Assembly (NCBI GenBank): GCA_026419015.1
Contig: JAOAAF010000003.1
Location: forward strand, 1 to 60,043
Reading direction: 5' to 3'
DNA length: 60,043 bases
DNA from: Spirochaetota bacterium
Lineage (GTDB): Bacteria > Spirochaetota > UBA4802 > JAGODF01
Shown: positions 1 through 60,043 of the stretch, in pieces
How positions within the stretch are numbered: the first letter of the stretch is position 1
How the letters are laid out: the number at the start of each line of letters is the position of its first letter
Position numbers and translations under genes: made by a program
The notes under the pieces: model-generated
The model's input: the letters and a program-made list of their open reading frames with translations, nothing else
The model's database searches: none
Told to the model about the DNA's origin: nothing

Positions 1-2
1 GG

Positions 3-848
3 AATAAAATTCTCATGCCATTGCTGTTCATCATACTTTTTACGCTCATCGCGCGTGGGCTCATGATGGAAGGCGGCCTTAACGGACTTTCATTTTTCCT
101 GAAACCAGATTTTTCGAAGATTACCATAACATCGGTAATCAGCGCAATGGGCCAAGCCTTTTTTAGCTTAAGTCTTGGGATGGGGGCGATGATCACCTAT
201 GGGAGCTACTTGTCTCCAAATGAAAAAATTCTTAACTCTGCCTTTTACATTGTCGTTTTAGACACGATGGTTGCCATTCTTGCGGGATTGGCAATATTCC
301 CCGCAGTCTTCGCAATGAATATGTCGCCACAAGAGGGGGTTGGCCTAATTTTTCACATCATCCCCGTAGTGTTCGGAAACATGCCCTATGGATATATCTT
401 TAGCATACTTTTCTTTATATTGCTTTTTATCGCAGCTCTCACGTCTGGAATTTCGCTTTTAGAAGTCATCACCGCGTACGTCATCGATGAACTTGGATGG
501 AAACGGCGCAACGCGGTAATTGTTTTTGGCACAGTTATTTTTTTAATCGGCATCCCTTCGGCGCTTTCCTTTAACCTTTTAAAAGACTTTCGAATAGTAA
601 GTTCCTTAACTTTTTTCGATTTTATGGATAAACTCACCTCCAATTACATGCTTCCAATCGGTGGATTTCTCATTGCAGTCTTCCTCGGCTGGAAATACGG
701 TCTTGAAAAAACAATTCACGAACTCGATCCCGATACTAAAATCATTTCTCTGAAAGAACTATGGGCTTTCTTTATAAAATTCGTAAGCCCGGTACTCGTA
801 TTAATTTTGTTCCTCATGTTGATTCGCAGCGATGCTGTTGGGGGATAA
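3..848 (+). CDS. Sodium:neurotransmitter symporter (SNF) family transporter, C-terminal part (5' end outside window)
   Basis: Frame is open to the window edge upstream of the listed ATG (..NKILMPLLFIILF..). Multiple TM segments; SNF-like motifs such as SFFSLSLGMGAMITYGSY-like text and NMPYGYIFSILFFILLFIAALTSGISLLEV. Confidence 0.85.
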   Translation, partial: NKILMPLLFIILFTLIARGLMMEGGLNGLSFFLKPDFSKITITSVISAMGQAFFSLSLGMGAMITYGSYLSPNEKILNSAFYIVVLDTMVAILAGLAIFPAVFAMNMSPQEGVGLIFHIIPVVFGNMPYGYIFSILFFILLFIAALTSGISLLEVITAYVIDELGWKRRNAVIVFGTVIFLIGIPSALSFNLLKDFRIVSSLTFFDFMDKLTSNYMLPIGGFLIAVFLGWKYGLEKTIHELDPDTKIISLKELWAFFIKFVSPVLVLILFLMLIRSDAVGG

Positions 849-884
849 AAATAAAAAAATTTCGCACCACCTTCAATTCACTTT

Positions 885-1124
885 ATGAATACAAAAATCG
901 AAAACTGGAAACATGCCACGTGCCCGGGATTGAATAACATCAAAACTCCACAGCTTTTCGTGGTGGAGTGCCCATCATGCGGCGAAAATGTGGAGATTTT
1001 TTCAGATGAAATAAAAGCCCCCTGCCCGCGGTGTAGTCAATCCGTCCATCGCCACCTTTCGACGTGTGCGCACTGGTGCGCTCATGGACGCGAATGCATC
1101 GATTCGACGACGAGCAAAGAATAA
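885..1124 (+). CDS. Small zinc-ribbon protein (79 aa)
   Basis: CPSCGENVEIFSDEIKAPCPRC double CxxC followed by CAHWCAHGRECI; directly downstream of the transporter on the same strand. Confidence 0.6.
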   Translation: MNTKIENWKHATCPGLNNIKTPQLFVVECPSCGENVEIFSDEIKAPCPRCSQSVHRHLSTCAHWCAHGRECIDSTTSKE

Positions 1125-1133
1125 CGAAATTCG

Positions 1134-1271
1134 TTACCTCTTTGGACAACGATCAATGCACGCGTTTTGATCTATATGCCGTATTTGAACATCGTAAAGG
1201 AAATTACAGACGACCGAATCTCGATAATGCGCCATATAAAAGGGGCATTTTTTGCAATACTGCAATGTCAT
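1134..1271 (-). CDS. Cysteine-rich microprotein (45 aa)
   Basis: Internal ATG of the 75-aa ORF is preceded by a strong SD (minus strand GGGAGGAAGTGTTATG). Peptide MTLQYCKKCPFYMAHYRDSVVCNFLYDVQIRHIDQNACIDRCPKR has five Cys. Confidence 0.5.
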   Translation of the reverse strand: MTLQYCKKCPFYMAHYRDSVVCNFLYDVQIRHIDQNACIDRCPKR

Positions 1272-1476
1272 AACACTTCCTCCCTGAATAATCGCTTTCA
1301 TCCGTGAACGATCAATGCCGTCAAATATATCGGTATTTTTTTCGTAAAACTCAAGCACCATTTCGCCTAATCGAGCGAAAATCTTATTGACGATTGTAAC
1401 CGCAATTATTAGCTTATTAAAGGGGTGAAAAGTACAAAAAATTTTTTCTGTAATATTATTTTTTCACCTAACACGA

Positions 1477-4400
1477 ATGGATGTAAATTCTCAAAAATCA
1501 CCTGTCACCCTCGTGGAGGGATTTTTTCACGTCGATTCGCGTGGGTTGTGCACATACGTGAGCCCCTCGCTTGCAAAACTATTTCACAAAGATCCTAAAG
1601 AGATAATTGGAAAAGAAATTTTCGATTTTTTTAAAAATACGTTTTTCTCCGAAGTACCGTTCCCGTCGGATGATGTGTTACGATCAACCAAGCCTATCAT
1701 GTGCACAATTTATTATCCACAATCTTCAGATTCAACTTTACGCCGTTTTGAACTTTCCATCGCAAAAGATGAAGAAGGCCTGTTTCGTGGCACATTGAAA
1801 GAAATAACGGCTGGCGATATGCGCCACAACGAAAACAACACCCAAAACGAACAATGGTATCGCGATGTAGTGGAACATGGAAACGACATTATTTACCGAA
1901 TAAATGACAAAGGCAATTTTCTCTATATAAATCCATGCGGCATCGAAAAGCTCGGCTACAGCTTTGAAGAATTTACAAAATTAAATCTTAAAGATGTCGT
2001 GCCACAAGAATTTTACCGCGACATTCTACATTTTTTCGAAAATCAGATCACATCTCGTAATAAGTGTGCATATTTTGAATCGCCCTTCATCAAAAAAGAT
2101 GGAAGAAGAATTCATATGTGGCAGTCCTCAATTCTCAACAAAAACGCAAACGGTGCATATGAATTCTCAGTAGTTGGTCGAGATATTACTGAAATAAAAT
2201 CGCTTCAAGAAGCTTTGGTACAGACTGAAGAAAAATACCGGGCAATACTGGACAACATGCGAGAAGGTTACTACCAAACAGACTTGAAAGGAAAAATCGT
2301 CTATGTCAATCAAGCGTTATTAAACCTCACTGGATATACTGCCAATGAGATGATTGGCGAAAGCTATAAGAAGTTTTTTAGTAAAGAAACTGCAGAGAAA
2401 ATTTTTAATCTTTTTCACGAAGTATATACTTCCACTAACCCAAACGAATTCAGCGACTGGGAATTAATTGCGAAAGATGGAACAAAGAAATCCATTGCCG
2501 CTTCTATTGAATTGATGATAAACCAAGAAGGCGAAAAAATTGGATTTTGGGGAATGATTTTTGACCTCACGGACAAAAAGCGCTTCATCAACGCTCTCAT
2601 TGATAGCGAACGCCGATTGCGCGATTTAGTTGAACATCTTCCAGAAATCGTATTCGAACTCGATTCCCAAGGAAACATCCTTTACGTTAACAACAGAACA
2701 GTCGAAGTGCTTGGGTATGAGCGCGAAGAGCTTCTCGGCACTAATGCGCTTAACATTGTTATTCCCGAACAGCGCGATCGCGCCATTCGCGGGTTACAGA
2801 ACACCCTTGCGGGAAAAAAATATACAGCCCAAAACTACATTTTCCAAGGGAAACACCGCCAGATTCCAATTCATTTGTACACCACACCCATGATCGAATC
2901 GGACATTGTCGTTGGCTTGCGCGGCATTGCAATCGATATTACCAATATTCTCGAAGCGGAAAAGCATCTAAAAGAAAGCCACGAAAAATTTCGCACGATG
3001 ATAGAAAACAGTTCCGAAATCATTTCCATCATCGATGAGAATGGAATTATCCAGTTCGAAAGCCAATCGATCACGCGCATCCTTGGCTATGAGATAGATG
3101 AGAGAATTGGCACAAATGCATTGGAATTTATTCACGAAGACGATCGATCTTATATCGAAAACATTTTGCAAAAGAGCGCACAACTGAATCATTCTGAAAT
3201 TGCGCGGTTTGAATATCGCTATCGACATAAAAATGGCCAGTGGCGATATTTGGAATCTACCGCTACGAACCTTTTATGCAATCCACTTATTAATGGGATT
3301 TTGCTCAACACGCGCGATATCACAGAAAAGAAAATTGCTGAAAAGGCAATGGAACAACGAGAAAAAAAATACTCTACGCTCTATAATAACGCATTGGTAG
3401 CAATGCTCACAATCGATGCCCAAACACACTGCATTTTACAGACAAATGACCTTGGCTTTTCCTTCTTTGATTTTCGCAATCGAAATGACATAATAGGTCA
3501 AAACTTTTTTGATTTTTTTGAACATCAACGCGATGCCTTTTTATTTTTACAGCGGTTAAGAAATGATGGCGCAGTATCCAATTTTGAAACGAGCTTTATT
3601 TCAAAACGCGGCATAAGAAAATGGGCAGAGATATCGGCAAAGCTTCCCGCTGAAAATAACGACATCGATATGGTCATCATTGACATTTCCCGCCGCAAAG
3701 AAACCGAAGAAATGCTCACCAGTTATATTTTTTACGACCAACTCACAAAACTTCCAAATCGCGACATGTTCATCAATAAGCTAAAAACCGAAATCATAAA
3801 ATCAAATCGCAGAGATCGCCGAAAATTTTTCGCAGTAATGTGCGTGGGATTGGATAGATTTAAAAATATCAACGAAATGCATGGCGCAACAATAGGTGAC
3901 CATTTGCTCCAAAAAATCGCAGAAAAGCTTAAAACATCGTTTCGCGAAGATGACCTCGTTGCCCGACTCGATGGCGATAAATTCATCATTTTATTTTCGG
4001 AAATCGGTTCTCCTGAAAGAGTCGCAGAACTTGTACAGAAAACTTATGCAATTTTTGCCGATCCCTTCATTGTCGATGGGCACGTGTTTATGATTACCAT
4101 CAGCATTGGCGTAAGCATCTTCCCCACCGATGGAGTTCGCGAAGACGTTCTCATGCGCAATGCAGAACGGGCAATGTATCAAGCAAAACAAAAAGGGAGA
4201 AACACGTATTGCCTCTACGATGAAAAGCTCAATGCAGAAATCATGAAACAAATGCGAATCGAAGAAGAGCTTCGACACGCGATATTGCGAAATGAATTCC
4301 TCGCGTTTTATCAGCCACAGGTTCGCCAAGATGGTTTTATAATCGGGATGGAAGCGCTCGTGCGATGGAATTCTCCGCAACGGGGAATGATTTCGCCAAG

Positions 4401-5007
4401 CGAATTTATACCCATTGCCGAAAAAACGGGAATGATTGAACAGATTGGGAATCTTATTTTGTACGAATCGTGCATGCAAAACGCGCGATGGCAAGCGATG
4501 GGCTATCGAAAAGTTCGCGTCGCGGTGAACCTTTCGGCTGTTCAGTTTAACAAACCCGACATTGTGTCGCACATCGCGCACGTGCTTTGCGATACTCGCC
4601 TTGACCCAAAATGTCTTGAATTGGAAATCACCGAAAGCGGGATCATCCAAAACGAAGCCGAAAGCATAGAAAAGTTACGGGAACTTAAAAACTTAGGCGT
4701 TTCTATTTCAATCGACGATTTCGGCACTGGATATTCATCCCTTTCAAAACTGCGCGATTTTCCAATCGAAACGCTAAAGATTGACAAAACGTTTATTGAC
4801 AAAATTCCTGCCGATAAAAAATCTTCAACAATCGCGCGGACGATTATTGATCTGTCGCACAATCTCGGCTTTAAAGTAATCGCCGAAGGAGTTGAAACAA
4901 AAGAGCAATTTTCTTTTCTTTTACAAAACCATTGCGACTTATTCCAAGGATATTATTTCTCAAAACCCCTTCCCGCGAAGGATTTTGAAGAGAAAATTAA
5001 ATTGTAA
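1477..5007 (+). CDS. Multi-PAS (about six PAS/PAC modules) GGDEF-EAL protein
   Basis: Repeated PAS text (e.g. ILYVNNRTVEVLGYEREELLG). GGDEF domain YDQLTKLPNRDMF..ARLDGDKFIIL. EAL domain EALVRW..EITES..DDFGTGYSSL..KIDKTFI..AEGVET..QGYYFSKP. Confidence 0.95.
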   Translation: MDVNSQKSPVTLVEGFFHVDSRGLCTYVSPSLAKLFHKDPKEIIGKEIFDFFKNTFFSEVPFPSDDVLRSTKPIMCTIYYPQSSDSTLRRFELSIAKDEEGLFRGTLKEITAGDMRHNENNTQNEQWYRDVVEHGNDIIYRINDKGNFLYINPCGIEKLGYSFEEFTKLNLKDVVPQEFYRDILHFFENQITSRNKCAYFESPFIKKDGRRIHMWQSSILNKNANGAYEFSVVGRDITEIKSLQEALVQTEEKYRAILDNMREGYYQTDLKGKIVYVNQALLNLTGYTANEMIGESYKKFFSKETAEKIFNLFHEVYTSTNPNEFSDWELIAKDGTKKSIAASIELMINQEGEKIGFWGMIFDLTDKKRFINALIDSERRLRDLVEHLPEIVFELDSQGNILYVNNRTVEVLGYEREELLGTNALNIVIPEQRDRAIRGLQNTLAGKKYTAQNYIFQGKHRQIPIHLYTTPMIESDIVVGLRGIAIDITNILEAEKHLKESHEKFRTMIENSSEIISIIDENGIIQFESQSITRILGYEIDERIGTNALEFIHEDDRSYIENILQKSAQLNHSEIARFEYRYRHKNGQWRYLESTATNLLCNPLINGILLNTRDITEKKIAEKAMEQREKKYSTLYNNALVAMLTIDAQTHCILQTNDLGFSFFDFRNRNDIIGQNFFDFFEHQRDAFLFLQRLRNDGAVSNFETSFISKRGIRKWAEISAKLPAENNDIDMVIIDISRRKETEEMLTSYIFYDQLTKLPNRDMFINKLKTEIIKSNRRDRRKFFAVMCVGLDRFKNINEMHGATIGDHLLQKIAEKLKTSFREDDLVARLDGDKFIILFSEIGSPERVAELVQKTYAIFADPFIVDGHVFMITISIGVSIFPTDGVREDVLMRNAERAMYQAKQKGRNTYCLYDEKLNAEIMKQMRIEEELRHAILRNEFLAFYQPQVRQDGFIIGMEALVRWNSPQRGMISPSEFIPIAEKTGMIEQIGNLILYESCMQNARWQAMGYRKVRVAVNLSAVQFNKPDIVSHIAHVLCDTRLDPKCLELEITESGIIQNEAESIEKLRELKNLGVSISIDDFGTGYSSLSKLRDFPIETLKIDKTFIDKIPADKKSSTIARTIIDLSHNLGFKVIAEGVETKEQFSFLLQNHCDLFQGYYFSKPLPAKDFEEKIKL

Positions 5008-5010
5008 AAG

Positions 5011-5508
5011 CTATTTATTTTCAATCATCATTCTATTGCGAACAGAATACAATTTCTGCTTAATATTTTCACCTGTTATTTCATAAATCAGCTTGCAATT
5101 GCCTTCACCATCGTATTCCATTTCAATTACTTTTCCCGCCGAAATGTGCTGCCCCAATTCCTGCGTTACTCTTTTTTTAATTTCACTTCGGGGAATATGC
5201 GCAACATCGCGCGCGATGGTGGTAATAAATTCTTCATAAATTATGTAGTGCGCCATAAGGATCGCCGCTTGCAAAGCCTGAGTTTTGCGTTCAGAAAGAT
5301 CGCCTGCCTTATATTTTGCGGCTCCTGCAGCGCGTACGCGAAACTCATTGTCGGAAATCCACCCAATCTGCGAACGTGGGGGTAACTTGCGCTCATCGCG
5401 CGCCCAGTTGCAAGCGATAAGCAAAAGCAAAATCCCAAGTAATAAAGCTTTTAATAGCGCAAATGCCCGTCGTTTTTCCCGCTTACCTGCGTATCGTTGA
5501 AATTCCAT
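5011..5508 (-). CDS. Putative lipoprotein, LPP20-like small domain
   Basis: LLLGILLLLIAC lipobox-like N-terminus, then KAGDLSERKTQALQAAILMAHYIIYEEF. ORF opens at 5577, but M24 reduces overlap with the upstream gene. Confidence 0.55.
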   Translation of the reverse strand: MEFQRYAGKREKRRAFALLKALLLGILLLLIACNWARDERKLPPRSQIGWISDNEFRVRAAGAAKYKAGDLSERKTQALQAAILMAHYIIYEEFITTIARDVAHIPRSEIKKRVTQELGQHISAGKVIEMEYDGEGNCKLIYEITGENIKQKLYSVRNRMMIENK

Positions 5509-6559
5509 AAACCGGTAACGGCGTGAGATGTCGCTTTTCATTCGTTGTAATCGAGTATATGTACAATCCATTTTCATTTTGATCAGTGCTGGCTAAACCA
5601 ATGACTAATTTATCATTATCGTAAATATCCAACATTGCCTTGCCTAAAGACGAATTGAAGCTTACTCTATACGGCATGAAGGACGAATTTCCCAATCCAT
5701 CCGATTGATATTTTAACAATTTAATACTGCCGGAGTGAGTGCCGATTGCAAAAATCGAAGTGGCATCCATTATTGCATAATCGAATATAGTGCCATCGCT
5801 GTAAGCGTAGGTGTTCGAATTATCACACAACTTCGAAGAGTTCCCTAACCAAAATTGGGCATCCACACGGTCATAAAAAATCGGAAAAAATCCACTCTCA
5901 ACATCACGCGCGATTATTAAATTGCCATTTAGATCGTACAATCGATATTGATAGGTTCCACCCGAAATTTGCTCAACCATATATGAACCATCTCTTTTTG
6001 AAGAAGCGAAAATAGCCACATTAACAGTTCCAGTTTGCCTCATATATTGCCAGGGTGGATTTTGAGACGCTTCAAATCGATATAACTTATTGCCACTCGT
6101 CATCAACACAGGGAAGCCATTTTCATTGGCAAATCCTTGAAACGACGTAGAAAAGTCATACACGATATTCATTCCTTCTCGAATGGCATATACGTAATTC
6201 TTATAGGCATAGTTATCATATTTCGTTACAAAGACCCATCCGGTCTTATCGAGATACACGGTCCCGTTGCATTCACCCTCATATACCTGCATGGAACGAA
6301 AAATCATTTTGTCATCGCACAACAACACCTTCGTATTTTTTACCGCTTCCCCCTCAACGACAATCGCTGCGATCGTATAACTCATGCTCCCAGTGCCGTT
6401 TTTATTATTTTCATCAGCCCTCTCATAAGCAGTTTTTGCGGGATTATACAACTCTTCCCGGCAGCGAGCATTTACCGCCAAAAGGCTTATTATGCTTACT
6501 ATTGCAATAAAAACTCGCCATACGGTATGATGAGCACAAAATTGCAATCTCCCTCTCAT
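5483..6559 (-). CDS. Secreted hypothetical protein, beta-propeller-like
   Basis: Hydrophobic N-terminal segment (VFIAIVSIISLLAVNA) and beta-rich repeats; long ORF with no strong opposite-strand competitor. Confidence 0.6.
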   Translation of the reverse strand: MRGRLQFCAHHTVWRVFIAIVSIISLLAVNARCREELYNPAKTAYERADENNKNGTGSMSYTIAAIVVEGEAVKNTKVLLCDDKMIFRSMQVYEGECNGTVYLDKTGWVFVTKYDNYAYKNYVYAIREGMNIVYDFSTSFQGFANENGFPVLMTSGNKLYRFEASQNPPWQYMRQTGTVNVAIFASSKRDGSYMVEQISGGTYQYRLYDLNGNLIIARDVESGFFPIFYDRVDAQFWLGNSSKLCDNSNTYAYSDGTIFDYAIMDATSIFAIGTHSGSIKLLKYQSDGLGNSSFMPYRVSFNSSLGKAMLDIYDNDKLVIGLASTDQNENGLYIYSITTNEKRHLTPLPVYGISTIRR

Positions 6560-6662
6560 ACTACCACCTCACAAAGAAGGCCTATTCTTCCATTGTACAG
6601 AATTTTTAAACTTTCCTATCATCTATTTAATATTTCTTTTCTTTAAAGAAGTGTAATTTTTT

Positions 6663-7220
6663 TCAAAGCCCCAACTCATTTGAAATTTCGCGCATCGCAT
6701 CAAGCGCCAGTTCAACAAACTCTGGCAATGAAAATCCAATCTTTTCGCATTCCATGATGACATCGCGGTTTACTCCTCGCGCAAATGCCTTTTCCTTCAT
6801 CCGCTTAATCACTGAAGATGGTTTTACGCTGGCAATTTTTTTGTCGGGATACACCAAAGTTGTGGCCACAATCAAGCCGGTAAGAGTTTCTGCAGCGGCA
6901 AGCGCATGGTGAAATTTTTTGTGGCGCGATTCACCGGGATGTGCCTGCTCGTTATGCAATCGAATCGCTTCGATTATTTCCTCACTCACCCCTGCATCCA
7001 TAAGTATTTTTACCGCTTCTTTGGTATGAACAGAAAGATCCGAATTGGTAATTTCCACATCGATATCGTGCAAAAGCCCTGCCAGTGCCCAGCTCTCTTC
7101 GTCCTCGCCCAATTTTTTTGCAAGCGCGCGCATTACCGCTTCTGTGGCAACGCAATGTTTGACCATGTTTTCGTTTTTCACGTAGGTTTTTAGCAACTCA
7201 AGCGCTTGTGTTCTTTTCAA
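6663..7220 (-). CDS. HD domain hydrolase
   Basis: HCVATEAVMRALAKKLG..LAGLLHDIDVE..HNEQAHPGESRH matches an HD-superfamily metal-binding layout. Confidence 0.8.
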   Translation of the reverse strand: MKRTQALELLKTYVKNENMVKHCVATEAVMRALAKKLGEDEESWALAGLLHDIDVEITNSDLSVHTKEAVKILMDAGVSEEIIEAIRLHNEQAHPGESRHKKFHHALAAAETLTGLIVATTLVYPDKKIASVKPSSVIKRMKEKAFARGVNRDVIMECEKIGFSLPEFVELALDAMREISNELGL

Positions 7221-7582
7221 CGCTTTTTACTCTCCGATTTTCGAAGCCTTTTGCGTAAATTCTTTTTCTCGATTACATAATATACAATTGCATACTCATC
7301 GAACACGTCAAATTTTTTTACAAGGCCATTTCTTACCGGATCCACTGTTTCGTTGAAAATTTCTTTGGCAATCATTTGCGCGTTTAAAAGCGCAGCTTCC
7401 TTGGCAGTTTCGCGTTTCGATATACCGCTTGTGCCTGCTTTTGGAAATCCTTTGCATACAATGAAATACTTATTGTTCCCCTGAAATCCCTGTCGGATTA
7501 CCACGTGGTGCTTTGTTACCTCTCCCATCTGTGCAATTGCGACAATGAACAAAAAGATGGTTGGAATGGCTAAGTTCCCCAT
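7217..7582 (-). CDS. Secreted LPP20-like small protein
   Basis: N-terminal hydrophobic segment. GFPKAGTSGISKRETAKEAALLNAQMIAKEIF resembles the product at 5011-5508. Stop overlaps the next gene's start by 4 nt. Confidence 0.55.
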   Translation of the reverse strand: MGNLAIPTIFLFIVAIAQMGEVTKHHVVIRQGFQGNNKYFIVCKGFPKAGTSGISKRETAKEAALLNAQMIAKEIFNETVDPVRNGLVKKFDVFDEYAIVYYVIEKKNLRKRLRKSESKKR

Positions 7583-7727
7583 ATTGCCCCTTTAACACAT
7601 TTTAAGTTCGGCACGATACTAAATTATCTATTTCAACTGATTTTGCGATTCGCTGCCAATCGCTTTTGCACAACGCAAAGCGCATTAAAGTGTTCAAAAT
7701 ACAGCCTTTCGACAAAGTTACGTTGAC

Positions 7728-8090
7728 TTACATTTTTAAAGCTTTTCGCATTTTTTGAGCAAATTCCTGTTCGTTAAGCGGAAATGTAAAATATTCATCT
7801 GCACCGCGTTCGTAGGCATCGATAAACGGAAGTGGGTGTTTTATTACTGAAATTGCAACCACCGGTATTTGTTCCATTCCATGAATTTTTCGTACTTTCT
7901 CAATTACCAGCAAACCATCGAGCGATTCTGAATAAATCACGACAATCACTGCTCGCACATTCCCACCGCCAAGCCGTTGCAAAAATTCCCGCTCGTCTCG
8001 AAAAATCTCACACCGCTCGTTAAAAGAATCCAACGAACGATGCAATGCAACATCATGCTCGCGAACTTCGTTTAGTATTACAAATGCCAT
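7728..8090 (-). CDS. CheY-like pseudo-receiver (degenerate response regulator receiver)
   Basis: Receiver-like beta/alpha pattern ending in IPVVAISVIKHPLPFIDAYERGADEYFTFPLNEQEFAQKMRKAL. Canonical acidic pair, phosphoacceptor Asp and Lys are not present at the expected positions. Confidence 0.6.
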   Translation of the reverse strand: MAFVILNEVREHDVALHRSLDSFNERCEIFRDEREFLQRLGGGNVRAVIVVIYSESLDGLLVIEKVRKIHGMEQIPVVAISVIKHPLPFIDAYERGADEYFTFPLNEQEFAQKMRKALKM

Positions 8091-8093
8091 CTG

Positions 8094-9386
8094 TCAGTTC
8101 TTTTCCATGTACAGTTTTCGAAGCATTGCGTTCATCCTCGGGCTTTCAATAACGCGAACAATCTTTCGAAAGTTGTCCGATCGAAGGTCTATCTGGATGC
8201 GGCTTTTCTTTCTATTAAGCGTTGCATCGTAAAACACTTCCACCCGTGGGGTAAGTGGTCTTCCTCTAAAAATCTCGATGATGCGCGCAAACTCATACGA
8301 AATCGGTGTGCGCTGATCTTTTCCCACAATTCTTCCCCCCGATTCGATCATCACAAAATTTCCTTCTTCCAAAAAATCCCTACCTCTGTTCAACGAAAGG
8401 GAAAGCGCTTTCAAGAAAAGGTGCACATCCGATACCGAAAAATAATAGTTGGAAGTGTTAAGGATGTAACGAAGCGCCGTGCGGGGCTCATTTCCCTGCC
8501 GCCACGGAGTTGTAGTGGTAAGCGCATCGTACATATCGCAAATCCCTAAGATGCGGACTTCTTCAGGAAGTTTGAAATAAAATTCTCTGCTTGCGCCATC
8601 GCGCTCCTTGCGATTTGGATATCCATAGATGACAAATTTCCGATGATGAAAAAGTGCCCCGTATTTAATTAAATCGCTTATCTTTTTTTGTGGGGAATAC
8701 TTTTCAACATCCGCCAAAATTCGATACCCCTCGCGGGTGTGTTCCAACATTATCTTCATTTCTTCTTTGGAAAGCGGGCCAGGTTTGTCGACAATCTCTT
8801 TCGGGATGCGAAGCTTCCCAATATCGTGCAAGTACCCCGCAATTGACATCGTTCGAATGCGGTCAGCATTGTACGAAGTTTTGTACTGGTAAACCATCGC
8901 CAAAAGGCCCACATTCACCGAGTGAACATAGGTATAGTAATCAAAATTGCTAATATCTTTCAAAAGGGAAAGCACTCCTCCATAGCGATCTTCGCTTTTG
9001 AGATTGCTTAAAAGTTCTACCATATCGCGGTGGGTGTTAAGGTATTGTTCGTATGTCATTGTCCCCGTTTGTCGAACATTTGCATATGTTGCCGCAGTAT
9101 TTTCGGCTAAGCTTTTAATTCTATCCTGCGAAAATATTTCATAATCATAATTGCCAACTTTTTCAGATATGCGCGGGATGAAAAACCGAATACCCTGCTT
9201 TGATTTCTCTGCGATTTCTTCTTTGGTGATCGATTTACCAGCGTGAAAAATGATGTTTTCGTTTTGGTCGTAAATATTAAACGTGAGAATTTTCTCCCCG
9301 CTGAGCTTCTCAAAAAATGAATGGGAAATCTCTTCGTAGCGCGAAAGGTCGATTGCAATTTCGTTTTTCCCGGCAAAATCTTCCAT
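8094..9386 (-). CDS. HD-GYP domain protein (HD motif intact)
   Basis: HSVNVGLLAMVYQYKT..SIAGYLHDIGKLRIPKEIVDKPGPLSKEEMKIMLEHTREGYRIL..HHRKFVIYGYPNR..ILGICDMYDALTT. Confidence 0.85.
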   Translation of the reverse strand: MEDFAGKNEIAIDLSRYEEISHSFFEKLSGEKILTFNIYDQNENIIFHAGKSITKEEIAEKSKQGIRFFIPRISEKVGNYDYEIFSQDRIKSLAENTAATYANVRQTGTMTYEQYLNTHRDMVELLSNLKSEDRYGGVLSLLKDISNFDYYTYVHSVNVGLLAMVYQYKTSYNADRIRTMSIAGYLHDIGKLRIPKEIVDKPGPLSKEEMKIMLEHTREGYRILADVEKYSPQKKISDLIKYGALFHHRKFVIYGYPNRKERDGASREFYFKLPEEVRILGICDMYDALTTTTPWRQGNEPRTALRYILNTSNYYFSVSDVHLFLKALSLSLNRGRDFLEEGNFVMIESGGRIVGKDQRTPISYEFARIIEIFRGRPLTPRVEVFYDATLNRKKSRIQIDLRSDNFRKIVRVIESPRMNAMLRKLYMEKN

Positions 9387-9395
9387 AAAAAACCA

Positions 9396-10298
9396 TCATT
9401 CGCCTAAAAATATCTTTTCAAAAAACGATTCCATGCTCTTTACCGATGGATTTTTCACTACTTGTTCCCATATTGAATTCATGGATAATAAAAAGTGATT
9501 CGAATTTTCGGACATCAGCGCCGGAACACCCTCACGCAAACTTTTATGAAAAAGAGTTGGATCGTTATACACAAATCCTGCAAAAAATATTTTCACTCCA
9601 ATTCCAAACTGAGCAAGCGTTTTTTCGAGACTACTAAACGCTTGGTATGCTTCCTGATATCCCGTTGCCATATTTACGCAAATATCAATGGGTCGCCTCT
9701 TGTTTTCCAATGCCATGAATTTTATGACCTTGTAGGCATCCAGCAATGAAGTGGATACCGGATTTATTACGAGCAATGTGTAATCCGAAAACATAATTTG
9801 ACGCATAATTATTTTATTAAGCCCAGCCCCAGTGTCAACCACAATCCATTCGTAATGTTCTTCCAACTTATTGAGTTCGCTTAATATTTTTTCATTCGCC
9901 GTCACTTCGATTTCGTTAATTCGCTTTTCATCGCCCCCAAACGAGATGAGATCGACGCCATACTGCGTATGCACAATATAATGCGGCAACGAAGAAGGAT
10001 CCTCTAAAAAACGATCTAAACATGGCGAAAGCTTCTCTCCCAGCATCAAATGCGCATTGGAAAGATGATAATCAGCATCGAACAAAAGCACCTTATTTGC
10101 GGAAAACGTTGATGCCGAATTCATCCCTATCCGTTTTGCCATCGCTACTGCAAGATTTACAGAAATAAACGTTTTGCCCGTTCCCCCTTTCCCACCGCTA
10201 ACCGTGAGAACTTTTGAACGCTTTCGTCTCCGTGCTGGCATATCGAATTTCCATTTATATAAAATTTTGTACAATTTATCTTTGAACAACGACTGCAT
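9396..10298 (-). CDS. MinD/ParA-type ATPase, FlhG-like
   Basis: Deviant Walker A SGGKGGTGKTFISVNLA, FDADYHLSNAHLMLG, and WIVVDTGAGLN. Possible alternative start at M20 (10241). Confidence 0.85.
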   Translation of the reverse strand: MQSLFKDKLYKILYKWKFDMPARRRKRSKVLTVSGGKGGTGKTFISVNLAVAMAKRIGMNSASTFSANKVLLFDADYHLSNAHLMLGEKLSPCLDRFLEDPSSLPHYIVHTQYGVDLISFGGDEKRINEIEVTANEKILSELNKLEEHYEWIVVDTGAGLNKIIMRQIMFSDYTLLVINPVSTSLLDAYKVIKFMALENKRRPIDICVNMATGYQEAYQAFSSLEKTLAQFGIGVKIFFAGFVYNDPTLFHKSLREGVPALMSENSNHFLLSMNSIWEQVVKNPSVKSMESFFEKIFLGE

Positions 10299-11832
10299 CC
10301 TGGGCAGTTAAACCCGAGAAATGCAAAAGGTTAATAACTTCACAAAAAACTTCAAAAATATCGGGATCAAAAAGATACGATTCCCTTTTTAACACTTCCA
10401 ATGCAACCTCAGGAGTTGCTTGCTCGCGAAACGGCTTGCGAGAAGTCAATGCAGCAAAGCTGTCGCACAATCCAATTATACGCGCATATAACGGAATTGC
10501 CAATCCCGATAGCCGCGCTGGATATCCATTTCCATTATATCGTTCGTGATGAGCGCGAATACCTTCAACAACTGCTGAAGGTAGATTCATTACTTCAGCT
10601 ACTTCTGCCGAATACTGTGGGTGCATAAGAATCTTCGCCATCTCATCTTTTGTAAGCTGCGCCTTTTTATTCAATATGGCATCGGGAATGCGAATAAAAC
10701 CAACGTTTTGCAGAAGCGCCGCCAATTCGAGTTCTTTCATTTGGAATTTCGTCAATCCAAGCCGAAGTCCAATTTCGCGTGCAAGCAACCGTACTTTTCG
10801 AGAATGATCCCACTCGTACTTTGACTGCAACAACAGCAAATATCCCTCAGCATATCTTTCAACCGGTTCCAAAAGGGTGGTGCTTTCTTCGTTTTCATCT
10901 CGCAAAATTTCACCTGGGGATTTCATCATCTCGAGCAACAAGCGCGATTTTTTGCTTATTGTCTCATTTTGATCCAACGCAAGCAAATTGAGCGCCTTCT
11001 TGAGAGACGCTGAAGGATTTTGAGAAATGAGCTTTTTCGCATTCTGGAGTAAAAGAAGTTTTTCATCATCGCTGCGTGAGCCCAATCGCTCTACGACTTT
11101 CTTAGCCACTTCTTCTGCCGCATCTACGTGGACTGGCGGTGGCGGAATTTTTCGCATACGCGAACGGAAAAACAAAAGAATTAATATCAAAACTAAAGAA
11201 ATACCTGCCGCCACCCCAATCAAAACAAACGAGAACGGAGATAAACGAAAGAAACCCTTCAGGCTTCCTTCCGCATTCAAAGCTTTTTGCTGAGATTTGA
11301 GTTCCACATACAATTTTGAAAGTTTTTCATCGATTCTATTCATTTTCTCAGCAAGCACAGCAGTTTTACGCAAATCGGCACGAGCAGTTTTTGTTTCCTG
11401 CACCTCACTCACCTCGCGCTTTGGCATCGCTTTTTCTGCAACAATCTCTTTTTTTGGCTCTCGATTTTCATTCGCGATCGCTTTTTCTGATTTGGAAAGT
11501 TGCGACACGGTCGATTCGCTTTTCGCAGCAAGCGTTTTTTGCTCTCCCTCTTTTGGCGGCTCTATCGCGGTGAGCGGTGATCCCTTATCGGTTAAATTTT
11601 TTAGATCGTGTTCTTTTTTCATTTTCCAAAACCACTTCGACGCTTCGGGATGATTGGGATTCATCTTCATTGCCTGCTTGAATAAATCGTACGCAGTTTT
11701 TAAATTTCCTGAATTGTAATTCGCAACTCCGCGTGCAACTACCTCATCCACCGAATTTGTTTGTGAATATCCTAACGCAACGATAAGCATTACCCACGCA
11801 ATCAAATAAGAAAATCGTTTCATACTCGTCAC
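10276..11832 (-). CDS. Signal peptide/TPR-TM-degenerate HD-GYP protein
   Basis: N-terminal signal sequence, TPR-like GVANYNSGNLKTAYDLFKQAMKMNPNHPEA, central TM FSFVLIGVAAGISLVLILILLFF, then C-terminal HD-GYP fold with LLQNVGFIRIP and HHERYNGNGYPARLSG. Confidence 0.85.
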   Translation of the reverse strand: MTSMKRFSYLIAWVMLIVALGYSQTNSVDEVVARGVANYNSGNLKTAYDLFKQAMKMNPNHPEASKWFWKMKKEHDLKNLTDKGSPLTAIEPPKEGEQKTLAAKSESTVSQLSKSEKAIANENREPKKEIVAEKAMPKREVSEVQETKTARADLRKTAVLAEKMNRIDEKLSKLYVELKSQQKALNAEGSLKGFFRLSPFSFVLIGVAAGISLVLILILLFFRSRMRKIPPPPVHVDAAEEVAKKVVERLGSRSDDEKLLLLQNAKKLISQNPSASLKKALNLLALDQNETISKKSRLLLEMMKSPGEILRDENEESTTLLEPVERYAEGYLLLLQSKYEWDHSRKVRLLAREIGLRLGLTKFQMKELELAALLQNVGFIRIPDAILNKKAQLTKDEMAKILMHPQYSAEVAEVMNLPSAVVEGIRAHHERYNGNGYPARLSGLAIPLYARIIGLCDSFAALTSRKPFREQATPEVALEVLKRESYLFDPDIFEVFCEVINLLHFSGLTAQDAVVVQR

Positions 11833-11844
11833 CCCTTAAAAATA

Positions 11845-13527
11845 TTAATAGGCTTTTACCACCCCGTGGCCAAATCGCGCGACGGGCATTGCAGCAACCG
11901 AACTCCAATTTGAACTAGGAAGCGAAACCAAATCGATTTTATAGCATGCTGCTACCCCACCACTCGAATGCGATGTAGCTCCGCCAAAGACATACAAATA
12001 ATCGCCAGATACAATTGCCGCGGCGAAGCCAATTGACAATGGATATTGATTTGTAAAAGCTGTCCACGCAGCCGGTGCGACGAATGGATACACCAAATAC
12101 CCCGCATAATTCAGAGAGGTGCTTGTTGTTGCACCTTGAAATACGTAATTGCCTGTGGTACCAGTTATTGCTGAAAACCCTCCCACTGTGACCATCATCG
12201 CCGGATATCCCTGCTTTCGAAATAGCGCCACAACCTGTCCGGTGCGATTCGACGGCAGAGCAACTTCCGTAACGCCAGTTGAAAGCTGCGTCAGAGAAAT
12301 AATAAATGCATCAACTACATTGGTAAGCGTTGCTGCAGCTGTTCTGCCACCCATAAAATAGCACGATCCTTCCAGCACAACCCCATATCGCTCAGAGCTG
12401 GCAGGCACTACGGCTGTAGGCGAACTCCAACTGTTGCTTGCAATATCGTATATCTGATTCCCTGCGGATGATGCCCATGCGGCTGTAGCATTCCCCGTTG
12501 TTCCTGCTAAAATGTAAATCTTATTGTTAAATAAAAATTCCCCAACATTTGCCCGTGCTGTAAAACCAGCACTTGACCCAGAAGACCAGCTATTGGTTTG
12601 TACATCATAAATTTGAACCGAATTGCTCACCGTGCCATCAGAGCGAAAACCGCCGATTACGTATATTTTCCCATTCGTTGCAGTAACCGAAGCAAAACTC
12701 ACTGGCACATACGTGCCGCTTGCATCTTTCGCAATGTTTGGATACCATGTATCGGTTACGGGATCGTAAAGATCGATCTGCGAAACTACCGTAGAAATTG
12801 CCGTTCCGCTTAAGCCCCCAAGTAGCCAAAACCCTCTTTGCTTTTGCGATCGCGTTGGAGATGGTTCTGTGATAGTAAATTGCTGTTCGGGTGTTACGGC
12901 GTTTCCAATTTTATCATGGTAATTTCGCACCCGATAGTAATACGTTGTGTTCGACGACAACCCGCTTATTGAAATGCTGTGATTCTGAGTTGGCGTAGTT
13001 GTTGGCACCGTGGCATGAGTGTAATTCCCCGGTGAGGTGCCATATTCGAGCGAATGCGTGGTCGCTACATTGGTCTGCCATGTTATCGTGCCTGAGCTTA
13101 AATCGGCATTGGGAGTAAACGTCAAATTCGAAACCGTAATTGTCAGCGACTCGGCTTGAAAAATACTGAAGGATACCTCCCCGCTTGCTTTGACTTCATT
13201 AGTATTTGGCGATTCGACAAATACCTTTGCATAGTAGGTAACGTTCGGCGTTAAATTGTTCACGGTTATCGTGTGGGTTGTTGCTGGTAGCGGACTTTTA
13301 TCCGTGCGATGTACGTAATTCCCGCTTTCAATTCCATAAACCGCATATGCGACTGTGGGAATATTCGTCGTAAAACGAAGCGTTGCAGAATCCACGCTTG
13401 TTTCCGTGAGCACATCAGAAACGAACAAGTTCTCAAGGTTATCAATAAGAGCCTCTTCAAACATCGCGCTACACGAAATTAATCCAATGGTTAAAAGTAA
13501 CATGGGTATAAAACAAAAAATTCTCAT
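11845..13527 (-). CDS. Lipoprotein with two Fn3-like domains and kelch repeats
   Basis: MRIFCFIPMLLLTIGLISCSA lipobox; two copies of the ..TTHTITVNNLTPNVTYYAKV../..NHSISISGLSSNTTYYYRV.. Fn3 pattern; kelch blades such as GKIYVIGGFRSDGTVSNSVQIYDVQTNSWSSG. Confidence 0.85.
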   Translation of the reverse strand: MRIFCFIPMLLLTIGLISCSAMFEEALIDNLENLFVSDVLTETSVDSATLRFTTNIPTVAYAVYGIESGNYVHRTDKSPLPATTHTITVNNLTPNVTYYAKVFVESPNTNEVKASGEVSFSIFQAESLTITVSNLTFTPNADLSSGTITWQTNVATTHSLEYGTSPGNYTHATVPTTTPTQNHSISISGLSSNTTYYYRVRNYHDKIGNAVTPEQQFTITEPSPTRSQKQRGFWLLGGLSGTAISTVVSQIDLYDPVTDTWYPNIAKDASGTYVPVSFASVTATNGKIYVIGGFRSDGTVSNSVQIYDVQTNSWSSGSSAGFTARANVGEFLFNNKIYILAGTTGNATAAWASSAGNQIYDIASNSWSSPTAVVPASSERYGVVLEGSCYFMGGRTAAATLTNVVDAFIISLTQLSTGVTEVALPSNRTGQVVALFRKQGYPAMMVTVGGFSAITGTTGNYVFQGATTSTSLNYAGYLVYPFVAPAAWTAFTNQYPLSIGFAAAIVSGDYLYVFGGATSHSSGGVAACYKIDLVSLPSSNWSSVAAMPVARFGHGVVKAY

Positions 13528-13542
13528 CGCTTGCCACCTCCT

Positions 13543-14433
13543 TTAAAAACCATAATAAATGCCAAAACCAACTGCCATCGTCTGGAAATGGCGTTTGCGC
13601 TGAAATACAACGCAATAAGTTGGACTAAGGCGAAATGAAATTCCTCGGTACAGATGCACATCAACTCCCGCAGAAGCGCTCATTTCAGTATCGATCCCGC
13701 TTACCCGAGTGCTTTTTACAAAGTTTCGCTCATCGTTAATGTGGATATACGATGGTCCAATTGCCAACTGCACAAAGGGAGTAATCCTTTCAGAAAATGG
13801 AAACAGGTAGTGAAAATCGTGATATGAATACGTGACGGTTGGTTTTAGCGAAATATTCACATAGCGGACATCTTCGCTCGGCACATACCCCATATTGCGA
13901 TAGGAAAAATCTAACCCAAACGAAATGCCGCGTACCAATGGGAAATTTTTTTCTCCGTATGCCGAAAGTGCATACGAAGAATCGAAATCGTTGCGAAATT
14001 CACCAATTACCCGATAGTAGGTAATCATCATTCCAATCTTCGCATCGAATCCATAATATTTTGTCGTGAGCGTTTCATCCGAAATTTTCTCAATCAAATC
14101 AGGTACAATTGTAATGTTTCCAAGTTGTAAATTGAGCAAAATTCCAATTTCCTCATCGTAATCTTCAAACTTTCCCTGCAATACCGTGCCATCACGAAGA
14201 TATACTGAGACAGAAATTTTCTTTAGATCCGCAGCACCCTTTGATGTTTTTAAAATTTCCGATGAAGAATAGATTTTCTCCTTGCCGAACGATTCCACAA
14301 CCACCTTTTCTCGCTCAACGCTTACAATCTTTCCGAGAAGAATTTTCCCATCCAGCAAGGTAAGCGAATCGTACGAATACAATGGCATAGACATAAAAAA
14401 GCATACAATACTACTGACTATTTTCATTTTCAT
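13543..14433 (-). CDS. Outer-membrane beta-barrel protein with small N-terminal beta domain
   Basis: Signal peptide, LLDGKILLGKIVSVEREKVVVESFGKEKI repeats, alternating beta strands, terminal ..MAVGFGIYYGF. SD GTGAGGAG near the start. Confidence 0.7.
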   Translation of the reverse strand: MKMKIVSSIVCFFMSMPLYSYDSLTLLDGKILLGKIVSVEREKVVVESFGKEKIYSSSEILKTSKGAADLKKISVSVYLRDGTVLQGKFEDYDEEIGILLNLQLGNITIVPDLIEKISDETLTTKYYGFDAKIGMMITYYRVIGEFRNDFDSSYALSAYGEKNFPLVRGISFGLDFSYRNMGYVPSEDVRYVNISLKPTVTYSYHDFHYLFPFSERITPFVQLAIGPSYIHINDERNFVKSTRVSGIDTEMSASAGVDVHLYRGISFRLSPTYCVVFQRKRHFQTMAVGFGIYYGF

Positions 14434-14764
14434 AAAAACTCCTCACGGCGTATTTAGTATTTCTTCTATACTTCATCTCAACGAAAACATTTTAGGTTCA
14501 AAATGGACCAAAAATTTAACGATGAAAAATATATAAATATCGTTCATACTAACCCAAAATGTTGTAAAACCCCCTTCCATCTATCATAATGAAGTGAAGC
14601 AGATTATAAATCTGGTTAATAATATTTAAAATACCACTGGACTTTTACTTTTCATTTTTTTTTACAAATTTTATAAAAATTATTAACACAATTCATATTG
14701 TGTTAGATATTTATTATTAATGCTTATTTTATAAAATTCGTTGAGGAAATTGTGAGATTATGTG

Positions 14765-15838
14765 TTATGGCTCTTCTGTACTGCTTACTAACTTATAAAT
14801 TTCCCAGAGAGAATAAAACAGCGTCAATAGCAAGGGCCCAAGCAATATGCCTGCCAATCCAAATGCTTTGATGCTCCCAATCAGCAGAAAGAAAAAGATT
14901 AGAGGGTGAAAATTGAGCGTTTTCCCAAAAATTGCTGGTTTAAGTATATTTTCTAAAATTAAATACCATGCCATGCTCCATGTTGCAACAAAGGCAGCAC
15001 TCCCATAGCTTCCTTTTATTATGAGAAATACAGTGGCCGGAATCCAAATAAACATCGTCCCTATTACCGGGATAAGTGACATTATTGCGCCAATCGATGC
15101 CCACAAAAGGACTCCTGAGATTTTTACAATAAAAAATCCTATTCCAAGGCAAATTCCTTGAAGTGCCATAATCACAATATTCCCTACCAGTAACACTTTC
15201 ACCACTTCTTTAAGCCGCTTCACTACATCTTTTTCCACATCATCGGGAAATGGAAGGATGCGGTAGAAAGGTTCCTCAAGTTTGTACCCATCCTTAAAAA
15301 GAAAAAAAAGGATAAGAAGCATGAATACAAAATTCATTGCAAAATTAATTGAAAATCCTACCACAAGCGTCACATTCGTAAAAATCGACATCGCTGTCTG
15401 CTCGAGGAATGCCAGCACTTTTGACAAAATTTCTCCTCGATTTACTTGAAACTGTTCGTATAACCAGCCAACCACCGCATTATTGCCAATCCACTCCGCC
15501 AACTTTGCCCGCACAATCTCATCTTGGATGTACTTATAAAATTCAAATGCCTGTTTAGCAATCCCTAAAAGCAACAGCAGCACTGGGAAAAACACCACCG
15601 CGCAAAGTCCCAACAGCATAAGAAAACTTGCCAAAGAGTCGAGCCGCACAGCTTTTTTCAATTTATCGTACCATGTGCGGAGTGCAATATAAATTATAAG
15701 CGCAAACAAAAATGGCCAGAAATAGTAACGGAATATAAATAAAAGACCAGCAATGACCGTTCCCAGCAATAAATAAAAAAGGCGCAACAATGTGCGGTTT
15801 TCTCTGATCGCTGCGTACGATTTTTTGCTTTCAACCAT
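14765..15838 (-). CDS. AI-2E family (PerM/TqsA-like) transporter
   Basis: N-terminal paired TM segments and characteristic C-terminal IGSIKAFGLAGILLGPLLLTLFYSLWEIY. Confidence 0.85.
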   Translation of the reverse strand: MVESKKSYAAIRENRTLLRLFYLLLGTVIAGLLFIFRYYFWPFLFALIIYIALRTWYDKLKKAVRLDSLASFLMLLGLCAVVFFPVLLLLLGIAKQAFEFYKYIQDEIVRAKLAEWIGNNAVVGWLYEQFQVNRGEILSKVLAFLEQTAMSIFTNVTLVVGFSINFAMNFVFMLLILFFLFKDGYKLEEPFYRILPFPDDVEKDVVKRLKEVVKVLLVGNIVIMALQGICLGIGFFIVKISGVLLWASIGAIMSLIPVIGTMFIWIPATVFLIIKGSYGSAAFVATWSMAWYLILENILKPAIFGKTLNFHPLIFFFLLIGSIKAFGLAGILLGPLLLTLFYSLWEIYKLVSSTEEP

Positions 15839-15875
15839 ACTGCCTTATAAAAATTTTAAAAATACATCCCTCGTA

Positions 15876-16040
15876 TTAGCGCGTGAGATAGTTCGTTAAA
15901 TCAGTGGCAATTTTCTGAATCGCATGGTCGAGGTACTCGTTATCTGCCATGCGCTTTTTATATTCTTCGATCGTAAGTTTATCCCTGCCAACCCGACGTT
16001 CTTGTATCTCACGATCATCCTTGCTCATGAGATTTTCCAT
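15876..16040 (-). CDS. Small hypothetical protein (54 aa), below the ORF-track cutoff
   Basis: Translation MENLMSKDDREIQERRVGRDKLTIEEYKKRMADNEYLDHAIQKIATDLTNYLTR. SD-like GAGGGG upstream; sits between two co-directional genes. Confidence 0.5.
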   Translation of the reverse strand: MENLMSKDDREIQERRVGRDKLTIEEYKKRMADNEYLDHAIQKIATDLTNYLTR

Positions 16041-16060
16041 AAGTTTTCCCCTCACAAATA

Positions 16061-16097
16061 GGGGGCCCCTCCCCTCCCTGGGCGGGTTTGCTCGCCC
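16061..16097. repeat. GC-rich palindromic element with 7-bp stem hairpin
   Basis: GGGGGCCCCTCCCCTCCCTGGGCGGGTTTGCTCGCCC. Hairpin GGGCGGG-TTTG-CTCGCCC (16080-16097, one G:T pair) in an AT-rich intergenic region. Confidence 0.5.
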
Positions 16098-16163
16098 CTG
16101 TTTAATTGTTCGGATTTTTTTAAGGTTGACTTAACGAAACTTTATGCAATCGACGAAAAAAAT

Positions 16164-16520
16164 TTAGCGGAAAATATCTTCAACCCACTCGCAGTTGTCA
16201 TTGTGGATTGCTAAAAGATCAAATCTGAAAATCAAATTCGGATTCTTTTTTAAATCGGGGTTTAGCCTTAAAAAAGCCTCCGCAACCACTTTTAGTTTTT
16301 TTATCTTTGAAGGGCTAATTGCATACAACGCGCCACCGTAAAGATCCGTTCGACGGTTTTTTACTTCAACAAATACAATTAAATTGCCTTTTCGCACAAT
16401 GAGGTCGATCTCGCCTGTTCTTCCAAAACGAAAATTTTTTGAAAGAATTTCAAAACCCTTATTTTCAAAAAAACGGCATGCGAGAACTTCGCCCTTTGTC
16501 CCCAATTCCCTTGCGTTCAT
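16164..16520 (-). CDS. yraN: YraN/UPF0102 family nuclease-like protein
   Basis: GTKGEVLACRFFENKGFEILSKNFRFGRTGEIDLIVRKGNLIVFVEVKNR. Confidence 0.9.
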   Translation of the reverse strand: MNARELGTKGEVLACRFFENKGFEILSKNFRFGRTGEIDLIVRKGNLIVFVEVKNRRTDLYGGALYAISPSKIKKLKVVAEAFLRLNPDLKKNPNLIFRFDLLAIHNDNCEWVEDIFR

Positions 16521-16529
16521 CTTCCCCTT

Positions 16530-17714
16530 TCAAAGTACATCGAGAAAACTAATTCCAGCTTCCTCCTCATCGAGAGCTTTTACAATATACAACGAAATTT
16601 CTTCTAAAAGATTTATGATTTTTGTCTCCCGAATTCGAGTACCCTTCGCGTCAAACACCAATTTAACAATTGGCCGAAGCGGTTTTTGCGGAATCGAGCC
16701 AATGACAATCCCAACGCTTTGATCGTTAAGGCGCACCATTGATCCGATGGGATACACTGACATGCGCGAAAGAAAAACCTTTAGGATCACTGGATCGAAG
16801 CGGTTCACCCCACTTGAGAGCAAATTCTTCATCGCATGATAAAAATACTGCCGTTTCCGATATGCCCTATTCGTAATTTGGGCTTCGTAGCTATCTGCAA
16901 TTGCCGCAATCTTTGCGGCTTCATCAATCTGATGGCCCTTTAACCCGCGAGGATACCCCCGCCCGTCATACGATTCGTGATGCTGGAGCGAAACAATCGC
17001 AACGCGTTCGCTCACACTCCCAAGCTGTTTGATCACGCGATATCCATGCAACGGATGCGTTTTGATGAGATTAAACTCCTGTTCGGTTAAATTCGACTGT
17101 TTGTGAATAATGTAAGGAGGGATTTTTAACATCCCCGCGTCGATGAGCAATGTCCCCAATCCGAGATCTCGAAGCTTTTCAGGAGAGTACTTAAGCGAAA
17201 TTCCAATAATGAGTGCATAATATGTCACATTCACCGAATGAACCACCAAATAGTTTTTCCCTTCATCGAGCCCAAACAAAAAGATAAACGAGTTAGGACT
17301 TTCGCCAAGAATTTTTATAATATCGTTGAGTACCGCAGAAAGGCCATCGATGGAAAATTTTTCATTTGCTTTAATCGCATTGTGCACGCGTTCCACTTCA
17401 AGGCATGCCCGCCGATGAATTTCGATAAACTCCTTCCGCTTTTTTAAAAGCGTTTCGTAATCGCGCATGATGGTGCGAACATCCATCCCACCAGTGGAGA
17501 CTCTCTGTTCGAGCTTAAGGTCAGCTTCGGTAGCAATCATGTCCCCTGCAGTTTCCACATATCGCACGCCCAAACTCTGCAACTTTCGGATATCGCTTTC
17601 TTTAATGGTAATATTCGAATCCACGAGTATATTATTGCTATCGATGTAAACCGGTCGGTTAAACCGCATGCCCGGCTTTAACTCATCTACGCTTAATTTT
17701 CTCATTTGTGCCAT
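16530..17714 (-). CDS. HD-GYP domain protein with altered HD motif
   Basis: VHSVNVTYYALIIG..TLLIDAGMLKIPPYIIHKQSNLTEQEF..HPLHGYRVI..QHHESYDGRGYPRGLKG; HD reads ID. Confidence 0.85.
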   Translation of the reverse strand: MAQMRKLSVDELKPGMRFNRPVYIDSNNILVDSNITIKESDIRKLQSLGVRYVETAGDMIATEADLKLEQRVSTGGMDVRTIMRDYETLLKKRKEFIEIHRRACLEVERVHNAIKANEKFSIDGLSAVLNDIIKILGESPNSFIFLFGLDEGKNYLVVHSVNVTYYALIIGISLKYSPEKLRDLGLGTLLIDAGMLKIPPYIIHKQSNLTEQEFNLIKTHPLHGYRVIKQLGSVSERVAIVSLQHHESYDGRGYPRGLKGHQIDEAAKIAAIADSYEAQITNRAYRKRQYFYHAMKNLLSSGVNRFDPVILKVFLSRMSVYPIGSMVRLNDQSVGIVIGSIPQKPLRPIVKLVFDAKGTRIRETKIINLLEEISLYIVKALDEEEAGISFLDVL

Positions 17715-17753
17715 TCGCGTTCCTTCTTTAAACTCTTCTTTTTCTCACCACAA

Positions 17754-18035
17754 TCAAAACGTGGCATCGAGTTTATTTTTTAGCTTTTCATTTATCCAAT
17801 AACAATATCCAAACACTTCTGCTACTGCTTTAAAAAGATTTTCGGGAATTTTTTCTCCCACTTTTAGCAAAGAAAGCGCTTCTGCCAAATCGGCATCTTC
17901 ATATAATGGCACGTTGTGCATTCGCGCAATTTCGATTATCTTTTCTGCTAATTTCCCCTGTGCCGATGCAATTACCGAAGGTGCTTCGCTTCCATCGTAT
18001 TCAAGCGCAACTGCCTTTTTTGTGCCCTTTCTCAT
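17754..18035 (-). CDS. FlhB C-terminal-domain-like protein (YlqH/FlhB2 type)
   Basis: KKAVALEYDGSEAPSVIASAQGKLAEKIIEIARMHNVPLYEDADLAEALSLLKVGEKIPENLFKAVAEVFGYCYWIN; no NPTH cleavage motif. ORF opens at 18059. Confidence 0.8.
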   Translation of the reverse strand: MRKGTKKAVALEYDGSEAPSVIASAQGKLAEKIIEIARMHNVPLYEDADLAEALSLLKVGEKIPENLFKAVAEVFGYCYWINEKLKNKLDATF

Positions 18036-18039
18036 CTGC

Positions 18040-19179
18040 TTACGCCTGAACATCGACACTCATCTGTTCCCAGGCCTCATTTATTTCGCGTTCGAGCGTT
18101 GCCCGCGCATCAGCTTCCCAATATACCGCAACGTGGGACTCGCATTTTACTGCGCGTTTGAGCCTTGTTTGCAAATCATACAAATTCCGCTTAAGAATTT
18201 CAACACTTTTCTCATTCTTACATACAATTGAAAGATGTATTATTCCCTCAATCTCTTTGCCAAACACTTCCACATGCCCCAGCTGCGACAAATCGAAGGC
18301 ACAGGCAATCATTCCATCCTTTGCAATTACCAAAAGATTCCGGTATTTCCCCTCATCGTAGATGGGAATAACGTATTCCGCATCATCCTTCGAAAACAGC
18401 CATCGCACGAAGCATGCATACGATTCTCTTAATTCCTCATCCCACTCAATGGATGCAAGGATGCTTTCTAAAAAAAGAGTCCCATCTCTCATATTCATTT
18501 CATCGGAATTCATTACAGTGTCAGATGAATCGACACTGCTCCCAAACCTACCAATCGCGCCAAGCACTGCGCCTAAAAATGGAAGAATGTTGCCCTTTGC
18601 AAGAATAAGCATGTTTTTTACTTTATCAACATCGCTTTTCAATATCCTCTTTTTCAACAAACCATTCAACAAAGCTGTCAATGCACCATCGAGATTCCCC
18701 GAAGGTATGCCCATAACGAGTTTAAAAAGTTGATATAGAGAAACGGATCCATGCGAACGCGATCGGAGATGAATGAGGTTTTTATGCATCCCGTATGCGT
18801 GTGCGACAAAAAAAGGCAGAATCTTAAAATTCGAAACTGAGGCGCCCTCATGATCCATCAGCTTAAAGACAAAGGTGTATTTTTGCTTTGAGGTGAGTAA
18901 AAGGTTTACGCGTTCGCTTTGAGGGAATTCACTTAAAAATTTCGCGATGATCTTCGTTCCCGCAATATCAATAAGGGCTTTATTTTCGTCTAATCGGCTG
19001 ACGATGCGGGCAACAATCTTTGCACCCGGGGTAAGATTACTGAGGATACGATTATTATTTTTCGTAGAAGAGACAACAATCTCGGCGTTTCGGTTAATTT
19101 TCACAAGCCATTCCTCTTGAATTTGATTACTAACAAGTGAAATGTATTTCCAATTTACAAGACACAACGAAGCTTCCAA
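18040..19179 (-). CDS. FliK-like (YlqG-type) protein
   Basis: Directly upstream of the FlhB2-like gene. Layout and C-terminal Flg_hook-like text (VIPIYDEGKYRNLLVIAKDGMIACAFDLSQLGHVEV). Confidence 0.6.
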   Translation of the reverse strand: MEASLCLVNWKYISLVSNQIQEEWLVKINRNAEIVVSSTKNNNRILSNLTPGAKIVARIVSRLDENKALIDIAGTKIIAKFLSEFPQSERVNLLLTSKQKYTFVFKLMDHEGASVSNFKILPFFVAHAYGMHKNLIHLRSRSHGSVSLYQLFKLVMGIPSGNLDGALTALLNGLLKKRILKSDVDKVKNMLILAKGNILPFLGAVLGAIGRFGSSVDSSDTVMNSDEMNMRDGTLFLESILASIEWDEELRESYACFVRWLFSKDDAEYVIPIYDEGKYRNLLVIAKDGMIACAFDLSQLGHVEVFGKEIEGIIHLSIVCKNEKSVEILKRNLYDLQTRLKRAVKCESHVAVYWEADARATLEREINEAWEQMSVDVQA

Positions 19180-19375
19180 TAACGCTTATGTGTTCTTGTT
19201 TTCCTTCCGACATATATATTCCTTTTTTTGCACACAACGTGGTTTTTTCAATACAACTTTTCAATGAACGTTTTAAAAAAATGTCAATCAAAATAAGAAG
19301 CGCAACATGTGGTTTTTCACAATTTACCGGATATTATTTTTTTATCTTAAATAAGGTTAATTCGTCAATGCACAA

Positions 19376-19408
19376 ATAAAAAACCGCTCCTTGCGGAGCG
19401 GTTTTTTA
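19376..19408 (-). terminator. Intrinsic terminator downstream of groEL (potentially bidirectional)
   Basis: Stem CCGCTCC-TTGC-GGAGCGG (19383-19400) flanked by A-run and T-run. Confidence 0.9.
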
Positions 19409-19426
19409 TTTTCAAACCAACAGCGA

Positions 19427-21058
<1,632 letters not shown>

Positions 21059-21081
21059 TTATCCTCTCTTTAATTTAAAAT

Positions 21082-21369
21082 TTATTTTTCGATAACTGCC
21101 AGAATATCGCTTTCGCGTACAATAAGATATTCCTTATTGTCGTACTTTACCTCGGTGCCCGCATACTTTCCGTATAGCACCACATCGCCCACTTTCACAT
21201 CGAGAGGAATAAGTTTCCCATCCTCGTAACGGCCATTTCCCACAGCGATGACCTTCCCTTGCTGGGGCTTTTCCTTAGCCGTATCGGGAATAAAAAGAGA
21301 ACCCTGTTTTTGAACTTCTTCCTCAATAACCTCTATGAGGACACGATCGCCTAATGGTCTTATAGCCAC
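21082..21369 (-). CDS. groES: Co-chaperonin GroES
   Basis: [54 protein letters not shown]. Confidence 0.98.
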
Positions 21370-21463
21370 GGTACGCCTCCTTTAGTTTTAAAATATAATG
21401 TGCCGCTGAGATAAAATATTTTCAGCGGAATGAATAGTTGCACTGAAATTTTTGGATGCATTG

Positions 21464-21489
21464 TTAGCACTCAATCAAGTGAGTGCTAA
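21464..21489. promoter_or_regulatory. CIRCE-like (HrcA) operator upstream of groES
   Basis: TTAGCACTC-AATCAAGT-GAGTGCTAA perfect inverted repeat; spacer is 8 nt here. Confidence 0.92.
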
Positions 21490-21501
21490 TAGAGTAATAC
21501 T

Positions 21502-21529
21502 AATATACTGCTTTTTACGAGAGAAGCAA
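21502..21529 (-). promoter_or_regulatory. Candidate sigma70-type groESL promoter
   Basis: Minus strand TTGCTT-N16-TATATT immediately upstream of CIRCE. Confidence 0.5.
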
Positions 21530-21740
21530 GCCCAAAAATTTTAAAATAAACCAAATAAAAACAAAATAACAATAAATAATTAAAAATATGAAACATAAAT
21601 GCTATTTTTTCTTTTTGTTTAATAAATACGTTAAGCGAATAATTTTTTTGACAAATTTTCAAAACGACCATTATATTATGTCTCATTAACTTAACGCGCA
21701 ATTTCCATTTCGCATTTAAAAAAATTTCTTTTTTTATCCA

Positions 21741-21769
21741 TTGACGAATAATCAGTATTATGATATTTT
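21741..21769 (+). promoter_or_regulatory. Candidate promoter for the LVIVD lipoprotein
   Basis: TTGACG-N17-TATTTT. A second candidate, TTGACA-N18-TATATT, lies at 21648-21677. Confidence 0.4.
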
Positions 21770-21823
21770 AAAAGCTATAAAATACCGTTTAATTCATAAT
21801 GATATTTGAAAAGGACTAAAAAT

Positions 21824-24412
21824 ATGTCCTGTCATAATTTATGTACAAAAAATTCTTTTTGGATCATCATTGGATATCTAATATTCTCTTTCACTTGTTC
21901 CGATACCTTTATCGATGATTATCGCAGCGAGCTGCTGGCTAAACGCGCCGAAGGTGCACATTTTTCGCTATTCACGGGGACAACAATCATAAGCTTTACC
22001 GAAAACGGAGCGCCGGGGCTTTTTAAAGCAAAACTCACTGCACCGCCAGAAGCAAACGTGGTGCTCGACTTTACCAAATCCAATCAGTTTTGTACCACTT
22101 ACGGCATCGATGAGGTAATCGAATTTACTCCTTCTGCAATTGTCTTTACTCCCGAAAACTACAGCGAAGAACAGGAAGTGCAAGTCACCGTAAAAAACGA
22201 CATGCTCGTGTATGGTACTCGCAGCCATCAAATTAAATTGCCACCCCTTGAAAGCACCGATCCACTATACAATGGCATCGAAACGCCAACCGTCTACATT
22301 ACCATTTTCGAAGACGACGTACTGCCTGCCGCATATCCAATTATGCCTTACAACAACCAAAAAGATTTTGAAGAGTATAAAGATATTATTATACAATTCA
22401 ATAAAGAAATTGATGAAAAGACTGTGAATGAGCAAACTATATTCATCACAAATCAATTTGGGGAGCAAATTGTTGGATACTTGTGGATGGGAAACGATCG
22501 CAAAAGCGTATTTTTTTCTCCAAAAAATCGCCTGGCAAATGGCTGCGCCCATACCGTAACCCTTACAACTGCTATCAAGGATGTGTATGGCAATGCGCTT
22601 GAATCCAATTTTAGTTGGAACTTCACTGTTAGACTCACACCAATTGCGGTTGATGGAAGCTATACAACTTCTATCGATGCCCGTGCAATAACATCATCCG
22701 ATAATTACGCGTATGTTGCAGACTATTCAAATGGGCTTCGCATATTTGACATTTCAAATCCCCAAAATCCTAACAATATCGGAAACTATAAACACTCAGA
22801 AGGCTATTGCTACGACGTGAGCGTCAAAGACAATTACGCCTACCTTGCTTACGGCTCTGGTGGCTTAGTTATTGTTGATATTACCAATAAATCCAGTCCC
22901 CAATATAAAGTCAAATATAAAGAAAGTTCTGGAACAGCTTACAATGTCCACATCGCCGAAAACTACGCATATGTTGGTTATGGATCATCAGGACTTGTGA
23001 TTGTGGACATTTCTAATCCTTTAAATCCCCAAAAAAAAGGCAAGTACGATACCCCAGGAGTAAGTAGGGGAGTTTTTGTGAAAGATGCATTTGCGTATGT
23101 TGCCGACAGTTCTGCAGGTTTGCAGATTATTGATATATCGAACCCAGCAAATCCCCAACTCATAAAAACCTACGATACACCGGGAACTGCATTTGACGTT
23201 GCAGTGTTGAACAATCTCGCCTTCATTGCAGATGGAAGCAATGGGCTGGTCGTCCTCGATATACGCGACCCACAAAATCCACTATTAAAAGAAAAATATG
23301 AGGTCAGAGGAGAGGCAAAGAGCGTTATCCTCGATGGATCAACAGTATATGTCGCTGATGGGCAAAATGGATTTTTCGCAATAGATTACGCATATCAAAA
23401 TGCACCTTTTCGATCAATCCAATATTACGACACCCCCCAAAAAGCATACGACATTGCGATAAATAAAAACTATATTTATCTTGCAAACAGTTCAAGCGGT
23501 TTTCAAATTTTCCACAAAGATCTTCCCGATGCAATCTACTGCACAAGCGTGTACTCAAAAGACGCGCAAACAGCCTTCATTCATGGAACTCATGCATATG
23601 TAGCAAATCTCAGCAAAGGATTAGTAATACTCGATATTTCCAATCCTTTTTTCCCAAACCTGCTCGCAACCTACGACACGCCGGGCAGTGTTTTCGATGT
23701 TGCCGTTTCAAATGGCTATGCCTACCTCGCCGACGATGCTTGTGGATTGCGCATTGCAAATATCAAAAATCCCGCCACTCCTGCAACCGTTGCATCGTAC
23801 GATACCGACGGCAATGCATACGGAATTACAATCAGCTTTCCGTATGCCTTTGTGGCTGATGGCTCCAAAGGAGTCGTTATTTTAAATGTTTCAAATCCAT
23901 CAGATCCACAACTGATTACGAAATACGATACAGATAGTACTTCGTATAATGTTGCGCTTTATAACAATTATGCAATTGTCGCTGACCATACTTCGGGCAT
24001 GCTGATTTTGGATATCTCCACAATTTCAAACCCATCGTTAAAAACAAAAATAGATACCAAAGGCTATGCATACGATGTCGAAGTAGCAGGCAAATACGCA
24101 TATTTAGCAGATGGTCCAAATGGGCTTCTCGTATATGACCTTACAAATCCCGAAAATCCTCAAGAAGTATATTCCGAAGATACCGCTGGCAATGCTCAAG
24201 ATATTTCAATATCGGGAACAAAACTACTGGTAGCCGACTACACCGGTGGAGTTCTCCTTTTCAACATATCCAACCCCTCCTCACCGTCAAAACTTATTGC
24301 GCTTACCCGAAGCGGAATACAATGCGTGGGTGTAACTGCTTCCAAAAATTATGTGTATGCAGTCGATTCCAGTTTTGGAATCCATATATTCAAGCATTTT
24401 TATGGCGAATAA
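21824..24412 (+). CDS. Lipoprotein with Calx-beta-like/Big_5-like N-terminus and 14 LVIVD-type beta-propeller repeats
   Basis: SD AAAAGGA precedes ATG 21824 (the listed 21806 start is TTG). LIFSFTC lipobox; repeats of NYAYVADYSNGLRIFDISNPQNP type. Confidence 0.9.
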   Translation: MSCHNLCTKNSFWIIIGYLIFSFTCSDTFIDDYRSELLAKRAEGAHFSLFTGTTIISFTENGAPGLFKAKLTAPPEANVVLDFTKSNQFCTTYGIDEVIEFTPSAIVFTPENYSEEQEVQVTVKNDMLVYGTRSHQIKLPPLESTDPLYNGIETPTVYITIFEDDVLPAAYPIMPYNNQKDFEEYKDIIIQFNKEIDEKTVNEQTIFITNQFGEQIVGYLWMGNDRKSVFFSPKNRLANGCAHTVTLTTAIKDVYGNALESNFSWNFTVRLTPIAVDGSYTTSIDARAITSSDNYAYVADYSNGLRIFDISNPQNPNNIGNYKHSEGYCYDVSVKDNYAYLAYGSGGLVIVDITNKSSPQYKVKYKESSGTAYNVHIAENYAYVGYGSSGLVIVDISNPLNPQKKGKYDTPGVSRGVFVKDAFAYVADSSAGLQIIDISNPANPQLIKTYDTPGTAFDVAVLNNLAFIADGSNGLVVLDIRDPQNPLLKEKYEVRGEAKSVILDGSTVYVADGQNGFFAIDYAYQNAPFRSIQYYDTPQKAYDIAINKNYIYLANSSSGFQIFHKDLPDAIYCTSVYSKDAQTAFIHGTHAYVANLSKGLVILDISNPFFPNLLATYDTPGSVFDVAVSNGYAYLADDACGLRIANIKNPATPATVASYDTDGNAYGITISFPYAFVADGSKGVVILNVSNPSDPQLITKYDTDSTSYNVALYNNYAIVADHTSGMLILDISTISNPSLKTKIDTKGYAYDVEVAGKYAYLADGPNGLLVYDLTNPENPQEVYSEDTAGNAQDISISGTKLLVADYTGGVLLFNISNPSSPSKLIALTRSGIQCVGVTASKNYVYAVDSSFGIHIFKHFYGE

Positions 24413-24429
24413 GTTATTATTGGGTTATT

Positions 24430-24912
24430 TTATTCCATCTGAATGGCAAAATCGCCGCTTTTTCCACCCGTTTTGGATATCACGCGCACATCGCTAATTG
24501 CCATTGTTTTGTCCACTGCTTTGCACATATCGTATACTGTAAGGGCAGCAATGGTCACAGCAACAAGCGCTTCCATCTCTGCGCCAGTTTTCCCTTCGAG
24601 GCGTACTTCTGATGAAATCATTACCCTCCGATGCTCGTCGTCAATCTCAAAACGCACATCGACAAAATGCAATTGTAGCGGATGGCACATGGGGATAAGC
24701 TCGTGCGCCTTTTTTGCTCCCATAATACCCGCTATGCGCGCAACTTCGAACACATTTCCTTTGGGAATTAGTCTTTCGCGAATAAGCCGAATAGTTTCTT
24801 CCTTCATTGAGACATACCCAATAGCCTTTGCAGTTCGCAATGTTACTGGCTTTTGTGAAACATCGACCATTCGCGAGCATCCCTGCTCATCGTAATGAGT
24901 AAATTTTTCCAT
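24430..24912 (-). CDS. moaC: Cyclic pyranopterin monophosphate synthase MoaC
   Basis: MVDVSQKPVTLRTAKAIGYV..ARIAGIMGAKKAHELIPMCHPLQL..GKTGAEMEALVAVTIAALTVYDMCKAVDK. Confidence 0.95.
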   Translation of the reverse strand: MEKFTHYDEQGCSRMVDVSQKPVTLRTAKAIGYVSMKEETIRLIRERLIPKGNVFEVARIAGIMGAKKAHELIPMCHPLQLHFVDVRFEIDDEHRRVMISSEVRLEGKTGAEMEALVAVTIAALTVYDMCKAVDKTMAISDVRVISKTGGKSGDFAIQME

Positions 24913-24918
24913 CGATAT

Positions 24919-25659
24919 TCAATATCGCCTATCTTGAATAAACTGGATGATAAAGCTTACAAAACCCGAAACAATATATATTCCGATAAAAATGAAAATT
25001 GACCACTTGCGAAAAACAACGATGACCGCGATGAAAAATAAAATCAAAAGCACGATGCGAATTCCAGAAAAATATTTTGCAATGGTTGTCTGCGGCTTGC
25101 TGAATCGTATGGTTGATACCATCAGGAATGCAGTAACGATAAATGCAATGATCAATGCAATCTTTTTCCATCCGAATCGAAATGCCATCACAGGGAAAAA
25201 CACTGGCACGAGCGCTACTATTATCCCTGCCGCTGGGGAAGGAAGCCCACTGAAGGAATCGGGTTCGTGCGAAACATTAAACCGCGCAAGCCGATATGCT
25301 GCGCAAAGTGGGAAAATTGCAGCAATCGCCACCCCCACATCGAACTCATATCCGACAAAAGCGACGTTCATCCCAGAAAAAAAAGCTTTATATGCTAAAA
25401 AGCCCGGCGCAACGCCGAATGCCACACAATCAGCAAGCGAATCCAATTCCCCACCAAGGCGGCTTGTGACTTTAAGTGCCCGAGCAGTGGGACCATCGAG
25501 CCCATCAAAAAGCGCTGCACCCAAAATTAATATACCTGCGAAAAAAAATGGTTGAGAGTTACTTATGCTCCCCATACTCGAAAAGACAAGGGATATAAAG
25601 CCAAGCAACATATTCCCCAATGTTAGGGAATTTGGTATCCATGCTAAATTTAGTTTCAT
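24919..25659 (-). CDS. pssA: CDP-diacylglycerol--serine O-phosphatidyltransferase
   Basis: IPNSLTLGNMLLGF..DGLDGPTARALKVTSRLGGELDSLADCVAFGVAPG. Confidence 0.93.
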   Translation of the reverse strand: MKLNLAWIPNSLTLGNMLLGFISLVFSSMGSISNSQPFFFAGILILGAALFDGLDGPTARALKVTSRLGGELDSLADCVAFGVAPGFLAYKAFFSGMNVAFVGYEFDVGVAIAAIFPLCAAYRLARFNVSHEPDSFSGLPSPAAGIIVALVPVFFPVMAFRFGWKKIALIIAFIVTAFLMVSTIRFSKPQTTIAKYFSGIRIVLLILFFIAVIVVFRKWSIFIFIGIYIVSGFVSFIIQFIQDRRY

Positions 25660-25790
25660 CCCACACCTACTTTTTTCTCAAGTGCAATCTCTACGTTGGT
25701 CTAAATTGCTCTAAAAGAATTGGCAATGTCAATCATAAAAAAATCTATACCGTATAATGCTTATGCAAAAATAAAATTTAATTAAAAAAA

Positions 25791-26891
25791 TTATAAAGTC
25801 GTGCGGAGCAATTGTTTTTCTCTATGGCGTTCCAATGCAAGTTCAATGAGTCGCGTCAGCAAGTCCCCATACGAAACATTTGATGCTTCCCAAAGCTTTG
25901 GATACATGCTAATGGTCGTAAATCCCGGTAGAGTATTTATTTCATTAATGAAATATCGATTTGTCCCCTTTTCCAGGAAAAAATCCACACGTGCCATACC
26001 GGCACAGCAAAGCGCTCTATATGCTCGCAATGCGGCAGCGCGAATTTCCTGACTTAACTCGTGTGAAACTTCTGCAGGAATTTTAAGAGAAGCCCCATGC
26101 GGATCAATGTATTTTGCTTCGTATGAATAAAACTCATGATGTGGAACAACTTCACCAAGCACAGATACCTGAGGATTTCTATTTCCTAATACAGCACATT
26201 CAATTTCCCTACAATCGATTGCCTTTTCCACAATAACTTTCACGGAAAACTGCATTGCCGATTCGATGGCGAAAACAAGTTCGTTCTGATTTTTCGCTTT
26301 TCTCACTCCCACTGAAGAACCTGAATTTGCGGGCTTCACGAAAAGAGGAAAACCAAACTCATTGGCGATGGTCGAAAGGAGCGCGTCTTTTCGTTCGTTC
26401 CAATCTTCGGGAAATATTGTTTTCCAAGGAACTACCGAAAGACCCGCATCGCGCAGCAAGCGCTTTGCAATATCTTTATCCATCCCAATCGCCGAACCAG
26501 CCACATCAGCTCCAACATATGGAACACCGGCAAGTTCCAATAGCCCCTGAAGTGTCCCATCCTCACAATATGTCCCATGAACAACAGGGAAAACTATATC
26601 AACAAAAATCGTTCGACCGCTCTCCCGCTCGATAAGTTCCATCCCTTTCGTTTTGCCCGCATGATTTACCAACCATTTCCCAGTTTTGCGTAACGCCAAT
26701 ACTTTTCCAAAATGAGGATGATCAACGATTTCGGGATGATTCTGTACATGCCAACTTCCATCCCTATCGATTCCTATCGCGATAACGGAGTATTTCTTTT
26801 CATCTAAATTTGCAACCACTGAAGCCGCAGAACACAAGGAGACGTCGTGTTCACCAGATTTTCCCCCATACAATACGCCAACTGCGAGCAT
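25791..26891 (-). CDS. ddl: D-alanine--D-alanine ligase
   Basis: VLYGGKSGEHDVSL..FPVVHGTYCEDGTLQGLLELAGVPYVG..INEINTLPGFTTISMYPKL. Confidence 0.96.
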   Translation of the reverse strand: MLAVGVLYGGKSGEHDVSLCSAASVVANLDEKKYSVIAIGIDRDGSWHVQNHPEIVDHPHFGKVLALRKTGKWLVNHAGKTKGMELIERESGRTIFVDIVFPVVHGTYCEDGTLQGLLELAGVPYVGADVAGSAIGMDKDIAKRLLRDAGLSVVPWKTIFPEDWNERKDALLSTIANEFGFPLFVKPANSGSSVGVRKAKNQNELVFAIESAMQFSVKVIVEKAIDCREIECAVLGNRNPQVSVLGEVVPHHEFYSYEAKYIDPHGASLKIPAEVSHELSQEIRAAALRAYRALCCAGMARVDFFLEKGTNRYFINEINTLPGFTTISMYPKLWEASNVSYGDLLTRLIELALERHREKQLLRTTL

Positions 26892-26895
26892 TACT

Positions 26896-28113
26896 TTACG
26901 CTGCCGATTCGATAAACTCTTGATGAATGACGCGTTGCGCTAATTCGGCATATTTGCCATCAATGCAACACGATATTCCTATTTCAGAAGTTGAAATCAT
27001 CTCGATGTTAATATTGTTATCCGCCAATACCTTAAACATGCGCCCCGCAACGCCATAAGATGAGAGCATCCCCACGCCAACTGCCGAAACGATAGCAATA
27101 TTTTCCTTTGCCTCAATTGCCGAACCACCTAATTCATCTTTTAGTTTCTCTGTAAGCTCCAACGCTCTTTGTAAATCTTTCTTTAATACTGTAAACGAGA
27201 TGGAAGCTTTCCCATCATGGCCTGTCGATTGAACGATCATATTAATATAAATTTTGGCCTCACCCATCTTACCAAAAAGCTTCGCCGCAACACCAGGTTT
27301 GTCCTCTAAATTCCAAATAGTAATTTTCGCTTCATCGGTTTTTGCGGTTACCCCGCTTACCACAAATTTTTCCATCATCTCCTCCTTTGGCATTACAATT
27401 GTTCCTTCTTCGTAATTGAAGCTGGAACGTACAGTAATTTTAATATTATACTTTTTCGCAAATTCTACCGAACGCGAATGAAGAACACCCGCTCCCAACC
27501 GCGCAAGCTCGAGCATTTCATCATAGCTAATCTCTCGCAATTTTCTGGCTGCTGGAACAACTCGTGGATCCGCAGTAAACACGCCATCTACATCGGTATA
27601 AATTTCACAATCGCGCGTCTTCAGTACCGCCGCAAGCGCCACCGCTGTCGTATCGGATCCACCCCTTCCCAATGTTGTAATGTTTTCTTCTTCATCAATA
27701 CCCTGAAATCCAGCAACGATAACCACTTTCCCTTCATTCAGCGATTTGAGAATTCGATCCGTTGCGATGCTCTCGATTTTTGCCTCTGAAAAATTTCCAT
27801 CGGTCATCACGCGCACCTGTGAACCTGTATATGAAATTGCATCCACCCCTTTTTCGTGTAACGCCATTGCTAAAAGTGCTATCGATACCTGCTCTCCTGT
27901 TGAAAGAAGCATATCCATTTCGCGCTTGCTCGGCGATTTTGAAATCTGCTTTGCAAGCTCAATGAGCTGATCGGTAGTCTTTCCCATTGCCGAAACAACA
28001 ACGACCAACGAGTATCCTTTATTCACATACGACTTAATCCGATCAGCAACTGCCATGATGCGCTCAGGTGTTCCTACACTGGTTCCACCATATTTTTGAA
28101 CTAAAATATTCAT
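26896..28113 (-). CDS. lysC: Aspartate kinase
   Basis: [45 protein letters not shown]..two C-terminal ACT segments. Confidence 0.96.
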
Positions 28114-28326
28114 CGCACCACACCCTTCATAATAATTTTATTAAAATAATTACTTTTAATGTAAAAATCACCCATTATTTAGTTTAAAAAATTTTCGATT
28201 ATCAATGAACGTTCAAAAATCTTAAACCGCTTATCGCAATGATATTTGCATCAACATATCCCGCATTTTCAATGACAGCCATCGCAACCTTAAATTTTTG
28301 TCAATGATAAACTTTGAACGAAATTC

Positions 28327-28340
28327 TTACAAATTTGTAA
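28327..28340. promoter_or_regulatory. 14-bp perfect palindrome, candidate operator
   Basis: TTACAAATTTGTAA, about 80 nt upstream of the 28419 gene and upstream of a TTGCAA-N16-TATATG promoter-like pair. Confidence 0.4.
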
Positions 28341-28418
28341 AAAATTAAAAAAATTTTTTCATTTTTGCAATCTTCATTCGTATTATTATATGAACGTACT
28401 CAAATGGAGGTCATATTT

Positions 28419-28901
28419 ATGAAAAAAATCGATACTACCTATGTAATGAGAACCGATGTGATTGAATTCCTTTTGAATGCTCAAGAAAAAACATGCGTAT
28501 GTAAAGAAGTTCTCATTATACGCGCTATTCAACATATGCTCAAAAATCACAAAAAATATTTATCCAATGAAGGTCGAATAAAATACCAAGATCGCATCAA
28601 CAAGCAGACGGGGCTGCCTATATCAAAAAAAAGAGTTAAAGTTCGTTTTCTCCAAAAGGAATACAATTATTTTCAAGATATGCGGAAATTTTTTGGTCGT
28701 TCAATTTCATTGATAATCGCTATTGCAGTATTCGAATATCTTGAAAATGTGGTTAAGATGATTTTAAGGAATAAGCTTAATCCATTTGAGGATAATTATC
28801 CATATCATGGATATGCGTGGGTTGAAAAAAGAATTGAAAATATTACATATTTTAAAATTTGGTGGGGAATTCCTGAAAATTTAGAATTACTCGTTACCTA
28901 A
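28419..28901 (+). CDS. Hypothetical protein, possible small DNA-binding regulator
   Basis: ATG 28419 has strong SD (TGGAGGTCATATTTATG). Contains KVRFLQKEYNYFQDMRKFFGRSISLIIAIAVFEYLE, a helical pattern vaguely like Leptospira DUF1564 proteins. Confidence 0.6.
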   Translation: MKKIDTTYVMRTDVIEFLLNAQEKTCVCKEVLIIRAIQHMLKNHKKYLSNEGRIKYQDRINKQTGLPISKKRVKVRFLQKEYNYFQDMRKFFGRSISLIIAIAVFEYLENVVKMILRNKLNPFEDNYPYHGYAWVEKRIENITYFKIWWGIPENLELLVT

Positions 28902-28982
28902 AATCAATAAATTTTATTTATTTCCACAACAAAATTTATTCCAAAAAACTACGAAAAGGGAAAGTATTGCCCTTTCATCGCT

Positions 28983-30314
28983 TCACGGACCACTAATTGT
29001 TTTCCCCGCATCGGATTCATTCACTCTCACGGTGCCAAGGTATGTGTAAGTTGTTGGCAACTCACCTCTCGGTGATGTGCCTCGATATATATTGTACGTC
29101 TTTCCTACAGGAGCATTTGTTATTGAATAATTCGAATCCGATTTATATGTAACAAGTGGTGGTATTTTAAAATTTCCTACTTTTTGTTCGTACTCATCCC
29201 ATTTATCATCGTAAATTCCCGCCTCCAAACATCCTGTAATAAATGAGTTTAATTCAAATCGATATTTTTCAAATTGTATATAATAATCAAGCAATGCATA
29301 AGGATCACCCATATTTAGTACAATGGGCGGTTTGGGTTGATAACATGCACCAGTTGCATCGGGACGTTGTGGTGGGGTAAGGATATAATTTGCGATATTA
29401 TCGATCCCATCTTCAATGGCAACAATATAATCGCCAACATTCCCACCCGAACCGCTAATTGTCGCAGTCATCCCTACAACATAACTTCGTGCGACTGCGA
29501 TAAGATTCCCCCCCATCACAATGTCATCTGCGCGCACATCGCGCAACCAATCTGATAGAGCCCAAAAATGCAAAACCTTGTATATTCCTGACGACGTATC
29601 ATCAAATTCATAAAATTTCATAAAATTTTTGATCACAAACCGTATTTCCAAAACAGTCTCAGGATAATCCCGGTTAAACACAAAACCACCAGGGGGGAAA
29701 TAAACGCGTAATGGAAATATTCGAAGCACATCTTTATAGTTTGTGCGAAGATAATCCCAATAGGTAAGATATTGCATCTGATTAAAATCAACACCAGTCA
29801 CTTTTTTCTCACGAAATATTGTTTGCGGATCATCCTGTTGTTCCCACGAAAGCGTTGAATAATTGAATGCCCATTGGGTTGCCATGTCAAAAATCATTTT
29901 GCGAATATATACCAACACAGAAGTGTATTGATAATGCGAATATGGGTCATCGCATGGAAATTCAACTCCTGTTCCATCAAAAAACGCTTCAGAATCGAGC
30001 AAGGGGATTGCATATGTTTCTCGGTAAAACGCAAATTTATCTGCATCGCCACTTCCCTCAAGCCTCATCTCGGCAATATCGAGCATAAATTGCGTGGGAA
30101 ATTCGATGGAATCAGTGGTTAGATCATCAATGGAATCATCGCGCAACGACGATGAGTTTGACAAGTCCCATGGCCGAGGATTATTGGATTCAAATGTGCC
30201 TTTAATTATCACTCGCAAACGGCTGTTTGCCATTTCCGTGAAAACGGGATAATCGCTGCACGCTACAAAAATAACAAAATTGCATAAAAGTAATAAACTC
30301 AATATTTTTTCCAT
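28983..30314 (-). CDS. Putative lipoprotein, hypothetical
   Basis: MEKILSLLLLCNFVIFVACSD lipobox; 443 aa ORF. Confidence 0.75.
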   Translation of the reverse strand: MEKILSLLLLCNFVIFVACSDYPVFTEMANSRLRVIIKGTFESNNPRPWDLSNSSSLRDDSIDDLTTDSIEFPTQFMLDIAEMRLEGSGDADKFAFYRETYAIPLLDSEAFFDGTGVEFPCDDPYSHYQYTSVLVYIRKMIFDMATQWAFNYSTLSWEQQDDPQTIFREKKVTGVDFNQMQYLTYWDYLRTNYKDVLRIFPLRVYFPPGGFVFNRDYPETVLEIRFVIKNFMKFYEFDDTSSGIYKVLHFWALSDWLRDVRADDIVMGGNLIAVARSYVVGMTATISGSGGNVGDYIVAIEDGIDNIANYILTPPQRPDATGACYQPKPPIVLNMGDPYALLDYYIQFEKYRFELNSFITGCLEAGIYDDKWDEYEQKVGNFKIPPLVTYKSDSNYSITNAPVGKTYNIYRGTSPRGELPTTYTYLGTVRVNESDAGKTISGP

Positions 30315-30320
30315 CGCAAT

Positions 30321-30884
30321 CTATTCTCCAATATTAAAAAAGACAGTTATTCCTGCATTCACAATATGCCCATTTCTCGAGGCGCGTTCGATATACTGTT
30401 CATATATCAACAAATAATCGATACGCAGACCTATATTAAACACGCGTCCCGCTGGAAATGAGGTTTCAAAGCCACACATAAAAAGAGGTTCCCATGCCGT
30501 TACATCATCGGGGCGAAAATACAATCGAGCACCACCTCCCCCTATCTTCAGCTGAAATGCAAGTGGCATGTTTATTGGTAATCGATAAATAAAGCTGCCG
30601 TAGATGGGAATCAACGTAAGTTCATTTACGCTTTGCGAGCGAAAAAACTGATATGAAGAATCCAATCCAAATTTTATCCCGCGTATGAAAGAATTTGTCC
30701 GCATAAAAAGCCCACCGCCTAAATACGTATCTAAATTTTCATCTGTGGTATAAACTGGAGTAACCGTTCCAAACCACAAACCGAACTGCGGCTTTTCAAA
30801 CGGATCGCTTCTCCTTGTACGCGCAACTGCTGTGCTCGTTATCGCAAATACCAAAAAAACAATACCGAGTATACTTCTTCGCAT
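30321..30884 (-). CDS. Outer-membrane beta-barrel protein
   Basis: Signal peptide then alternating beta strands (GIKFGLDSSYQFF..IPIYGSFIYRLPINMPLAFQLKIGGGG). Confidence 0.65.
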   Translation of the reverse strand: MRRSILGIVFLVFAITSTAVARTRRSDPFEKPQFGLWFGTVTPVYTTDENLDTYLGGGLFMRTNSFIRGIKFGLDSSYQFFRSQSVNELTLIPIYGSFIYRLPINMPLAFQLKIGGGGARLYFRPDDVTAWEPLFMCGFETSFPAGRVFNIGLRIDYLLIYEQYIERASRNGHIVNAGITVFFNIGE

Positions 30885-30979
30885 AATGCTTCCATAGAAA
30901 AAATTTTATTGTATAAGAAGCAAATTTAAATTTTTCTCGATTTTCATGTCAATAAAATAAGCATTTTTTATATAGCGGG

Positions 30980-31783
30980 TTAAAATGCTTTTTCCATACT
31001 CTCTAAAGGGGGATCAAAAAATATTCTGTTCAAATAAAGCCCTTTTGCAACAATGGTTGGTCCTGAATACGTTCTATTGCGCCGATTAAGTATTTCAAGA
31101 ATCTCTTCTGGTTTTGCATTTGTGCGATGCATGTGCAACATTGTGCCCACAATAATTCGCACCATGTTATGAAGAAACGCATTCCCTTTTATTCGAAACC
31201 GCACAATCTCATTATCGCGCCTAACTTCAATCTCGCTTATTTTTCTTATAGTGTTTTTCGTTGAAGTTGAACGTTTGCAAAAAGATGCAAAATCCTTTTC
31301 GCCTACTAAATACTGTGCAACAGTATTGAGATATTCTGCATCCAACGGAGTCGAAATCCACATTGCTCTGTTTACCATGAACGGAGATCGCTGTGGGTTA
31401 TTATAAACCAAATACAAATATTCGCGTTCAATTGCACTAAATCGCGCATGAAAGGTAAAAGGTACATTAAATGCATTTAATACTGAAATATCCTCTGCAA
31501 GAATCCCGTTTAATCCAATGCATAGTCTTTGAAGTGAGATTTCCGATGTAGTAACAAAATGAACAACTTGGCCTAACGCATGAACACCCGAGTCTGTTCT
31601 TCCCGATGCAATAACGGAAACATTTTCTCGTAAAAGTATACGAAGCGCTTTTTCCAATTCGCTCTGAACTGTCCGTCCCTCTTTCTGCTTTTGCCACCCG
31701 ATAAAATTTGTGCCATCATATTGCAAAAGCAATGCTATTTTTCGAGCATTTCTGCTTGTTGCGATTGATTGCCTCCTGTCCAT
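30980..31783 (-). CDS. truA: tRNA pseudouridine synthase A
   Basis: LLLQYDGTNFIGWQKQKEGRTVQSELEKAL..ASGRTDSGVHALGQVVHF..GNAFLHNMVRIIVGTML. Confidence 0.95.
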   Translation of the reverse strand: MDRRQSIATSRNARKIALLLQYDGTNFIGWQKQKEGRTVQSELEKALRILLRENVSVIASGRTDSGVHALGQVVHFVTTSEISLQRLCIGLNGILAEDISVLNAFNVPFTFHARFSAIEREYLYLVYNNPQRSPFMVNRAMWISTPLDAEYLNTVAQYLVGEKDFASFCKRSTSTKNTIRKISEIEVRRDNEIVRFRIKGNAFLHNMVRIIVGTMLHMHRTNAKPEEILEILNRRNRTYSGPTIVAKGLYLNRIFFDPPLESMEKAF

Positions 31784-32640
31784 TCCCCAAGCATCTGATT
31801 CATTTTATCATAAAGATCCCTCGTCATATCAAGCAATGCACTTGGCTTTGTTTTAGAAGATTTTCCACTTCCGAATAGCCTGCTTAAAAAACGCTTTGTT
31901 TTCTCAAAATTTTCAATACGCTTCGCTAAATTTGGTTCTCGCGCTCCCACCTTCATGGTCAGAATCGCAACCATGTACAATATTCCTTCATAACCCCAGT
32001 TTTTATCAATATCGGGACCTAAATGCCCTGCCGCTTCGACAGGCTCTTTGCCCGTTTGAACTAACTCAAGTACTTCTTGATAGTACTCATACGCCTTTTG
32101 ATAGAAGAAATCTGAAATTTTATCATAGGGCTTATTGGGGTATTGTTTTGCTAAATCGCTAAAAAGCCATGCAGCGCGAATCGAGCACACAGCTTTTTTA
32201 AACGTTGGTGCAAGATTTTTTCGACGAAAAGAATAGCAGTCGACCGCCAAAAGATATGAGGCAGCCCCAAGCGTAAGATCTCTATCTTTTCTGAAATCGA
32301 GATCCCCAAAAAATTTTTTTATCGACGCAATGCGAGCTTGTGTTGTTCTTTGAATTTTTTCAATTTCTTCAGGCGTAATGTCCAGGAAATCCTTTGGATA
32401 TGCTGCATACAAACAGTGGGGACATACTTGCAAAAAATACGCAAGAGGATAGATTACCCCCCACTTTTCATTTTTTTCATAAAGTCGCCGAAGTTCATCC
32501 GTAAGTTTCCCTGCAATTAACCGCCCACTTCCTGTAAGCATTTCTTCTTTATAATGCTCAAAACCACAAGCGGGGCATTTTGTTGGATTTTTTTGGCGAT
32601 ACGATATTTTCCGCTGCGAAGTTTCTTTCGAGGTATCCAT
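31735..32640 (-). CDS. DUF2225-like protein
   Basis: CPACGFEHYKEEM..GVIYPLAYFLQVCPHCLYAAYPKDF Zn-binding start, TPR-like helical remainder. Confidence 0.7.
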   Translation of the reverse strand: MDTSKETSQRKISYRQKNPTKCPACGFEHYKEEMLTGSGRLIAGKLTDELRRLYEKNEKWGVIYPLAYFLQVCPHCLYAAYPKDFLDITPEEIEKIQRTTQARIASIKKFFGDLDFRKDRDLTLGAASYLLAVDCYSFRRKNLAPTFKKAVCSIRAAWLFSDLAKQYPNKPYDKISDFFYQKAYEYYQEVLELVQTGKEPVEAAGHLGPDIDKNWGYEGILYMVAILTMKVGAREPNLAKRIENFEKTKRFLSRLFGSGKSSKTKPSALLDMTRDLYDKMNQMLGEWTGGNQSQQAEMLEK

Positions 32641-32875
32641 AAAAAAACATCACCCTCACATAAATATTTTACCTTGCAGTAACATTGCAAGCAGTTTATG
32701 ATGAACCGTTATTAGACATAATACAATATATTTCACAATTCTTCAATAAAGATTTATAGAAAAACTTGAAAAAAACAAAATATCCATATAATTGTGAACT
32801 TTTTGGAAATCCCAACTACGAATACTAAAGATGGTTGTTAAAAATGCCGATACTAATTAAAAATTCTTTCATAGA

Positions 32876-33793
32876 GTGAAAGTCATGAAGAAATTGCTGA
32901 TAATCGTAATATTATCTATCTGTGCTCTACTTATTCGCACTCACGGAGCATTTGCATTATCCACTGCTGCCAAATCGCTCGAAGAATATACCTATTTGAT
33001 GAATTGCTTACGGGATGTTCGCGTGATGATAGAAAATTTTGCATCAGAAGAACAGAAAAAAAAATATGAAGAAATTGCAAGCGATTTTAAGGATGCCTCA
33101 GTCTCATTCTATGGCCACAATTTTACTTTTTTTGATAAAGATGCAAAGAAGCATCGGCGCAAATTTTATCTCGTAAAACTCAAATTATCGGAGTTACTGG
33201 ATGGTTTGGCTCAATCCTACATTTCGCGTTCAAAAGAAATTTTACATGGGGTATCAAAGGATTCATTTAATATTCTCATAAAATTCGACAAAGGTGGATA
33301 TCGAAAATATTTCACCAAACCGCACGATCCTGTTTCGCTCGTCCAAGGTGAAAAGATTTACAAATCAGAAGAATATCATTTGTATTACGACAAAAGCACC
33401 ATCGAACGATATCTCAATAAAGGATATAAAACTTTGCAAGATGCACAAAATATCTACAATCATCCCGATATGGAAGTCGTAAAAGCAAAAAAAGAAAAAA
33501 ATGATTACGATTTACATTACATGGTGGAAAGCTTTCTTGCAGTCATAAAAAACTGCCGCGAAGCAAAACAATATGGCATTGAAATTTACAAAATTATACG
33601 AAAAAATAACATCTATGCAATTCAGAAAAAATATGAAAATTATAATATACCAATTACCAGTCCAGAACCTATTTTCGATGTGCGTATTCCAGAAAACTAT
33701 AAAATCGATGCAAACGATAATCTACAACTCATCCATTCAATTGAGCTAAAAAAACTTCCGCCCGATTTTCCAAAATCAATAAGTGTGGAATAA
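32876..33793 (+). CDS. Secreted hypothetical protein (helical)
   Basis: Signal peptide KKLLIIVILSICALLIRTHGAFA; 305 aa; only plus-strand gene next to the ribosomal super-operon. Confidence 0.7.
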   Translation: MKVMKKLLIIVILSICALLIRTHGAFALSTAAKSLEEYTYLMNCLRDVRVMIENFASEEQKKKYEEIASDFKDASVSFYGHNFTFFDKDAKKHRRKFYLVKLKLSELLDGLAQSYISRSKEILHGVSKDSFNILIKFDKGGYRKYFTKPHDPVSLVQGEKIYKSEEYHLYYDKSTIERYLNKGYKTLQDAQNIYNHPDMEVVKAKKEKNDYDLHYMVESFLAVIKNCREAKQYGIEIYKIIRKNNIYAIQKKYENYNIPITSPEPIFDVRIPENYKIDANDNLQLIHSIELKKLPPDFPKSISVE

Positions 33794-33797
33794 ACGG

Positions 33798-34244
33798 TTA
33801 TCCCTTTTCCCCCTTACTTTGTTTTTCTTTTTTCTTTGGCACAGGAGGTTGGCGATCCACAAGTTCAATAAGTGCCATTTCTGCAGCATCGCCTTCGCGT
33901 CGTTTCGAGAGTAAATAGACCCTTGTGTAACCGCCATTTCTTTCCTTATAGCGGGGTGCAATATCATCAAAAAGCTTTTTTACCACATCTCGATTATGAA
34001 TATACCTCATCACCTGTCGTTTATTGTGAAGCTTCTTGGCAACATCGTTTTCAGATAAAAACAGATTTCTTTTTGCACGCGTTATTAACCGTTCGGAAAA
34101 CCTCTTTAACTCTTTTGCCTTTTGTTTGGTGGTAATTATCCTTTCATGCTCAAAAAGAGCAGTGGCAAGATTCGAAAAAAGCGCTCGTCTATGTTCCCTT
34201 GTTCTGCCAAGTTGCTTTACGCTATTTTTATGCCTCATACCCAA
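33798..34244 (-). CDS. rplQ: Ribosomal protein L17
   Basis: MRHKNSVKQLGRTREHRRALFSNLATALFEHERIITTKQKAKELKRF. Confidence 0.98.
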   Translation of the reverse strand: MGMRHKNSVKQLGRTREHRRALFSNLATALFEHERIITTKQKAKELKRFSERLITRAKRNLFLSENDVAKKLHNKRQVMRYIHNRDVVKKLFDDIAPRYKERNGGYTRVYLLSKRREGDAAEMALIELVDRQPPVPKKKEKQSKGEKG

Positions 34245-34284
34245 TTCCTCATCGAAAACAAAATTAATATAAATCGATAGCGGA

Positions 34285-35250
34285 CTATCCTTTTAAGCCC
34301 AAGCTAAGATGGAGCTCTTCAAGTTTTCCCTTTATTTCCTTTGCGACCATTTCACTAAAATGCTTTGATTTCTTCAATTCCTCTTCTGTCTTCTGGACCA
34401 GTTCGCTAAGATACGAAATATCAAGGCTTTTCAGCGTATTGTACGAACGAACGGAAAGTTCCAATTCATCAATGGATTTTGCAAGGAGCAATTTTAACTT
34501 TTCTGCGTTTTCATCAACTGTTTCCTCTTCTTCTTCCATGCGCTCCTCAAAATTGATAAAAATAGTCATGTGTTCTTTAATAATTTTCGCAGCCTGTGCT
34601 AACGCATCTTCGGGAGCAATCGTTCCATCAGTCCAAATTTCAATAATAAGCTTGTCATAATCAGTGCGTTGTCCAACGCGCGTATCTTCAACGCGAATAT
34701 TAACCTTTTGCACTGGTGAAAAAATCGCATCGATTGGAATAACACCTACCACCTCTGTGTTGTCCTTATTCAATTCAGCAGGTACATATCCGCGACCCCG
34801 CTGAATCTCCACCTCCATATCGATTTTACCTGACTCATTGAGCGTTGCAATCTTTAAATCTGGATTTGCGATTTCAATATCGGGATCAATATTGAAATCA
34901 GCTCCCGTTAACTCGCCAGGCCCTTTTTTTACTATGTGGAGTACTTTCTGAATTTCACCATGATATTTTATCCGAAGCTTTTTTAAGTTTAGTATTATCT
35001 TCGTAACATCTTCGTATACGCCATCAATCGTACAAAATTCATGTGGGACACCTTCGATTTTAATTGCAGTAATTGCAGCACCTTCAATGGATGAAAGCAG
35101 CACTCGCCGCAAAGAATTTCCAATTGTAAGGCCATATCCCTTTTCGAACGGCTCAGCAATAAATCTTCCATAAAATTTATTCACTTCATCGTGTTCAAAA
35201 ACTATTTTCGTTGGTCGTTTAAAACCTTTCAAAAGGTTTCTGGGCACCAT
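34285..35250 (-). CDS. rpoA: RNA polymerase subunit alpha
   Basis: GYGLTIGNSLRRVLLSSIEGAAITAIKIEGVPHEF. ORF opens at 35262; M5 likely start. Confidence 0.98.
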   Translation of the reverse strand: MVPRNLLKGFKRPTKIVFEHDEVNKFYGRFIAEPFEKGYGLTIGNSLRRVLLSSIEGAAITAIKIEGVPHEFCTIDGVYEDVTKIILNLKKLRIKYHGEIQKVLHIVKKGPGELTGADFNIDPDIEIANPDLKIATLNESGKIDMEVEIQRGRGYVPAELNKDNTEVVGVIPIDAIFSPVQKVNIRVEDTRVGQRTDYDKLIIEIWTDGTIAPEDALAQAAKIIKEHMTIFINFEERMEEEEETVDENAEKLKLLLAKSIDELELSVRSYNTLKSLDISYLSELVQKTEEELKKSKHFSEMVAKEIKGKLEELHLSLGLKG

Positions 35251-35349
35251 TATTGCCTCCATAATTTTTGCTAACTATATTTCATTTTCAAAAAAAGAAA
35301 AACCACCACTTTTCAGTATTCTCGTTGATACTTTAAATTCGGCAGCGGG

Positions 35350-35979
35350 TTATTTCGAATAGAGCTCTACAACCAACTGCTCGTTAAACGTTGATGGCAC
35401 ATCGCTACGCTCAGGAAGCCGAATGATTTTACCTTTCTTGTTTTCAAAATCGATCTCAATCCATGGTGGCACAGAACTAACTGCTTTAGACAGTTTAATT
35501 GCACCTTCCAAAATCGGGTTGTTTTTAAACTTATCTCGTATTTCTACTACATCGTTCACTGATATTCGATACGATGGAATATCGACAATTTTACCATTTA
35601 CAAGCACATGGCGATGTTGAACGAATTGACGTGCCTGCATCCGAGAAGAGGCAAAACCCATTCGATATACTACATTATCAAGACGACGTTCCAATAAGCT
35701 AATCATCTGTGCACCCGTAATGCCTTTCGCGCGCGATGCATCTTCAAAAATTCGACGAAACTGCTTTTCCAACAAACCATACATGCGCTTAATCTTTTGT
35801 TTTTCGCGCAACTGAATTCCATAATCTGACAGTTTGCTTCGCCGTTTTCTTGGAGGTCCGGGCGGATATTTTCTTTTCTTCACAGAACATTTATCGGTAA
35901 GGCACCGTTGACCTTTTAAAAATAACTGTTGCATTTCACGCCTGCACAGCTTACACGATGGCCCTGTATATTTTCCCAT
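35350..35979 (-). CDS. rpsD: Ribosomal protein S4 (zinc-type N-terminus)
   Basis: [26 protein letters not shown]..; [25 protein letters not shown]. Confidence 0.98.
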
Positions 35980-35994
35980 ATATACCTCGCTCTG

Positions 35995-36381
35995 TTATAC
36001 CCTTCTTCGTTTTGGCGGCCTACACCCATTATGCGGGATAGGCGTTACATCTTTAATCTTCGTAATCGTTAACCCTGCCTGCGCCAATGATCGAATTGCA
36101 GCTTCCCTACCAATACCAGGTCCTTTGACATGAACTTCTACGCTTTGTAAGCCTGCCTGGTCGATTGCTTTCTGGGCTGCTGCTTTCGCCGCCATCTGAG
36201 CAGCGAAAGGAGTCGATTTTCGCGAACCGCGAAAGCCTTCAGCGCCCGCAGATGCCCATGCAATAACGTTTCCTTGCATATCAGTCAGGGTAATTATGGT
36301 ATTATTATAAGTTGCTTGAATATAGGCCCTTCCCGTCGGAATGACCTTTTTTTCGCGTTTTTTCGTCTTTTTTTGCTTCAC
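35995..36381 (-). CDS. rpsK: Ribosomal protein S11
   Basis: [44 protein letters not shown]. Confidence 0.98.
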
Positions 36382-36478
36382 ACAATTACTCCTCTTCCTT
36401 ATTTACTCATTGATTATTTTCTTAATGATGCCCGTATATGAAATCTCAATTGCCGTTCACTTTAAAATTCATTCCCAT

Positions 36479-36859
36479 TTATTTATTCCCTTTCTTTTTC
36501 GCACCGATTTGTGCCTTTCTGTGCCCTTTTCTCGTGCGCGCATTATTTTTGGTATTTTGGCCTCTCACCGGTAATCCCCGCCGATGGCGAATTCCTCTGT
36601 AGCACCCGATATCCATAAGGCGCTTTATGTTCATCGCAACTTCCGTGCGCAAATCTCCTTCTACCTTGTAATTCTTTTCAATCACGCGGCGAATTTCGCT
36701 TATTTCATCATCGGTCAAATCTTTTACACGCTTATCGGGATTTACTTTTGTTTCTGTTAAAATTTTTTTCGATGTAGTCAAACCAATCCCATAGATATAC
36801 GTTAACGCGACCTCGATGCGTTTGTTACTCGGCAAATCTACTCCCGCTATACGAGCCAT
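36479..36859 (-). CDS. rpsM: Ribosomal protein S13
   Basis: [53 protein letters not shown]. Confidence 0.98.
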
Positions 36860-36880
36860 GCTCTTTCTCCTTAAAAAAAA

Positions 36881-37012
36881 TTATTTGCTCACAGTTCTTT
36901 TTTTTTGGCGCTGCTTGTGCCTTGGATTTGAACAAATAACGCGCACCACACCATGTCGTTTAATTACTTTGCAATCGCTGCAAATCCTTTTCACTGAAAC
37001 TCGTACCTTCAT
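36881..37012 (-). CDS. rpmJ: Ribosomal protein L36 (43 aa, absent from ORF track)
   Basis: Own translation [43 protein letters not shown] in the conserved position between infA and rpsM. Confidence 0.95.
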
Positions 37013-37108
37013 ACTTTGAATCTCCTCGCTAATTAACACACCAAATTTTCTTCACCGCATCTATCAATTAAATTTCAATCGTTTACACTGCTTTTAATAC
37101 ATAAAAAA

Positions 37109-37327
37109 TTATTTTGCACGATATATAATTCTCCCACGATTTAAATCATACGGAGATAATTCAACGGTCACTCTGTCGCCAGGCAAAATGCGTATATAAT
37201 GCATACGCATTTTCCCCGAAATATGGGCCAATACCACATGGTTGTTATCAAGTTTTACGCGAAACATCGCATTGGGCAATGTTTCGGTCACAACACCTTC
37301 AACTTCGATAGGTTCTTCTTTTGACAT
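37109..37327 (-). CDS. infA: Translation initiation factor IF-1
   Basis: [61 protein letters not shown]. Confidence 0.98.
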
Positions 37328-37373
37328 ATTCGCCTTTCTAATCCAAAATTATTAAAATATTGCACATACTTCA

Positions 37374-38144
37374 TCACTCTATTGCAGTTAATATTTTGGC
37401 TTTCCCATTCATCACTGCAACAGTATGTTCAAAATGAGCCGAAAGGCTTCCATCCGCTGTCACGGCAGTCCACCCATCTTTCAAAATGCGGACTTCAAAT
37501 GAGCCAGCATTCACCATCGGTTCTATCGCAAAAACCATCCCCTCTGCAATCCGTGGTCCCATTCCCGGTTCACCAAAATTTGGTATGGATGGTTCCTCAT
37601 GCAATGATAACCCAATTCCATGACCTACAAATTCTCGCACTGCCGAAAATCCATACATGGCAGCATGAACTTCAATTGCATGTGAAATATCCGAAATCCT
37701 GTTTCCAATAACTACTTGTTCAATACCTTTCATTAAAGCTTCTTCTGTTGCTCGCAGAAGAGTTTCCGCTTGGCGGCTCACATTTCCCACTTTATACGTT
37801 CTGGCAACATCGCCGTAATACCCATCGCAATAAACGCCAACATCTATTCCTACGATATCCCCTCGACGAAGTTTTACCTTTTTCGAAGGGATCCCGTGTA
37901 CCACAACATCATTAATAGAAGTACACAGCGTTGCTGGATATCCCCGATATCCGAGAAACGCTGCTTTTGCATTTTGGGCAGCTATAAACTCACTCGCAAT
38001 TTTGTCAAGCTCGAAGGTACTTATGCCTTCGCAGATATACGGTTCGAGTACCTTCAACACACCTACTGCGATTTGACATGCACGAAAAATTTTCTCTATC
38101 TGCTCCTCTCGATAAATATAAATGCCCAAATCCACATAATCCAA
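37374..38144 (-). CDS. map: Methionine aminopeptidase
   Basis: GYPATLCTSINDVVVHGIPSKKVKLRRGDIVGIDVGVYCDGYYGD..FVGHGIGLSLHEEPSIPNFG. Confidence 0.97.
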   Translation of the reverse strand: MDYVDLGIYIYREEQIEKIFRACQIAVGVLKVLEPYICEGISTFELDKIASEFIAAQNAKAAFLGYRGYPATLCTSINDVVVHGIPSKKVKLRRGDIVGIDVGVYCDGYYGDVARTYKVGNVSRQAETLLRATEEALMKGIEQVVIGNRISDISHAIEVHAAMYGFSAVREFVGHGIGLSLHEEPSIPNFGEPGMGPRIAEGMVFAIEPMVNAGSFEVRILKDGWTAVTADGSLSAHFEHTVAVMNGKAKILTAIE

Positions 38145-38148
38145 TCAT

Positions 38149-39498
38149 TTAACGGCGCCCTTTAATGCGGCCCTTTTTAAAAAATCCATCATAATGGCGC
38201 ATAAGCAGTTGCGACTCAATTTGCTTCAATGTATCGAGCGCAACACCAACGATTATTAAAAGCGATGTTCCTCCAAAAAGATATGCCATCTCATGAGATA
38301 CGGACGGCCACATATTTATTATCAAATCTGGTACTATTGCAATCCCCGCAAGAAAAATTGAACCCGGTAATGTAATTCTGTTCAATATCCGCATGATATA
38401 ATCAGACGTATTTTTTCCTGGCCTTATTCCTGGTATAAATCCCCCATATTTTTTCAAATTCTCCGCAATATCAACGGGATTAAATTGTATCGCAGTATAA
38501 AAATAACAAAAGAAAATAATCAATGCACTATACAATATAATATAAACCACGTGCCCCGGCTGAAGCCACGTTTGCAAATATACAAAAAACTGGTATCCCC
38601 TTCCTTCAGCCCCACCAAATATATTTGAAATAATGCTCCCAATTTGCGTTGGAAATAAAATTACTGACGAAGCAAAAATGATTGGTATAACCCCCGCCGC
38701 ATTCACGCGGAGTGGAAGCGCTTGCGATGTCATCTGGACCATGCGCCTCCCTACAATCCTTTTCCCATATTGAACGGGAATTTTTCTTACTCCCAACGTG
38801 AGCACAATGGACGCTGCAACTACCAAAATAAACAAGAAAATTAAAATAATAAAAAGAATAGGCTCCTCGACTCCCACAACCGTTTGATAAATCGCTGCGG
38901 GAACGCGAACTACAATTCCTGCAAAAATAATTAGCGAAATTCCATTCCCAATTCCCTTTTCGGTTATCTGATCTCCCAGCCACATGAGAACCATTGTCCC
39001 AGTCGTTATCGACACAACAGCCATAATTGTAAACCATACCGTTCTATCGCTTGGTACCACATTCGGCATGCTTTTCATCCAAAAGGTAAGCCCAAACGAT
39101 TGTGCGGCACACAATACTACTGTTGCATATCGCGTATATTGGTTTATTTTCTTTGTGCCTTCTGGACCTTCCTTCGAAAGCCTCTCTAAAGAAGGGATTA
39201 CTACTGTTAAAAGCTGCATAATAATCGAAGCTGAAATATACGGCATAATACCCAAAGCAAAAATTGTGAATCGCTTCAACGCACCGCCGGCAAAAAGATC
39301 AAAAAAATCGACAAAACCTCTTCCCGCTCCCGCGCTTGCCTGTGCAGCGCGATTAAAATATTCAATTAATGCTTCACCGTTAATTCCCGGTACTGGAATG
39401 TGAGCACCAACGCGATATATTACAAGGATAAACATCGTAAATAATATGCGCTTTCTAAGCTCCGGTATTTTAAATATGTTTATAATAATATTGGCCAT
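38149..39498 (-). CDS. secY: Protein translocase SecY
   Basis: ALGIMPYISASIIMQLLTVVIPSLERLSKEGPEG..KKYGGFIPGIRPGKNTSDYI. Confidence 0.98.
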   Translation of the reverse strand: MANIIINIFKIPELRKRILFTMFILVIYRVGAHIPVPGINGEALIEYFNRAAQASAGAGRGFVDFFDLFAGGALKRFTIFALGIMPYISASIIMQLLTVVIPSLERLSKEGPEGTKKINQYTRYATVVLCAAQSFGLTFWMKSMPNVVPSDRTVWFTIMAVVSITTGTMVLMWLGDQITEKGIGNGISLIIFAGIVVRVPAAIYQTVVGVEEPILFIILIFLFILVVAASIVLTLGVRKIPVQYGKRIVGRRMVQMTSQALPLRVNAAGVIPIIFASSVILFPTQIGSIISNIFGGAEGRGYQFFVYLQTWLQPGHVVYIILYSALIIFFCYFYTAIQFNPVDIAENLKKYGGFIPGIRPGKNTSDYIMRILNRITLPGSIFLAGIAIVPDLIINMWPSVSHEMAYLFGGTSLLIIVGVALDTLKQIESQLLMRHYDGFFKKGRIKGRR

Positions 39499-39509
39499 TT
39501 GCTCACCAA

Positions 39510-39977
39510 TTACGCAGTTTTATCCTGAATTTTACGAGCTTTCTTTCTCAGTACGGCACTGCCACCTACCTTTTTTATTTTCTCAATCGCGCTCTTCGAA
39601 AAGGCATCAGCGACAACGGTACACGCTGTGGTAATTTCACCAACTCCTAATATCTTTATTTTTTTATCCTCTTTTTTCACTAACCCATGGGCGCGCATCA
39701 CCGATGGGGTAATTTCCGCAACTCCGAGCTTCGCAATCCGGTCAAGATTTACTATTTGATATTCTTCTTTCATGAAATTATTAAAGCCACGTTTTGGCAA
39801 TCGCCGTTGAATCGGCATTTGCCCCCCTTCAAACCATGGCCTTCGCTTACTGCCAGATCTGCTCAATTGCCCTTTTTGACCGCGCGTGGAAGTTTTCCCC
39901 ATGCCGCTTCCTGGTCCGCGACCTACTCTCTTTCGCGTTTTGTGCGATGTCGGTTTTTTTAGCACATACGTTTCCAT
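39510..39977 (-). CDS. rplO: Ribosomal protein L15
   Basis: KRVGRGPGSGMGKTSTRGQKGQLSRSGSKRRPWFEGGQMPIQRRLPKRGF. Confidence 0.97.
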   Translation of the reverse strand: METYVLKKPTSHKTRKRVGRGPGSGMGKTSTRGQKGQLSRSGSKRRPWFEGGQMPIQRRLPKRGFNNFMKEEYQIVNLDRIAKLGVAEITPSVMRAHGLVKKEDKKIKILGVGEITTACTVVADAFSKSAIEKIKKVGGSAVLRKKARKIQDKTA

Positions 39978-39992
39978 ATACTCACCGATCTT

Positions 39993-40181
39993 TTACTCGT
40001 CGATTTCGATAACTTTTACCATATGCGATACGCGCGCAATCATGCCACGTATCACTGGATTATCATCATGAACGCGTTCTGCATTCATTTTGCGCAACCC
40101 AAGCGCCCGCATTGTCGCGCGCAATTTTGGTTTCGCCCCTATTGTGCTTTTTATCTGCTTCACTTTAAGCTTCTTTGCCAT
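39993..40181 (-). CDS. rpmD: Ribosomal protein L30
   Basis: [57 protein letters not shown]. Confidence 0.96.
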
Positions 40182-40698
40182 ACGCACCCCACAACTTCTT
40201 TATGGTCACTTCCCTCATTTCCGCAGCTTCGCTTAAATTTCTGAGTTGAAGTAATCCCTTCATCGTCGCTTTCACGACATTTTGTGGATTTCTCGAACCA
40301 ATCGTTTTTGCTAAAATATCCGCAATACCTGCACGCTCTAATACTGCACGTACCGCACCGCCTGCAATCAGTCCAGTGCCTGGCGTTGCTGGTTTTAAAA
40401 TCACTTTCGATGTTTTAAATTTCCCAACTATCTCGTGCGGTATGGTATGTTTGTTGATGCTTATTTTGTACAAATTCTTTTTCGCGCTTTCTACACTCTT
40501 TCGAATAGCATCGGGAACTTCATTCGCTTTTCCAAATCCAATGCCCACATGCCCTTGCCCATCGCCAACAACTGAGAGCGCATTGAATGAAAATCTTCGT
40601 CCACCTTTCACAACTTTCGCTACTCGATTAATAGCAATAACTTTCTCGGTTAATTCAAGCCCTTCAGGACTTACATGTTTCTTTTTAATATTCATCAT
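40165..40698 (-). CDS. rpsE: Ribosomal protein S5
   Basis: [53 protein letters not shown] opens at 40719. Confidence 0.97.
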
Positions 40699-40715
40699 CA
40701 ATACTGCTCCTGTTT

Positions 40716-41078
40716 TCAAAATTCAAGGCCAGCTTCTCGCGCTGCTTCAGCAAACGATTTTACTTTCCCATGATATAAATTTCCATTGCGATCGAACACT
40801 ACTTTTTTTATTCCCTTTTCTAATGCCCGTTTCGCTAATATCTTCCCCAATTCCTTAGCCGCTTCAATATTCTTTTTTCCGCGCAATGGGAAATCTTTTT
40901 CCATCGTCGTTGCATACACTAACGTGTGACCTTTTAAATCATCAATTACTTGAACAGTAAGATGTTTATTCGATTTCGAAAAACAGAGCCGTGGCCTCTC
41001 GGGGCTTGTGATTAGTTTTCGTTTTACTCGCATTCTCCTTCGGAATGCTCGTGCTTTTATTTTCGCAAGTTTATTCAT
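40716..41078 (-). CDS. rplR: Ribosomal protein L18
   Basis: [60 protein letters not shown]. Confidence 0.97.
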
Positions 41079-41623
41079 TATTTTTTACCCGTCTTTCCAG
41101 CTTTTCTTCTTATTTTTTCTTCCGCATACCGAATCCCCTTACCTTTATAAGGTTCTGGGGGTTTAAGTTTGCGGATATTTGCTGCAACCTGACCAACTTT
41201 TTGTTTGTTGATTCCTTTCACCTTTAATTTTGTTGGCTCAAGCACTTCAACAGTAATGCCTTCCGGTGGTGAAAAAAGCACGCTGTGCGAAAACCCCAAC
41301 TGAAATACTACATCATTTTTCTGCTGTTGAGCCCTATAGCCAACCCCAACGATTTCAAGATTCTTTTCAAAGCCATTTGTGACACCCATTATCATATTGG
41401 CAATTAGCGCACGGTGTAGGCCATGAGCGGCGCGAATGCGCTTGTCATTCACATCGCCAACAGCTTCGACCAAAAGTGTATTTCCCTCTTTTTTTAGGGT
41501 CACACAATCCATAAGCTCAATAGAATCGGACCCTAATTTACCTTTTACGGTAACTTTTCTTCCATCAATTTCTACATTTACTCCATCAGGAAGAATTATT
41601 GGTTTTTTCCCTATTCGTGACAT
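41078..41623 (-). CDS. rplF: Ribosomal protein L6
   Basis: MSRIGKKPIILPDGVNVEIDGRKVTVKGKLG..PEPYKGKGIRYAEEKIRRKAGKTGKK. Confidence 0.98.
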   Translation of the reverse strand: MSRIGKKPIILPDGVNVEIDGRKVTVKGKLGSDSIELMDCVTLKKEGNTLLVEAVGDVNDKRIRAAHGLHRALIANMIMGVTNGFEKNLEIVGVGYRAQQQKNDVVFQLGFSHSVLFSPPEGITVEVLEPTKLKVKGINKQKVGQVAANIRKLKPPEPYKGKGIRYAEEKIRRKAGKTGKK

Positions 41624-41640
41624 TGCACAATTAATCCTTT

Positions 41641-42054
41641 TTACAATATTTCACAAATAACTTCGCCACCCACATTTAATTTTTTTGCAGTTTTATTCGT
41701 AATTATCCCCCTCGATGTCGAGAGAATGCGAATCCCCACATTATTATATACTGGTCGAATGTCTTTTGCTTTTACATATATTCTTCTTCCAGGCGAACTA
41801 ATTCTTCGCATCTTCATAATTGCGGGCGTATTATCGGCGTTGTATTTAAAATAAACCCGCAAAATCTTTTGCTTATTATCATCAATCAATTTGTAATTCT
41901 TAATAAAACCTTCGTCTTTTAATATTCTCGCAATTGCAAGTTTCATTTTTGATGATGGAATATCAGCTTTTAAATGATTAGCTTTCATCGCATTGCGCAT
42001 CCGCGTTAACATATCAGCAATTGGATCGCTCACTCTACTCATTCTATGCTCCAC
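41641..42054 (-). CDS. rpsH: Ribosomal protein S8
   Basis: DPIADMLTRMRNAMKANHLKADIPSSKMKLAIARIL..STSRGIITNKTAKKLNVGGEVICEIL. Confidence 0.98.
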   Translation of the reverse strand: MEHRMSRVSDPIADMLTRMRNAMKANHLKADIPSSKMKLAIARILKDEGFIKNYKLIDDNKQKILRVYFKYNADNTPAIMKMRRISSPGRRIYVKAKDIRPVYNNVGIRILSTSRGIITNKTAKKLNVGGEVICEIL

Positions 42055-42069
42055 TTATTTAAAATAATA

Positions 42070-42255
42070 TTACCATGAAGATTTAATCACACCGGGAATT
42101 TTTCCCTCATTCGCTAATTTTCGAAAACATATTCGGCACATTTCAAAACGGCGCAAATACCCCCTTGGCCTGCCACAAAGCTTGCACCGGTTGTGGTGAC
42201 GCACTCGAAATTTCGGGGGCTTTTTGCTTTTCGCAATCATTGATGTTCTTGCCAT
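42070..42255 (-). CDS. rpsN: Ribosomal protein S14, zinc type
   Basis: [61 protein letters not shown]. Confidence 0.97.
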
Positions 42256-42259
42256 TATG

Positions 42260-42808
42260 TTAACCCTCTTCCCTAAACGGCATTTTAAACTCTTCAAGAA
42301 GCGCTTTTGCTTCCTCTTTGGTTTTCGCAGTAGTAACGATAGTGATATTCATGCCGTGAATTCGTTCCACTTTATCGAAATCAATCTCTGGAAATATTAT
42401 TTGCTCCTTAATGGAAAAATTATAATTCCCAAAATTATCAAATGCTTTAGGGGAAAGCCCTTTAAAGTCCCTTACGCGCGGAAGGGATATATTAATAAGC
42501 CTATCTAAAAATTCATACATCCTATCCCTTCGCAAGGTAACGCGACAACCCACTTCATATCCTTCGCGAATTTTAAAGTTCGAAATAGCCTTTTTTGCAT
42601 ACGTCTTTACGGCACGCTGTCCAGTAATAAGAGTCAATTCCTCCACCGCAGCATTCAGCGCGTTCACATTCGCATGCCCATCGCCCATCCCCACATTAAG
42701 CACAATTTTTTCCAATCGCGGCACTTGCATAATCGATTTATATTTGAAACGTTCAAAAAGCCGCTTTTGAATTCTTTTATTGTATTCTTCTCTCAACCTG
42801 CTGGCCAT
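42260..42808 (-). CDS. rplE: Ribosomal protein L5
   Basis: [42 protein letters not shown]. Confidence 0.98.
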
Positions 42809-42822
42809 CGCAAAACCCTCAA

Positions 42823-43143
42823 TTAAATTTCCTTATTGCATTTTTTACACTTTCGTATCTTTTTATCACCAGTAATTTCAAAACCTACACGAACCCCTTT
42901 TTTGCACTTATCGCAAAAAAGCATCACATTTGATATATGAATTGGATACTCAAGCGTGATAACACCGCCCTTTGGTGCATCCTGGCTAGGGCGCACAAAT
43001 TTTTTCTTCTTGTTTACCCCTTCGACAACTACTCTCCCTTTCTTTGAATCGATATGAAGAACTTTGCCTCTTTTCCCTTTGTCCTTCCCAGTAATTACCA
43101 CTACCGTATCGTTTTTCTTAATTTTTTTACAAACTCCTTGCAT
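42823..43143 (-). CDS. rplX: Ribosomal protein L24
   Basis: [49 protein letters not shown] opens at 43161; M7 likely. Confidence 0.95.
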
Positions 43144-43179
43144 TGCGCATTCCCTCTTCACACATTGTATTGCTCTTTT

Positions 43180-43572
43180 CTACAATACCTCTGGAGCTAG
43201 CGACACAATTTTCATAAAATTCCGATCGCGAAGTTCCCTGGCTACTGGGCCGAAAATTCGCGTACCGCGCGGTTCCCCTTTATTATCAATGATTGCAACA
43301 GCATTATCATCAAAACGAATATACGTACCATCTTTTCTTCTAACCGCGCGTTTTGCGCGAACAATCACTGCTCGCAACACTGCTTTCCCATGAACTTTTT
43401 TCCCCGTTGAATCTTTCAATCCATACGAAGGGTGAGCATCCTTTACTGCTACAATAATTACATCGCCTACTGTTGCGTACCGCCTTCGCGTTCCACCCAA
43501 AATTTTTATACATTGAACTTTTTTCACACCGCTGTTGTCTGCGACATCGAGCATCGTTTCTACCTGAATCAT
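43180..43572 (-). CDS. rplN: Ribosomal protein L14
   Basis: [44 protein letters not shown]. Confidence 0.97.
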
Positions 43573-43581
43573 ATCGCACCT

Positions 43582-43851
43582 CTATTTCGCTTTCTGTACG
43601 ATTTCCAATAACCTAAAGCGCTTTTCCTTTGAAAGCGGTCTTGTTTCAACAATCCGAACTACATCGCCAATGCTGCACTGGCTTTTTTCATCGTGCGCCT
43701 TTACTTTCTTATGAATCTTCACAGATTTTTTGTACAATGGATGCAACTTCATCTGTTCAAGGCGCACCACAATTGTTTTATCCATTTTATTGCTCACCAC
43801 AACTCCTGTGAGAACTTTCTTCGCCTTTTTCACTTCTTTTGCATTTTCCAT
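43582..43851 (-). CDS. rpsQ: Ribosomal protein S17
   Basis: [71 protein letters not shown]. Confidence 0.98.
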
Positions 43852-43875
43852 ACATTCACCACAATTACCGATATA

Positions 43876-44085
43876 TTACGTTCGCTTGGGAGTTCTTATT
43901 CCCAACTTGTATTCATTTTTTAAGGTAAGTATCCGTGCAATATTCCTCTTTAGTTGTTTGATCTTTTGCGGGTTATCCAATTTGCTGGTCACCGCTTTAA
44001 ACCGCTCTTTGCGCAATTCTTCCTTACTTTCCCTAAGTATCCGATTGAGTTCCTCTATTCCCATTTCATCAAACTTACCTTTCAT
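43876..44085 (-). CDS. rpmC: Ribosomal protein L29
   Basis: EELNRILRESKEELRKERFKAVTSKLDNPQKIKQLKRNIARILTL. Confidence 0.94.
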   Translation of the reverse strand: MKGKFDEMGIEELNRILRESKEELRKERFKAVTSKLDNPQKIKQLKRNIARILTLKNEYKLGIRTPKRT

Positions 44086-44143
44086 TTTTCATGCCCCAAA
44101 ATTTAAAAAATCTTTACTTGTAACGCATCTTCCCTTTGTACAT

Positions 44144-44554
44144 CTACCGATGATCCTGAATCGTAATGACCTTCGTCTTCACAGGTAATTTGCTCGAAGC
44201 TAATTGCAGGGCCTCTTTTGCTAACGCATAATCTACACCTGCAATTTCAAAAAGTATTCTTCCCGGTTTCACCCGAGCTTCCCAACCTTCTGGATTTCCT
44301 TTCCCTTTCCCCATGCGCGTTTCAGCTGGTTTTTTCGTGAAAGGATAATCGGGGAAAATGCGAATCCATAACTTCCCACCTCTTTTCAATTTTCGATTTA
44401 TCGCAACGCGGGCAGCTTCTATTTGCTTACTGGAAATTCTCCCTGGTTCCAACGATTTCAATGCGTGCTCACCAAAAGCAATTGATGAACCTCGATATGC
44501 TTTTCCTTTTAATCGCCCCCGTTGAACTTTGCGATACTTTGTTCGTTTTGGCAT
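44144..44554 (-). CDS. rplP: Ribosomal protein L16
   Basis: [71 protein letters not shown]. Confidence 0.98.
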
Positions 44555-44571
44555 TAACATAACGCTAACCC

Positions 44572-45258
44572 CTATTTCTCACGCGAACGCCTGCGCGGTT
44601 GATATTTGCTCTCTTCGCTTTCCTCATCTTTAGAAAGAACTTCTCCGTTATAAACCCATACCTTAATTCCAATAACGCCAAACGTCGTCAACGCTTCTGC
44701 CGTACCATAGTCAATATCCGCACGAAGTGTGTGAAGCGGAATGCGCCCTTCTTTATACGATTCCGAACGCGCTATTTCAGCTCCGTTTAGTCGTCCTGAT
44801 ACGGCAATTTTTACCCCCAATGCACCTGCACGAATTGCGCCGGCAATCCCTTGCTTTACTGCTCTGCGATAAGGGAATCGCGCTTCCAGTTGCGATGCAA
44901 TTTGCTCTGCGATGAGCTTTGCATTTTTCTCAGGTTTCTTAATTTCAACTATGTTAATATACACATTCTTCGACGCTATCTTTTGTATATCCGCTTTTAG
45001 TTTTTCAATATCAACACCTTTTCTCCCAATTAAAAGACCTGGTCGCGCAGCATGAATGTTCACATTTATACGGTCGTGAAGCCGCTCTATTATTACATTC
45101 CCAATTCCCGCGCTCTTATGCGCTTTGTTTATAAAATTGCGTATTGCAAGATCTTCATGTAAATACTTGGCGTAATTTTTTTTATCCTCGTACCAAATTG
45201 AATCCCAGGTTTGTATTACGCCAATTCTAAAGCCTATTGGATTAACCTTTTGACCCAT
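44572..45258 (-). CDS. rpsC: Ribosomal protein S3
   Basis: [54 protein letters not shown]. Confidence 0.98.
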
Positions 45259-45285
45259 CTGACTGTCCTTTTCCCATTGGTAATC

Positions 45286-45630
45286 TTAACTCTCATCAGA
45301 CAACACAATAGTAATTGTGCTCGTCCGTTTTCGAATGCGCGTTGCTCTTCCTCGCGCTCTCGCTCGAAAACGCTTCAATGTTGGACCTACATCAACAGTA
45401 ATCTTTTTAATATACAAATCCTTTTCCAAAATATCTGGATTTTGATATTTTGCATTCGCACCTGCTGAATAAAGAACCTTTAAAATTAATTTCGATGCTT
45501 TCCGCGGTATTGCTTTTAAAATATCAACTGCTTCTGGAAATGAATATCCCTTTATTTCATTTGCAACAATTCTCGCTTTCGATGCAGAAATTCGATTATA
45601 TTTTGAAATCGAAAAAGATTCCATATTCAT
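45286..45630 (-). CDS. rplV: Ribosomal protein L22
   Basis: RISASKARIVANEIKGYSFPEAVDILKAIPRKASKLILKVLYSAGANA..GPTLKRFRARARGRATRIRKRTSTITIVL. Confidence 0.97.
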   Translation of the reverse strand: MNMESFSISKYNRISASKARIVANEIKGYSFPEAVDILKAIPRKASKLILKVLYSAGANAKYQNPDILEKDLYIKKITVDVGPTLKRFRARARGRATRIRKRTSTITIVLSDES

Positions 45631-45636
45631 TAACCT

Positions 45637-45924
45637 CTATTTGCTTTTCTTTGCAATTTTATCATCCTTACTCGTATGACCACGATATGTCCGCGTCGGT
45701 GCAAACTCGCCTAATTTGTGCCCAACCATATTTTCTGTCACATACACAGGGATAAAATTTTTTCCATTGTGTACCATAATCGTGTGCCCAATCATTTCCG
45801 GAAATATTGTCGAACGCCTCGACCACGTCTTTATCGATTTTTTGGTATTTGACGAATTCATCTCTTCAATCTTTTTAAAAAGATTCATATCGATATATGG
45901 ACCTTTTTTTATCGACCGTGACAT
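45637..45924 (-). CDS. rpsS: Ribosomal protein S19
   Basis: [69 protein letters not shown]. Confidence 0.98.
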
Positions 45925-45926
45925 AC

Positions 45927-46751
45927 TTATTTCCTTCTCTTTATAATCATTTTATTGCTATACTTCCTCTTTTTTCGCGTTTTATATCCCTTCGTTGGAA
46001 CACCCGTCGGTGAGACAGGATGACGCCCTCCTGACGTTTTCCCTTCCCCTCCACCCAAGGGATGATCAATTGGATTCATCGCAACCCCACGAACCTTTGG
46101 CCTTTTTCGCAACCAACGAGATCTTCCTGCTTTGCCAATTGTTACATTAATGTGATCCTTATTCCCAACTTCACCAATACATGCATAGCATTCCTTATGA
46201 ATTTTTCGTATTTCACCCGATGGCAATTTTACAAGGCAGTAATCGCCTTCCTTCGCAGTAATTTGAGCAGTTGCCCCCGCAGAACGCACTAGTTGTCCAC
46301 CCTTTCCTCTCGTCAATTCAATGTTATATATATTTGTCCCCGTAGGGATTTTCTTCAGTGGGAGTGCATTGCCCACCTTAATTTCGACATCTTCGCCCGA
46401 GATCACCGTATCGCCTACTTTTATCGAATCCGGCGTAATGATATAGCGTTTTTCACCATCTCTGTATGTCACCAATGAAATATTTGCAGAACGATTTGGA
46501 TCGTATTCTATGCTCGTAATTACACCTTCAATACCGTACTTGTCGCGCTTAAAATCAATGATCCGATACTTGCGCTTATGCCCACCACCTTTTCTGCGAA
46601 CAGAAATCTGGCCTTTATAACCGCGCCCGGCATACTGCTTTTGACCTTTCGTAAGCGGTTTATATGGCTTTTCTTCAGTTAACTCATCAAATGCCAAAAC
46701 GGTTTTAAACCGAAGAGTTGATGTTACTGGTCTAAACTTTTTCAAACCCAT
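45927..46751 (-). CDS. rplB: Ribosomal protein L2
   Basis: [60 protein letters not shown]. Confidence 0.98.
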
Positions 46752-46823
46752 GTCCGTGCCTTTGGATTCATCATAAATTTCATAATTTGAAAACTCTCAT
46801 TGCCCGTTGCAAAATTTATTCCC

Positions 46824-47108
46824 CTATTGCCCTTCAAAAAGCTCAATTTTATCGCCTTCTTTCAATGTCACAATCGCCTTCTTCCACGATGAAGTATATC
46901 CGTAGTTATATCGTACTCGCTTTCTACGACCGCGTACATTTATAATATTAACGCATACCGGCTCAACATTAAATATCTCTTTAATCGCTCGTTTCACTAT
47001 CTTTTTATTCGCTTTTTTTGATACTCGAAAGACATACTTCCCAATTTTAGCAAGGGCAGTGCTCTTTTCAGATATTACCGGTTTTATAATCACATCATTA
47101 AAATCCAT
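46824..47108 (-). CDS. rplW: Ribosomal protein L23
   Basis: VIIKPVISEKSTALAKIGKYVFRVSKKANKKIVKRAIKEIFNVEPVCVNIINVRGRRKR. Confidence 0.97.
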   Translation of the reverse strand: MDFNDVIIKPVISEKSTALAKIGKYVFRVSKKANKKIVKRAIKEIFNVEPVCVNIINVRGRRKRVRYNYGYTSSWKKAIVTLKEGDKIELFEGQ

Positions 47109-47111
47109 CGT

Positions 47112-47735
47112 TTAACCCCTCGCGTACTTCTCGTTAATTTTCTTCAATGCACTTTCGGTAATCACCACTGTCGGAGAATAAAAGATGTCACGTCCTGAAA
47201 GCCTATTCACATTATTAAATAAAAACCACGGGATATTCCGAATCGCGCGTTTAAGCTTTATATCTTCGGTATCAGCAATTAAGATCCCTTTCTTAATGTT
47301 CAGCGCTTTCCCGATCTTTGCAATCTCTTTTGTTTTGCCTTCAACAAGCGAAAAATCTTCTACTACTTTAATTGAATTAATTTTTGCCTTAATTGTGAAC
47401 AACGATCGATATGCTTCTTGTTTCATCTTCTTTGGAAGATCAATCCGATAATCCCTTGGCTTCGGACCAAAAACGGTGCCACCTCCTTTCCACTGTGGGG
47501 CGCGGATACTTCCTTGGCGAGCTCGTCCCGTGCCCTTCTGCCGCCAAGGTTTTATCCCACCTCCGCGGACATCCGAACGCTCTTTCGTACAATGAGTCCC
47601 CTGTCGCTGGTTGGCATTCGCGGCTTTAATGAGTTCGTAAACAAGAACATCGTTGATTTTCGAATTGAACACGCTTTCGTCCAATTCAACTGTGCCCTTC
47701 ACCGTTCCATCAATTGCATATTTATTAACAACCAT
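47112..47735 (-). CDS. rplD: Ribosomal protein L4
   Basis: [46 protein letters not shown]. Confidence 0.97.
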
Positions 47736-47745
47736 GATACCAACC

Positions 47746-48375
47746 CTATTTTGCTCGTACTGTAATGATCGAGTTAACTGTACCCGGGATTGCGCCAGAA
47801 ATTAATACAACATTTTTATCTTTAAACACCTTCATCACTTTCAAATTTTTTACAGTAACAGTTTTATTCCCATGGCGCCCGGGCATCCTTTTCCCTTTCC
47901 ACACTTCAGCAGGAAATGTACATGCACCAATAGAACCTGGTGCCCTGTGGAATGTTGAACCATGAGTTGCGCGCCCACCGCCGAATCCATGTCTTTTAAT
48001 CACCCCTTGAAATCCGCGACCCTTTGAAATCCCCGTTACATCAACAATATCATTTTCTTGAAAAATATCGCACCTAATTACACTCCCCACATCCAATGAT
48101 TCATCAAAAAGATCGATTTCCCTTACCACTTTCATTGGAGCAAGATTTCTCTTTTTAAATTCAACAATTTGTGGCTTCGCTAAGCGATGCTCTTTTGTTG
48201 GAAGAAAACCCACTTTAAGCGCAGCATATCCATCTTTTTGTGGGGTCTTCTTTTGAATTACCGTACACGGCCCTAGCTCACAAATTGTGACCGGTATGAC
48301 GGTACCATCATCTGCAATTATTTGCATCATCCCTTTTTTTCTTCCAATGAGTGCTCGTTTATTCGACTTTTTCAT
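47746..48375 (-). CDS. rplC: Ribosomal protein L3
   Basis: LIGRKKGMMQIIADDGTVIPVTICELGPCTV..GISKGRGFQGVIKRHGFGGGRATHGS..RMPGRHGNKTVTVKNL. Confidence 0.98.
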   Translation of the reverse strand: MKKSNKRALIGRKKGMMQIIADDGTVIPVTICELGPCTVIQKKTPQKDGYAALKVGFLPTKEHRLAKPQIVEFKKRNLAPMKVVREIDLFDESLDVGSVIRCDIFQENDIVDVTGISKGRGFQGVIKRHGFGGGRATHGSTFHRAPGSIGACTFPAEVWKGKRMPGRHGNKTVTVKNLKVMKVFKDKNVVLISGAIPGTVNSIITVRAK

Positions 48376-48408
48376 CCTAATATCCCAACCTTACATAATA
48401 ACACATAT

Positions 48409-48434
48409 CCGGTTTACTCTCTGTATCGAACCGG
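48409..48434 (-). promoter_or_regulatory. Leader hairpin upstream of rplC
   Basis: CCGGTT-N14-AACCGG inverted repeat about 34 nt upstream of the rplC start. Confidence 0.35.
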
Positions 48435-48468
48435 TCTATACAATTATTACAATTTGTAATCAGAAAAT

Positions 48469-48786
48469 TTACGACTTGATGTCGACTGATATACCGGCGG
48501 GCAGTTCGAGTTTCATAAGCGCTTCGATAGTGTCTTCATTTGGATTGATGATATCGATAAGCCGCTTATGCGTTCGTATCTCAAACTGTTCTCGCGATTT
48601 CTTATTCACATGGGGTGATCGCAAAACGCAGAACCTCTCAATTTTAGTTGGGAGAGGAACTGGCCCTGCGACAGTCGCCCCACTTCGATTTGTCGTCGCA
48701 ACAATTTTCGCCGCCGACTGATCCAAAAGTTTTGCATCAAAAGATCGCAATTTCACTCTAATCCGTTGTGTCGATATCCCAGCCAC
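48469..48786 (-). CDS. rpsJ: Ribosomal protein S10
   Basis: [73 protein letters not shown]. Confidence 0.98.
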
Positions 48787-48892
48787 TTTCTTCCCTTATT
48801 AAAAATAATTTCAACTTTATAAATGATTCTTTTCAAATCTTATGTGCAAATCGATTTCTCTTCTTTTCAAAAAGCAAGATTATAAATTTATT

Positions 48893-48928
48893 ATGGCAGT
48901 TGCCAGACTTTGAGCCTGGCAACTCCAT
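48893..48928 (-). promoter_or_regulatory. Strong stem-loop in the tuf-rpsJ spacer
   Basis: ATGG-C-AGTTGCCAG-ACTTTGAGC-CTGGCAACT-CCAT: 13 pairs with one bulge. No adjacent U-run in the transcribed direction. Confidence 0.6.
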
Positions 48929-48947
48929 ATGAACATTGCTTCCTTTT

Positions 48948-50162
48948 TTATTCTAAAATCTTCGTCACAACACCGGCACCGACAGTTCTTCCGCCTTCTC
49001 GTATTGCAAAACGCAGACTTTCTTCCATTGCAATTTCCGTAATAAGCTCAACCGTGAGCTTTACATTATCGCCCGGCATTACCATTTCAACACCTGCTGG
49101 GAGCACAATTCGTCCGGTAACATCCGTAGTTCGGAAATAAAACTGCGGTCGATAGTTGCTAAAAAATGGAGTATGCCGGCCCCCTTCTTCTTTCGAGAGA
49201 ACGTACACTTCGCATTCGAACTTCTTGTGCGGCGTAATTGATCCAGGTTTCGCCAAAACCTGTCCCCGCTCTACTTCATCTTTTCCAATACCGCGCAAGA
49301 GACAGCCAACATTGTCGCCAGCAAGTCCCTCGTCAAGAATTTTTCTAAACATTTCAACACCCGTACATACTGTCTTTTTGGTTTCCCCAAAACCGACAAT
49401 TTCAACTTCATCTCCCGTACGAATCACACCCCGTTCAATTCTCCCCGTCGTAACAGTACCACGTCCAGTAATCGAGAACACGTCCTCAATTGGCATCAAA
49501 AATGGTTTATCGATTGCACGCTTTGGCTCTGGAATATACTCATCGAGGGTATTCGCCAGCTTGATGATACTTCCACACCATTCGCATTCCTCTTTCCCAC
49601 ACGCACATTCCATCGCTTTTAGGGCAGAACCTGGAATTATTGGCACTTCATCTCCAGGAAATTCATATTTCGAAAGCAATTCTCTAATTTCCATTTCCAC
49701 AAGCTCAATCATTTCTGATCTCTCAGACGGATCAAGCATATCAACCTTATTTAAAAACACTACGATATATGGCACATTCACTTGGCGCGCCAACAAAACG
49801 TGCTCCTTCGTTTGAGGCATTGGCCCATCTGTCGCTGCAACGACTAAAATCGCAGCATCCATCTGTGCTGCACCGGTAATCATGTTCTTAATATAGTCAG
49901 CGTGCCCCGGACAATCAACATGTGCATAATGCCGCTTCTTCGTTTCATATTCTTGATGGGATGTGGCAATTGTAATACCTCGTGCTTTTTCTTCTGGTGC
50001 ATTATCTATCTGATCAAATTCAACAGGCTTGTTATGACCACCGACATATTTTGTTAGAACTTTTGTAATAGCCGATGTTAATGTTGTCTTTCCGTGGTCA
50101 ATATGCCCAATCGTCCCCACGTTGACATGCGGTTTACTTCGATCAAATTTTTCCTTTGCCAT
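48948..50162 (-). CDS. tuf: Elongation factor Tu
   Basis: [49 protein letters not shown]..; carries a Cys-rich segment [13 protein letters not shown]. Confidence 0.98.
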
Positions 50163-50341
50163 CTGTAATCTCCTTATAAATGTAATTCATAAATTTCTTA
50201 TCTTCGATCACTCCTGAATACCACCCTCACTCTTCCTTTTATATTGTTTCCAGGAAGATCGGCAAATCCTTTTGATTTTGCGATGCGAAGTTGAATTAAA
50301 TTTTACCCAGTTTTTCTGTCAATGAATTAATCCAAAAAATT

Positions 50342-52429
50342 TTAAAAAATTCTACCCGTCATTCGCGCAACGAGATTTTCCATTACCGCTGGCGGTACTA
50401 AGTCGTAATGGCTAAATTGCAAAGTCTGCGAGGCACGCCCTTGGCTAAGCGAGCGCAGTGCAGTCGCATAACCAAAAAGTTCTGAAAGGGGTGCAAGAGC
50501 ATGTATTTTACGCAAATGCCCTTCCATTTCTATCCCCTCAATCTTTCCTCTTCTTGCATTAATATCGTTTATTATATCCCCCATATATTCTTCAGGGGTA
50601 ACTACCTCAATTTTCATAATTGGTTCCATAAGCGTTGGGTGAGCGTTTTGCGCTGCTATCTTAAACGCATAATTTGCTGCAATTCGATACGCAATTTCTA
50701 TAGATTGCCCGTCAACAAACCGCGCATCGACCACCTTGGCTTTGATATCTACCATTTTATATCCTGCGATCACCCCACTTTCCATTGAATCTTTCACTCC
50801 ATCTTCTATTGCCGCAATACAACTTTTGGGAAACATATCATCGAGAAGTGCGCTTTCAAATACAAATCCACTTCCTGGCTTTAATGGTTCAAGTTCCAAT
50901 ACCACATGTCCATATTGGTCCTTGCCTGCAATTTGTTTTGAATATTCATATTCAGCGGTTGCCGTCTGCGTAATTGTTTCTTTGTAGGCAACTTGCGGTT
51001 TTCCTACGTTAACTTTTACGTTAAATTCTCGTACCAATCGATCCACAATGATTTCAAGATGAAGCTCACCCATCCCAGAAATAATGCTTTGCCCGGTGTC
51101 GGGATCTTGTTTTAAACGAAATGTCGGATCTTCTTCTTCAAGGCGCACTAATGCTGTTACAAGCTTTTCTTGATCTGCCTTAGTTTTCGGTTCAATGGCA
51201 ACTGAAATCACTGGTTCTGGGAATTCCATTTTTTCAAGAAGCAATGGGGCGCTTTCATCTGTTAACGTATCTCCCGTCCGTGCCGTTTTTAAACCGACCA
51301 ACGCAACAATATCGCCTGTATAGACCTCATCAACGTCTTCACGATCATTTGCATGCATTTGTAAAATTCTCCCAACGCGTTCCCTTTTATTCTTCGATAC
51401 ATTGAGCACGGTATCGCCGGTTTTGATATGTCCGCTGTACACGCGAATGTAAGATAATTTCCCGACATACGGATCAGCGCGAAGCTTAAACACCAATGCA
51501 CAAAACGGTTCTTTATCGCTTGCCTCTCTCGCGATTAATTTCTCATAATCTTTCGGATCATGTCCAATTATGGTTGGCATATCTTTCGGAGATGGCAAAT
51601 ACTCCACGATCGCATCGAGCAATGGCTGAACGCCTTTGTTTTTAAGCGCACTTCCACACAATACTGGAAAAAGCGTTAAGGCAATTGTCAATTTTCGGAT
51701 ACTTCTGCGCAATTCTTCTTCTGTTATCTCGATTCCCTCAAGATACTTTTCGGTAAGAGCATCATCGTGCTCAGCCAACAATGCGATCATGTTTTCCCGG
51801 GCACTTTTACTGAGATCGACCATTTCGTGTGGGATTTCAACTTCATCAAAGATTTCACCCGTTCCTTCATGCCATCGATATCCCTTCATTCGTATCAAAT
51901 CGATTACCCCAACAAAACTATCTTCCTTTCCCCACGGGAGTTGGATCACAAGCGGCATAGCTTGCAGTTTTTTTCGAATTGTCTCAACCGCATATTCAAA
52001 ATCTGCCCCAATTCTATCCATCTTGTTAATAAAACATATCCGCGGGACCCCATATCGATTTGCCTGACGCCATACAGTCTCCGATTGCGGCTCAACGCCA
52101 TGCACGCCATCAAACACAGCAATTGCAGAATCGAGAACTCGTAAACTGCGCTCAACTTCCACAGTAAAATCAACGTGCCCTGGGGTATCGATGATATTTA
52201 TCCGAGTGTGTTTCCAATAACAGGTGGTTGCCGCAGCAGTAATGGTGATGCCTCGCTCTTTTTCTTGTTCCATCCAATCCATTTCTGTATTGCCTTCATG
52301 GACCTCTCCGATTTTATGCGTTTTCCCAGTATAATACAATATCCGCTCTGTCAGCGTAGTTTTCCCCGCATCGATATGCGCCATGATGCCAATATTGCGC
52401 GTTCTCTGTAACGGTAACTCCCTTCCCAT
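50342..52429 (-). CDS. fusA: Elongation factor G
   Basis: [36 protein letters not shown]..; ATG at 52429 is preceded by AGGTGG. ORF track opens at GTG 52441. Confidence 0.97.
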
Positions 52430-52463
52430 TATGGATACCACCTTTTACACACCATAAATAACA

Positions 52464-52491
52464 GAATACCAGGGCATACACCCTGGTATTC
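52464..52491 (-). promoter_or_regulatory. Perfect 11-bp stem-loop in the rpsG-fusA spacer
   Basis: GAATACCAGGG-CATACA-CCCTGGTATTC. Confidence 0.65.
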
Positions 52492-52512
52492 ATAACCGAA
52501 CTCTCAAGTTCA

Positions 52513-52995
<483 letters not shown>

Positions 52996-53009
52996 TTATT
53001 TGTTAAAAT

Positions 53010-53384
53010 TTACGCTTTCGGTTTCTTTGAACCATATTTTGATCTTCCTTTCCTTCTCCCTTCAACACCCATTGCATCCAGCGCACCTCTCACAATATGA
53101 TACCGAACCCCAGGAAGATCCTTCACTCTTCCTCCTCGCACAAGGACAGCTGAGTGCTCCTGAAGGTTATGACCCACACCTGGAATATACGCGGTAACTT
53201 CTATGCCATTTGTAAGGCGCACCCGCGCAACTTTTCGAAGCGCTGAATTTGGTTTCTTCGGCGTTACAGTCGATACCCTCGTGCATACCCCCCGCCGTTG
53301 TGGACAACGCGTAAGTGCGGGAGATTTGGTCTTCACTTTTTTCCGCTGCCGACCTTTTCGAATTAACTGACTGATTGTTGGCAT
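53010..53384 (-). CDS. rpsL: Ribosomal protein S12
   Basis: [57 protein letters not shown]. Confidence 0.98.
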
Positions 53385-53529
53385 TTGAACACCTTTCGCC
53401 TTATAATATTTTGAGCATCATGCCCATAAATTAACGTTGCTCTTCGTAGAGAAAAAAAACTTGCTTTTCGTCTTCACACATCGCAATGCAGTTTGCTCGT
53501 GCGATAATCGCTTCTTTTTTATGATTTTT

Positions 53530-53559
53530 TGCTGATGAGCGTAATTGTTTTCATCAGCA
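53530..53559 (-). promoter_or_regulatory. Inverted repeat in the rpoC-rpsL spacer
   Basis: TGCTGATGA-N12-TCATCAGCA perfect 9-bp arms. Confidence 0.45.
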
Positions 53560-53664
53560 TTGAAACTCATCGAGCTCCATTCTGCAAGTAGAAAAAACCA
53601 GTTCCCTCACCACTGCTATTTTGTCAAGGATTTTCCCTCCCGCGAAACGCATTCATAAACACAG

Positions 53665-56600
53665 TTAATCGCTTTTTGCGCTCTCTCCTTCTTTATGGTC
53701 CGAAGCATCACCGCTCACAGGAATTGGGCTTATTGGTTCGAGATCTCCTGAAACTTCTTTAAATACATTAATTTTTCTGTAGTTTCTCACTCCTGTGCCA
53801 GCTGGGATAAGATGCCCAATGATTACATTTTCTTTCAACCCTTTGAGATAATCAATTTTCCCGCGGATTGCCGCATCGGTAAGAACTCTCGTAGTTTCTT
53901 GGAACGATGCCGCAGAGATAAACGACTCAGTATTCAATGCAGCTTTTGTAATTCCCATAAGCACAGTTTGCGCTGTGGCAGGTTTTCCACCTTCTTTCAT
54001 AACTCTCTCATTTTCATCGACAAATGCAAATCGATCAACAATTTGCTCGACAACAAAATTCGTATCGCCGGGATCAGTAATCTTAACCTTCCGAAGCATT
54101 TGGCGCACAATAATCTCAATGTGTTTGTCGTTGATATTTACTCCCTGCAAGCGATACACTTCCTGAATCTCATCCACTAAAAACTTTTGGAGCTCTCGTG
54201 GCCCTTTAATTCGCAAAATATCGTGGGGATCTTCTGGGCCATCATCAATTTTTTCGCCCTTATTTATCCAATCGCGATCTTGCACGCGGAGAAATTTCGA
54301 TGCCGGAATCGCGTATTCTTTCTCTTCACCATTTTCCCCTTGGATTATTATTTTCCGCTTATTTTTAATCGTCTCACCAATTCTCACCCACCCATCAATT
54401 TCAGCAAGAGTTGCAGCATCTTTCGGGGAGCGCGCTTCAAACAGTTCAGCCACTCTTGGAAGACCGCCCGTAATATCTTTTACTTTCTCAATCTGGCGCG
54501 GAATCTTTGCAAGAATAGTCCCTGCTTCGACCTTTTCGCCATCTTCTACCATGAGATGAGCTCCCTTCGGAAGGAGATATATTGTTGGTTCGCTTGAATT
54601 ATTCGAATAAATCTCAATATGCGGTTGCAATCGCTCAATTTTATATTCTACAATTACTCGCTTTGGGACATTCGATTGCGGATCGATTTCTTCTCGCAGG
54701 CTTTTGTTGAGCTCTATATCGACAAATTTCACTTCTCCCGAAACTTCAGTAATTATTGGTTCGAGCCACGGGTCGAATGTTGCAAGCACTTCATTTCTTT
54801 CGTAAAATCTTCCCTCTTTACAGAGCACTTCAGTCCCAACGTTAATTGGATGCGAATGCTCATCGCCTAAAATGTAAATTTTTTTCTTTTCGAACTTTAC
54901 TATCCCCGCCTTTTTCGTGACGTACTCTTCACCATTCTCACCTCTTGCAACCACGGCCCCTTCAAAAACCTTGCTTCCCTCTCCAACCACAAGCTTCGTT
55001 TCGCCTTTGTAAGGAATTTCACTAATCACCCGTTGAACTTTCAAATATCCCCTTCTTACTGCAATCGCATGCTTTTCACCAGTTTCGCTGTCTATTTTAA
55101 TCGTTTTTGCAGTTATCTCTTTCACATAGACGGGATAGTTGAAAGAAATTTCACTTTGCTCAACAGTGCGTGCTGCGACCCCTCCAATGTGGAATGTGCG
55201 CATTGTCAGCTGCGTGCCAGGTTGACCAATTGACTGAGCAGCAATTATTCCGACTGCTTCGCCAATTTCAACTGGCCTTCCCGTTGCAAGGTTACGTCCA
55301 TAGCATTTTGCACACACGCCATGCCGCGCATCGCACGTGAGTACGGATCGAATTTCTATTGAGTCGAGATTTATCTGATTAATTTTTTCTGCAATATCTT
55401 CAGTGATGATTTCATCAGCAGCACAAATGAGCTCACCTGTTACAGGATGCATGAGATCATACAAAAGGGTTCTGCCAAGCACTCTGTTGCCAAGCGGTTC
55501 TATTATTTCATCTCCTTCTTTAATGGGATGAATATCAATTCCCATCGTGGTACCGCAGTCTTCCATCGTAATCACCACATCCTGCGCAATATCAACGAGA
55601 CGGCGAGTGAGATACCCCGCATCGGCTGTTTTCAATGCAGTATCGGCTAATCCCTTCCGCGCTCCATTTGTCGAGATAAAATATTCCTGAACGGTAAGCC
55701 CTTCGCGGAAATTCGTTTTTATTGGGACATCGATGATTTCCCCGCTTGGTTTTGCCATTAACCCTCTCATACCCGCAAGCTGTCGAATTTGCTGCTTGCT
55801 TCCGCGCGCACCCGATTGTGCCATTACATAAATAGGATTAAATCCACCTTGATCTTTCGCAAGCTCATCCATCATCATCTCCGCGATCACCTCATTTGCG
55901 CTCGTCCAAATATCGATTATTTTATTGTACCGCTCTTCGTTTGTGATATATCCGCTCTTATAATCTTCCTCAATCTTCTTTACTTTCGCATCGCACTCTT
56001 CAACTACCTTCTGTTTGCCTTCTGGCACGATGATGTCTGCAAAAGAAATTGTCGGCGCAAAATAGGTCGCATATTTGAAACCTGCTTCTTTAATATCATC
56101 GAGAATACGGACCGTAACGTAAGAACCAAATCCCTTGTAAATATCCGCAATAATCTTTGATAGCTTTTTGTCACTCACCGTATGATTGATGAATTGATAT
56201 CCTTCTGGGAAGATGTTATTAAAAATTAATCTGCCAGGAGTTGTCTCAATAAACTCACCAACTTTGAGTTCACGGATTTCCACATCACCATTGGATTTTT
56301 CGCATACCATTTTTCCATTATATTTCAATGCCATCTTCTCATCCACCAAAAATCGTATCTTACTTCGCATTTTTATTCTCTTATAATCCAAATCGCGTTC
56401 CACATCGAAATCTCGATCGTAATATTTAATTTGTTTTTCGTCGGTACTCTCATCGAACATCGATGTTAAATAATAAATTCCCAACACGATATCCTGTGTA
56501 GGAGTTACAATCGGTTCCCCATTTGCGGGAGAGAGAAGATTATTTGCAGAAAGCATAAGCGTCCAGCATTCCAATTGCGCTTTTGGCGAAAGGGGAACAT

Positions 56601-58020
56601 GCACCGCCATTTGATCTCCATCGAAATCTGCATTATATGCATGGCACACAAGCGGATGCAATTTTATTGCTTTTCCTTCCACAAGCACAGGCTCAAATGC
56701 CTGTATTCCAAGCCGATGGAGCGTAGGAGCTCGATTGAGCAACACGGGATGTTCGGCAATTACTTCTTCCAATACTTCCCACACTTCAGGCCGTTCATTT
56801 TCCACCATCTTTTTTGCCGACTTAATATTTTGTACATAATCCTTATCAACAAGGCGTTTCTGGATAAACGGTTTAAAAAGCTCAATTGCCATTTTTTTCG
56901 GCAATCCGCATTGGTACAGCTTCAATTCAGGGCCAATGACGATCACCGAACGACCCGAATAATCAACGCGTTTCCCTAATAGATTTTGGCGAAAACGCCC
57001 TTGCTTCCCCTTTAACATATCCGAAAGCGATTTAAGCGGTCGATTCCCTTTCCCTTTCACCGCACGTTTTCGCCTGCTATTGTCGAACAACGCATCAACC
57101 GCTTCCTGCAACATGCGCTTTTCGTTGCGAACGATGATTTCAGGTGCACGGAGTCCTAAAAGGCGTTTCAATCGATTATTTCTATTTATTACCCTTCTGT
57201 ACAAATCATTAAGATCTGATGTTGCAAATCTTCCGCCATCGAGTTGTACCATAGGCCTAAGATCGGGCGGGATGACTGGGATAACATCGAGTATCATCCA
57301 TTCAGGGCGATTTCCTGAATCCCGAAATGCCTCAATTGTTTCCAACCGTTTAATGAGCTTGCGATCAACTGTCTTTTTGTTTTCCTTCGCCATCTGCTGG
57401 TGGATTTTTTCCCGTAAGGCTCTTGCTTCTTCATCCAAATCAATTTTCGATAACAGCTCTTTAATTGCCGCAGCACCCATTTCAGCACGAAATGTATCGC
57501 CGTATTTTTCGTAATAGTAGTTATATTTCTCTTCATCGATGATGTCGCCGCGTTCAAGGTTCTCATCCTCGGCAACAGCTTCGCCTGGATCGATGACCAC
57601 GTATTTCTCATAATACAAAATCTGCTTAATCTCGTTTACAGTCATATCCAACAAAAGACCAATCCTCGAAGGCACAGAACGATAATACCAAATATGCGCT
57701 ACCGGTGCGGCAAGTTCAATATGACCCCCGCGCTCTCGTCGAACTTTATAGTGAGTTACTTCAACTCCGCAGCGATCGCATACAACACCTTTATAACGAA
57801 CTGACTTAAATTTCCCACAATAACATTCCCATTCTTTTGTGGTTCCAAAAATCTTTTCACAGAAAAGGCCATCCCTTTCCGGTTTTAGCGTACGGTAGTT
57901 TATCGTTTCGGGTTTTTTCACTTCTCCATATGACCATGCGCGGATCATTTCGGGAGAAGCTAATCTAATTTGAATTGAACTGAAATCGTTAAAATCTCTC
58001 ATTACCCTCAACCTTCTCAA
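53665..58020 (-). CDS. rpoC: RNA polymerase subunit beta'
   Basis: [42 protein letters not shown], full 1451 aa. Confidence 0.99.
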
Positions 58021-58088
58021 TTAGAATTTGGTATTTAATTACCTAAAAATTTAATCTTAATGTTAAAAAATAGTTTACACATTTCTAT

Positions 58089-60043
58089 TTACACATTCTG
58101 AAGTTTATCGAGCATAATGCGCTTCTTTGGCTTGCTATAACCTTCGCTCCATTCTGAGATATTTATCTCATTGCCTTGCTCATCGTAAATTCGCACATCG
58201 AGCGCAAGACCGCGAAGCTCTTGTACAAGAACATTGAAAGATTCTGGAATTCCAGGTGCAGTCGAGGTGTGTCCTTTGACAATCGCTTCGTATATTCGTG
58301 CCCGTCCAAGCATGTCATCGGATTTCACCGTGAGGAGTTCTTGCAATGTATAGGCAGCGCCATATGCCTCAAGTGCCCACACTTCCATCTCGCCCAATCG
58401 CTGACCACCAAATTGGGCCTTTCCTCCCAATGGTTGCTGAGTGACCAATGAATATGGACCAGTTGAACGCGCATGAATTTTATCATCAACCATGTGAGCG
58501 AGTTTTAGCATATATGCTTTCCCGCACATTACCTTGTTTTCAAACTTTTCTCCTGTCCTCCCATCATACAAATCGATTTTAGAATCTTCTGGCAAACCCG
58601 CTTTTTTCAAAAGTTCAATCACATCTTTTTCAGTTGCACCATCAAAAATTGGCGTTTCCGCAATGATCTGTAACTTATCCGCTGCCCAGCCGAGTTCAGC
58701 CTCTAACAGTTGTCCCAAGTTCATGCGCGATGGCACCGACAGTGGATTAAACACAATATCCACCGGCGTACCATCAGGTAAAAACGGCATATCGTATTCG
58801 GGCAACACGCGAGAAATAACACCTTTGTTTCCATGGCGCCCAGCCATCTTATCGCCAACAGATATTTTGCGTTTGGTGGCGATGTAGACCTTCACAAGCT
58901 CTTCAACGCCTGGCGCCAATTCATCTCCCTTTTCCCGCGAAAATCTGCGAACATCAATAACAATCCCTTCAACGCCGTTTGGTACGCGCAAAGAAGTATC
59001 ACGAACTTCATGCGCTTTTTCTCCAAATATCGAATGCAATAGTTTATATTCTGGAGTTAAATCCTGTTCACCTTTTGGAGTGACTTTGCCAACAAGGATG
59101 TCGTCAGGTTTCACAAAAGCACCTATTCGCACAATCCCTTCAGCATCGAGATCGCGAAAAGCTTTTTCGCTCAAGTTTGGAATATCGCGGGTAATTGTCT
59201 CCCTCCCAAGCTTCGTTTCGCGCGCTTCAACTTCAAACTGTTCGATGTGTATTGAAGTAAACACATCCTCTTTTACCAGTCGTTCAGAAATCAGAATAGC
59301 ATCTTCGAAATTGTATCCCATCCACGGCATTAAGGCAACCAATACATTCCTACCGAGCGCAAGCCTCCCCATACTCGTTGCAGGCCCATCCGCAAGGATA
59401 TCCCCAATTTTTACTTTATCCCCTTCTTTCACCACGGGCCTTTGGTTAAAACATGTCCCCTGGTTCGTGCGCTTGAATTTCAAAAGTTCATACTCATCAA
59501 TTTCTCCACTTGCGGTTTTTACTTTAATTCTTTTCGCATCGGCATAGATTACTTCACCGGCTCTCTTCGCAACCACCAAGACACCCGAATCGTAGGCAGC
59601 AAATTTTTCAATCCCAGTTCCCACAAGCGGTATTTCTTCTTCGATAAGGGGCACAGCCTGCCGCTGCATGTTTGAGCCCATTAAAGCACGGTTAGCATCA
59701 TCGTGTTCCAAGAATGGGATTAAACTTGTCGACACAGAAAAGATCTGCGATGGGGATACGTCCATGTATCGCACTTCCGTCGGACGCACAGAAGAGTAAT
59801 TCCCCTTATGGCGACAAATGATACGCTCTTTTTCAACAAAATAGCCGTTTTCATCCAGCGGCTCATTTGCCTGTGCAATATATTCGTTTTCTTCTTCATC
59901 GGCTGTAAGATATTCAATGGTTTCGGTAACGATGCCCTTCGCTTTGTCTACGCGCCGGTACGGAGCTTCGATGAAGCCGTACTCGTTTATTTTTCCGTAT
60001 GTTGTCAGTGAGCCGATCAGTCCGATGTTCGGACCTTCAGGAG
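58089..60043 (-). CDS. rpoB: RNA polymerase subunit beta (5' end outside window)
   Basis: Frame continues beyond the listed M to the window edge: [31 protein letters not shown]..; C-terminal [38 protein letters not shown]. Confidence 0.98.

Follow-up and report, generated by a model that had tools for sequence, protein, structure and literature searches.

A conserved four-gene spirochaete cassette with a predicted non-hydrolysing HD-GYP receptor, a MinD-like partner and an outer-membrane kelch module

Results

Four genes form one conserved unit in scattered spirochaete lineages

Four adjacent genes in the window (the whole stretch of 60,043 nucleotides of Spirochaetota DNA that was analysed) constitute one conserved unit, found in scattered spirochaete lineages. 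All are on the minus strand and, in transcription order, encode an outer-membrane protein of 296 aa (gene 1, 13543-14433), a kelch beta-propeller lipoprotein of 560 aa (gene 2, 11845-13527), a 518 aa protein combining a signal peptide, TPR, a coiled coil, a TM helix and an HD-GYP domain (gene 3, 10276-11832) and a MinD/FlhG-like ATPase of 300 aa (gene 4, 9396-10298). Two further minus-strand genes, outside the cassette, encode HD-GYP2, with an intact HDIGK (430 aa, 8094-9386), and a stand-alone receiver domain lacking the phospho-Asp (120 aa, 7728-8090). The six ORFs listed in an earlier note are all present at these positions, spaced by 15, 12, -23, 9 and 3 nt, and the domains assigned there hold in Pfam, with the OMP_b-brl and Response_reg matches falling below cut-off. 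The 23-nt overlap between genes 3 and 4 depends on the start codon chosen: an ATG at 10241 gives a 34-nt gap instead, the MinD-like proteins of relatives align to gene 4 from about residue 20, and 10241 may be the true start. A scan of the locus for sigma-70-type promoters and terminators returned sites no commoner than in shuffled sequence.

The gene 3 family was detected in 17 of 393 Spirochaetota genomes (E<=7e-63), with a clean break before the next match (E 2e-13). A MinD-like gene directly follows gene 3 in every one of the 17, kelch genes lie just upstream in identical order in 14, and the gene 1 family profile matches in 13 cassettes. The conserved order, OMP-kelch (1-3 copies)-TPR/TM/HD-GYP-MinD, extends across nine family-level groups, with intergenic gaps mostly <40 nt and flanking genes that differ between groups. 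Kelch was present in 24 genomes and gene 3 in 17 of the 393, both together in 14 (hypergeometric p 6.5e-17, kinship not corrected for). The trees of genes 3 and 4 have 11 of 14 splits in common, and those of the OMP and gene 3 have 3 of 10, the OMP tree itself being poorly resolved. Two genomes (G075 and G081) carry genes 3 and 4 without OMP or kelch, hence the two modules are separable.

The cassette is missing from most relatives. Its site is marked by a conserved neighbour, a gene for an AI-2E family transporter (14765-15838, minus strand), which adjoins the empty site in two relatives of the same family (G001 and G002) and the cassette region in G003. Outside Spirochaetota, a small phylum sample (49 genomes, mostly of other phyla) yielded only weak TPR-region matches, the best at 1e-9, and in a plasmid collection queried with kelch all matches were remote members of the kelch group, most of them located on replicons of Leptospira. 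The PADLOC defence models gave no match for genes 1-4, on which ground an anti-phage defence system was rejected.

HD-GYP2 and the receiver are an independent pair

The earlier note had treated all six genes as one envelope-spanning locus whose order might be kept in relatives. For genes 1-4 this was borne out, both as regards order and as a conserved gene set predicted to span the envelope; for HD-GYP2 and the receiver it failed, and the six-gene unit was rejected, as these two form an independent pair that in relatives lies elsewhere or occurs without the cassette. HD-GYP2 (Pfam HD_5, 4.5e-16; LHDIGK) has orthologues of 43-51% identity away from any cassette in G003, G004, G008, G013, G018, G021 and G025. 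The receiver (Response_reg 1.7e-4, below cut-off) reads AVIVVIY where its relatives have LIIMDVF, and a receiver with the Asp intact adjoins the HD-GYP2 orthologue in G025 (L249), G004 (L248) and G003 (L253). The pair occupies an unrelated place in G003, and G025 and G004 are cassette-free. A Tad pilus system of the CpaE/TadZ type was also rejected: the receiver is a separate gene of another pair, not fused, and the conserved order contains no pilus gene.

Gene 3 has lost catalytic residues and kept recognition residues

In gene 3 (Pfam HD_5, 5.5e-34; weak TPR matches), the TPR part lies behind the signal peptide and before the TM helix, and the basic residues directly after this helix suggest an N-out/C-in topology. 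The AlphaFold2 model has a mean pLDDT of 55.6; only its TPR part was confident and used, the HD-GYP part being unreliable.

The 17 family members were tabulated against the residue positions of PmGH, an HD-GYP phosphodiesterase in which the K225A mutation abolishes activity (PMC4159591). The equivalent of K225 is Phe or Tyr in all 17. In the window the HD pair is replaced by Q375-N376 (LLQNVGF), F379 occupies the K225 position and HH..GYP is retained; HDxGK is kept in eight other HD-GYP proteins of the same genome. The HD and first-His ligands are gone in the window's clade, and all six metal ligands (PmGH H189, H221, D222, H250, H276 and H277) are kept only in G039, G054, G071, G075 and G081. 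The recognition residues are almost all kept, with GYP and I294 present in 17/17, R/K at 317 in 17/17 and R/K at 314 in 16/17. Loss of the catalytic lysine throughout, together with this retention, suggests that gene 3 is a receptor and not an enzyme. The residue pattern thus favours the earlier proposal of a transmembrane HD-GYP that binds rather than catalyses, and the five members with all tabulated metal ligands may retain weak or altered activity. There is a precedent in DvhD, a catalytically dead transmembrane HD-GYP protein working as a c-di-GMP receptor (PMC13090378).

Genes 1 and 2 encode an OmpA-like barrel and a kelch lipoprotein

Besides its signal peptide, gene 1 has a pair of small beta domains of SH3/Sm-like type, at about residues 22-65 and 74-118, and an OmpA-like 8-strand barrel. 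Its Pfam match to OMP_b-brl is weak (2e-4, below cut-off); the AlphaFold2 model (mean pLDDT 70) shows the eight barrel strands, and OmpA is the best Foldseek match (E 6e-7). Gene 1 and its N-terminal domain are also weakly similar to the leptospiral LA_3334 and LA_0442-type families of NCBIfam (E 1.6e-8 and 1e-6, below the curated cut-offs), but these are single leptospiral families, whereas gene 1 is bound to the cassette.

Gene 2 carries a lipobox (LISC, Cys19), and Fn3-like domains separate the lipid anchor from the propeller (Pfam Kelch_1, 6e-23, with matches also to Pur_ac_phosph_N/fn3). It is 56% and 42% identical to relatives that are without the Fn3 part. Across the cassettes the kelch proteins range from 370 to 1234 aa and vary in copy number and in attached domains (Fn3, Ig-like ASH/HYDIN). 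Pfam analysis of the large kelch lipoproteins gave kelch, Fn3 and Ig-like domains and no adhesin of the protease-cleaved type.

Gene 4 is a MinD-like protein that decays in two clades

Gene 4 matches AAA_31/CbiA/ParA in Pfam; its closest solved structures are FleN/FlhG (E 3e-42), with weaker matches to the MinD-like relatives BcsQ and Wzc/Etk. It is 56% and 54% identical to cassette homologues and 24% to the FlhG of its own genome, which lies inside the flagellar operon (G000:C131). With another FlhG there, gene 4 was rejected as the FlhG of that operon; indeed, a canonical FlhG separate from gene 4 occurs in all 17 cassette genomes.

The window protein has an intact deviant Walker A (SGGKGGTGKT) and ends in a C-terminal helix (MESFFEKIFLGE) that is predicted to be an amphipathic membrane-targeting tail. 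KGGxGKT and the Walker A' Asp are intact in it and in seven others and lost in 9/17, gene 4 having decayed in two clades to Walker A-less proteins whose place in the cassette is unchanged. Profile comparison identifies these as MinD-related (E 1.4e-19 and 2.3e-10 stepwise, 8e-6 directly). The tails read SFFE[KR][IL][FL] in the window's clade, are hydrophobic in G071, G075 and G081, and are altered in the Walker A-less set.

Discussion

We propose, with about evenly balanced confidence and from sequence evidence, that genes 1-4 encode a c-di-GMP-responsive trans-envelope complex in which a non-hydrolysing HD-GYP domain is coupled with a partner of the MinD type. An outer-membrane/periplasmic module would consist of the OmpA-like barrel and one or more kelch lipoproteins, and the periplasmic TPR and coiled coil of gene 3 would reach this module from the inner membrane. 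The cytoplasmic HD-GYP domain would bind but not hydrolyse c-di-GMP or a related molecule, pass its state across the single TM helix and dock the MinD-type protein. In the window's clade, gene 4 would still be an ATPase with a membrane-binding tail, and the complex would accordingly be placed or switched through membrane binding that depends on ATP. In other clades gene 4 would serve as a docking subunit only. Inside-out signalling is preferred, with assembly or placement of the surface kelch complex as the probable output.

The direction could also be the reverse, with kelch or OMP binding an external or envelope ligand and controlling the MinD-like ATPase via the TPR/TM protein, the HD-GYP domain being a docking remnant that binds no nucleotide. 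Binding of ligands or proteins is a common role of kelch propellers, their varying copy number and attached domains are as expected of a surface-facing part, and the window's clade lacks the HD and first-His ligands. We nevertheless regard such an outside-in sensor as rather unlikely, since near-invariant c-di-GMP contact residues and the GYP loop in 17 proteins are hard to explain without selection for a ligand. A complex marking the cell pole, from which gene 4 would place flagella, division or chromosome machinery as in HubP/FimV, would suit the FleN/FlhG-like fold and the MinD-like amphipathic tail; it is made improbable by the separate canonical FlhG in every cassette genome, the loss of Walker A in more than half, the many relatives without the cassette and the lack of any LysM or cytoplasmic TPR in the proteins.

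The resemblance of gene 4 to BcsQ and Wzc/Etk would fit an apparatus for export or assembly of polysaccharide or lipoprotein at the cell surface, the MinD-like ATPase acting as BcsQ or a BY-kinase. However, in the cassettes that were fetched, genes for glycosyltransferases, exporters, polymerases or pili have no place in the conserved order, and OmpA-type barrels of eight strands are too narrow to serve in export; we consider this very improbable. Chance juxtaposition of unrelated genes without common function does describe the HD-GYP2/receiver pair in the window, but for genes 1-4 it is scarcely credible given an order kept in nine family-level groups with differing flanks.

Several parts of the preferred trans-envelope complex have counterparts elsewhere. 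LapD and DvhD, the latter from the Dvh system of Desulfovibrio, are, like gene 3 as predicted, inner-membrane proteins that have one domain in the periplasm and, in the cytoplasm, a c-di-GMP domain without hydrolytic activity; in DvhD this is an HD-GYP domain with HD and HH lost (PMC13090378). DvhD, however, contains dCache and PAS domains and has a periplasmic protease and adhesins as its partners, whereas the cassette combines TPR with an OMP, one or more kelch lipoproteins and a partner resembling MinD; unlike the LapD/DvhD operons, none of the cassettes examined contains a protease gene. Most likely, on our analysis, the cassette works like these receptors and is not a member of their class. 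Gene 3 shares its domain type, GYP loop and recognition residues with the PmGH-type phosphodiesterases and differs in the F/Y at the K225 position and, in many members, in the loss of HD or the first His. Like HubP/FimV, it would be a single-pass inner-membrane protein paired with MinD-family ATPases, but LysM is absent, the TPR is predicted to be periplasmic and the HD-GYP domain cytoplasmic, and outer-membrane partners are encoded alongside. Gene 4 shares with FlhG/FleN a deviant Walker A and an amphipathic tail at the C-terminus and differs in lying outside the flagellar operon, in having a transmembrane HD-GYP partner and in its frequent loss of Walker A.

A search of largely non-subscription literature (combinations of kelch, HD-GYP, MinD/FlhG, c-di-GMP and spirochaete) found no earlier description of the cassette. 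More tentatively, it may represent an unrecognised class of envelope-spanning machine, in which a dead HD-GYP receptor and a MinD protein evolving from ATPase to ATP-independent docking subunit jointly control an outer-membrane kelch/OmpA-like complex. Few trans-envelope systems have been defined in spirochaetes. If the proposal is true, one portable cassette links non-catalytic HD-GYP c-di-GMP reception, a MinD-family partner and an outer-membrane propeller-lipoprotein complex, elements that to our knowledge had not been linked before. Its size suits deletion testing, and the intact, half-decayed and Walker A-less forms of gene 4 would offer a natural series on the role of MinD after ATP binding is lost.

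Identification of a four-gene cassette

The earlier note had treated six minus-strand genes as one system, and an ORF and domain check found all six, with the expected domains, encoding an outer-membrane protein (OMP; gene 1, 13543-14433), a kelch lipoprotein (gene 2, 11845-13527), a signal peptide/TPR/TM/HD-GYP protein (gene 3, 10276-11832), a MinD/FlhG-like ATPase (gene 4, 9396-10298), an intact HD-GYP protein (8094-9386) and a receiver (7728-8090). The single system did not survive comparison, since the last two genes are a separate pair found without the cassette in genomes G004 and G025. Orthologues of the intact HD-GYP (43-51% identity) occur in such cassette-free genomes, a receiver gene following in these two, and in G003 the pair lies on a contig other than that of the cassette. 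The receiver phospho-Asp is lost in the window copy and kept in the G003, G004 and G025 orthologues.

The window corresponds to contig C147 in a genome of 2.98 Mb and 217 contigs. Full-length gene 3 relatives are rare, being present in 3 of 59 near-relative genomes, the window's own included. The best-matching cassettes are those of 'Spirochaetes bacterium RBG_16_49_21' (G022) and a Turneriella parva metagenome-assembled genome (G061); in G003 and G022, OMP, kelch and MinD genes surround the gene 3 homologue in an order identical to the window. A search of 393 Spirochaetota genomes gave kelch matches in 24, many of these loci having the same order, followed by a TPR/TM/HD-GYP gene and one of ~250 codons. 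Using a profile of the TPR-TM part of gene 3 only (alignment A5, HD-GYP domain left out), matches were obtained in 17 of the 393 genomes (E<=7e-63; next best 2e-13). A MinD-like gene directly follows gene 3 in all 17, one to three kelch genes precede it in 14, and an OMP gene lies ahead of these in 13 cassettes; the G128 contig begins within the kelch gene. G075 and G081 carry genes 3-4 without OMP and kelch, and the G071 contig begins within gene 3, so that OMP and kelch fall outside assessable sequence there. Both kelch and gene 3 are present in 14 genomes, against ~1 expected (p 6.5e-17, relatedness ignored), and the flanking genes vary from lineage to lineage. Genes 1-4 very probably constitute a functional unit.

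The G071/G075/G081 clade has a 375-394 aa protein after genes 3-4 (loci L130 6595-7722, L131 2285-3469 and L132 9761-10930), TPR-containing in two of three. At four other loci (L180 7432-10302, L176 8331-11378, L175 8242-10888, L179 8410-11086), an OMP-kelch pair precedes a gene for a short protein, and the HD-GYP and MinD genes are missing; in L180 and L176 the short protein is TPR-like. The envelope module seems to be paired there with another inner partner.

Site of the cassette

The cassette is a discrete unit occupying a defined site. An AI-2E transporter gene (14765-15838, minus strand) precedes it in the window's genome and G003. The HD-GYP3-UPF0102-AI-2E stretch is kept in G001 (genus group of G003) and G002, at whose loci genes 1-4 are absent, OMP, kelch and MinD profiles give zero matches and HD-GYP3 is the sole HD-GYP match. 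Downstream of the site in G001 and G002 lies a nitronate-monooxygenase-like gene (MKTRITELLKIKYP..., named from sequence, not by family search), and the same kind of gene borders the other side of the G003 cassette.

The third HD-GYP protein of the window (16530-17714, minus strand) has a degenerate HD (LLIDAGMLKIP) and ~82% identity in G001, unusually high conservation for an apparently dead enzyme; UPF0102 and AI-2E genes adjoin its gene in G001 too. In G003, the cassette and the AI-2E gene are separated by a divergent REC-GGDEF gene (L034 10818-11852, plus strand); judged by sequence, its product is diguanylate cyclase-like, and it is a possible source of c-di-GMP.

Envelope components

The AlphaFold2 model of gene 1 (3-sequence alignment, mean pLDDT 70.2) has eight long strands besides two beta domains at the N-terminus, and its barrel groups with OmpA, NspA, Ail and OmpX (Foldseek, E from 6e-7). 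The N-terminal domains are classed as SH3/Sm-like from the strand pattern and weak LSM and Hfq matches; leptospiral outer-membrane families show weak similarity to this region.

The gene 2 product is a kelch-propeller protein, and most copies carry a lipobox. The window, Turneriella, G379 and G332 versions have Fn3-like domains, which those of G003 and G022 lack. Proteins from G059 and G066 are as long as 1090-1234 aa and include Ig-like (ASH/HYDIN) or Fn3 regions. At L174 (10198-13470), the 1090-aa cassette kelch lipoprotein contains several Ig-like domains of the ASH/HYDIN type, which are usually found in proteins of cilia and centrosomes. Distantly related kelch proteins occur on Leptospira extrachromosomal replicons (NZ_CP136245.1, NZ_CP092210.1 and others).

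Gene 3 residues and the gene 3-gene 4 pair

Routing by signal peptide and lipobox follows family knowledge, as does positive-inside topology, predicted for gene 3 from a strongly basic stretch directly behind its TM helix. Catalytic residues were mapped on PmGH, a reference HD-GYP phosphodiesterase (family profile versus PmGH, E 1e-41). In the window protein Gln-Asn replaces the His-Asp of HD; HDxGK is retained in eight further HD-GYP proteins that the window's genome encodes. The K225 position, whose alanine mutant is inactive in PmGH (PMC4159591), is Phe or Tyr in 17/17. H250, H276, GYP and I294 are retained in every protein, R314 is R/K in 16/17 and K317 R/K in 17/17, and H277 is replaced, by Gln, in G003 only. 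This pattern is the signature expected when hydrolysis is lost and the ligand pocket retained, for which the c-di-GMP receptor DvhD is an experimental precedent (PMC13090378). On these residues we lean slightly towards gene 3 as a putative non-hydrolysing c-di-GMP receptor.

FleN/FlhG are the nearest solved structures to gene 4. The deviant Walker A and the hydrophobic/amphipathic C-terminal tail, the membrane anchor of MinD proteins, are retained in 8 of 17 gene 4 proteins and not in the other nine; fully Walker A-less forms, missed by Pfam, were linked to intact ones via intermediates in profile-profile comparison. Gene 3 and gene 4 trees have 11 of 14 splits in common, and therefore the pair evolved together. 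All five window-clade members, which have an intact MinD, have lost the HD His of gene 3, and most members with a decayed MinD retain it; independent events being few, this inverse pattern may be chance.

A separate FlhG is encoded in 17/17 genomes (at least 49% identity to that of the window's genome). In G054 the FlhG reading frame (L233, G054:C25:15086-15895) is interrupted by a single TAA, which may reflect either a sequencing error or gene decay.

Discussion

The gene set, its order, its co-inheritance and the residue losses and retentions are established. Each part belongs to a known superfamily; no system matching the four-gene assembly was found, and the open literature searched does not mention it. 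The logic of the cassette resembles known receptor systems, while its own function is putative. We propose that the four products would form one complex, in which the gene 3 HD-GYP would act as c-di-GMP receptor and gene 4 would dock on it. As output, the kelch/OMP complex would be assembled or put in place and, in the clade with intact MinD, this placement could, rather tentatively, be ATP-dependent.
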